Source of the DNA: Candidatus Poribacteria bacterium | GTDB lineage: Bacteria > Poribacteria > WGA-4E > WGA-3G | Direction: 5' to 3' | NCBI GenBank assembly: GCA_021295715.1 | Contig: JAGWBV010000022.1 | Location: 1 to 40,485, forward strand | Length of the DNA: 40,485 bases | In this document: piece by piece, positions 1 through 40,485 of the stretch | Numbering within the stretch: the first letter of the stretch is position 1 | Layout: each line of letters opens with the position of its first letter | The notes under the pieces: model-generated | Databases searched by the model: none | The model's input: the letters and a program-made list of their open reading frames with translations, nothing else | Told to the model about the DNA's origin: nothing | Program-made: the position numbers and the translations under genes

Positions 1-83
1 AATTCTCCTTTCAGTAAGATTGTATTGTAGCACAATCTTGGTTTAGAGAGTGGCCCGAATTTCCGGTGGCAGTACAAGAGAAG

Positions 84-142
84 GCATAGGCTAACAGATT
101 GCGGATATAACAACTTGCACAGCCTAACAGGCTATGCTACAA
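84..142 (+). repeat. REP-like palindrome, copy 1, with a half copy
   Basis: At 117-137 an imperfect hairpin has arms GCACAGCCT and AGGCTATGC around an AAC loop, followed by the tail TACAA. A half copy (GCATAGGCTAACAG) lies at 84-97. The same palindrome recurs at 879-904, 1292-1317, 2263-2288 and 2309-2333 and was not seen elsewhere in the window. RAYT-type transposases are known to act on such REP hairpins, and a RAYT gene follows directly. The tail orientation here is forward. Confidence 0.75.
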
Positions 143-156
143 CGGACACCAGCGAG

Positions 157-897
157 ATGAGTCAAGATGAGCTTAAATCGTTTTATCGTCGTAATTTGCC
201 TCATATACAGACACCGGGGGCAACTTTCTTTGTGACATTCCAGCTTGCAGGAGCTATACCACAGCATATATTAGCGCAATGGAGAACGGAAAAATTACGA
301 TTTGACAAAGAAAAATCAAGACTTCTCAGGTTGCAAAATGACTCCGGGTCCGCGTCAACACAACAGAGACATTGTGAGGAAAAAAATAAACACCTGAAAT
401 GGAATCGACAATGGTTCCGAAAATTTGAAAAAACCTTAGATAGCGCCGGAAGCGGACCTGTATGGCTCAAAGATGATCAAATTGCTAAAGCAGTGGCGGA
501 AAGTCTGCATTACCGAGACGGAAAGGTGTATTGCTTGGATGCCTATTGCATCATGTCAAATCATGTCCATGTTGTATTCACACCACTCACAATGCCATCT
601 TCCAGAAGAGAGGTTGTTAATCCGACGAAAAATACAGCACAAACGAAGGACTTGTGCTACAATTCACTTTCTTCCATTATGCAGTCCCTTAAAGGGTATA
701 CAGCTCGCAAAGCTAATAGTCTATTAGACCGGACGGGTGCATTTTGGCAGCGCGAAAGTTATGATCACATTATTCGGGATGCAAACGAATGGCAACGGAT
801 TATCACCTATGTTCTCAATAATCCCGTAAAAGCAGGTTTAGTGGATACATGGGAAAAATGGAAATGGAATTATTGTCGTTGTAGTATAGGCTGTTAG
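157..897 (+). CDS. REP-associated tyrosine transposase (RAYT, IS200-like Y1 family)
   Basis: A single-strand DNA transposase-like protein of about 246 residues. Visible hallmarks are the N-terminal stretch FFVTFQLAG, the metal-binding HUH-type motif SNHVHVVF preceded by YCLDAYCIM, and the C-terminal run SLKGYTARKAN, FWQRESYDHIIR and ITYVLNNPVKAGLV. The last run is typical of RAYT proteins, where the catalytic Tyr sits near YDHIIR. ATG 157 is chosen because the upstream in-frame TTG at 115 lies at the edge of a REP hairpin and adds residues encoded by the repeat. The stop codon (895-897) lies inside the next REP copy. RAYTs are usually domesticated single-copy genes that mobilise or maintain REPs rather than insertion sequences, and no IS ends were seen. 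Confidence 0.88.
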   Translation: MSQDELKSFYRRNLPHIQTPGATFFVTFQLAGAIPQHILAQWRTEKLRFDKEKSRLLRLQNDSGSASTQQRHCEEKNKHLKWNRQWFRKFEKTLDSAGSGPVWLKDDQIAKAVAESLHYRDGKVYCLDAYCIMSNHVHVVFTPLTMPSSRREVVNPTKNTAQTKDLCYNSLSSIMQSLKGYTARKANSLLDRTGAFWQRESYDHIIRDANEWQRIITYVLNNPVKAGLVDTWEKWKWNYCRCSIGC

Positions 898-904
898 CCT
901 GTGC
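879..904 (-). repeat. REP-like palindrome, copy 2 (reverse)
   Basis: This is the same hairpin as copy 1 with its tail reading TTGTAG on the left, so it is inverted relative to copy 1. The pair brackets the RAYT gene. The TAG stop of the RAYT lies in the hairpin loop region (GGCTGTTAGCC), so the gene end and the repeat are shared. Confidence 0.75.
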
Positions 905-968
905 AATTGCCGTATAACCTGTTACGGTGTGCAGCTTATAGCGGAAACTGTTTTTTTCAGGGAGGAGA

Positions 969-1265
969 ATGGAAATCAAATTAGGTAGAATAAAGGTTGA
1001 ACCCCAAGATAGCGCATTATGCGACCCTGAGGAGCCCTTTGAGTGTGCGATGGCACGTGCATTGCATCGCTACGGTTATGTTGATCCAATCGTTAACTTT
1101 AGAGTTATAGAAATCCACGAGAACGAAACAGAATATTTGTGTAGCGACGCTATAGCCGACTGGCAATTGGACCTCATTGAAGACGAGCCTGTCGATCCAA
1201 TCACGCTGGTATTTGATGAGGAAGATGAAAGTGTCTACCTTGAAAGCGAATACCAACAGCAGTGA
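969..1265 (+). CDS. Small acidic hypothetical protein
   Basis: A 98-residue protein with no family that I recognise. The start is supported by a strong GGAGGAG ribosome-binding site at 960-966. It is rich in Asp and Glu, especially in the C-terminal half (DWQLDLIEDEPVDP, VFDEEDESVYLESE). There is no signal peptide or membrane segment. It sits between REP copies 2 and 3 and precedes the Mrr-type enzyme by 92 bases. It could be a small accessory or immunity-type protein, but nothing in the sequence assigns it a role. Its codon use resembles that of a real gene and its RBS is among the best in the window. Confidence 0.6.
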   Translation: MEIKLGRIKVEPQDSALCDPEEPFECAMARALHRYGYVDPIVNFRVIEIHENETEYLCSDAIADWQLDLIEDEPVDPITLVFDEEDESVYLESEYQQQ

Positions 1266-1291
1266 AGAGCAGACGAGTTCGATAAAAGGCA

Positions 1292-1317
1292 TTGTAGCAT
1301 AGGCTGTTAGCCTGTGC
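1292..1317 (-). repeat. REP-like palindrome, copy 3 (reverse)
   Basis: A near-identical hairpin (TTGTAGCATAGGCTGTTAGC then CTGTGC) in the same orientation as copy 2, between the small acidic gene and the mrr-like gene. Confidence 0.75.
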
Positions 1318-1357
1318 CTCTGAATCGTCCAAACTTTAGTAGGGAAGAGGGAATCGT

Positions 1358-2212
1358 ATGAAAAGGAAAAAAAGAATGGCAGTAGATCCAACCACAGGAG
1401 AAAAATATGAAATAGAACTACCAACTTCTGAAGCGGTCAAACAGGAAATTCTTAAACTGGATTATCCAACCCACGGAATCACCATAAAAGAGGCAACGGA
1501 AAAACTGGCAGGGAAATTTGGGTTATCTGGTGAAGAAAAAAAGGCACAGACAAAGAGGGGTGAGCGATATCTTGGCCTTTTTCATTATGAAGTAGTTGGC
1601 CCTGAATTTGAAAGACTCTTAAAGGAGGGAACATTAAAACAACCAGAAGGAAGGGGGAAACCTTATGTCCTCTCCGGCCCGCCCCCTCCACGATCCCCCT
1701 CTGATGGAGATATTGAAGGGATTTATCAACATATTAGAGAAAAAGTAGCTGAAGACTTACTTCAGCAAATTAAAGCAAATTCACCTACTTTTTTTGAAAA
1801 CCTTGTCATTGATCTTCTTGTTGAAATGGGATACGGTGGTTCAAGAGAAGATGCCGAAGCCGTAGGACGCAGTGGTGATGGTGGAATTGATGGTATTATT
1901 AACCAAGATAGACTCGGACTTGATGTAGTTTATGTTCAAGCGAAACGGTGGGACAGTAATGTAGGATCCCCTCAAATTGCTGGTTTTGCAGGGGCTTTGG
2001 CGGGAAAAGGAGCAAACAAAGGGATTTTTATCACAACGTCGAATTTTACCAAGGATGCCAAAGCGTACGATGCTGCAGGTTTCAAAATTATTCTCATTGA
2101 TGGAAAGCGACTTACCCAATTAATGATTGATCACAACGTGGGGGTTTCTACAGTAAAAAATTACGAAATCAAGCGAGTCGATTCTGATTATTTTAGTGGA
2201 GATGTTGGGTAA
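1358..2212 (+). CDS. mrr: Mrr-type (type IV) restriction endonuclease
   Basis: A 284-residue nuclease with the two-part Mrr layout. Residues about 1-110 form the winged-helix Mrr N-terminal domain (ITIKEATEKLAGKFGLSGEE, then RGERYLGLFHYEV). Residues about 140-265 form the Mrr catalytic domain, with FFENLVIDLLVEMGYGG, GRSGDGGIDGII, VVYVQAKRW and GIFITTSNFTKDA. The D...QAK pattern is the PD-(D/E)XK-like active site (Asp near 174-178, Gln-Ala-Lys near 193-195). Family members cut DNA carrying foreign methylation. The start ATG follows GAAGAGGG. The gene lies between a reverse REP and forward REPs, like a cassette. A double-domain methyltransferase sits about 28 kb away in the same window, so the host's own methylation would have to be compatible with this enzyme. 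Confidence 0.88.
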   Translation: MKRKKRMAVDPTTGEKYEIELPTSEAVKQEILKLDYPTHGITIKEATEKLAGKFGLSGEEKKAQTKRGERYLGLFHYEVVGPEFERLLKEGTLKQPEGRGKPYVLSGPPPPRSPSDGDIEGIYQHIREKVAEDLLQQIKANSPTFFENLVIDLLVEMGYGGSREDAEAVGRSGDGGIDGIINQDRLGLDVVYVQAKRWDSNVGSPQIAGFAGALAGKGANKGIFITTSNFTKDAKAYDAAGFKIILIDGKRLTQLMIDHNVGVSTVKNYEIKRVDSDYFSGDVG

Positions 2213-2262
2213 TATCTGGATTGGGAGTCGGCAGAATGGAAAACGCATAAACTCACTTATAT

Positions 2263-2335
2263 GCACAGCCTAACAGGAAACCATGCTACGGAAGAAGGCA
2301 AAAGAGAAGCACAGGCTAACAGCCTATGCTACACG
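2263..2335 (+). repeat. REP-like palindromes, copies 4 and 5 (forward)
   Basis: Copy 4 (2263-2288) is degenerate: the right arm reads AGGAAACCATGC. Copy 5 (2309-2333) is a full copy with left arm GCACAGGCT, loop AAC and right arm AGCCTATGC. Both have forward tails (GCTAC, GCTACA). They close the REP-rich segment. Confidence 0.7.
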
Positions 2336-2362
2336 AAATACAACTAAAAGGAGAATTCTATT

Positions 2363-3085
2363 ATGAACAGCCGTAACCTGTTCATCACTATTTGTATAAT
2401 TACGCTCGGCATTGCCGCGCTTGCGATGTCGCAGACCTATTTTGAGGATAATTTCGACGATCCGAAAGAATCCGAAAAGAAATGGGTCGCCCTTTTTGGG
2501 GAATGGGAACTCAAGGACGATGAATACCATCAACTCCAAAATACCCCTAACTGTATGAGTGTCGTCGCCGATGAATTCTGGGAGGACGACTGGAGTGATT
2601 ACACCTTTGAAGTGAGAGGGAGCAAAGTCAGTGGTGCCGAGGGGTTCCTGATTATGTTCCGTTGCCAAGGTTTGATGCAAGCACGCGGACAGGCTCTTGA
2701 GGATCATCCGCCACGTATGGAGAAGCTCAAACCCTCGTTGGAATACTGGTGGAATCTCGGCGGATGGGGAAACTCACGCTCACAAGTTGAATCTTGGGGC
2801 GGCAAAGCCGGTGCCAATAGTGCTCACACCATTAAAGATAAGGATTGGTATAACATCAAGATTGTCAATACCCCCGATAGTTACACGGTCATTCTCAACG
2901 ATGAAGAAGTCGCAACCGTTGACGATGACACTGAGGGTGGTGTTGGGAGAATAGGCTTAGCCACATGGAGCACGGTTGCTAAGTATGATGATGTCGTCGT
3001 TTACGGACCTGATGGTCCCTCGTTACCGGTCGACGCAAAAAGCAAACTCGCGACGACTTGGGGACATCTTAAATCCGTGAAGTAG
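2363..3085 (+). CDS. Secreted LamG/concanavalin-like domain protein
   Basis: A 240-residue protein with a clear Sec signal peptide (NLFITICIITLGIAALAMSQ, cleavage probably after AMS). The mature part has the pattern of single-domain beta-sandwich proteins related to the DUF1080/LamG group: DNFDD near the start, WVALFGEWELKDDEYHQ, a middle strand region GAEGFLIMFRCQG, and a closing IKIVNTPDSYTVILNDEEVATVDDDTEGGVGRIGLATW. Such domains bind or act on extracellular polysaccharides, but no catalytic residues are visible, so the function is open. AAAAGGAG at 2346-2353 supplies the RBS. It appears monocistronic and is followed by a MITE-like repeat. Confidence 0.7.
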   Translation: MNSRNLFITICIITLGIAALAMSQTYFEDNFDDPKESEKKWVALFGEWELKDDEYHQLQNTPNCMSVVADEFWEDDWSDYTFEVRGSKVSGAEGFLIMFRCQGLMQARGQALEDHPPRMEKLKPSLEYWWNLGGWGNSRSQVESWGGKAGANSAHTIKDKDWYNIKIVNTPDSYTVILNDEEVATVDDDTEGGVGRIGLATWSTVAKYDDVVVYGPDGPSLPVDAKSKLATTWGHLKSVK

Positions 3086-3100
3086 TTTTCAAACACTATT

Positions 3101-3258
3101 ATAACCCAAGTTGCTGCGAATGAGTTTTGAACGTTTTAAGATGATTCTCGGGTGCTTTTTCACCCCGTAGGGGTGCTATGTCTATAGAAAATGGCTTATG
3201 TAAGCAACCGCACCCCGTAGGGGTGCTATGTCTATGAATAGGTGGCAACTTGGGTTAT
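3101..3258. repeat. MITE-like element with internal direct repeats
   Basis: Terminal inverted repeats ATAACCCAAGTTGC (3101-3114) and GCAACTTGGGTTAT (3245-3258) match perfectly over 14 bases and enclose 158 bp without a gene. Inside are two identical 25-base units at 3161-3185 and 3211-3235, 50 bases apart. Each carries the palindrome CACCCCGTAGGGGTG followed by CTATGTCTAT. This is a compact non-autonomous mobile repeat by structure. No transposase for it is in the window. Confidence 0.7.
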
Positions 3259-3270
3259 TATATATTAAAG

Positions 3271-3292
3271 CGCGAGGTTTTGACACCTCGCG
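3271..3292 (+). terminator. Strong intergenic hairpin
   Basis: An 8-base perfect stem CGCGAGGT (3271-3278) and ACCTCGCG (3285-3292) encloses a 6-base loop, followed by the weakly T-rich TTCACTTTATT. It could terminate transcription of the secreted-protein gene, or be another dispersed palindrome. The T run is poor. Confidence 0.45.
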
Positions 3293-3360
3293 TTCACTTT
3301 ATTCAGAAAGTTTAGATTATTTATAGCGGGTTTTGGAAACCTGAAAGTTACAAGAAAAGT

Positions 3361-5301
3361 ATGCCAAGGCACTCCCAAACCGAATCCCCCATTCCTACCT
3401 ACCATACAGTTACCTCAACACCACATGGACGGATAGGTGAACTCAGGTTGAGTACTAACAATAGAACACTTGAAACGCCAGTGCTATATCCTGTGATTAA
3501 CTTTCTGACGGGTACGAGCACACGTGGCGGTGGTGTCTGGAAATATATTCTAAAGATTCTGATGCAGCGACAGACACCTATGCTGTCTCAGATCTTACAT
3601 TTTCTCGATTTCCCACTCACCGGACGATACCTTGACAATTGGCGTGGGAAGTCAATGCGCAAGCATTACCGTGAACAGAATGGTGTATATGAAGGCACCT
3701 TTTTCTTAGATTCCGGTGGCTTCAAACTCCTTTACAACACCGGTATGGATCTGAAAGAATTTGGAATTCACAAGGAAACAGAGGCGGACGATATCCTCGA
3801 TCTCCAATTAGGCTTTGAAGGTGATATAGTCGCCTCTTTGGATTACCCGCTCCCGCCCAACTTAGCACGTCCAGAAGCTGAAGAGCGGATGAAACAGAGT
3901 CTCACAAACGCAGTCCGAGTGGCAGAACGCTTGACAACAAATACAAGCGAAATCCGGACGGTGCCTTATCTTTATACCTGCTGTCATGGTCAATCCGGGG
4001 AGGACATCTCGGACTATGTGAGTCAACTCTTTGCTCAAATGAGTGGTATATTATCCTCATTCGGGTTGGCTGTGGGATCACTTGTGCCTTTACGTGGTCG
4101 GGACGATTCGGAAGTGATGGAGCTGGTTAACGGTGTTGTCCAAGCCGTTCCAGAGGATCGACGGGAGACGACACCTATTCACGCTTTTGGTGTTTCAGGC
4201 GTGCTCACGCCACTCCTCGCTTACATAGGTGTTGACACGTTCGATAGTTCTGGCTATATTCACACGTCTCGGAGTCTCACATATTCACAACCGCACACCC
4301 AGAAGAAACTCAGGATTATGGAGATGGATGAAACAGACTGTGACTGTTACATCTGCGAGGCATATCCGCTGCAGGAAATTCAGCAGGCGTTCATGGATAA
4401 ACAGAGTTACAGAGCCACCTCCACAGGCAAGTTTAAGAGCGAGTACTACGCCGCGATTGGGCTTCACAACTTCCAGACGGAAGCCGATATTCTTGATGAA
4501 ATGCGTACTGCAATCGCGGCAGACGATGCCCTTGAAGGTTTAGTCCGGCACCTCGCTAAATACCAGAACTTCCGCGGCTTAAGACGGGCAACGGCATGGC
4601 TTTCCGATAATGATAAGACACTCGCTACCCGATTGGCTCGAACGTTAATTCAGACCCCCACGCGTATGAAAGCAAAGCACACGCAGCAGAACTTAAATCA
4701 ATTGGAACTCTTCTCAGGCAATCACGGAAACACTGAGAATAGAAGCCAAACTATCCATGGAGATCGTAACACTCAAACGGTTTCGCTGGCATATACCCCA
4801 GATGATTTTCGAGTACCCTGTGATTATAAGGTGCCCGATGGTAAAGAAATCCTACTTGTGATCCCCTGTGCTGGAAAGAAACCTTACTCACTGTCCCGGA
4901 CGCACACGATGATTGCAAACAGATTTCAAACCGCTTTCGGCGAAGGACAGGAGTGTATCCACAAAATAACGCTCTCTGGACTTTACGGTCCCGTTCCTGA
5001 AGAATTTGAAACAGAGGATGCTGTTGTCCGCTACGATTTTCAGCTCTCCCCTAAAAACAAATCCCAGATTGAACAAGGCGCGACACGTCTGGTCAACTAC
5101 TTGGAAAAATATGGACACAACTATGTGCTTGCAGTCGGATACGCGACGAGTCGGGCATACAGAAAGGTCCTTACACTTACAGAGGAGCGTTTTCCAACAT
5201 TCATTTTACTGCCGAAGGAACTCAGGCAGAAACGCTTATCTGAATTCTTCAGGCACACGAACTTAGATGCTTTGGTTGAAGTGATACGAGACAAATTATA
5301 G
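3361..5301 (+). CDS. tRNA-guanine-transglycosylase-like protein fused to an ArcS-type (DUF5591) domain
   Basis: A 646-residue protein in two parts. Residues about 20-415 resemble a TGT barrel of the archaeal type. They include FFLDSGGFKLL (D117), GLAVGSLVP, GVDTFDSSGY (probable nucleophile D295), and a zinc site CDCYIC (C327, C329, C332) with H369 in GLHN. Residues about 480-646 carry the archaeosine-synthase signature PC-x3-KPY-x2-S-x2-H exactly (PCAGKKPYSLSRTH, 502-515), followed by LSGLYGPVP and RYDFQLSP. TGTs exchange a guanine for a 7-deazaguanine; ArcS further modifies preQ0 in tRNA in Archaea. Fusion partners in Archaea usually have a decayed TGT half, but here the active-site and zinc residues remain. 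DNA is an alternative substrate (DpdA-like enzymes). No preQ0 or dpd genes are nearby. The RBS is weak (AAGAAAAG). The next gene starts 13 bases downstream. Confidence 0.8.
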   Translation: MPRHSQTESPIPTYHTVTSTPHGRIGELRLSTNNRTLETPVLYPVINFLTGTSTRGGGVWKYILKILMQRQTPMLSQILHFLDFPLTGRYLDNWRGKSMRKHYREQNGVYEGTFFLDSGGFKLLYNTGMDLKEFGIHKETEADDILDLQLGFEGDIVASLDYPLPPNLARPEAEERMKQSLTNAVRVAERLTTNTSEIRTVPYLYTCCHGQSGEDISDYVSQLFAQMSGILSSFGLAVGSLVPLRGRDDSEVMELVNGVVQAVPEDRRETTPIHAFGVSGVLTPLLAYIGVDTFDSSGYIHTSRSLTYSQPHTQKKLRIMEMDETDCDCYICEAYPLQEIQQAFMDKQSYRATSTGKFKSEYYAAIGLHNFQTEADILDEMRTAIAADDALEGLVRHLAKYQNFRGLRRATAWLSDNDKTLATRLARTLIQTPTRMKAKHTQQNLNQLELFSGNHGNTENRSQTIHGDRNTQTVSLAYTPDDFRVPCDYKVPDGKEILLVIPCAGKKPYSLSRTHTMIANRFQTAFGEGQECIHKITLSGLYGPVPEEFETEDAVVRYDFQLSPKNKSQIEQGATRLVNYLEKYGHNYVLAVGYATSRAYRKVLTLTEERFPTFILLPKELRQKRLSEFFRHTNLDALVEVIRDKL

Positions 5302-5314
5302 GAACTGACAACAG

Positions 5315-6502
5315 ATGCAAAATTATTTTTTACCCTCGCGAATTGAATTTGGCGATGGGACCATTCAAAACTTAGGCGAACACGTCAAGGCATTTGATGG
5401 CAAAAAACCATTCTTAGTAAGCGATGCTGGCGTTATCAACGCTGGCATTCTTGCGAAAGCAGTAGAGGCGTTGGACACAGTCGGTTTATCGCATGTCACA
5501 TATTCAGATATTGAACCGAACCCGACGGACATCAGCGTTACACACGGTGTAGAAGCCTACAAAGCCGAGGCGTGTGATGTCGTCATCGCTGTCGGCGGCG
5601 GAAGCGTGATGGATGCCGCCAAAGCCATCCGTCTCTTAACGACCCATGAACCACCCGCTGGCGAGGTTTCCAACCTCGCTCCATATTACGCTGACGTTGG
5701 TGGCATCGATCGAATCCGAGGCGATATGCCGCCGCTAATATGTGTGCCGACGACTGCTGGCACGGGCAGTGAGGTGTCACAAGGCTCAATCATTACGGAT
5801 ACATCCCTACAGACAACCGATCGATGGCGCAAGCGCGCAATCGTTACACCCTTCAACATGTCGAACATCGCACTCCTCGATCCGGGAATAACCCTTGGCA
5901 TGCCACCTGCCCTTACTGCTGCGACAGGTATGGATGCCATCACACACGGCATCGAGGCGTATGTGGCGACGAAGTACCACCCTATTGCTGAGGGGGTCGC
6001 ACTACAGGCACTCAGAATGTTGAGCGCAAATATTCAACAGGTCTATTACAATGGTGAAGATGTAACCGCACGCGGGGAAATGCTTTTGGGGTCATGCATG
6101 GCAGCATTTTCATTTCAGAAGGGGCTTGGCGCGGTCCATTCGCTGGCGCACCAACTCTCTACAGATGCCCCCATACCCCATGGCGTAGCAAACGCGATTC
6201 TCCTCCCACCTGTCATGGAATTCAACTTTTCTCATGCGAACGAGAAATACGCTGAAATCGCGCGTGCCTTAGGTATAGACACCAGTAAAATGGACATTGA
6301 GGAAGCGGGGCATGCTGCCATTGATAAAATCAGGGCATACAACACAGAATTGAATATGCCCACTGGACTCGGAGAAGCTGGTTTGGACCGGGGAAAAATT
6401 CCGAAACTCGGCGCGGACGCAATGCTTGATCATTGCCATAAATTCAATCCGAGGGTGTGCACAGAGGAGGATATGGTGGCTTTATTTGAGGCAGCGTTCT
6501 AA
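5315..6502 (+). CDS. Iron-containing alcohol dehydrogenase
   Basis: A 395-residue group III (Fe-dependent) alcohol dehydrogenase. The NAD(P)-binding part shows IAVGGGSVMDAAKA (92-104) and PTTAGTGSEVS (145-155). The metal ligands fit the family pattern: D207 and H211 in TGMDAITHGIEAY, H275 in GAVHSLAHQ and H289 in PIPHG. Family members interconvert alcohols and aldehydes or ketones; the substrate cannot be read from sequence. It begins 13 bases after the TGT-ArcS stop, so the two genes are probably cotranscribed, although a functional link is not obvious. Its 3' end overlaps the convergent propeller lipoprotein gene by 4 bases (TAA on + and TAG on - share bases). Confidence 0.92.
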   Translation: MQNYFLPSRIEFGDGTIQNLGEHVKAFDGKKPFLVSDAGVINAGILAKAVEALDTVGLSHVTYSDIEPNPTDISVTHGVEAYKAEACDVVIAVGGGSVMDAAKAIRLLTTHEPPAGEVSNLAPYYADVGGIDRIRGDMPPLICVPTTAGTGSEVSQGSIITDTSLQTTDRWRKRAIVTPFNMSNIALLDPGITLGMPPALTAATGMDAITHGIEAYVATKYHPIAEGVALQALRMLSANIQQVYYNGEDVTARGEMLLGSCMAAFSFQKGLGAVHSLAHQLSTDAPIPHGVANAILLPPVMEFNFSHANEKYAEIARALGIDTSKMDIEEAGHAAIDKIRAYNTELNMPTGLGEAGLDRGKIPKLGADAMLDHCHKFNPRVCTEEDMVALFEAAF

Positions 6503-8748
6503 GGAATATCAACAGACACAATCCAGCCCTTCGTCAGTGCTGGTTTATAGGCGTTATCGCGCAAGTAATCTGATGTTTGCCACAAGCAGAGATGCTTACC
6601 ATCTGGCATCCAGACGACCGATGTCAACTTCATCGGTGTGCGAGCGATAGGAAATTTCTCACCACTATCAAGGTCATAAACCCAGATCTTCCAGCGGATG
6701 CCTGCACAGTCCTCACGTTCCATATACGCTAACTGTTTACCTGTTGGCGACCACGCAGGAGATGTGTGTTTCAAAATCTGGCTCTGCGTTAAAGTAGAAA
6801 CCGTCTCCGATAAGTGCAGCTGCTTATCAAGCAATTGCCCGGGACGGTTACTGCCGGATAAGACATACGCCAACTGGGTGCTATCCTCCGACCAGTTCAG
6901 TTGATGAACCTGTTGATGCTGCGTCAGGATCTCTTTTATACGTTGCCCTTCTATGTCTTGGATGCGGACGCCAACATATCTTGAACTGTTTACACCGAAA
7001 GCAACACGGGTGCCATCGGGCGCCCAAGATGGTGCTGACAGATAGGTATAGGTACGCTGCCGACGTTCAATTGGTACGCGGGCAATAGCCCCTAAACCGC
7101 TACCATCGCTGTTAATTCGGTAGACGATATCCATTCCCTTTTCGCGTCTTCTGAACACTAAACGGTTAGATTTCGGTGAAAAGGCAGGTCCATCTCCGCG
7201 AACTAACTGTCTGATTCGTCCGAATTTCCAATCGACTGTATAAATAAAGCGCTCACCGTTTTCGTCCACTTCAAATGCAACAAGCCTACTGTCAAGCGAC
7301 CAAGAGACATACGGATTGTAAAAGTCTCCAGTGTAGAACTTTCGTGCCCGTTCTCCCTTCCGATCCATAATCCACAGTTCATTTGCACGCCAATATCTGC
7401 CATCCAAATTTTCTCTTTTCAAAAATGCGATGAACTCTCCATCCGGACTCCAGCGCGGAAACTCAGCACCTTCAATCAATTGCACCCTATACGGATCAGT
7501 CGTCGAATGATCTTCTGGACGACAGAAAGTCGTATTGAACATGATACCATCTATGTCTTTAAACTCGCCGAAGGCAAACTTATCCATCCATCCTCGGACA
7601 CCGTTCGGAAGTTCAACTTCATACCATCCGTCCGAAACTCGTAGAATCGGCAAACGCACTCCGTCGTTGAGTTGTAACAACACGGATGTGCCTTCGCCTG
7701 TGGTGGTTGTAGCACCGCCTTTTCTTGTATACACAGGTGCTGCGTCATGTGCCACAGTCCCTTGCCGTTGACTCTCCTTTTCATGGATGGTTTCTGTTGC
7801 GTTTGCAAAGGCGTAGACATTGCCATCGCCAGATGCAGCATAGAGAACACCATCGGAAATTGCGGGGGCGGCGTCCACAGAACCACCGAGCTGATATGTC
7901 CAAGTTTCAGCCTTGGATGCCGCATCGAAGGCGTGGAGTTGTCCATTACGAGCACCAATATAGACGACACCATTCGCTGTCACAGGATAACTCTCACTGC
8001 CATTTGTGTGGTCGCGCCACAAATCCGCGTTGTGTTCTGGAAATATAGGACGAAACACCCCCTTAGCACATCCGTATTCGACACCGCGGATGTGGATCGT
8101 CCGTTCACGCATCGCTTCAAGGGCACCTGTCCTCGCGTTCAAGAGGTAGATTTTTGACGGGAACGCACCGATGTAAACCCTGTTCTCCACAACAATTGGC
8201 GGCGCGTCCATCCAACCTTTCGACTTGAACTCCCACAACTTCTCGCCTGTTTTCGCGTCTAATGCGTAAACCTTGTTGTTCCTCGCGCTAAAGTAGACCC
8301 GATTCCCGAGCACCGCTGCGGAATAGCGGATGGCATCCCCCGCGTCAAAAACCCACCTGATTCCCCACTGTTTCGCGTCCAAGGCATACAACTTACCATC
8401 TGTCGATCCGATATACAAAATGCCATTCGCGACCACAGGTGAAGCATGGAGGGGTCCACCTGTTTTGAATTGCCATAGCAGTTCCAATGGTGGTGTAATG
8501 CTTTTGTCTGGACTCATCCCAGAAAAGCCAAGATTGTGCATGAACATGTGCCAGTCTTCAGCACGAGGTGAGGGGATAGGTTCCGTTGCTTCAGGGGCTG
8601 CTGCCTGCTGTGCCCTCGGCTGCTGTGTCTGCTTTTTCTGTTGCGAATCGCATCCCCACACGAGAAGTAGTGCAAGTAGGATTATGAACTTTTTGGCACA
8701 GTTCACAAGCAAAAATTTATTATAGAAAAATCTATTCCAGAGATACAC
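6499..8748 (-). CDS. Lipoprotein with PQQ-like propeller, SH3-like domain and TolB/WD40-like propeller
   Basis: A 749-residue envelope lipoprotein. The N-terminus has a hydrophobic segment ending VWGC (lipid-accepting C33), then a Gln/Ala-rich linker. Residues about 60-330 contain PQQ/PQQ-like blades (LYIGSTDGKLYALDAK, VYFSARNNKVYALDAKTGEKLWEF, VVYIGARNGQLHAFDA). Around 350-395 is a bacterial SH3-like module (VSDGWYEVELPNGVRGWMD). The C-terminal third has TolB-like WD40 repeats (FPRWSPDGEFIAFL, PSWAPDGTRVAFGV, PAWSPTGKQLAYME). The start is GTG 8748, preceded on the minus strand by GAAAGGA at a 5-base distance. The likely role is a scaffold or binding protein at the membrane; no enzymatic residues are apparent. 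Its promoter lies at 8824-8852. Confidence 0.85.
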   Translation of the reverse strand: MYLWNRFFYNKFLLVNCAKKFIILLALLLVWGCDSQQKKQTQQPRAQQAAAPEATEPIPSPRAEDWHMFMHNLGFSGMSPDKSITPPLELLWQFKTGGPLHASPVVANGILYIGSTDGKLYALDAKQWGIRWVFDAGDAIRYSAAVLGNRVYFSARNNKVYALDAKTGEKLWEFKSKGWMDAPPIVVENRVYIGAFPSKIYLLNARTGALEAMRERTIHIRGVEYGCAKGVFRPIFPEHNADLWRDHTNGSESYPVTANGVVYIGARNGQLHAFDAASKAETWTYQLGGSVDAAPAISDGVLYAASGDGNVYAFANATETIHEKESQRQGTVAHDAAPVYTRKGGATTTTGEGTSVLLQLNDGVRLPILRVSDGWYEVELPNGVRGWMDKFAFGEFKDIDGIMFNTTFCRPEDHSTTDPYRVQLIEGAEFPRWSPDGEFIAFLKRENLDGRYWRANELWIMDRKGERARKFYTGDFYNPYVSWSLDSRLVAFEVDENGERFIYTVDWKFGRIRQLVRGDGPAFSPKSNRLVFRRREKGMDIVYRINSDGSGLGAIARVPIERRQRTYTYLSAPSWAPDGTRVAFGVNSSRYVGVRIQDIEGQRIKEILTQHQQVHQLNWSEDSTQLAYVLSGSNRPGQLLDKQLHLSETVSTLTQSQILKHTSPAWSPTGKQLAYMEREDCAGIRWKIWVYDLDSGEKFPIARTPMKLTSVVWMPDGKHLCLWQTSDYLRDNAYKPALTKGWIVSVDIP

Positions 8749-8823
8749 ATCGATCCTTTCATCAAGACCTTACATTACGGATTGAGGCTATAGGAGAACC
8801 CTTAAGACATTTTATTCCGTATT

Positions 8824-8852
8824 AGATTAGCACATTATCAAAGTGTGTGCAA
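8824..8852 (-). promoter_or_regulatory. Sigma-70 promoter of the propeller lipoprotein gene
   Basis: On the minus strand TTGCAC (8852-8847), a 17-base spacer and TAATCT (8829-8824) form a promoter with an extended -10 (TGC just upstream). It lies about 75 bases from the GTG start. Confidence 0.6.
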
Positions 8853-9141
8853 CTGAAATCAGATATACCCGATGATTCTCCTGATAGTGGAGTTTGCTAC
8901 CTTGCCGGTGTATTGTTAACTGTATACTTCACTATAAACAGTTCTAACGAAGTGTTTGGAAATTTGGTATTCTTTGAAGAAAACCGAAGCGGTTTTACAC
9001 GAAAGATAAAGACATGGAGCGTCCATCCCGCAACTTTTATATCTTTCCGTGAAAAGGTCACATCGGGTTTCTAATAAAAAGCCGATGCTTGAAAACTACA
9101 AGGAACCCGTTTTTCCAAACTTCGCAAAAATTACGAAAAAT
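8853..9141. other. Intergenic stretch without a supported gene
   Basis: Between the divergent promoters at 8824-8852 and 9142-9170 I see no convincing coding region or RNA. A 75-codon frame here lacks an RBS, and its GTG is part of the -35 box of the minus-strand promoter. Confidence 0.6.
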
Positions 9142-9170
9142 TTGAATTTACGGTAAATTTGTGTTAAAAT
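9142..9170 (+). promoter_or_regulatory. Sigma-70 promoter for glyA and its leader
   Basis: TTGAAT (9142-9147), a 17-base spacer and TAAAAT (9165-9170), with TGT directly upstream of the -10 (extended -10). Transcription would begin near 9177, giving an unusually long leader of about 270 bases before glyA. Confidence 0.65.
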
Positions 9171-9220
9171 TTAACTTTTACAATATAACACCATTTTAAT
9201 TCTAAACGGTGAAGGAAAGT

Positions 9221-9437
9221 CAGTACCCGCACCTAAAGGTAGGGGTTTGTGCAAAGCGTTCATCAAACGTTCACTCCACAAGTTACACCACTGATCACAA
9301 GTCTCCGGAACCCATAGCGATATGAGTAACGGGTACTGTAGATTTCGTTCACAGGCACGAGATAAAATAAAGCCTGCCTTTATTAAGAAAGGAGACAGGG
9401 TTTCCTTCCCTACCCAAAGGTAGAGGTCTCCACCCTG
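9221..9437 (+). promoter_or_regulatory. Candidate structured leader RNA upstream of glyA
   Basis: A 9-base perfect helix CAGTACCCG (9221-9229) and CGGGTACTG (9330-9338) closes a domain of about 100 bases. Inside it lies a hairpin bounded by GCAC and GTGC (9229-9252) with ACCTAAAGGT at its core. Downstream, three mutually exclusive pairings are possible: CCTTT/AAAGG inside CCTG/CAGG (about 9373-9399), GGAGAC/GTCTCC (9391-9396 with 9426-9431), and CAGGGT/ACCCTG (9396-9401 with 9432-9437). The latter two both enclose CTACC-CAAA-GGTAG (9410-9423). The last pairing ends 9 bases before the ATG. Overlapping helices near the start suggest a cis-acting switch. It did not match the glycine, THF, ZTP or cobalamin consensus sequences I know. 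Confidence 0.45.
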
Positions 9438-9446
9438 AAGATATTG

Positions 9447-10700
9447 ATGAACAAATTATTAAGTGAAGTCGATCCGCAAATTGTTGAAATCACCGCCAAT
9501 GATCTGAAACGTCAGCAAGATTCTCTGATGCTGATCCCGTCCGAGAACTACGCCAGCCGCGCAGTTATGGAAATCCAAGGTAGTATCCTCGCCAATAAAT
9601 ACGCCGAGGGCTATCCGGGTGAGCGTTACTATAACGGATGCCAATTTATGGACGATGTCGAGTCGCTTGCAATTGCGCGTGCCAAGACACTCTTCGGTGC
9701 CGAGCATATCAACGTCCAACCGCACGCTGGCAGTCAAGCGAACATGGCGGTCTACCACGCGCTTCTCGAACCGGGTGACACAATTCTCGGTATGTCCCTC
9801 AGTCAAGGCGGGCATCTCACCCATGGTGCAGGTGTCAACTTCTCGGCAGACTATTACAATATCGCTGCATACGGGGTGAATGCCGAAACCGAACGAATCG
9901 ACATGGAGGAGATTGCCCGTCTCGCCGCAGAACACCGTCCCAAACTCATCGTTGTCGGCGCGACAGCTTATCCTCGACACTTCGACTTTGCAGCATGGCG
10001 ACAGGTTGCTGATTCCGTAGACGCATACTTGCTCGCGGATATAGCCCATATTGCGGGTCTTATCGCTGGTGGTGCTCATCCCGACCCTGTTCCTTACAGT
10101 GATGTAATTACCACAACAACACACAAGACTTTACGCGGTCCTCGTGGTGCCATGGTTATGTGTAAAGCCGAATATGCGGACAAGATCGATCGCGCTGTTT
10201 TTCCCGGCTTACAAGGTGGACCCTTCCTCCATACAATTGCCGCCAGAGCTGTTGCCTTCAAAGAAGCGAGCGAACCCGCTTTTAAGACATATCAGGCACA
10301 GATCGTAAAAAATGCGAAGGCACTCGCTGCACGGTTAATTGAAAACGGTTTCCGGTTGGTGAGCGGAGGTACCGACAATCACCTCATGCTGATAGACCTT
10401 ACTTCCAAGTATGAGAAACTCAGTGGAAGACAAGCCGCCGACCATCTGGAAGATGCCGGAATTATTGTAAATAAAAATACCATTCCTTTCGACAAAAGGA
10501 AACCCAGAACGACAAGCGGTCTACGCCTCGGAACGCCGATGATTACAACACGTGGGATGAAAGAGGATGAAATGGTCCTCGTTGCCGACTTCATCGCAGA
10601 GACGCTCGAAAATAGGCAAAAAGCCTCTATCAAACGACAAATCCGAGAGAAAGTCAACGAACTCTGTGCACAATTTCCGATTTATGAATACCTAAAATAG
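9447..10700 (+). CDS. glyA: Serine hydroxymethyltransferase
   Basis: A 417-residue PLP enzyme that converts serine and tetrahydrofolate to glycine and 5,10-methylene-THF in the cytoplasm. Full length for the family. Visible are [58 protein letters not shown] and the PLP lysine K227 in [13 protein letters not shown], then [16 protein letters not shown] 9447 is taken rather than the adjacent in-frame TTG at 9444. No good Shine-Dalgarno sequence precedes it; instead the start follows the structured leader directly, which may control initiation. folC lies downstream after a repeat-rich gap, so the two folate genes are likely cotranscribed. Confidence 0.97.
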
Positions 10701-10800
10701 TGTCAGTTAGCAGTTGTCAGCTATCAGTTAAGAGGTTTCCGTTTAACAAAAATCCCTTGTAACTCTCACTGCGAGGCAACCGACAACTGAAAGCCTGCAC
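10701..10800. repeat. Dispersed intergenic repeat of the CAACTGACAACT type
   Basis: Starting at the glyA stop, the gap holds TGTCAGTTAGCAGTTGTCAG, then a core CGTTTAACAA...TCCCTTGTAAC, then CAACCGACAACTGA (10778-10790), then CTGCACAGCAGGCG. The outer parts are roughly inverted (CAGTTGTC against GACAACTG). The same order of blocks occurs at 35163-35318 between ilvB and ilvN. Confidence 0.6.
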
Positions 10801-10819
10801 AGCAGGCGAACCGAAAACT

Positions 10820-12238
10820 ATGAACTACAAAGCGGCACTCGCCTATATTGAAGAGTTTATTGACTATGAAAGGAGTCCTGATTTTTCACGGCAGGCACGG
10901 CTTTACAACTTAGACAGAATCTCCCTCTTGCTGGAGCTGCTCGGTAACCCACACGATAGACTGCAGGTTGTCCATATCGCGGGGAGCAAAGGAAAAGGTT
11001 CTACTGCCGCACTCACAGCATCAGTGCTTACGCATGCAGGCTATAAAACGGGTTTGTTTACATCCCCGCATCTCATTACACCGCGAGAACGGTGTCGTAT
11101 TGATGGTGAGTTAATTTCAAAGTCAGACGTTGCTTTCTATATTGAGAAACTCAAGCCTGCAATTGAGGCTGTTTCCGCTTCTGAATTCGGACGTGTCTCA
11201 TTTTTTGAAATATACACCGCGCTTGCATTTTCCTATTTTGCCGACAAAGGCACAGACTTTGCTGTTATTGAAGTCGGTTTAGGTGGTAGACTCGATGCAA
11301 CGAACGTTGTTACGCCAGTTGTGTCCGTTATTACACCGATCGGGTTAGAGCACACTGCGATATTGGGAGAAACACATACTGAGATAGCCAGAGAGAAAGC
11401 CGAAATCATAAAACAGGAACGTCCGTTGGCACTCGCCCCGCAACACCCGGAAGCGCGAGCAGTATTTGAGGAAGTGGCAAGCAAGCGCAAGGCGCCGATC
11501 GTTGAACTCAAAGTCCTTGACGCATCTTGCAAACCAATCTTCCAAAGGGCAGAACAGGATTCATGTGTATCAGCCCCGCGTCTCATCCAAAATGCCGAGG
11601 GTTTACCTACAGCACAGCAATTTGACGTGGAAACGGATTCAGAGCATTATCCCCAGCTGACTATACCGCTTCTTGGGCACCATCAGTTTATAAACGCAAC
11701 AACTGCTGTTGCAGCGATTGAGTGCCTAAAACAGGAAGGATACATAATTCCGAAAGCCGGTGTTTATGCCGGATTTAAGAACGTGCAGTGGCAGGGCAGA
11801 ATTCAACGAATTAGGTCTTCGCCAATTGTTATCCTTGATGGTGCGCATTCTCCTGCCTCAATGAAGGGGCTCTGCGATACTCTTCGTCACAGTTTTCGTT
11901 ATAGTCAGGTGACTTTTATCGTTAGTTTAATGAAGGATAAGCATCTTGCAGCAATTGGGAATGTTATTTCACAGACAGCAGATTTCGTGATTGCGACACA
12001 AGTCCGAAACAACCCGCGTGTGATACCCGTGGAGGCGTTAAAGAGTGCTTGGGAGAATACGTGTAGGAAAATTACCCTGTGCCCAACGCCAGAAGAAGCA
12101 ATCATAAAGGCGTTATCCGCCGCATCGCCGACAGATTTAATCTGTGTTACAGGCTCGCTTTACCTCGTTGGTCAGGCACTTGAAATATTTAAATCAAATT
12201 CTTCAGCAATAGATCGTATTGGTATTCCTCTTTCTTAG
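10820..12238 (+). CDS. folC: Folylpolyglutamate synthase / dihydrofolate synthase
   Basis: A 472-residue Mur-ligase-family enzyme that adds glutamate to folates (and probably to dihydropteroate). The ATP loop is IAGSKGKGST (53-62). Also visible are GLFTSPHLITPRERCRIDG, FFEIYTALAFSYFA, VIEVGLGGRLDATNVV, ITPIGLEHTAILG with IAREKAEIIK, the hinge region GRIQRI and VILDGAHSP. The length (about 470) is slightly above the usual 420-440 because of a low-similarity insert near residues 240-275 (LDASCKPIFQRAEQDSC). It is preceded by a repeat and lies downstream of glyA, which uses the same cofactor. Bifunctional activity is likely if no separate folC paralogue exists. Confidence 0.94.
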   Translation: MNYKAALAYIEEFIDYERSPDFSRQARLYNLDRISLLLELLGNPHDRLQVVHIAGSKGKGSTAALTASVLTHAGYKTGLFTSPHLITPRERCRIDGELISKSDVAFYIEKLKPAIEAVSASEFGRVSFFEIYTALAFSYFADKGTDFAVIEVGLGGRLDATNVVTPVVSVITPIGLEHTAILGETHTEIAREKAEIIKQERPLALAPQHPEARAVFEEVASKRKAPIVELKVLDASCKPIFQRAEQDSCVSAPRLIQNAEGLPTAQQFDVETDSEHYPQLTIPLLGHHQFINATTAVAAIECLKQEGYIIPKAGVYAGFKNVQWQGRIQRIRSSPIVILDGAHSPASMKGLCDTLRHSFRYSQVTFIVSLMKDKHLAAIGNVISQTADFVIATQVRNNPRVIPVEALKSAWENTCRKITLCPTPEEAIIKALSAASPTDLICVTGSLYLVGQALEIFKSNSSAIDRIGIPLS

Positions 12239-12317
12239 CGAAAGATCGTAAGCCCGTAATGAACTGGAGGGCGACTGCACGGAAAGGAATTTCAATGCTC
12301 AAACCTACTTCACCAAA

Positions 12318-12337
12318 CCGCAAGGAAAATTAAAAAT
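12318..12337 (+). repeat. Right-end motif of the intergenic repeat family, solo copy
   Basis: CCGCAAGGAAAATTAAAAAT precedes hppA by 18 bases. The same 19-20 base motif ends the elements at 19952-19971 and 35992-36010 and recurs at 20999-21018 and 21106-21125. No left end is recognisable here. Confidence 0.65.
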
Positions 12338-12355
12338 AAAAAAGAGAGGTTTTTA

Positions 12356-14713
12356 ATGCGTGACATCGCTTGCAAGAGACGGTGGCTAAATTGGAAGACA
12401 TTTCTGATATCCCTGCCCGTTCTAAATTTAGCCACCGTGGCTTTTGCCCAAACAGACACCGTACCGACTGTACCGCCGATATGGTGGATTGCCCCGATTG
12501 GCGCACTCATCGCTTTAGGTTTCGCATACCACTTCTACCGCACTGTGATGAAACAGAATGAGGGCAATGAAACGATGCGCGAGATCGCACAATCCGTGCG
12601 TGAAGGCGCGATGGCATATCTCAGGCAACAATACAAAGTAGTGGGCATTGTTTTTGTTGTGCTCTGTCTCATCTTCATATTCATGGCTTTTGTCCTTGAT
12701 GCCCAAAATAAAGTCATACCGTTTGCCTTTCTCACAGGTGGCTTTTTCTCAGGGCTCTGCGGTTTCCTTGGTATGAAGACCGCAACCAACGCTTCCGCCC
12801 GCACGACAAGTGCCGCCATGGAAGGACTCAATGCAGGCTTGAAGGTCGCGTTCCGTGCTGGAGCAGTGATGGGATTAATAGTTGTTGGATTTGCCCTTCT
12901 TGATATCACCGGATGGTTTCTTATCCTCTATTACCTATTCCCCAAGATATTACCCGGATTTTTAGAAGTAAATCCGCTGCCACAGATTACTGTAATTATG
13001 CTCAGTTTCGGTATGGGTGCCTCAACGCAGGCACTCTTCGCTCGTGTGGGTGGTGGTATCTATACCAAAGCGGCGGACGTTGGGGCCGATCTGGTTGGGA
13101 AAGTTGAAGTTGGACTTTCAGAGGATGATCCGCGTAACCCCGCAGCCATCGCGGATAACGTCGGCGATAACGTTGGCGATGTCGCAGGCATGGGAGCCGA
13201 TCTCTACGAATCCTATGCAGGCTCCATCTTAGCAACAGCCGCCCTCGGTGTCGCAGCCATTGCTGCCAGAGATCACAATAACATTGCACTCCAACTTAAA
13301 TATCTTTCTGCACCCATGATCATCGCTGGCATCGGCGTCGTTCTTTCCATTTTAGGTATCTATATGGTGCGCACGAAAGAGGGCGCGACGATGAAACAGT
13401 TGATGGGTTCCCTGAACTTCGGTATCAACGGAAGTGCTGTAGGCATCGCTGTCGTCTCGCTCCCTGTCCTTATCTATCTGGGACTCCCTAACATGTGGCA
13501 GATTTGGGGAGCGATAGTCGCCGGGCTTGTGGCAGGTTTGATTATAGGGAAAGTCACTGAGGTCTTTACCTCTCACGATTATGCACCGACCCGTGCCATT
13601 GCGAAGCAGGCACAGACCGGACCCGCAACAGTAATTATTGAAGGTATTGCTGTCGGTATGGAATCAACGGCAATTCCGGTTATAACCATTGTCGCCGCAG
13701 TCGCCGTTAGTTATTACCTCCCCGGTGGGGCGACCGAACCGCTGATGGGGTTATATGGCGTCGGCATTGCCGCTGTCGGTATGTTGGCGACCCTTGGGAT
13801 CACCCTCGCCACAGATGCATACGGACCGATTGCAGACAACGCTGGCGGAAACGCCGAAATGGCAAAACTTGATAAAAGTGTTCGAGAACGGACCGATCAG
13901 TTAGATGCACTCGGTAACACAACAGCCGCAACTGGTAAGGGATTTGCCATTGGATCGGCAGCACTGACAGCCCTCGCGCTCCTGGCCGCCTATTTGGAAG
14001 AAATTCGATACGGATTAGTCCATTTAGCACATAAGGACACACTCGTCATACCCGGCGAGGGCAGTGTTGATACACTCAAGGTTTCGGTCAGTCAATTTAT
14101 GGATTACTACGACGTTACCCTGATGAACCCGCAAGTCCTCATCGGATTGTTCATCGGTGCGGTGATGGCGTTCTATTTCTGTGCGTTGACGATGAAAGCC
14201 GTTGGACGTGCCGCTGGTGCCATGGTAGAAGAGGTCCGCCGTCAATTTCGTGAGAAACCGGGTATTATGCGCGGTGAAGAGAAACCGGATTACGCGCGAT
14301 GTGTCGAAATTTCAACCGTTGGCGCACAACGAGAGATGGTCTTTCCATCGCTCATCGCTATCGTTGTCCCTGTCGCAGTCGGCTTGATTTTTGATGTTGC
14401 TGGCGTATTAGGTTTGCTGGCAGGTGGCTTGGCGACCGGTTTCGTTCTCGCAATTATGATGGCAAATGCCGGGGGTGCGTGGGATAATGCTAAAAAGTTC
14501 ATTGAAGAAGGCAAACACAAAGATGAATACGGTGAAAAGGGCTCAGAACAACACAAAGCCACCGTTGTTGGTGATACTGTCGGAGATCCGTTCAAAGATA
14601 CCTCTGGTCCGTCGCTTAACATCCTGATTAAGTTGATGTCCATGGTGTCAGTCGTGTTCGCTGGTCTCATCGCGAAATACGGCGGTGTGTTTAGCAGTTG
14701 GTTGGGCATATAG
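12356..14713 (+). CDS. hppA: Membrane-bound ion-pumping pyrophosphatase (probably K+-dependent)
   Basis: A 785-residue integral membrane pump that uses pyrophosphate hydrolysis to export H+ or Na+. It has about 16 hydrophobic segments. An N-terminal signal-like segment ([16 protein letters not shown]) comes before the first pump helix. Diagnostic motifs are [10 protein letters not shown], the acidic [47 protein letters not shown] and [22 protein letters not shown]. In [11 protein letters not shown], Ala occupies the position where K+-independent enzymes have Lys, which points to the K+-stimulated subfamily. Whether it pumps H+ or Na+ cannot be settled by eye. RBS AGAGAGG lies just upstream, and the repeat motif CCGCAAGGAAAA lies before it. 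Confidence 0.96.
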
Positions 14714-14816
14714 GTAAATAGACAACGCATGAGAGACGCTCTGACGCAGTTCAAGAGCTTAACTACGTTGGATCGGTATCTTTCTGTGCTCGCAATTTCT
14801 GTTGGATGTTCATAAT

Positions 14817-15320
14817 ATGCAATTGCTAAAAAACTTTATAGGATTCGGCTTGAGTCTACTGATCCTCTTTGCAATAGGATGTCAACAGGATCTTAAGAAA
14901 AATGTTACGTCATTGTCTTCTGTTGATGGTGTTGGCGTAGAAGAACCCTATATGGGGGATTTAATCATCGGTGATGTGGACGATAAGTTTGCAAACGATA
15001 GTTTTGCTTTCAATGATGCTACGATAACGGGCGATATGCTGACCATTAATGTATCCTACAGCGGAGGGTGTAAAAATCATCAATTCACTCTTGTTGCCTC
15101 GGATTCGTTTCTTGAATCTTTTCCTGTACAACTTAGGGCTTATATTATTCACAATGCTAACAGAGATACCTGTGAAGCGCGGCCAACTGAAGATTATCGC
15201 TTCGATCTTACCCCAATCAAAACACTATATCAGGAGGCTTACCGACAGAAAGCAGGCACCATTATTTTACGACTCAAAGATGCGCCAGAGAGAGAACTTA
15301 TCTATGAATTTGCAATGTAG
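14817..15320 (+). CDS. Small putative lipoprotein
   Basis: A protein of 167 residues from ATG 14817 (an upstream in-frame TTG at 14802 adds five residues and is less likely). The N-terminus FIGFGLSLLILFAIGC is a lipoprotein signal with the lipid-accepting Cys in AIGC. The mature part has a beta-rich pattern with NVSYSGGCKNHQFTL and NANRDTCEARPTEDYRFDLTPIK. The Gly-Gly-Cys...His and Asp-x-Cys-Glu-Ala pairs recall a family of small bacterial envelope lipoproteins, but I cannot name a function. Two Cys residues could form a disulfide. It is flanked by hppA and ilvD with no obvious link to either. Confidence 0.7.
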   Translation: MQLLKNFIGFGLSLLILFAIGCQQDLKKNVTSLSSVDGVGVEEPYMGDLIIGDVDDKFANDSFAFNDATITGDMLTINVSYSGGCKNHQFTLVASDSFLESFPVQLRAYIIHNANRDTCEARPTEDYRFDLTPIKTLYQEAYRQKAGTIILRLKDAPERELIYEFAM

Positions 15321-15385
15321 TTGCGATTTCTAAATTCCGGTGTTGTAGGGAAGCCAATTTACCTTTTGTAGGAGAACAGAAAAAA

Positions 15386-17065
15386 ATGTCCAATAAGTTG
15401 AAACCCCGAAGTTATGCGATTACCGACGGACCCGATCGCGCCGCCGCACGCACCATGCTCATGTTCGGTGATGGTGGATTATCACCTGACGATCTTGACA
15501 AACCGATTATCGGGGTTGCGAATACTTGGATCGAAATAGGTCCTTGTAACTTTCACCTGAGACGGCTTGCCGCTAAGGTTAAAGAGGGGATACGCGCTGC
15601 AGGTGGAACACCACTTGAATTCAATACCGTCAGTATCTCTGACGGCATCACGATGGGCACCGAGGGCATGAAAACTTCGCTTATCAGCCGGGAAATCATT
15701 GCCGACTCGATCGAGTTGGTTTCCATCGGTAACATGTTCGATGCTGTCGTTGCCCTGTGTGGATGCGATAAGACCGTCCCGGGTACTGTCATGGCACTTG
15801 CACGGTTAGATATTCCATCGCTCACGCTCTACGGCGGGTCGATCATGCCGGGCAAATTTCAGGGACGAGATGTCACCATCCAAGATGTGTTTGAAGCGGT
15901 CGGACAGCATGCGGAGGGTACAATAACTGTCGAAGAACTCGATGACTTGATTAGTAAAGGGTGTCCAGGTCCCGGGGCATGCGGCGGCCAATTTACTGCC
16001 AACACCATGGCAACAGCCGTTGAAATGTTAGGCATTGCTCCGATGGGAAGTGGGAGCGTTCCAGCTGTCGTAGACGACAAAGACCAAGAAGCATACAGAG
16101 CCGGACAACTCGTTATGGACATGCTCGCTGCTGACCGGAGACCGAGTCAGATTATCACCCGCAAGTCACTTGAGAATGCGATCACCTCAGTCGCCGCGAC
16201 CGGTGGTTCTACCAATGGGGTTCTCCATCTACTCGCTATCGCGCACGAGGCACAGATTCCGTTGACGCTTGAGGATTTTCACACCATTAGTCAAAAAACA
16301 CCCGTATTGGCTGACCTGAAGCCCGGTGGTCAGTTTGTCGCAACCGATCTTTATGAGGCTGGCGGCATTCCATTCTTGGCAAAACGCTTGGCAGAAGCAG
16401 GTTTGCTCCACACTGATGAACTCACTGTCACGGGGAAATCCATTGGCGAAGAGGCAGGCGCAGCCACCGAAACTGAAGGACAGCAAGTCGTCAGACCCGT
16501 CAATACCCCGCTCAAGCCAACTGGCGGTTTTGCCATCTTGAGAGGTAATCTTGCACCAGATGGGTGCGTTATTAAGTTGGCAGGTCAGGATAAAACGCTC
16601 CATCGGGGTCCCGCCCGTATTTTTAATCGTGAAGAGGATACCTTTGCCGCTATCAAAGGCGGACAGATCCAACCCGGGGATGTCGTCGTTATCCGTTATG
16701 AAGGACCCACCGGCGGTCCCGGTATGCGTGAAATGTTAGGCGTAACGGCAGCCATCGTTGGTGCTGGCTTAAGTGAAGATGTCGCTCTTCTAACCGACGG
16801 TAGATTCTCTGGCGCGACACACGGTTTCATGATCTGCCATGTCGCCCCCGAAGCCGCGAAAGGGGGTCCCATCGCTATCCTCCAAGAGGGAGATGAAATC
16901 GTGATTGACGCCAAAGAACGATGCCTCGACGTTAATCTCTCCGACGCTGAAATCCAAGAGCGCTTTGAGCAATGGACACCCCCTGAGCCGCGCTATGCTC
17001 GCGGCGTCATGGCAAAGTATGCCAATTCAGTATCTTCCGCTTCTGAAGGTGCCGTCACGGGATAG
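15386..17065 (+). CDS. ilvD: Dihydroxy-acid dehydratase
   Basis: A 559-residue Fe-S dehydratase that makes the 2-oxo acid precursors of valine, leucine and isoleucine. The three cluster cysteines of the [2Fe-2S] type are at the expected places: C54 (IGPCNFH), C127 (CGCDKTVPG) and C199 ([16 protein letters not shown]). Further signatures are [37 protein letters not shown] and [21 protein letters not shown]. The RBS is TAGGAGAAC at 15369-15377. It stands apart from ilvBNC, 16 kb downstream, has no T-box of its own that I can see, and ends at a clear terminator. Confidence 0.97.
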
Positions 17066-17087
17066 AAGTCAGTTTACTCCTATTCAT

Positions 17088-17122
17088 AAGGGCAGGTCTC
17101 TGTGCCTGTCCTTTTCCTTTTT
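17088..17122 (+). terminator. Intrinsic terminator after ilvD
   Basis: Stem AAGGGCAGG (17088-17096) pairs with CCTGTCCTT (17105-17113), with one G-U pair and an 8-base loop, followed by TTCCTTTTT. Confidence 0.8.
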
Positions 17123-17161
17123 ATAGAACCTGACTCCATGTCCATTTAACTTGAAAAAATG

Positions 17162-17190
17162 TTGTAAAATCTCCACTGATTTGTTAGAAT
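17162..17190 (+). promoter_or_regulatory. Possible promoter of the cupin gene
   Basis: TTGTAA (17162-17167), a 17-base spacer and TAGAAT (17185-17190). The expected start of transcription, about seven bases on, coincides with ATG 17198, which would make the message leaderless. Confidence 0.4.
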
Positions 17191-17197
17191 GTGTCTC

Positions 17198-17596
17198 ATG
17201 AGTAAACAGAAACCCATCATCCTCCATCAAGCAGAACTTGACTGGGAAACTTGGAACGACCCAGACCTCGCTGCCAAGAGTCCAGTGCGTTGGAAAATTC
17301 TCATATCGGGTGAACGCGGACCCAGCAGTCAACTCTCTACCGGAATAGCAGAAATGACACCAGGTACCCTTCTCCCGCTTCATCACCATGCCCCAGCGGA
17401 GACATACTACGTCATCAGCGGTTACGGGTATATAACAGTAGGCGATCAAGAGGCATCACTCAGTCCCGGGGCATCCGTCTTTATACCCACTAATGCGAAA
17501 CATTCGCTCCGTTGTACACGCACCGAGAATTTGGTTTTCCTATTCACCTTCGCAGCAGACCAATTCGACGAAATTGTCTACCATTTCGATGCGTAG
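17198..17596 (+). CDS. Cupin-domain protein
   Basis: A small single-domain cupin of about 132 residues. The two cupin motifs are visible. Motif 1 is GTLLPLHHHAPAETYYVISGYG (three consecutive His and a Glu as metal ligands). Motif 2 is GASVFIPTNAKHSLRC, with the fourth ligand His. It probably binds a divalent metal, but the substrate is unknown. Two in-frame ATGs (17189 and 17198) compete and neither has a Shine-Dalgarno sequence. The second fits the predicted transcription start, so I use it. It sits after the ilvD terminator and before the beta-oxidation genes, apparently as its own unit. Confidence 0.8.
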   Translation: MSKQKPIILHQAELDWETWNDPDLAAKSPVRWKILISGERGPSSQLSTGIAEMTPGTLLPLHHHAPAETYYVISGYGYITVGDQEASLSPGASVFIPTNAKHSLRCTRTENLVFLFTFAADQFDEIVYHFDA

Positions 17597-17661
17597 CCTT
17601 CAGTTGGCAGGCAGTTTGGGAACTCCTCTAAGGTAAATTATTGAGAGGTCCACCTGAAAAA

Positions 17662-18636
17662 ATGACAGCCCCTAAACCTATCATCTCCAATGCAGATACG
17701 AGTCTGATAGACATCGGCAATGGCATCGTCCGGCTTGAGCTCCATAGCAAGTTGAACATCATCGGGGACGGAATGCTGGAGATGTTTGATGCCGCGTTGG
17801 ATGAGGTAGAAACCAATTGGACAGGTATGATTGTCGCCACAGAAGCGAAGAATTTTTCGGTGGGACTCAACCTTATTCTCCTGTTGGAGCGTGCGAAAAA
17901 CAAAGATTGGGATGCTATTTCGACAACGCTCCGGAACCTACAAACCGTTTGCACACGGCTTCGGACAGCATCAAAGCCGGTCGTCGCAGCAACAGCCGGT
18001 ATGGCACTCGGTGGGGGTTGCGAACTCGCATTCGGTGCTGATGCAGTACAAGCTTTTACTGAAAGTTCCATCGGTCTCGTTGAACTCCGCGTGGGACTCA
18101 TTCCGGGGGGTGGTGGCACTAAAGAGATGGCATTTCGATGTCTCAAAGGACAGTCTCCGACTGCACCGATTCAGACGCTCTTTCCCTATGTGAATAAGGC
18201 TTTTGATACGCTTCGTGAATCAAAGGTTTCACAAAACGCGACGGATGCAGTGGAACTCGGTTACCTTCAACGCACTGATCCGGTTTCATTAGATCCAGAG
18301 GCGCATTTCGAGGATGCCAAACGACTTGTGCTCTCACTGCACAAAGCAGATTATCGTCCACCGGAACCACAGCAGATACTTGTGCTCGGTGAAGAAGGAA
18401 TCGCTCGGCTCGACCTACAAACACATCTCCTTCGCGAAGCCGGAACTATCGACGACTATACCCAGCAGCTTGCCAATCAATTGGCTTACGTCCTCTGTGG
18501 TGGTAAACTTTCAACGCCACAATTCGTCACCGAACAATACCTGCTCGACTTGGAGCATGAAGTATTCCTCAGTCTTTGTGGAGCGGCGGAAACCCACGCG
18601 AGAATAGAAGCAACGCTCCAGAGAGGTAAAAAGTAA
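17662..18636 (+). CDS. Enoyl-CoA hydratase/isomerase, FadN-like hydratase domain standing alone
   Basis: A 324-residue crotonase-fold protein that would hydrate enoyl-CoA in fatty-acid beta-oxidation. The oxyanion-hole regions are NFSVGLNL and GMALGGGCELAFGADAVQA, and the active-site region is IGLVELRVGLIPGGGGTKEM. This last block and LEFHS-like LELHSKLNIIGDGML resemble the C-terminal hydratase half of FadN-type fusion proteins, in which a 3-hydroxyacyl-CoA dehydrogenase precedes the hydratase. The dehydrogenase half is absent from this gene and from the window. ATG 17662 is preferred over TTG 17641. The stop overlaps the thiolase start (TAATG), so the two are translationally coupled. Confidence 0.85.
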   Translation: MTAPKPIISNADTSLIDIGNGIVRLELHSKLNIIGDGMLEMFDAALDEVETNWTGMIVATEAKNFSVGLNLILLLERAKNKDWDAISTTLRNLQTVCTRLRTASKPVVAATAGMALGGGCELAFGADAVQAFTESSIGLVELRVGLIPGGGGTKEMAFRCLKGQSPTAPIQTLFPYVNKAFDTLRESKVSQNATDAVELGYLQRTDPVSLDPEAHFEDAKRLVLSLHKADYRPPEPQQILVLGEEGIARLDLQTHLLREAGTIDDYTQQLANQLAYVLCGGKLSTPQFVTEQYLLDLEHEVFLSLCGAAETHARIEATLQRGKK

Positions 18637-19817
18637 TGGCAACGACACCAGATGTGGTTATCGTATCTGCAGCACGGACAGCCGTAGGCAGAGCAGGGAG
18701 AGGGACACTCAAGAACACACGTCCAGATGAACTCGCTGCGGCTACTCTCCGCGGAGCGGTTGAGAAACTTCCACGCCTTGATCTGGATGCCGTAGACGAT
18801 GTCATCATCGGATGTGCCACACATGAGGGACCACAGGGTTACAACGTCGCCCGTATCGCCAGTTTACGCGCAGGGTTTCCTGTTACCGTCCCCGCTCTGA
18901 CAATCAATCGATTCTGTGCCTCTGGTTTAGAGACGATAGCAATGGGTGCGGAGCAGATTCTATCCGGGCGTGCCGAAGTAGTGGTTGCTGGTGGAGTAGA
19001 AAGTATGAGTCAGGTGCCGTTTGGGGTCAATCTATCACCGAACCCTACGCTCATAGAACACGCCCCCGATGCCTACCTCAGCATGGGATTGACCGCTGAA
19101 AACCTGGCGCGAAAGTATAATATATCTCGCAACACACAAGACGCTTATGCATACCAGAGTCATCGCAAGGCGGTCGCAGCGATTGATGCGGGTAAATTCA
19201 CAGAAGAAATCGTGCCGCTGACAATAGAAGAAACGCATTTCAATTCAGAAAATACGTCCGCAACTACCTGTTCTGTGTTTGATACGGATGAAGGACCCCG
19301 CCGAGATACGTCGCCAGAAGCATTGGCATCTCTGAAACCTGTTTTTCATGCAGATGGCACTGTGACAGCCGGCAATGCCTCCCAAATGAGTGATGGTGCT
19401 GCTGCCGTTGTTTTGATGTCCGAGGCGCGAGCGGAAACCGAGGGTTACAATCCCTTAGCCCGTTTCGTCAGTTATGCTACAGCAGGCGTCTCGCCCGAAA
19501 TCATGGGAATCGGACCTGTTCCTGCGATTCCGAAGGCACTCGCGACTGCCGGGTTAACTTTAGCCGATATAGATGTCATAGAGTTAAATGAAGCATTCGC
19601 CGTGCAAGCCCTCACCGTAATCCAAGAAGCACAATTGCCACCCGAAAAGGTAAACGTCAATGGGGGCGCAGTCGCCTTGGGACATCCACTCGGTTGCACA
19701 GGTGCCAAGCTCACCGTAAGTTTGATTAACGAAATGCGGCGGCAAAATCACCGATACGGCCTGGTAACAATGTGCATCGGTGGGGGCATGGGTGCCGCTG
19801 GTATTTTCAGTTTTTAA
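18636..19817 (+). CDS. fadA: Acetyl-CoA acyltransferase (thiolase)
   Basis: A 393-residue thiolase that cleaves 3-ketoacyl-CoA in beta-oxidation (or condenses acetyl-CoA). Active-site residues are C94 (NRFCASGLET), H350 (GGAVALGHPLGCTGAK) and C380 (TMCIGGGMGAAG). Other family signatures are AARTAVGRAGRGTLKNTRPDE, VAGGVESMSQVPFG, GNASQMSDGAAAVVLMS and IELNEAFAVQAL. It overlaps the hydratase gene by one base. The dehydrogenase of the cycle must be encoded elsewhere. The final codons (TTT TAA) lie in the left end of the repeat element at 19811-19970. Confidence 0.94.
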   Translation: MATTPDVVIVSAARTAVGRAGRGTLKNTRPDELAAATLRGAVEKLPRLDLDAVDDVIIGCATHEGPQGYNVARIASLRAGFPVTVPALTINRFCASGLETIAMGAEQILSGRAEVVVAGGVESMSQVPFGVNLSPNPTLIEHAPDAYLSMGLTAENLARKYNISRNTQDAYAYQSHRKAVAAIDAGKFTEEIVPLTIEETHFNSENTSATTCSVFDTDEGPRRDTSPEALASLKPVFHADGTVTAGNASQMSDGAAAVVLMSEARAETEGYNPLARFVSYATAGVSPEIMGIGPVPAIPKALATAGLTLADIDVIELNEAFAVQALTVIQEAQLPPEKVNVNGGAVALGHPLGCTGAKLTVSLINEMRRQNHRYGLVTMCIGGGMGAAGIFSF

Positions 19818-19970
19818 TTTATGGGCACTTGACTGCGCTCCGCTATGCTTACGCGCAGCAGGTTTTCGCGTAAACACAACCGCAAGCCTGCAACAACGGC
19901 GCAGGCGACCCTTGAGAAACGCAGTTGATAGTTTAGACGCACTTCGTTTCTCCGCAAGGAAAATTAAAAA
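19811..19970 (+). repeat. MITE-like intergenic element with TTTTTAATTT ends, copy A
   Basis: The left end TTTTTAATTT (19811-19820) and right end AAATTAAAAA (19961-19970) are inverted repeats. Between them lie a hairpin CTGCGC...GCGCAG, a block AGCCTGCAACAACGGCGCAG and the terminal motif CCGCAAGGAAAATTAAAAA. The fadA stop codon TAA (19815-19817) is inside the left end, and ATG 19972 of the next gene follows the right end by one base. Copy B at 35818-36010 has the same plan. Confidence 0.7.
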
Positions 19971-19971
19971 T

Positions 19972-20988
19972 ATGCAAACGCATGTCTATCTCTCCATAGC
20001 AGGAGAAAATAGAATCGCCATTTACACATTGGATGTTTCCAGCGGCGACATTGAACTTCAGGAAAACATCGGAGTCAGCGGTTCCCCCGGTCCGTTAGCA
20101 CTCTCACCGTGTGGTAACTATCTCTATGCTGGACTGCGATCCAGTCGGGAAATCGCAAGTTTCCGCATTGACGAAAAGACCAAACACCTTTCACTTTTGC
20201 GGACAGTCCAGTTGAACGCAGATACGTGTTATATTGCAACCGACAAAACCGGGAGTTTTTTGCTTTCCGCCTATTACGGTGCTGGCAAGGTTACTGTGCA
20301 TACTATCGGCGACGATAAAACCGTCCAAGGTGAGCCGCTTCAGACCGTTGAGACCGATATACACGCACACTGCATCGAAACGGACGCTTCAAACCGATTT
20401 GCCTTTGTACCGCATACTGTGCCTCGAAACGCTATCTATCAGTTCCAATTCGATGAGGAAACAGGGGGCCTCACACAAAACCCCGTTGGGAATCTCAATC
20501 CGGGTGCTCCGATTGGACCCCGGCATTTCTGTTTTCATCCAAACAAACCGATCCTCTATGCCTCAAATGAACAAGGATCGAGTGTCTCCGCATACACGCT
20601 TCAAGAAGGAGGAGAACACCCAGGAATCTTGGTGGATTTACAGGAAGATCTGTCTACACTCCCCGCAGATTTCGATGCGGATAATACCTGTGCTCAGATT
20701 CACATCGATCCACAGGGGACATTTCTTTATGTTTCCAATCGAGGGCATGACAGCATCGCAGCATTCGCAATCGACGAAGAGAGCGGTAAACTCAGTGTTG
20801 TCGGGCATCGGTTAACCGAACCGACGCCGCGCGTTTTCAACATTGACGCAACCGGCTCCCTTCTCTTTGTCGGTGGCCAGGGGTCAGGTAAACTCGCTAC
20901 CTACCGCATCAATCGAGAAATCGGAGCATTGGCACCGATTGGCAACTATACAGTCGGGGAAAGCCCGATGTGGGTACTTTTTCTCTAA
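19972..20988 (+). CDS. Lactonase-family seven-bladed propeller (6-phosphogluconolactonase-like)
   Basis: A 338-residue cytoplasmic beta-propeller of the YbhE/lactonase type. Repeated blade patterns are LALSPCGNYLYAGLRSSREIASFRID, IATDKTGSFLLSAYYGAGKVTVH, FCFHPNKPILYASNEQGSSVSAY, IHIDPQGTFLYVSNRGHDSIAAFAID and FNIDATGSLLFVGGQGSGKLATY. Members hydrolyse 6-phosphogluconolactone or related lactones, but many homologues have other substrates. ATG 19972 is chosen because the open frame upstream (to 19780) runs through fadA and the repeat element. The ribosome-binding sequence AAGGA is part of the repeat's right end, 11 bases upstream. Confidence 0.87.
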   Translation: MQTHVYLSIAGENRIAIYTLDVSSGDIELQENIGVSGSPGPLALSPCGNYLYAGLRSSREIASFRIDEKTKHLSLLRTVQLNADTCYIATDKTGSFLLSAYYGAGKVTVHTIGDDKTVQGEPLQTVETDIHAHCIETDASNRFAFVPHTVPRNAIYQFQFDEETGGLTQNPVGNLNPGAPIGPRHFCFHPNKPILYASNEQGSSVSAYTLQEGGEHPGILVDLQEDLSTLPADFDADNTCAQIHIDPQGTFLYVSNRGHDSIAAFAIDEESGKLSVVGHRLTEPTPRVFNIDATGSLLFVGGQGSGKLATYRINREIGALAPIGNYTVGESPMWVLFL

Positions 20989-20998
20989 CGTCGTTTCT

Positions 20999-21018
20999 CC
21001 GCAAGGAAAATTAAAAAC
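20999..21018 (+). repeat. Right-end motif of the intergenic repeat family, tandem copies near tmk
   Basis: CCGCAAGGAAAATTAAAAAC occurs here, and a second copy (CCGCAAGGAAAAATTAAAAC) occurs at 21106-21125 inside the tmk reading frame. Between them is GTAGCCTGTAACGAAGCG (about 21040), matching the internal block of copies A and B. Confidence 0.65.
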
Positions 21019-21085
21019 GCGCAGATTCTTGTCTAATCGTAGCCTGTAACGAAGCGAAAGGCGGATTTAAGAAGGCACCTCAAAC

Positions 21086-21733
21086 ATGAAACCCTCGTCA
21101 TTCCTCCGCAAGGAAAAATTAAAACGCGGAATTTTTATTACATTTGAAGGCATAGAAGGAGCAGGAAAGACGACGCAATCAGAACGTTTGGCAACCGCGC
21201 TGGGACCGGACGTTGTACACACCCGTGAACCTGGCGGCACACATATTTCTGAACGGATACGCGACATCTTTCTGGCATCAGACAACATAACCCCGATGAC
21301 AGAACTGCTTCTCATTGCTGCCGCACGCGCCCAGCACGTAGACGAACGGATACGTCCAGCGTTAGACGCAAACCGGACTGTCATCTGTGATCGGTTTATT
21401 GATGCCACTGTGGCGTATCAAGGCTATCGCGGCGGCATTGATCTTTCGTTTATTCACCAATTAAATCGTATTGCGACTGGCGGCTTAACCCCTGATATCA
21501 CCTTTATCCTCGACCTACCTCCAGAGATAGGGGTATCACGCCAACAACACGCAGCGATCGTTCGCGACCGTCTGGACAAAGAATCGTTGGAATCTCACCG
21601 AAAGGTTCGCACAGGATACCTATCCGTCGCGAAGGCGAACCCACATCGCATCAAACTGATAGACGCGACACAGTCGCCAGATGTTATTCACGCTGAGGTC
21701 TTAGCCGAATATCAAGACTACACATGGGTTTAA
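21086..21733 (+). CDS. tmk: Thymidylate kinase
   Basis: A 215-residue P-loop kinase that phosphorylates dTMP to dTDP. The ATP loop is FEGIEGAGKTTQS. The nucleotide-monophosphate site shows THTREPGG-like VVHTREPGGTHISE and the family signature DRFIDATVAYQGYRGG. The LID is around RDRLDKESLESHRKV. The first 13 residues (MKPSSFLRKEKLK) are atypical: family members usually begin at the equivalent of RGIFITFEG. This tail is encoded by a copy of the repeat motif CCGCAAGGAAAA. No better start codon exists downstream of ATG 21086 before the P-loop. holB follows closely, a common pairing in bacteria. Confidence 0.94.
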   Translation: MKPSSFLRKEKLKRGIFITFEGIEGAGKTTQSERLATALGPDVVHTREPGGTHISERIRDIFLASDNITPMTELLLIAAARAQHVDERIRPALDANRTVICDRFIDATVAYQGYRGGIDLSFIHQLNRIATGGLTPDITFILDLPPEIGVSRQQHAAIVRDRLDKESLESHRKVRTGYLSVAKANPHRIKLIDATQSPDVIHAEVLAEYQDYTWV

Positions 21734-21766
21734 GTCACAATGGTTTCTCTCGTCTCGGAGGAAAAA

Positions 21767-22729
21767 GTGCAGAATCCGATTATTGGGCATCAGCAGATTA
21801 TTGAGCAACTCCAGCACACCGTCGCATCCGGACGTATTGCCGGGGCATATCTTTTCGTTGGACCAGCGGGAGTCGGAAAGGAGACAGTCGCCCATTATTT
21901 TGCGCAATTAATCTTCTGTCAACAAGAAGCACAACCTCCGATGGTGTGTGGTACATGTCTCGCCTGTCGAAAGGCAGATTCGGGAAACCATCCTGATCTA
22001 CAGTTCATTCGTCCTGAGGGTAGCCTGCTGAAAATAGGACAGATTCGAGAGTTGCAAAGACAAGTTATCTACGAGCCACTCGAAGCAAGTCGGAAAATCT
22101 ACATTTTGACAGACGTGGATCGGATGAATCCAGAGGCTGAAAACTGCCTACTCAAGACGCTGGAAGAACCGCCCGCGTCATCCGTTTTAATTTTACTCAC
22201 GTCAAATATCCAAGCACTCCTTCCAACAACACGTTCCCGATGCCAAATTCTCCAGTTCCACCCGATGCCGACACAAGAATTAGCAGAAATTTTAGTGGAG
22301 AGGTTCTCTGTAGTCCCAAAGCAAGCAACAGCACTCGCAATCGCATCGGGAGGATCCATTGGAAAAGCACTCACGCAGCTTGAAAATGGCGATTCACTCA
22401 CAGAAAAAGTGCCGGAAATCCTCAGAGAGACGGATCGATTAGCCGCTTTCAGACTTGCCGAAGATTTTAAAAATAAACCTGAAACTTTAGGTGAGTTAGT
22501 CACATGGTATAGAGACCTCCTCTTTTTACAACAAGGCGCGCCCAGGGAATTGATAACACACATTTATTCCGTTGAGGAACTCCGAGCGATTGTCCCCTAT
22601 TATTCTCGCTTGCGTATACAACAAGCCATCCAAACCATTTTTGAAACCAAATCCCTTCTTGAAAACACAAATACAAACGCTACTTTAGCTTTAGAGGTAA
22701 TGTGTTTAAAATTACTCAAAACATCTTAA
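21767..22729 (+). CDS. holB: DNA polymerase III delta' subunit
   Basis: A clamp-loader AAA+ subunit of about 320 residues. It begins with the typical NPIIGHQQIIEQLQ. The nucleotide loop is FVGPAGVGKETVA, where Glu replaces the usual Thr or Ser as is common in non-hydrolysing delta'. The zinc module CGTCLACRKADSGNHPD, the Walker-B-like region ILTDVDRMNPEAENCLLKTLEEPP and the SRC motif in PTTRSRCQILQF follow. I take GTG 21767 because GGAGG sits five bases upstream; ATG 21740 in the same frame lacks an RBS. It lies 33 bases after tmk, so the two are one operon. Confidence 0.92.
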   Translation: MQNPIIGHQQIIEQLQHTVASGRIAGAYLFVGPAGVGKETVAHYFAQLIFCQQEAQPPMVCGTCLACRKADSGNHPDLQFIRPEGSLLKIGQIRELQRQVIYEPLEASRKIYILTDVDRMNPEAENCLLKTLEEPPASSVLILLTSNIQALLPTTRSRCQILQFHPMPTQELAEILVERFSVVPKQATALAIASGGSIGKALTQLENGDSLTEKVPEILRETDRLAAFRLAEDFKNKPETLGELVTWYRDLLFLQQGAPRELITHIYSVEELRAIVPYYSRLRIQQAIQTIFETKSLLENTNTNATLALEVMCLKLLKTS

Positions 22730-22890
22730 AGGAACAAGTTTGTATGCGTGTGATCCATCGCCCCTTAGATCACCGACAATTAGGTAACCCAGCGTTAAGT
22801 TTTCAATTCCGTTGCCAATATTCAGACACTATTAGCGCCTCACCAATGTATGACGTTTGAATCTCGTAAAGAATAACGGAGAAAGACAAA

Positions 22891-22919
22891 TTGACAGGTA
22901 GGTTTTCTCGTGGTATAAT
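22891..22919 (+). promoter_or_regulatory. Consensus sigma-70 promoter of metG
   Basis: TTGACA (22891-22896), an exact 17-base spacer and TATAAT (22914-22919). This is a perfect consensus promoter in the 240-base gap between holB and metG. Transcription would begin near 22926, giving a leader of about 46 bases. Confidence 0.85.
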
Positions 22920-22971
22920 TTTTAAAAATTAACTAATGAACCCTAACTGAGAGCCTCGAAAAGGAAATACA

Positions 22972-24867
22972 ATGCGCGCATTTTATGTCACCACACCCAT
23001 CTACTACGTCAATGATGAACCGCATGCAGGACACGGTTATAGCACCATTGTCGCAGATACTTTGGCACGCTATCACCGACTCAAAGGCAATGAGGTGTTC
23101 TTTTTGACCGGTGTTGATGAGCACGGCGCAAAGATACATAAAGCTGCTGAAAAGGCAGGACTTACGCCGCAAGATTATTGCGATAAAATAGCACCTACAT
23201 TTATCAAATTTTGGAAACGGTTAAATATCTCGCACGACATTTTCATGCGTACGACCAGCGATATGCACAAGCGCGGCGCGGAGAAATTCCTCACCGCCCT
23301 CTACGATAGTGGGGATGTCTACAAAGGGACTTATGAAGGATACTATTGCCTCCCCTGCGAACGGTTTTTTCCTGAAAAAGAGTTGACAGACGAAAAGATC
23401 TGTCCAATTCATAAATTGTCCTTGGAGTGGCTCGAAGAAGATAACTATTTCTTTCGACTCTCCAAGTATCAAGATCGTTTACTCGCGCATTTCCATGAGA
23501 ATCCAGACTTTGTCTACCCCGCAGCTCGGCGCAATGAGCTCCTGAGCGTCCTTAACTCTGGATTGGAAGATATAAGCATCTCTCGTTCCTCCGTCTCGTG
23601 GGGAATTTCTTTGCCGTTCGATCCTGAGCATATCGTCTACGTCTGGATTGAAGCATTGATGAATTATATGACAGCACTCGGTTATGAAACCGATAGCGAG
23701 CAGTATCGCACTTTCTGGCCCGCTGATGTCCACATGATGGGGAAGGACATCACCCGTTTCCATGCGCTAATCTGGCCCGCAATGTTGATGGCTGTAGACC
23801 TGCCACTTCCGAAGCAAATCATCGCACACGGTTTTTTGACGAAAGACGGTGAGGCGTTGAGTAAAACGCGAGGTATTTTCGTTGATCTGGACACGGACAT
23901 CGAAACCTACGGGTTGGATGCGTTCCGTTATTACCTTCTGCGCGAGTTTAGTTTCGGAAACGATGGCGATTATCGTCCCGCTCGTTTGCACGCACGCTAC
24001 AACGCAGATCTCGCGAATGATCTCGGTAACCTGCTCAATCGTGTTCTCGGTTTAGTGAATAAGAACTTTGATGAGATTCCCGGACCCACAACCCCCGGTG
24101 AATTTGATGATGAAATCACAGCGATGGCGCAAACGACAGTCGAGAAATTAGACGAGCACATAAGCGTGTTCGCGTTTGACGCAGCATTGGAAACTATCTG
24201 GGAATTTGTCAGACGCATCAATCGGTATGTTCAACAGACGCAGGTCTGGACACTCGCAAAACCTGAGACGAAACCGAGAATGGGCACGATCCTCTACAAT
24301 AGTTTAGAAGCACTGCGGTTCATTTCTGTCCTGATTTCGCCTTTTGTCCCGGACACGGCTGAGAAGATTCAGAAACAGATCGGTTTAGTGGAATTTGATA
24401 CCATCGCAGAGTGGGGACGTTTACCTGTAGGATTGACAGTCAGCAGAGGGGAACCTATCTTCCCTCGTGTCGATGTAAAAAAACAGAAACAACCGCAGCC
24501 AAAAGAAGCAGCGCAACCCAAACAGAAAAAGGCAAAAGAAACGTCAAGCCTTGTTTCTTTTGCTGATTTCCAAAAATTGGATCTGCGGGTGGCGCGTATC
24601 CTCAGTGCCGAACCGATCGAAGGGGCTGATCGACTCCTCAAATTGCAGGTAGATCTCGGTACTGAAAAACGACAATTGGTCGCTGGAATTGCCGAACACT
24701 ATAAACCTGATGCCTTGGTAGGTAAACAGGTAATAATTGTCGCGAATTTAGAACCCGCGACAATTCGTGGTATTGAATCGCACGGTATGGTTCTCGCCGG
24801 GAGCGGTGAGGCTGTCGTTTTGGCAACCCTTGAAACAGAAATGCCGCTCGGTACACAGGTCAGGTAA
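22972..24867 (+). CDS. metG: Methionyl-tRNA synthetase
   Basis: A 631-residue class I synthetase that charges tRNA-Met. The HIGH motif appears as HAGH (18-21) after TTPIYYVNDEP. A zinc knuckle shows CLPC and CPIH. The anticodon-binding helical domain is around residues 340-480. After a Lys/Gln/Pro-rich linker (about 502-525) comes a C-terminal EMAPII-like tRNA-binding OB domain (FADFQKLDLRVARILSAE, GKQVIIVANL, GIESHGMVLAG). The KMSKS loop reads ALSKT (295-299): the catalytically important second Lys (K298) is kept but the first Lys is Ala. RBS AAAAGGAAA precedes ATG 22972. It is driven by a consensus promoter and followed 22 bases later by the AddB-like gene. Confidence 0.96.
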   Translation: MRAFYVTTPIYYVNDEPHAGHGYSTIVADTLARYHRLKGNEVFFLTGVDEHGAKIHKAAEKAGLTPQDYCDKIAPTFIKFWKRLNISHDIFMRTTSDMHKRGAEKFLTALYDSGDVYKGTYEGYYCLPCERFFPEKELTDEKICPIHKLSLEWLEEDNYFFRLSKYQDRLLAHFHENPDFVYPAARRNELLSVLNSGLEDISISRSSVSWGISLPFDPEHIVYVWIEALMNYMTALGYETDSEQYRTFWPADVHMMGKDITRFHALIWPAMLMAVDLPLPKQIIAHGFLTKDGEALSKTRGIFVDLDTDIETYGLDAFRYYLLREFSFGNDGDYRPARLHARYNADLANDLGNLLNRVLGLVNKNFDEIPGPTTPGEFDDEITAMAQTTVEKLDEHISVFAFDAALETIWEFVRRINRYVQQTQVWTLAKPETKPRMGTILYNSLEALRFISVLISPFVPDTAEKIQKQIGLVEFDTIAEWGRLPVGLTVSRGEPIFPRVDVKKQKQPQPKEAAQPKQKKAKETSSLVSFADFQKLDLRVARILSAEPIEGADRLLKLQVDLGTEKRQLVAGIAEHYKPDALVGKQVIIVANLEPATIRGIESHGMVLAGSGEAVVLATLETEMPLGTQVR

Positions 24868-24889
24868 TCGTCACAACAGCAGGAGGTTT

Positions 24890-27800
24890 TTGGGGAAAAC
24901 ACCAAGTAAAACACCCCGATGTAAACAGATGCAGGATATAGAACATATTCTTAAAACCCGCATTCAGAACGATGAAGCAAATTCCTTCATCATCATTGTA
25001 CCGACCGATTCCGCGCGTTTAAAACGTCAGCGCGAATTGGTCGGCTATCATCCAAACCGGGCAGTTTCTAATTTGCCCGTGTATACCAGCAAAGATTTCA
25101 TTCAAAGGTTATACAGTCAAACACAATCACCAAAACAACATATCCTATCAGGGATCCAACACCTTTGGCTTCACGAAATAGTAGACCCAAGCACTAACAA
25201 TATTGATACCTACCAATATAACACCTTTCGTCCAATTCAAAATACTACCATCCCCGATAGTACACTCTCCCTTATCTTGGATACAATAAATCACCTTAGA
25301 GATCAAGGAGAGGCTGAACCCAACTTTGTAGAAGACGACCCAACCCAGGTAGAACTTGCTCGTATTTATAGCGATTATGAGGCGAGACTTGGAAAACAAT
25401 GGATAGATGAGAAGGGAAAACACCACTACCTGGCAAACAATCTCAAAGAACAGTTCATCAAACGCACATTTCCCAGCGTTAACCTTGTTATTGTTGAAGG
25501 TTTTACTTTAATTTCAAAAGCTGATATTAAACTCCTGAAACACATTGCCGAAATATCTGATTTTGAGATGTGGTTTCGCACGGATTGTGTTGAAGACAAT
25601 AAAGCTCTTTATAAAAATATTATTGACCTCGTATCACAATTTAAAGATACAAATGCTCACATTGATACCAACTATGAACGGGACTCCGATCAACATCAAC
25701 ATTTCGCTGAGAATCTATTCAGAACGAATGCTGTCCCGGATCACAAAACGAATCTAACAGATAAGATTAAGGTTTTAGAACCAACGGATCGATCCGAAGA
25801 GGTAGAGCAGATCGCTCATCTCATTCAGCAACATATCTTAAACGCTGACTGTAAACTGAGTGAAACCTGTATTGTGTTCTACAATATAGGTAATTACGAA
25901 AAACGCATTGCAGAAGTTTTCCCCACTTATGGCATCCCATATTCACTCGTTGAAAGTATTCCATTGACGAAATCAGAAGTTGTCAAAGAAATCTTTTCTT
26001 TTCTTACGCCGCGGCAAGTTCCTCTCGGCAACACATATTTTTCTGATGTTAAGCCTGAACTATTTTTGGTAAATTATCATCCTGACGATTTTAAGAATCA
26101 TATTGACAATTTTTTCAAATCTGCGGAAACTATTTCAAAAATTTTAAACCCAATGCTACTGAAAAACAGAAAAATTGTCGAAGGTGAGGTACAGGCATTT
26201 CAGCAGTTCATAAAAATAGTTAATGGGCTTTGTGATATGTTAAAATCTGAAAAAAATAAGTCATATAAACTTGAAGATTATATTAATAAACTCAAATATA
26301 TCGCGAAGCATACGCATTATCAAAATAGTGCATCGGCAAGTGAAGAAACCGTTAAGATTTTCCCACTGAGTGAACTCACAAATTTAGCATATAATAATGA
26401 ACTCAGAAGTCTGGAGTTTGATACCGTCTTTTTGGGAGATTTTGTAGAGGGTAGGTTCCCAGAAAATTACCGTCCAGATCCGCTGCTCCCAGAAAATCCT
26501 TATCGAAACGAAGATGAACAGTTACAAGACAACCGATTCACATTCTATCGAGTCCTCAAGTCTTTTCGGGAACGACTTTATCTTCTTACTCCCAAACGTG
26601 AAGGAGAAGCGAATTTAATTCCCTCTCCCTTTCTTGATCAATTAAAGGCAATCGCCACTGTTGAAGAAATGAAGGTTTCAAATCCTTCGCGAGGTAGTGT
26701 ACCCGGCTTCCTCAGTGGGTATGGTGACCACGTATGGACAACACCTACGCCCTCCACTAAAGAATTTCCTGCTGAAATCGCAGAGATGCGTCCCCTCATA
26801 AACCATGTCGTTCAGGTTGAAAAAAGTCGAGAAAAGACGCATGATCATCTGGCTTATGAAGGAATTTTAACGGCTAAAACGCTTTCTCCTATAAACCAGA
26901 AGCATTTGGAAAATCAGCGGCAGCGGATCTATTCCGTCACAGAATTGGAAACTTATGCCAAGTGCCCATTTCAGTATTTTGTCAACACAGTTTTGAAATT
27001 CAGAATTCAAGAAGACGAAACAGAAAATGAATTATCCGGTCTTGAAAAAGGATCATTACTCCATGATGTCATCTTTGAATTTTACAATAACCGTCGCAAC
27101 CAAAAAAGACCGCCTATTGGACAATGTGGAGAGGTAACCTTTAGAGACGCAGAAGCGCAGTTAAATGAACTGCTGAATCATAAAGCTACAGAACAGCGCA
27201 ACGAGCGAAAAGAGAAGCCTATTGTCGAGAACAACCTCTTTTGGAGGATTGACATAGAGAAACTTCGCGTTGCGCTGCGTAAATGGCTCGAAGCCGAACG
27301 AACATACGATTTATCTGTCTTACCACGCTACTTTGAAGTTAATTTTGGAGAAAAAGGTAAGCGAGAAAGTAGACCCAGAGATTCGGAACTCAGTTGTGAT
27401 GATCCGATCCCTATCGGAGACGTGCTGATGAACGGCGTAATAGACCGCATTGATATAGGTAATGGCACATTTAATATTATTGACTATAAAACTGGAAGCT
27501 CCACCGTCAGAATGCCGGAGATCGTTAGCGGACGGAGCCTTCAACTCCCCATCTACCTACAAACGGCGAAGAAATTGTTGGAAATGTACGGTGGAGCAGA
27601 ATTAGAGCCAGCAGCAGGTCTCTATCATAAAATCAGATTGGATCAATGTAAAGTTGAACTCGGTATCGGAACGGAATCAGAGAATGGAATTGCCTACAAT
27701 GCTTACAATGGTACGGACTGGAAATCAGTGAATAAAAGTGGTCAGCTGTTAGCGGATGAAACCTTCGATGACCGGCTTGAGCGCGTCAGTGGCTATGTTC

Positions 27801-27991
27801 AACAGTACGTTGACAGTATATCTAAAGGCACCTTCCCGCTCATCACGCGCGTTGAGACCTTCGTAGATTCTGAAGAAGAAGGCGATACACCAATCACTCC
27901 GAAAAATAAGACAGAACCCTGCAATTACTGTCGTTATAAGCGTGTCTGCCGTGTCGGGGTAATCTCTGAAACACCTCAGTCGGATGACTAA
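24890..27991 (+). CDS. AddB-like PD-(D/E)XK nuclease/helicase-fold protein
   Basis: A protein of about 1033 residues resembling the AddB/RexB subunit of the AddAB recombination helicase-nuclease. The N-terminal part starts with IIIVPTDSARLKRQ and has no Walker A. A helicase-C-like middle has DTVFLGDFVEGRFPENYRPDP and FYRVLKSFRERLYLLTPKRE. The C-terminus is a RecB-type nuclease: LEKGSLLHDVIFEFY, GVIDRIDIGNGTFNIIDYKTG and LQLPIYLQTA. The four Fe-S cluster cysteines of AddB are present (YAKCPFQYF, then CNYCRYKRVC). Start: TTG 24890 lies three bases after AGGAGG (24881-24886); ATG 24929 is an alternative without an RBS. The partner addA is not in the window. A central stretch (about residues 200-500) is poorly conserved and more AT-rich than its neighbours. 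Confidence 0.82.
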   Translation: MGKTPSKTPRCKQMQDIEHILKTRIQNDEANSFIIIVPTDSARLKRQRELVGYHPNRAVSNLPVYTSKDFIQRLYSQTQSPKQHILSGIQHLWLHEIVDPSTNNIDTYQYNTFRPIQNTTIPDSTLSLILDTINHLRDQGEAEPNFVEDDPTQVELARIYSDYEARLGKQWIDEKGKHHYLANNLKEQFIKRTFPSVNLVIVEGFTLISKADIKLLKHIAEISDFEMWFRTDCVEDNKALYKNIIDLVSQFKDTNAHIDTNYERDSDQHQHFAENLFRTNAVPDHKTNLTDKIKVLEPTDRSEEVEQIAHLIQQHILNADCKLSETCIVFYNIGNYEKRIAEVFPTYGIPYSLVESIPLTKSEVVKEIFSFLTPRQVPLGNTYFSDVKPELFLVNYHPDDFKNHIDNFFKSAETISKILNPMLLKNRKIVEGEVQAFQQFIKIVNGLCDMLKSEKNKSYKLEDYINKLKYIAKHTHYQNSASASEETVKIFPLSELTNLAYNNELRSLEFDTVFLGDFVEGRFPENYRPDPLLPENPYRNEDEQLQDNRFTFYRVLKSFRERLYLLTPKREGEANLIPSPFLDQLKAIATVEEMKVSNPSRGSVPGFLSGYGDHVWTTPTPSTKEFPAEIAEMRPLINHVVQVEKSREKTHDHLAYEGILTAKTLSPINQKHLENQRQRIYSVTELETYAKCPFQYFVNTVLKFRIQEDETENELSGLEKGSLLHDVIFEFYNNRRNQKRPPIGQCGEVTFRDAEAQLNELLNHKATEQRNERKEKPIVENNLFWRIDIEKLRVALRKWLEAERTYDLSVLPRYFEVNFGEKGKRESRPRDSELSCDDPIPIGDVLMNGVIDRIDIGNGTFNIIDYKTGSSTVRMPEIVSGRSLQLPIYLQTAKKLLEMYGGAELEPAAGLYHKIRLDQCKVELGIGTESENGIAYNAYNGTDWKSVNKSGQLLADETFDDRLERVSGYVQQYVDSISKGTFPLITRVETFVDSEEEGDTPITPKNKTEPCNYCRYKRVCRVGVISETPQSDD

Positions 27992-28078
27992 CATTCCGCT
28001 TTTCGTTTCCACCCTTCAAACGAAAACACCCATCTCACCGATCCGCAAGGTATCATTAAAAAACCTTTCAGAAAAAAC

Positions 28079-28107
28079 TTGCACACTTCTACCAAATCTG
28101 TTATACT
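28079..28107 (+). promoter_or_regulatory. Sigma-70 promoter of the superoxide dismutase gene
   Basis: TTGCAC (28079-28084), a 17-base spacer and TATACT (28102-28107) with an upstream TGT (extended -10). The sequence TGTTATACT also appears in the ilvB promoter. Confidence 0.75.
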
Positions 28108-28201
28108 CTTTTTGATTTTTAAAGTACACTGCTTGCACGCCCCTTGGCGCGCAGACTCGCAAGCGCAAGTGAAAAAATAAATTAGGAGGCTATTTTTAAA
28201 A

Positions 28202-28807
28202 ATGGCACATACATTACCAGCATTGCCTTACGCGCATGATGCTTTGGAACCCCATATTGATAAACAAACGATGGAAATCCATCACGGTAAACATCACCAA
28301 GGTTATGTTACGAATCTCAACGCTGCCTTAGAGGGACTCGGTGCTGTCGCTGATATGGATATTCACGAGTTGCTCAGTAACCTCGATCAGGTGCCGGAAG
28401 ACAAACGCCAAGCCGTCATCAACAACGGCGGTGGACACGCCAATCATTCGCTTTTCTGGTCCATCATGAGTCCTAACGGTGGTGACCCCGGCGGAGAAAT
28501 CGCAGCTGCGATAACCTCTACCTTCGGATCACTTGAAGCGGCAAAAGAGCAATTTGTTACTGCTGCAACCACACGGTTTGGTTCCGGTTGGGCATGGCTC
28601 GTCCTCGGCGACAATGGCTTGGAAATCTACTCCACGGCGAATCAGGACAGTCCGATTATGCAGGGACATACCCCGCTTCTGGGAATCGATGTCTGGGAAC
28701 ATGCGTACTATCTGAAATATCAGAATTTACGTCCAGCTTACGTTGAGGCGTGGACAAATGTTATTAACTGGAATCGAGTCAACGAACTTTATATAGCGAA
28801 CGCCTAA
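28202..28807 (+). CDS. sodA: Superoxide dismutase, Mn type (Fe/Mn family)
   Basis: A 201-residue enzyme that dismutes superoxide to peroxide and oxygen. The four metal ligands are H27 (MEIHHGKHH), H82 ([11 protein letters not shown]), D163 and H167 ([12 protein letters not shown]). The Mn-type discriminators are present: Gly near 77 in the GGGHAN block and Q148 in ANQDSP, rather than the Fe-type Gln at the first site. There is no signal peptide, so it is cytoplasmic. A strong AGGAGG RBS (about 28184-28189) and a good promoter suggest high expression. It appears monocistronic. Confidence 0.95.
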
Positions 28808-28836
28808 CTTTCCGAACACGTTTTAAATGTTGGTAG

Positions 28837-28868
28837 GGGTAGGAGCGAAGCACTTTTCAAACCTACCC
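28837..28868 (+). terminator. Hairpin after sodA
   Basis: GGGTAGG (28837-28843) and CCTACCC (28862-28868) can pair around an 18-base loop. No T run follows, so its role in termination is uncertain. The rest of the 28808-29094 gap shows only a short inverted repeat (TGTTG/CAACA, 29050-29065) ahead of the nuclease gene. Confidence 0.35.
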
Positions 28869-29094
28869 TCTACTCCCTAAAGTCCCAAACACACTCCACT
28901 ATATTTTGCTTACTCCTTACCACGCGAAATGTAACTCCCAATGAAATCATTAGAGACTCAGAGTTTTCGACTTATCACGAAAAACTGCTCTTTAGATTAT
29001 TTTTATGCTAATGAGGCATCAAGACGACAGGACCATTAACATGAAATAGTGTTGGACATTCAACATTGTGGAACGATAGAATCGTGAGGGTAAA

Positions 29095-30141
29095 ATGCCG
29101 AGACGTAAACCGTACACAAAGGTTGTTAAAACGAATCAAATTCGCGCAGAACATGTTCGCGGAATGGGAGATGTGGTTTTTAAAGGCTTCCAATGTTTGA
29201 ATAGCGAGTGCTTGGAATTTATTTTCATTCGCAAAGATGAAATTGGTGCTGACTTTGAAATTGCTTGTCCGAGTTGTGGAATGGTTATGCTATCAGGCGA
29301 TGAAACTCAATTCTATGCGTACAAATTGGAAGATCAGAGAGACAATTCTATTATTGAGGAAGGCACGTTTACTATTCTGCACGATGACTACATTGAGGAA
29401 GCACAGGAATATAAGTATTGCATCGTCTGTAATACAATTAAACCACTTGATTTATTTGACAAACATAGTGCCCGGAAATCGGGTCGTCAAGGTGAGTGCA
29501 GACTATGCAAAGCAGTTTACAATTCGATTAAAAATAAAACTCGTTTAACAGATCAACACCGCGAAGCCTCGCAAAAGCGACGGATGTATCTGAATCTCTC
29601 TGAAAGCACGAAAATTAAGAGGGAAGAAATCTATAAACGTTTTAACTATCGTTGTTTCAAATGCCAAAAGGATCTCCGAAGAGCTGATGATGCTAAAGAA
29701 CGTCCGCTTGATCATACACTTCCCGCCGTTTTTTTGTGGCCCCTGACCACCGAAAACGCAACATTGCTATGCCGAGAACATAACAGCGAAAAATCGGGGA
29801 AGTGGCCTTCATCCTATTACTCAGATGATGAGTTACGGGCTCTCGCTGTCCTGACAGGTATTCAGTACGACACACTCGCTGGTCAACCACATTATAATCC
29901 TGAAGCAATTGAACGCCTGAAGACATCTGAGCAGGTCGATCAACTCTTGACAAAATATGCCGTCTATATGGAAGAAATTATCAAGTTACGCAACCGAATT
30001 TTGGAGTACGAAAATTTCGATTTTTTTCAGCATTCGACAACCATCTCGTCTGCTTGGATCCGTCAAGCGAATCAGGAATATCAGCGAGTAATTCATCAAA
30101 AAACAGATGTTAATACAGAACAAGATACTGATGAGACGTAA
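29095..30141 (+). CDS. HNH endonuclease with zinc-finger modules, probable type II restriction enzyme
   Basis: A 348-residue protein. Zinc module 1 (about residues 33-65) has paired Cys in FQCLNSEC and CPSCG. Module 2 (about 118-145) has CIVCNTIKPLDLF and CRLCKAVYN, a pattern often attached to HNH nucleases. The HNH domain (about 182-240) shows YRCFKCQKDL, the catalytic DHTLP (Asp-His) and NATLLCREHNSEK. A C-terminal helical tail may bind DNA. The start follows GTGAGGGTAAA. It converges on a double-domain DNA methyltransferase and overlaps its 3' end by 32 bases; that pairing is the reason to call it a restriction enzyme rather than a homing nuclease. The recognition sequence is unknown. Confidence 0.75.
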   Translation: MPRRKPYTKVVKTNQIRAEHVRGMGDVVFKGFQCLNSECLEFIFIRKDEIGADFEIACPSCGMVMLSGDETQFYAYKLEDQRDNSIIEEGTFTILHDDYIEEAQEYKYCIVCNTIKPLDLFDKHSARKSGRQGECRLCKAVYNSIKNKTRLTDQHREASQKRRMYLNLSESTKIKREEIYKRFNYRCFKCQKDLRRADDAKERPLDHTLPAVFLWPLTTENATLLCREHNSEKSGKWPSSYYSDDELRALAVLTGIQYDTLAGQPHYNPEAIERLKTSEQVDQLLTKYAVYMEEIIKLRNRILEYENFDFFQHSTTISSAWIRQANQEYQRVIHQKTDVNTEQDTDET

Positions 30142-32791
30142 CGGTTCCTTTGTCCCGGATACCATGGGATTCACAGTGAGCAACGCTTTCATCGAAAAGA
30201 TCCACTGATCGAAACCACCATTTACCAAGTTTCTGTAAATGATCCGCCATATCACACTTAACACTTTTGCCCAGATGCAAAACAACTACACCATTAGATT
30301 TAAGTCGTTCTTTTGCTTGACGAAGAATTGGGATATATACATCAAAACTACTTTTTTGTTTTTCATCAATAAAAACTGATGGTCGTGTTTTGAAATCGCG
30401 AGCAGTCCAACCTGAAAACCATAACCGCAACCAATTTGCAGAGTAGAATCGGGTACTATCAAAGAAAGGTGGAGATGTGATAATTGCATCCAGTCGATCT
30501 ACCTCTCTAGGCCACCAACTTGTTGCATCTTGAAAAAATATCTTTCCCGGTTTAAAATTCATAGGCAAATCCCCAGCCAGACCTCGCTGAACTTTTGCAC
30601 ATAGTTGACTGATTAATGGACGATATTCATAAGGACCAGTGGGTTTGTAGGGGGTAAGCGGATGCGAACGACGACTCAAGGCGTATGGACGATTGCCGTG
30701 TAAAATATGGAGCAATGAAGCAAACACAAATTGCTCTTCAGGGGTTTCTGGCGGATGCATTTGAAAGTACCGTCGCGCCAAAAGAACTTCTCTCAACGTG
30801 TAGGACTCATAATATTCGGCTATTTTCCCGTTGAACCCCAGATGATTCGCTTCGGTGATCTCAGTGCCTGTAACTGAGTGGCGGTTGATAAAAGCCTCTA
30901 CTGCTTCAATGACTGTTGTGCATCCGTGTTCCATGGGTTGTTGAACTTTCGCACTCGCGATGGTAAAGGCAGCGGGGCTTATTTCAAAACCGTAGGCTTG
31001 TTTGCCGGATAGTGTTGCCTCAAAAGGGATTGTGCCAACACCCGCGAATGGATCTAAAACTCGTCCATCTTCTGGAACAAATGTTTGTACCAAATGATAT
31101 GCGATGGCAGGTTTTAACTTGCCTGGATAGGAACATAATGAGTGTCGGACATGTCCCCAGTTTCTTTTTATAAAGGGGGTTTTCTGATGAGGTAGATTTT
31201 GTTTGAATATATCCCATTCAGCACGCCACCCCACGGTTTGTCTTTTGGAAGTTTTTCCTTCCTGCTTGGAGGCGTGCTTGAAAACAAGCAGTGATTGTTT
31301 GAGTAACATTCCACGTCTGGATTTACGTTTTCTAAGTGTTACAGAATCTGTTGGAACAAGACCGAGTTCTTGCAGGCATACTGACAATAATTCGTCTACC
31401 GGAACATGAATACCCGCGTAACAGGAATCTCCGATATCAATTGCGACTGTTGCATCAGGAGTTAAGTGACGACAAATGCCTCGGAATATCCCCGTTATCT
31501 CGCTAAAATAACTGGCAATCATGCGAGGAATGCGGGAGTCGTAAGCATTTTGTTCGAGTTGAGAGACAGTTTTTTGAACATCCGGGTGCAATTGGGTAGG
31601 GGTTTTAGAGACGGTTACGTCATTGATGCCTGCAGTCAAGGATACCGCACGAAATCTTGTTAAGTCTTCCTTTTCTTTTAAGCAACGCAAAAACCATAAT
31701 TCTATCTTTGTGTTGCGAAAATAGTTTGTTCCGTTGACATAAGGCGGGCTTGTTATTACGGTATCAATGCCAAGAGACGATATAGTATCTAACGAGCGAG
31801 CGTTTTCACATACAAGTAGTGGTTCAGTTTTCAGACCGTCAACATCGTTTTGAATATCTTGAACCATCTGATTGATGTTTTGGCACAACCCTTCAATGAG
31901 TGGCATTGTTTGCCGCTCAAGTTCTCTCGCCGTTTTGTATCTCAAATCACCTGATCGCTTCATCCGAGATGCGGGAACAAGTGCTGATAGGGTTGCAACT
32001 GTGATCAGATCGGCTAAGATTGGATTTTCAAGAGCAACTTCATCAATCCATGAGCGAATCCGTAAAACTTGATCATAAACCGGACCATCAAAAAATAAAC
32101 TATCACCAAAGGTTTGTATGTAGGCTTGGTGTAAGGTATAATTTTGCGAATATTTTTCAAGTTCTTTGAGTGGAACTTTGGCTTGGGCAAGTGCTTCAGC
32201 CAATGCGAAACGTTGAGATAATTTTAACTGCCTGACTCGTATTTTTGTTAAACTCATAAACTGCAAAACTGGATTTATTTCACAGAAATAGGCAGTTTTG
32301 TTGAGTTGTGATGCAGTAAAGGCGGTTGTTCCTGTTCCCGCAAATGGATCAAGGATGGTCTGGGCATCTGGGGCATATCTTTCCAGTATAGTTTCCACAA
32401 ATTGAGTTGAGTATCCCTCTAAGTACGGATACCATCGGGCAAAGGGCTCTTTTCGTCCTTGCTTAAAAGTCACAGTCACTGGATCAAATAGTTCCGTTTT
32501 TGTCTCGATCCCTGGCAGTTGAAGTTGGACAGCGGGTTCCCGAATGAGATTTATGGAATGCTCCAACTGACGAAGACAATAGGCATTTAAGGGTAAATTG
32601 TCGGCTTTAGCGTTCGCTACAAGAGTTTGATAGTCGTCTCCTAATAATTGGCGCAGTTCAGCACTGGAAAGCCCTTTAATACATTCATAAATTTCATCTG
32701 TTTCCTTACCAAAGGCTAAGGTTAGCGATTTTTTCTTAGGTGTTTCCGCCGGATACTCAGGAAAGTAAACGGCTTTGTATTTTTGAGCCAT
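30110..32791 (-). CDS. Double-domain DNA methyltransferase (two N4-cytosine/N6-adenine modules)
   Basis: An 893-residue protein holding two complete amino-methyltransferase modules. Module 1 has the SAM motif DPFAGTGT (148-155) and catalytic TSPPY (347-351). Module 2 has DPFAGVG (580-586) and TSPPF (772-776), with HGNRPYALSRRSHP just before. Both modules have the order motif I, long insert, motif IV. A fused pair is what one expects when an asymmetric site needs a different methyltransferase for each strand (type IIS-like). The minus-strand start ATG 32791 has GGAGGA eight bases upstream. It is convergent with the HNH nuclease. Expression runs from a promoter with an operator-like palindrome at 32842-32860. 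An alternative is an orphan methyltransferase. Confidence 0.88.
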   Translation of the reverse strand: MAQKYKAVYFPEYPAETPKKKSLTLAFGKETDEIYECIKGLSSAELRQLLGDDYQTLVANAKADNLPLNAYCLRQLEHSINLIREPAVQLQLPGIETKTELFDPVTVTFKQGRKEPFARWYPYLEGYSTQFVETILERYAPDAQTILDPFAGTGTTAFTASQLNKTAYFCEINPVLQFMSLTKIRVRQLKLSQRFALAEALAQAKVPLKELEKYSQNYTLHQAYIQTFGDSLFFDGPVYDQVLRIRSWIDEVALENPILADLITVATLSALVPASRMKRSGDLRYKTARELERQTMPLIEGLCQNINQMVQDIQNDVDGLKTEPLLVCENARSLDTISSLGIDTVITSPPYVNGTNYFRNTKIELWFLRCLKEKEDLTRFRAVSLTAGINDVTVSKTPTQLHPDVQKTVSQLEQNAYDSRIPRMIASYFSEITGIFRGICRHLTPDATVAIDIGDSCYAGIHVPVDELLSVCLQELGLVPTDSVTLRKRKSRRGMLLKQSLLVFKHASKQEGKTSKRQTVGWRAEWDIFKQNLPHQKTPFIKRNWGHVRHSLCSYPGKLKPAIAYHLVQTFVPEDGRVLDPFAGVGTIPFEATLSGKQAYGFEISPAAFTIASAKVQQPMEHGCTTVIEAVEAFINRHSVTGTEITEANHLGFNGKIAEYYESYTLREVLLARRYFQMHPPETPEEQFVFASLLHILHGNRPYALSRRSHPLTPYKPTGPYEYRPLISQLCAKVQRGLAGDLPMNFKPGKIFFQDATSWWPREVDRLDAIITSPPFFDSTRFYSANWLRLWFSGWTARDFKTRPSVFIDEKQKSSFDVYIPILRQAKERLKSNGVVVLHLGKSVKCDMADHLQKLGKWWFRSVDLFDESVAHCESHGIRDKGTVTSHQYLVLY

Positions 32792-32839
32792 TAATTTTAT
32801 CCTCCAGAATTCATTAATTTTTTCTGTTAAGGCATGTAT

Positions 32840-32868
32840 ATACTATCATATTATGATAGTTTTGTCAA
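32840..32868 (-). promoter_or_regulatory. Methyltransferase promoter with embedded operator-like palindrome
   Basis: Minus strand: TTGACA (32868-32863), a 17-base spacer, TAGTAT (32845-32840), with TGA before the -10. The spacer and part of the -10 hold a perfect palindrome ACTATCATA-T-TATGATAGT (32842-32860). A bound protein there would block the promoter. Confidence 0.72.
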
Positions 32869-32999
32869 TAAGTTAAACAACTCGAATTGCTTATAAGAAA
32901 TATTTAAAATGTCTCCCACACAGTTGATTGCTATCCATTTAGGAGCAGTTCTAACCAATTTATTCCCCAAAGCGAAATTGCAGGGCACAATTAAATTTC

Positions 33000-33028
33000 T
33001 TGACTTTTCTCTTTAGATGTGTTATACT
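33000..33028 (+). promoter_or_regulatory. Sigma-70 promoter of the ilvBNC operon
   Basis: TTGACT (33000-33005), a 17-base spacer and TATACT (33023-33028), preceded by TGT (extended -10). Transcription should start near 33035, just upstream of the T-box leader. Confidence 0.8.
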
Positions 33029-33034
33029 TAAAGT

Positions 33035-33430
33035 ATAAATATGATTCTTTTTTGCACGTTCGCGACGCTCTATCAAAGCAGCGTGCACAATTAAAATATT
33101 AAATAGATTACCCTCAAAAAGCGTTGAAGGGGAGGAGTAAGTCATCCGGGCTTGCGAGAGAAGGAGATTCATAGGCTGAAAGGTCTCCTCAAGTTCCCAC
33201 GGCTGAAGGTCGCCCCCGAGCTGCTTATCTGAACAAGTCTGTAGGACTTCAGTAGGATGGGTCGGTGTGATGCCCGTTAACGCATCCCAAAGAGTGCTTT
33301 TTCTCATTGTAACAGGGCTTTGTCTGCCCGATAACTTGAATGAAAATGAGAAAGAGAATTGGAGTGGTACCACGGTAAGGTCACTGTAAATGTCCTTCTC
33401 GTCTCCAAAATTGGAACGAGAAGGTTTTTT
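33035..33430 (+). promoter_or_regulatory. T-box leader of the ilv operon, isoleucine-type specifier
   Basis: Stem I is closed by GTTGAAG (33123-33129) and CTTCAGT (33247-33253). Its 5' side has AGTA (33136-33139) and the AG-bulge region GAGAGA (33156-33161). The distal hairpin is GGAGA/TCTCC (33163-33188) with GGCTGAAAGG in its loop. On the 3' side ATC precedes TGAAC (33227-33234), the normal specifier context, and reads as Ile. The T-box core is AGTGGTACCACGG (33363-33375) with bulge TGGTACC, whose TGGT fits the ACCA end of tRNA-Ile. A competing terminator follows. Known T-boxes let transcription continue when uncharged tRNA binds, so low isoleucine charging should raise ilvBNC. Confidence 0.85.
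33394..33430 (+). terminator. T-box attenuator terminator
   Basis: CCTTCTCGT (33394-33402) pairs with ACGAGAAGG (33416-33424). Inner pairs are TCCAA/TTGGA, and six T follow at 33425-33430. Its 5' arm overlaps the CTTC (33395-33398) that can pair with GGAG (33361-33364) in the antiterminator. Confidence 0.9.
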
Positions 33431-33505
33431 AATTTCAACTATTCCCTACCCTATAGGGAACGGGGTCCACACCCCTCGACCCTATCACTTATGAGGAAAA
33501 TTGGC

Positions 33506-35158
33506 ATGGAACTTTCAGGAGCGCAAATCCTTGTTGACAGTCTCAAACGGGAAGGTGTCGAATATATTTTTGGTGTGAACGGTGGCGCGGCGATGCCGAT
33601 TGAAATCAAATTGATTCCGATGCGGCATGAACAAGGGGCTTCCCATGCCGCCGATGGCTACGCACGCGTCACTGGGGACGTCGGGGTCGCACTCGCAACC
33701 TCTGGTCCCGGCGCAACGAATCTCGTAACCGGTATCGCAACCGCCTATATGGATTCGATTCCAATGGTCGCGATCACCGGACAGGTGTTCACCCACTATA
33801 TCGGCAGCGATGCCTTCCAAGAATGCGATATTATCGGTGTAACGCGTCCGGTCTGTAAGCATAGTTATCTCATCAAAAATAGCGACGAGGTCGCAGATGT
33901 CGTCGCTGAGGCGTTTCACATCGCGAAGACGGGGAAACCTGGTCCCGTCGTTATTGACATCGCTAAAGATGCCCAGATGCATGAAGCACTGTTTCAATAT
34001 CCAGAAACGGTGGACATCCGCAGTTACAAACCGCAAGTTGACGGCGATCCAGCGCAAATTGCTAAGGCAGCGGCACTGATTAAGGAAGCAAAACGCCCGA
34101 TGCTGTATGCCGGTGGCGGTGTCGTACTCGCCAATGCCACTGAAGAACTGCGACAACTCACGCTCAAAACCCAGATCCCGATTACTGTTACATTGATGGG
34201 GCTTGGTGCATTCCCCGAAACACATCCTTTGGCGATGGAAATGCCCGGAATGCATGGATCTTGCTGCGCAAATTACGCGTTTACTGATGCAGACCTTGTT
34301 ATTGCTATCGGTGCAAGGTTCGATGACCGCGTTACGGGGGATCTCACTAAATTCGCACCGAACGCGAAGAAAATCCACATTGATATCGACGCGTCGTGTA
34401 TCGGGAAAAATGTCCCAGTAGACGTTCCTATCGTTGGTGACGCAAAAAATGTCCTGACCGAACTGAATAAACAGGTCGGCATAGCGGATATCGACCCGTG
34501 GCGCGATCAGATTCAGGAATGGAAGCAGAAGTACCCATTTGAATACGAGCAAAAAGCCGATAAAGTGATGCCGCAATACGTCATTGAGCAGATTTATGAA
34601 CATTTCAGTGATTCGATTGTTGTGGCGGATGTCGGACAGCACCAGATGTGGGCAGCGCAATACTTCAAATTCACCGAACCCCGGCAGTGGCTCAACTCCG
34701 GCGGTCTCGGGACGATGGGCTTCAGTCTCCCCGCCGCAATCGGTGCGCAACTTGGATGTCCGGACAAAACCGTCGTCAACATCAACGGCGATGGCTCCTA
34801 TATCATGACGATCCAAGAATTGGTGCCTGCGGTTACCATGAAGCTGCCACTCAAGATTTTCATTATCAACAATATGTACTTGGGAATGGTCCGCCAATGG
34901 CAGGAATTGTTCCACGGCAAACGCTATTCCGCTGTCGATTATCACGATAATCCAGATTTCGCCTTACTCGCACAAGCATTCGGTGCCACAGGCTTAAGGG
35001 TTGAACACACCGAAGATGTTGTGCCGGCACTCCAGAAAGCACAAGGGATTACCGATGGTCCCGTCGTCATTGACTTCATTGTTGATGAAGAAGAGAATGT
35101 GTTCCCGATGGTGCCAGCGGGAGCTGGACTCGGAGATGTTATCCGCGGGTTATCTTAG
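33506..35158 (+). CDS. ilvB: Acetolactate synthase, large (catalytic) subunit
   Basis: A 550-residue ThDP enzyme, the first common step of branched-chain amino-acid synthesis. Visible are the catalytic Glu E42 (MRHEQGASHAADGYAR), TSGPGATNLVTGIATAYMDS, the FAD-binding region IAIGARFDDRVTGDL and the ThDP motif starting GDGSYIMT and ending IINN. ATG 33506 is chosen: GAGGA lies eight bases upstream, and the longer frame reaching back to 33359 reads through the T-box and terminator. An oddity is the loop between the GG of FGVNGGAAMPI and RHEQ, which is about eight residues shorter than in E. coli IlvI, with VN in place of the usual YP before GG. It is followed by ilvN and ilvC. Confidence 0.95.
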   Translation: MELSGAQILVDSLKREGVEYIFGVNGGAAMPIEIKLIPMRHEQGASHAADGYARVTGDVGVALATSGPGATNLVTGIATAYMDSIPMVAITGQVFTHYIGSDAFQECDIIGVTRPVCKHSYLIKNSDEVADVVAEAFHIAKTGKPGPVVIDIAKDAQMHEALFQYPETVDIRSYKPQVDGDPAQIAKAAALIKEAKRPMLYAGGGVVLANATEELRQLTLKTQIPITVTLMGLGAFPETHPLAMEMPGMHGSCCANYAFTDADLVIAIGARFDDRVTGDLTKFAPNAKKIHIDIDASCIGKNVPVDVPIVGDAKNVLTELNKQVGIADIDPWRDQIQEWKQKYPFEYEQKADKVMPQYVIEQIYEHFSDSIVVADVGQHQMWAAQYFKFTEPRQWLNSGGLGTMGFSLPAAIGAQLGCPDKTVVNINGDGSYIMTIQELVPAVTMKLPLKIFIINNMYLGMVRQWQELFHGKRYSAVDYHDNPDFALLAQAFGATGLRVEHTEDVVPALQKAQGITDGPVVIDFIVDEEENVFPMVPAGAGLGDVIRGLS

Positions 35159-35162
35159 AGGA

Positions 35163-35318
35163 ATGGTTGTCAGTTTGCTTCGCATTGTCCCAAAAGCCTT
35201 TATAGGCTTGCGCAGAATGCGGTTTTTCTCCGAAAAACCTTTCAGTTTTCAGTCAAGAGAGGATCGTTTAACAATGCCCTCTTGTAACCGACAACTGACA
35301 ACCGACAACTGACAACTA
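35163..35318. repeat. Dispersed intergenic repeat between ilvB and ilvN
   Basis: The gap holds hairpins AAGCC/GGCTT (35194-35209) and GGTTTTT/AAAAACC (35221-35239). It then has a core CGTTTAACAA (35265-35274) and a tandem ACCGACAACTGACA ending at 35318. The core and tail match the repeat after glyA (10701-10800). The tail reaches almost to the ilvN start and leaves it without a normal Shine-Dalgarno sequence. Confidence 0.6.
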
Positions 35319-35325
35319 TAAAAAA

Positions 35326-35823
35326 ATGAATTCAGAAGAACGACATATTTTTTCCGTTTTGGTCGAAAACCGATTTGGAGTCCTCGCACGTGTTGCAGGC
35401 CTCTTCAGTGGGCGGGGCTTTAACATCGACAGTCTCAATGTCGCCGAGACCCATGACAGGAGCATTTCGCAGATAACCCTTGTCACGCACGGCGATGCCC
35501 AAATTATTGAACAGATTTACCATCATCTCAACAGACTTATTGACGTTATTGAGGTAACAGACCTATCCACCGACACCCATGTTGAGCGAGAACTTGTCCT
35601 CATCAAGATTGCTACCGATGATCCTCAAAAACGCACCGAGATTCTACAAGTCGCGGAAGTTTTCCGGGGTCGGGTTATTGATATGAAACCCGCTTCACTT
35701 GTCCTTGAAATTACAGGTGATGAGGGTAAATTGAAAGCAGCGATTGATATTTTCAATACATACGGTATCCTTGAGTTAGCACGCACCGGTAAAATAGCGA
35801 TGCTCCGTGGCTCCGAATTTTAA
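35326..35823 (+). CDS. ilvN: Acetolactate synthase, small (regulatory) subunit
   Basis: A 165-residue regulatory subunit that activates IlvB and mediates feedback by valine. The N-terminal ACT domain is clear: FSVLVENRFGVLARVAGLFSGRGFNIDSLNVAE, then SQITLVTHGD and HLNRLIDVIEVTDL. The C-terminal domain (about 80-165) has RELVLIKIA, VFRGRVIDMKPASLVLEITGDEGK and GILELARTGKIAMLRG. It is full length for the family. No RBS is visible before ATG 35326, only a repeat tail and an A-rich stretch, so translation may rely on unstructured A-rich sequence. The last codons TTT TAA are shared with the left end of repeat element copy B. Confidence 0.96.
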   Translation: MNSEERHIFSVLVENRFGVLARVAGLFSGRGFNIDSLNVAETHDRSISQITLVTHGDAQIIEQIYHHLNRLIDVIEVTDLSTDTHVERELVLIKIATDDPQKRTEILQVAEVFRGRVIDMKPASLVLEITGDEGKLKAAIDIFNTYGILELARTGKIAMLRGSEF

Positions 35824-36010
35824 TTTATGGACCTATGGGCTGCGCTCCATTCCATTACGCGCAGGTTCCTGGTTAAGAACAAACCCCTAAACTCAAATTG
35901 TAGCCTGCAACAATACGCAGAAACACCCAAGCAAATACACGCAGGCGGATATACGGAAGGAAACGGTCCTACGCAAACCTTCCAAAACGAACCGCAAGGA
36001 AAATTAGAAA
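35818..36010 (+). repeat. MITE-like intergenic element with TTTTTAATTT ends, copy B
   Basis: The left end TTTTAATTT (35818-35826) contains the ilvN stop codon. The right end is CCGCAAGGAAAATTAGAAA (35992-36010), one base before ATG 36012 of ilvC. Internal blocks shared with copy A are TTTATGG, CTGCGCTCC...ACGCGCAGG (a hairpin) and TAGCCTGCAACAA...CGCAGGCGG. Copy B is about 33 bases longer than copy A. Confidence 0.7.
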
Positions 36011-36011
36011 A

Positions 36012-37004
36012 ATGGCAACGATTTATTACGATAGTGATGCCAATTTTGATTTATTGAAAGAGCGCACTGTCGCTGTAGTTGGTTATGGCGCGCAAGGACG
36101 CGCGCAATCCCTAAACCTCAAAGACAGCGGAGCAAACGTTGTCGTCGGATTATACGAAGGCAGCCGCTCAAAAGCGCGAGCGGAAGCCGAAGGCTTGACC
36201 GTCAAAACCGTTGAAGAAGCCGCCGCAATGGCAGACATCGTTCAGATTCTCATCCCTGATGAGCGACATGCAGCCGTCTATCGCGATCAGATTGCTCCGA
36301 ACATGGAATCGGGAAATATGCTCCTCGTCTCACACGGGTTCAGCGTCCATTTTGGACAGATTGTACCTGCCAGTGACATCGATGTCGCAATGATTGCCCC
36401 AAAGGGACCTGGATCCCTTGTCCGCGAGGTATTTGAAGGCGGTGGTGGCGTGCCGTGTCTCATCGCTATACATCAAGATACCACAGGTCTCGCACGCGAT
36501 GTCGCACTCGCGTATGCAAGAGGCATCGGCGGCACACGTGCGGGTGTCATCGAAACCACGTTCCGTGAGGAAACCGAAACCGATCTCTTCGGTGAGCAAG
36601 CTGTCCTGTGCGGTGGAACCGCCGCACTCATCAAAGCCGCTTTTGATACACTCGTTGAAGCGGGTTACCAGCCTGAGATGGCTTATTTTGAATGTTTGCA
36701 CGAATTGAAACTGATTGTAGACCTAATCTACACAGGTGGATTGAGCAAGATGCGGAACGATGTCAGCAACACCGCCGAATACGGCGACCTGACACGCGGT
36801 CCCCAGGTTATTGATGATAGCGTCCGGGAAAAGATGCGCCAAATCTTGAAGGACGTTCAAGGTGGTGTCTTCGCACGTGAGTGGGTCTTGGAGAATGAAG
36901 CGAATCAACCCGTACTCGGTGCACTTCGCCGACAAGAAGAGGAATTGCAGATTGAGGAGGTCGGCAAAAATCTGCGCAGCATGATGAGCTGGCTTGACGA
37001 GTAG
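36012..37004 (+). CDS. ilvC: Ketol-acid reductoisomerase (class I)
   Basis: A 330-residue NAD(P)H enzyme, the second step of valine and isoleucine synthesis. The Rossmann motif is [19 protein letters not shown], and the cofactor-specificity loop follows as [10 protein letters not shown], where Arg and Ser suggest NADPH. The metal and substrate region shows [33 protein letters not shown] and [16 protein letters not shown]. The length (330) is that of the short class I enzymes. The start ATG 36012 takes its AAGGA ribosome-binding sequence from the right end of the repeat element. It is the third gene of the T-box-controlled operon. Confidence 0.97.
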
Positions 37005-37055
37005 AAGAGACTTTCCCCAGCCAAAGTAGGTGCGGTTTTCAAAGGCACCGATCAG

Positions 37056-37490
37056 ATGGATTTATCCAACGGAACAGATACTTTCTTCATACGAGAGTGC
37101 CTTCCAGATGAAGCGGAGGCACTTCTCATATTGTGGCAGGCTGCTGGAACATCTCCGAGTATCACAGATACTATCACAGACATCCGAGCTGCAATAGACA
37201 GTCTCGCGTCGGTCCTCGTTGCTGAAGCAGATCAACGTATTGTGGGTTCCTTAATCGCTACTTTCGATGGGTGGCGAGGGAACATGTATCGGATCGCAGT
37301 TCATCCTGGCTACCGACGGCGTGGCATTGGACGAGCCTTAGTTGAGGAAGGCGAGAAATGTTTAACAAAACAGGGAGCGAAACGCATCACAGCACTCGTA
37401 GAAGAGAAGTATCCGTGGGCGACTGCATTCTGGTCGAGCGTCGGGTATGAGATAGAGCCTGGGATACTCAGGTTTTTCCGCAATCCTTAG
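37056..37490 (+). CDS. GNAT-family N-acetyltransferase
   Basis: A 144-residue acetyltransferase-fold protein. The acetyl-CoA-binding motif A is YRIAVHPGYRRRGIGRALVEEG (about 88-109, with the R-R-x-G-x-G/A core), preceded by a strand region VAEADQRIVGSLIATFDGW. The C-terminal part has NGAKRI-like KQGAKRITALV and YPWATAFWSSVGYE. The substrate is unknown; the pattern fits small ribosomal-protein or amine acetyltransferases. The start lies 51 bases after ilvC with AAAGG upstream, so it could be read through from the ilv operon. Confidence 0.88.
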   Translation: MDLSNGTDTFFIRECLPDEAEALLILWQAAGTSPSITDTITDIRAAIDSLASVLVAEADQRIVGSLIATFDGWRGNMYRIAVHPGYRRRGIGRALVEEGEKCLTKQGAKRITALVEEKYPWATAFWSSVGYEIEPGILRFFRNP

Positions 37491-37530
37491 AAAATACACC
37501 GTGTGCCATCATACGAGGAGGTTAGTTACC

Positions 37531-38649
37531 GTGAAATTCAGAGGATATCAACTGGACAACACCTTCAATAGCGTTTATGGGCTCGCAGTCGCCGATATAA
37601 ACGGAGACGGGCAACTCGACATCATCGCTGGCTCTACAGGCGAACCCATTATCGCTTGGTACGAGGCACCCCATTGGCAAAGGCATCTCGTCACCGATCA
37701 GGGAAGCGGACACATCACCATCGCGCCTTACGATCTCACCGGTAACGGCGCGCCTGACCTCATTGTCGGAAGTGGCTTCAATCGCGGCGTCAACGCCGCA
37801 GGTGGATACCTCCAATGGCTTGAAGCACCTGCACAAGACGGACAGAACTGGAAAAGTTATCGCATCGCCGATGTCCCTTTTATCCACCGTATCGCACTCG
37901 CAAACCTCTCCAAGAACGCATCAACATCGAGTCCCTTTCTCATCGTTGCATCGATTCGCGGTGAGGACGGTAAGCCCGGCGAATGGCATAGTCCCGGTTC
38001 CCTCTGGTGCTATGAATTGTCGGATACCCCGCGTGAAGCTACCTCTTGGCAATCCCACCTCCTTGATGATTCCCTCCACATCAACCACGGTTTGAGTATC
38101 AATGACGTTGACCAAGATGGACGTGATGATGTCCTGATTAGTTGCTCGGAAGGATTAATCTGGTATGAACCGCCTGTTGCACCCATGACAGACGATTGGG
38201 GTAAATGGGTCATCAGCGACCGCGAGTGTAGCGATACATTCGCCGCTGACATTGATGGCGACGGTATCAACGAGATTTTAGCGATTGAGCCGTGGCACGG
38301 GAACAATCTCGTCTGGTATAAAGCCACTGGAGATCTACGAACCGATCCGTGGCACCGCTTTCTCATTGACGACACACTCAACAGAGGGCACTCCCTCGCC
38401 GCTGTTGACGTTGATGATGATGGGGTGCTTGAGATTATCTGTGGCTACAACGGCGAAGGCACGAGTTTACATCTCTACCGTCCAGAGGATCTGGCACAAA
38501 ATCGGTGGAGCAAAGAGACAATCGACGATGGCGGTTTAGGTGTCGGACAGATGCACGTCCTGGACATGAACGGGAACGGCAGACTGGACATCGTCGCCAG
38601 CGGTCTCAGCACCGGCAACGTCAAGTGGTATGAAAACCAGTCCAGTTGA
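37531..38649 (+). CDS. FG-GAP/VCBS-repeat beta-propeller protein
   Basis: A protein of about 372 residues made of calcium-binding FG-GAP/VCBS repeats. Asp-rich loops recur: ADINGDGQLDIIAGS, DLTGNGAPDLIVGSG, DVDQDGRDDVLISC, DIDGDGINEILAI, DVDDDGVLEIICGY and DMNGNGRLDIVASG. Between them are LVWYK/WYEAP/WLEAP strands, giving about seven blades. There is no signal peptide, so it is either cytoplasmic or exported by an unseen route. The start is GTG 37531, with GAGGAGG (37515-37521) nine bases upstream; the open frame begins 30 bases earlier without support. It converges on the KOW-barrel gene with 21 bases between stops. The ligand is unknown. Confidence 0.85.
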   Translation: MKFRGYQLDNTFNSVYGLAVADINGDGQLDIIAGSTGEPIIAWYEAPHWQRHLVTDQGSGHITIAPYDLTGNGAPDLIVGSGFNRGVNAAGGYLQWLEAPAQDGQNWKSYRIADVPFIHRIALANLSKNASTSSPFLIVASIRGEDGKPGEWHSPGSLWCYELSDTPREATSWQSHLLDDSLHINHGLSINDVDQDGRDDVLISCSEGLIWYEPPVAPMTDDWGKWVISDRECSDTFAADIDGDGINEILAIEPWHGNNLVWYKATGDLRTDPWHRFLIDDTLNRGHSLAAVDVDDDGVLEIICGYNGEGTSLHLYRPEDLAQNRWSKETIDDGGLGVGQMHVLDMNGNGRLDIVASGLSTGNVKWYENQSS

Positions 38650-38670
38650 GAACCGCTCGCGATCTGATAA

Positions 38671-39804
38671 CTATCCTTCAATCGCTTCAACGTTCGCGCG
38701 GGGTAAAGTGATCTGGTGACCATCTTCGAGTTCGACACGCAACACCCGCACCTGTGCCTCTGTCTCCAAGTTCTGAAGTTCCACTGGCAGTTCCGTGACG
38801 CGTCCTAATTTGCCGAAATACGGCTCCCGAATGATGCGGACCGAGCTGCCAACCTCCAAAATGCCCTCCATGCTTTCAGTCTTCCCCTCTTCCACCGTTT
38901 CTACACCCTCTGATACCAACGGAATCACTATCTCCGGACGGACGACCCCAGCACGAATCTGCGTTGCACCGTTGATAGAGGTTTTCATGCCCTCCCGCGC
39001 TTTTAGAAGTGTAAACGTCTGCTCCGCCATCGCGATGCTTCCGAACCCTTCCGTGATAACCAGCGTAATCCCGATCTCCTCAGACCCCGTAATCGCAACA
39101 CCGAGTTCATAGCCGAGAAGTTCCCGCAGATCCGCGTCGTCAATCCCTCCAGCAATAATGCCTTTCACTCCCTGCTGAACCGCTTCCTGGATTGCCTCAG
39201 TCGTGACCAGTGAACCACCGACCAGAATATCCCCCTGATGCTCAGGCAGAATCTGTCCGACAGTCAGCTCATCACTCGGAGAAGAAACAGCGAGAGTCAA
39301 ATTCCCGACTGTTTCGCCGCCAACCCCGAAGATGCCTTGGATGTAGGTGCCGTAAGTCTCTACTGTGACACCCTCGTTTGGAGCAATCTCCGTTACTGTG
39401 CCATCTGTGTAGGCTTTGACTTCCACAGGAATCGGTGGTTCGCGGAGGATAACCTGTCCTGTGACATCGGACACGGCTTCGATTGTGCCGTCAATCGGTG
39501 AACGCGCCTGCGATTTGAAAAGCCCAAACAACCCTTTGGTCGTGGCAATAATCTCATCTTTGGCAATAGCTTCACCGACAGGTTTGAGCATATATTCTAT
39601 AACTTCTTCTGCGGAGACACTGAGCAGGTTGGCAACATTCAGCAGTTGGACGTTGCCCGGCAAATCTGCCTTCGCAACGACGTCCTCTGCCTGAACCGTC
39701 GTACCGGCTTCAACGAGAACCTCGCCTTGAAGCGGAAGCCGGCGTTCTTTCTGAATTGTCATCCGCTCGGTAACCTTCAGACCCGGGGTATAGGCGTGCG
39801 CCAT
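38671..39804 (-). CDS. Barrel-sandwich/KOW-domain protein of unknown function
   Basis: A 377-residue protein without a signal peptide. The N-terminal half resembles lipoyl/biotinyl-like sandwich segments (LPLQGEVLVEAGTTVQAEDVVAKADLPG, SPIDGTIEAVSDVTGQVIL, AYTDGTVTEIAPNEGVTVET). A middle domain has GDILVGGSLVTTEAIQEAVQQGVKGIIAGGIDDADL and ITLVITEGFGSIAMAEQTF. The C-terminus has a KOW-like segment VRIIREPYFGKLGRVTELP followed by HQITLPRANVEAIEG. I cannot name a function. The combination suggests an RNA- or protein-binding scaffold rather than an enzyme. The start at 39804 has only a weak GTGAGA upstream. It is divergent from the PhyH-family gene. Confidence 0.75.
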   Translation of the reverse strand: MAHAYTPGLKVTERMTIQKERRLPLQGEVLVEAGTTVQAEDVVAKADLPGNVQLLNVANLLSVSAEEVIEYMLKPVGEAIAKDEIIATTKGLFGLFKSQARSPIDGTIEAVSDVTGQVILREPPIPVEVKAYTDGTVTEIAPNEGVTVETYGTYIQGIFGVGGETVGNLTLAVSSPSDELTVGQILPEHQGDILVGGSLVTTEAIQEAVQQGVKGIIAGGIDDADLRELLGYELGVAITGSEEIGITLVITEGFGSIAMAEQTFTLLKAREGMKTSINGATQIRAGVVRPEIVIPLVSEGVETVEEGKTESMEGILEVGSSVRIIREPYFGKLGRVTELPVELQNLETEAQVRVLRVELEDGHQITLPRANVEAIEG

Positions 39805-39863
39805 TAATTAATCTCACTTTCAAAATGTAGTCTGTTTCTATGAGTCCTATAAATATGATGTCT

Positions 39864-39878
39864 ATACCGACTCGGTAT
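39864..39878. promoter_or_regulatory. Operator-like palindrome upstream of the PhyH gene
   Basis: ATACCGA-C-TCGGTAT is a perfect 7-base inverted repeat with one central base, in the gap between two divergent genes. It has the size of a site for a dimeric repressor. No regulator gene is in the window. Confidence 0.5.
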
Positions 39879-39912
39879 GGTTAACCTCGTCAGTGAATAC
39901 AACAATATATTA

Positions 39913-39937
39913 TACCATTTTCGTTATACTTATGGTA
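39913..39937 (+). promoter_or_regulatory. Possible promoter/operator of the PhyH gene
   Basis: TACCAT (39913-39918) and ATGGTA (39932-39937) flank a -10-like TATACT (39925-39930). No good -35 box lies 17 bases upstream, which would suit an activator-dependent or regulated promoter. Confidence 0.35.
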
Positions 39938-39972
39938 AGATACAATCAGAATTTAAGCGAGGTGGAGCAACA

Positions 39973-40485
39973 ATGTCGAATCAAGGTGTAACCTATAAAA
40001 CTGACAAAATTATGCCGACATGGGAACAACTCGCCGAAATGGGGCGCGATCTCCAATTTTATCCAAGCGTCACCGAACATCCAAAGGTGTTAACCCAGAA
40101 TGTCAAAGGGATCCCGATTTTCGATGAAGACGAAATCGGTGAACACCGTCAATACTTTGATACCCTGTTAGCAAGCGTCATGGCAGAAGGCGGAAGCAGT
40201 TACTCGATTATCTCCGCACACATGAAATACGGAAAGGTCTATGACCTTCTCACGCACCCAAAGATCGTCGCCTGTGTGAAAGACTTGATCGGCGAGGATG
40301 TTATCGGTTGGGGCGCGCACTACTTCTGCAAAATGCCGCACGATCCGAAAACTGTCGGTTGGCATCAAGATGCCGGTTACTGGCCCCTCTCCCCTTCCAA
40401 GACTGTTACCGTCTGGCTCGCGATCGACGATGCCGCCGTTGAGAACGGCGCAATGCGATTCATCTCAGGTTCACATCACCTTGGA
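39973..40485 (+). CDS. PhyH (phytanoyl-CoA dioxygenase) family protein, 3' end outside the window
   Basis: The first 171 residues of an Fe(II)/2-oxoglutarate-dependent oxygenase; the frame runs open to the last base. The iron-binding HxD is visible as GWHQDAGYW (H131, D133), followed by VTVWLAIDDAAVENGAMRFISGSHH, the typical PhyH strand and GSH segment. The distal His and the 2-oxoglutarate Arg lie beyond the window. ATG 39973 has GAGGTGGAG (39958-39966) as RBS. Family members hydroxylate diverse small molecules, so the substrate cannot be predicted. Confidence 0.9.
   Translation, partial: MSNQGVTYKTDKIMPTWEQLAEMGRDLQFYPSVTEHPKVLTQNVKGIPIFDEDEIGEHRQYFDTLLASVMAEGGSSYSIISAHMKYGKVYDLLTHPKIVACVKDLIGEDVIGWGAHYFCKMPHDPKTVGWHQDAGYWPLSPSKTVTVWLAIDDAAVENGAMRFISGSHHLG

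Follow-up and report, generated by a model that had tools for sequence, protein, structure and literature searches.

A candidate bifunctional 7-deazaguanine enzyme: a TGT-DUF5591 fusion of Poribacteria with relatives in Dpd-like clusters of haloarchaeal plasmids

The window, the whole 40,485-nucleotide stretch of DNA analysed here, comes from a sponge-associated bacterium, a Poribacterium. At 3361..5301 on the forward strand it carries a gene with an ATG start that encodes a protein of 646 aa. Pfam searches on this open reading frame identified a TGT (transglycosylase) domain at residues 23-399 (3427..4557, forward strand; PF01702, 2.5e-19) and a DUF5591 domain, the ArcS core, at residues 486-606 (4816..5178, forward strand; PF17884, 4.4e-13). 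A PUA domain was not found in the Pfam scan of the protein. As the TGT domain scored 70 bits against a Pfam cut-off of 26.3 and the DUF5591 domain 49.8 bits against a cut-off of 26, neither represents a chance match, and the TGT-ArcS-type fusion that a preliminary description had read at this position is confirmed. The gene is flanked by a 3-keto-disaccharide hydrolase-like gene (2363..3085, forward strand) on one side and by an Fe-dependent alcohol dehydrogenase gene (5315..6502, forward strand) on the other. A repeated CACCCCGTAGGGGTGCTATGTCTAT element was observed just upstream of the fusion gene (3150-3270). Elsewhere in the window, a relative of REP-associated tyrosine transposases, scoring below the cut-off, is encoded at 115-897, and an HNH-type nuclease lies beside a large N6/N4 DNA methylase at 29095-32791, likely forming a restriction-modification pair.

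The residues of the TGT half were mapped by alignment with the ArcTGT of Pyrococcus horikoshii (PhArcTGT, 1iq8), and their invariance was assessed across 19 poribacterial and haloarchaeal fusions. Asp117 in LDSGG (3709..3711), Asp161 in SLDYP (3841..3843) and Asp295 in FDSSG (4243..4245), all on the forward strand, correspond to D95, D130 and D249 of PhArcTGT, and we take them to be the general acid/base, the base-binding residue and the nucleophile, respectively. The zinc ligands Cys327, Cys329 and Cys332 form a CxCxxC motif (4339..4356, forward strand; C279, C281 and C284 of 1iq8), and the fourth ligand, His369 (4465..4467, forward strand), lies in an LxxHN segment and aligns with the histidine of LAxHN in 1iq8. 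All seven residues are invariant in the 19 fusions. On the preQ0 side the fusion has a GSLVP loop that resembles the GGVVP of ArcTGT and, judging from TGT structures generally, this loop presumably favours preQ0. The catalytic Asp pair and the CxCxxC...H zinc site, together with the PF01702 score, place the protein in the TGT superfamily, and the general TGT model of NCBIfam scored 64 bits, above its superfamily cut-off of 47.6. The best score among NCBIfam models for this half was that of TgtA, at 82 bits. Since the TgtA equivalog cut-off is 350 bits and PUA was not found, the fusion was not filed as an archaeal TgtA. It was not filed as DpdA either, as the protein gave no match to NF041059 (NCBIfam, cut-off 200 bits). 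A whole-genome scan of its own genome likewise gave no NF041059 match, and the fusion of genome G021 gave a trace match of 20.5 bits against the cut-off of 200 in such a scan. The full-length structure model was poor (pLDDT 52) and, at this low confidence, aligned with TGT structures at Z 21-22.

The DUF5591 half contains the complete ArcS signature, PC-x3-KPY-x2-S-x2-H, at residues 502-515 (4864..4905, forward strand). It includes a CxxxK motif, and P502, C503, K507, P508, Y509, S512 and H515 are invariant in the 19 fusions. An LSGLYG motif follows at residues 538-543 (4972..4989, forward strand) and, by sequence comparison, resembles the LSAxxG of DUF6884. Its SGxYG part (539-543) is invariant across the same poribacterial and haloarchaeal set, whose members carry CxxxK and (L/V)SG(L/M)YG. 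This signature, LDSGG, FDSSG and CxCxxC...H all lie where the preliminary description had put them. When residues 474-646 were modelled (pLDDT 70), the best structure match was the archaeal protein AF0587 (2q07; 24% identity over 130 residues), at a Z of 9.9 where unrelated structures reach 9.1; the full protein also matches the AF0587 chain by sequence, in agreement with the structure match. YaaA was absent among the structure matches shown for this model, which decides nothing. ArcS was the top NCBIfam model for the C-terminal half, and its 69 bits against the NF040592 equivalog cut-off of 440 meant that the fusion was not filed as ArcS. Thus, the proposed profile check upheld the TGT and DUF5591 domains and not the TgtA, ArcS or DpdA assignments, and the structure check gave matches for both halves and no reliable full-length model.

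According to the Pfam curators, the conserved motifs of DUF6884 are CxxxK and LSAxxG, and the family is a distant relative of the DNA-binding protein YaaA (PMC11701544). DpdC has been described as a DUF6884 protein tied to dADG formation (PMC11888242) and as a DUF328 protein that hydrolyses dPreQ0 to dADG (PMC12839542). The DUF5591 and DUF6884 profiles aligned collinearly in hhalign (probability 59%, score 35.8), with 199 column shuffles scoring at most 26.9 and the reversed profile 15.5. This suggests that DUF5591 is likely to be remotely homologous to DUF6884. Both halves of the fusion look functional, since the motif residues are invariant and dN/dS is low. It lies at about 0.05-0.08 in the TGT half and 0.07-0.14 in the DUF5591 half, and is about 0.1 for the whole gene. 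The earlier view that both halves are intact is therefore supported by purifying selection as well as by the motifs.

Relatives of the fusion were detected in 17 other poribacterial genomes, and its close relatives are all from Candidatus Poribacteria. DUF5591 occurs in 20 of the 85 genomes of the phylum and the fusion, patchily, in 18, including a copy truncated by a contig end (G017) and one split in two frames (G084; L054 9088-11036), which may be a pseudogene or an assembly error. Two more distant poribacterial genomes have DUF5591 in shorter proteins (L038 5862-6899, 345 aa; L050 8869-9732, 287 aa). Within its own genus the fusion is present in 6/38 genomes, always just upstream of the Fe-dependent alcohol dehydrogenase, a gene found in 37/38 of these genomes with or without the fusion. 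Thirty dehydrogenase loci were read in the genus; in 23 of them, all lacking the fusion, the hydrolase-like gene directly precedes the dehydrogenase. These two genes therefore mark the edges of an insertion site, and the fusion is an optional gene at a fixed position. A functional link with the dehydrogenase was considered unlikely given the near-universal presence of the latter in the genus, and a link with the Mrr nuclease encoded at 1358-2212 was rejected because the same Mrr gene is found here in genomes without the fusion.

No dpd island was found around the fusion in the poribacterial loci examined, and at most of them restriction genes do not surround it. In G016 the fusion is immediately preceded, on the same strand, by genes for a DNA methylase and a MutH-like nuclease. 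An orthologous methylase (73% identity) is found upstream in G023, and a type I HsdR is encoded near the fusion in G021. We treat these neighbours as no more than suggestive.

A tblastn search on plasmids revealed full-length relatives in two records, from Haladaptatus sp. YSMS36 and Natrinema sp. SYSU A 869, with the same two domains and 32-33% identity over 97% of the query. Hence the fusion, previously described as bacterial, does occur in Poribacteria and is not solely bacterial. The Haladaptatus plasmid carries two copies. Nearby lie a DpdJ-like helicase (2.4e-47) and a large helicase of the AAA type, together with DUF6884, a DpdK-like PLD protein (9.3e-12), a further TGT that is single-domain, and a HATPase with a relationship to restriction enzymes. 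The Natrinema neighbours are a DpdJ-like helicase (4.1e-25), further helicases and ATPases, and a protein weakly matching a DNA phosphorothioation restriction enzyme. Because these relatives sit among DNA-defence genes, the fusion probably marks DNA rather than making archaeosine in tRNA, and we regard this Dpd-like setting, seen in two haloarchaeal islands, as the strongest indication of a DNA target. No relative of the fusion emerged from two protein-guided scans of viral contigs, and the TGT matches obtained in phage records were all weak. A locus retrieved by DNA-pattern match (L105) was a phage structural region containing no relative of the fusion.

The genome that carries the fusion also encodes a separate canonical Tgt (5.7e-164), QueC (9.1e-75) and a QueD-type protein (1.6e-29). 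The genome search for preQ0 genes suggested in the preliminary description was thus positive for QueC and QueD, and supply of preQ0 by the host is plausible. Neither DpdB nor DUF6884 was detected in this genome, and a profile scan of it detected no RaSEA (TIGR01210). RaSEA was above the cut-off in none of the 18 fusion genomes, with only ~22 bits against 212 in G005 and G015. Across the phylum a single genome exceeded the cut-off, and it lacks the fusion. The ArcS of T. kodakarensis did not transfer lysine by itself and required the ArcS-RaSEA complex (PMC11298593). An archaeosine product, raised in the preliminary description, is therefore not supported.

DpdA itself was above the curated cut-off in 10 of the 85 poribacterial genomes, none of them the genome of the window, and four DpdA loci were read. 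DUF6884 and DpdA are joined in one chain in L071 (9094-10863) and L073 (9263-11026), with a clear DUF6884 match, and in L072 (9021-10946), with a weak one; in L070 (9593-11329) they are adjacent and separate. A HerA helicase is among the neighbours in L070 and L071, and L073 has a HerA-related protein. Since these DUF6884-DpdA fusions parallel the TGT-DUF5591 fusion, the fusion of an inserter with a domain presumed to process the nitrile appears to have arisen on more than one occasion. Mutual exclusion between the fusion and true DpdA was considered and was not significant (1 shared genome among 85, Fisher p 0.44). In a TGT tree the poribacterial DpdA proteins lie apart from the fusions, and we claim no origin for the fusion because the deeper branches are long and weakly supported.

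Taking these results together, we lean, with modest confidence, towards a bifunctional 7-deazaguanine enzyme that first installs preQ0 in a polynucleotide, with DNA the most likely substrate, and afterwards modifies its nitrile group in situ. In the first step the TGT domain would remove a guanine and put in its place preQ0 from the host queuosine pathway. In the second, DUF5591 would use its CxxxK/LSGxYG site to process the nitrile of the newly installed base. It could add water to give 7-amido-7-deazaguanine, the reaction of DpdC in Dpd systems, or add an amine, for example lysine, the first step of ArcS. The DNA substrate, preQ0 as the inserted base, the order of the steps and the product are all inferred. 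We count in favour of DNA the intact, selected domains, the separate Tgt with QueC/QueD, the failure to find RaSEA and PUA, the DUF5591-DUF6884 alignment, the parallel DUF6884-DpdA fusions and the genes upstream in G016. Against it we count that Poribacteria have no dpd island around the fusion, that DpdB and DUF6884 were not detected in the genome of the window, that TgtA scores best and DpdA does not match, that only two haloarchaeal islands were seen, that the DUF5591-DUF6884 homology is weak, and that the full-length model is poor. Insertion and modification in tRNA or DNA, as first proposed, can thus be narrowed towards DNA by the haloarchaeal setting, and not by the DpdA profile. Since the poribacterial fusion is a stand-alone optional gene, any restriction partner in these bacteria would be encoded elsewhere or be absent.

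The main alternative, which we consider rather unlikely, is that the fusion acts on tRNA, where inserted preQ0 would be made into an adduct; this would be a branch of the archaeosine pathway that is bacterial and dispenses with RaSEA. TgtA and ArcS are indeed the top NCBIfam models for the two halves, the domains are arranged as in ArcS, and restriction genes do not surround most poribacterial loci. The fusion is, however, missing from most genomes of its own genus, its patchy presence is more in keeping with an optional modification than with a core modification of tRNA, and its haloarchaeal relatives sit in Dpd-like clusters; the RaSEA and PUA results also argue against tRNA. An uncoupled protein, in which the TGT half places preQ0 into DNA and DUF5591 merely binds DNA, leaving plain dPreQ0, is quite improbable. 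It would be consistent with the poorly conserved linker between the halves and with DNA binding by YaaA, the distant DUF6884 relative (PMC11701544), but the invariant ArcS signature and SGxYG suggest chemistry beyond binding. If the gene were in decay, or a contaminant, and served no function today, this could account for the split G084 copy and for the absence of the fusion from most of the genus. The low dN/dS, a GC content equal to that of the window and the same site in several single-contig chromosomes make this reading highly improbable, and we disfavour it.

By curated profile, the fusion is neither an archaeosine synthase in the known sense nor a DpdA. With archaeal ArcS it shares the order of a TGT-like domain followed by DUF5591, the complete signature and the AF0587 match, but it retains the TGT catalytic and zinc residues, lacks a detectable PUA, scores far below the ArcS equivalog and comes from a genome without RaSEA. 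Archaeal TgtA/ArcTGT (1iq8) has the same active-site and zinc residues and a similar VP loop, whereas the fusion differs in the missing PUA, the additional DUF5591 and its distance from the equivalog cut-off. In common with DpdA and DpdC of Dpd islands it combines a TGT with a CxxxK/LS(A/G)xxG domain, and in haloarchaea its relatives are found beside DpdJ-, DpdK- and DUF6884-like genes; in contrast, its second domain is DUF5591 and not DUF6884. The DUF6884-DpdA proteins of L071 and L073, from the same phylum, also unite an inserter and a presumed nitrile-processing domain, but in the opposite order, with DUF6884 and true DpdA and in a HerA cluster. No description of a TGT-DUF5591 architecture was found in the literature searched, whose coverage was partial, so that priority is uncertain. 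The fusion links tRNA archaeosine, Dpd DNA marking and the YaaA/DUF6884 proteins in one protein, and as a compact enzyme it makes both 7-deazaguanine steps testable together. It raises the possibility that the active sites of ArcS and DpdC are related, and that the ancestor of archaeal ArcS was an enzyme whose TGT half was active. That one chain replaces a DNA guanine with preQ0 and adds an amine such as lysine, yielding an unseen hypermodified base, and represents the ancestor of ArcS through decay of the TGT half, is an unlikely proposal.

In three fusion-carrying genomes we also observed a conserved run of large genes (L115 7902-15918, L116 3941-11884 and L117 4206-12083). The first gene of each run encodes a GNAT protein (about 480-500 aa) with a weak DpdA match, and the other genes have no clear Pfam match. 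The runs resemble the GNAT/TGT subset of BREX-related capture systems (PMC12839542).
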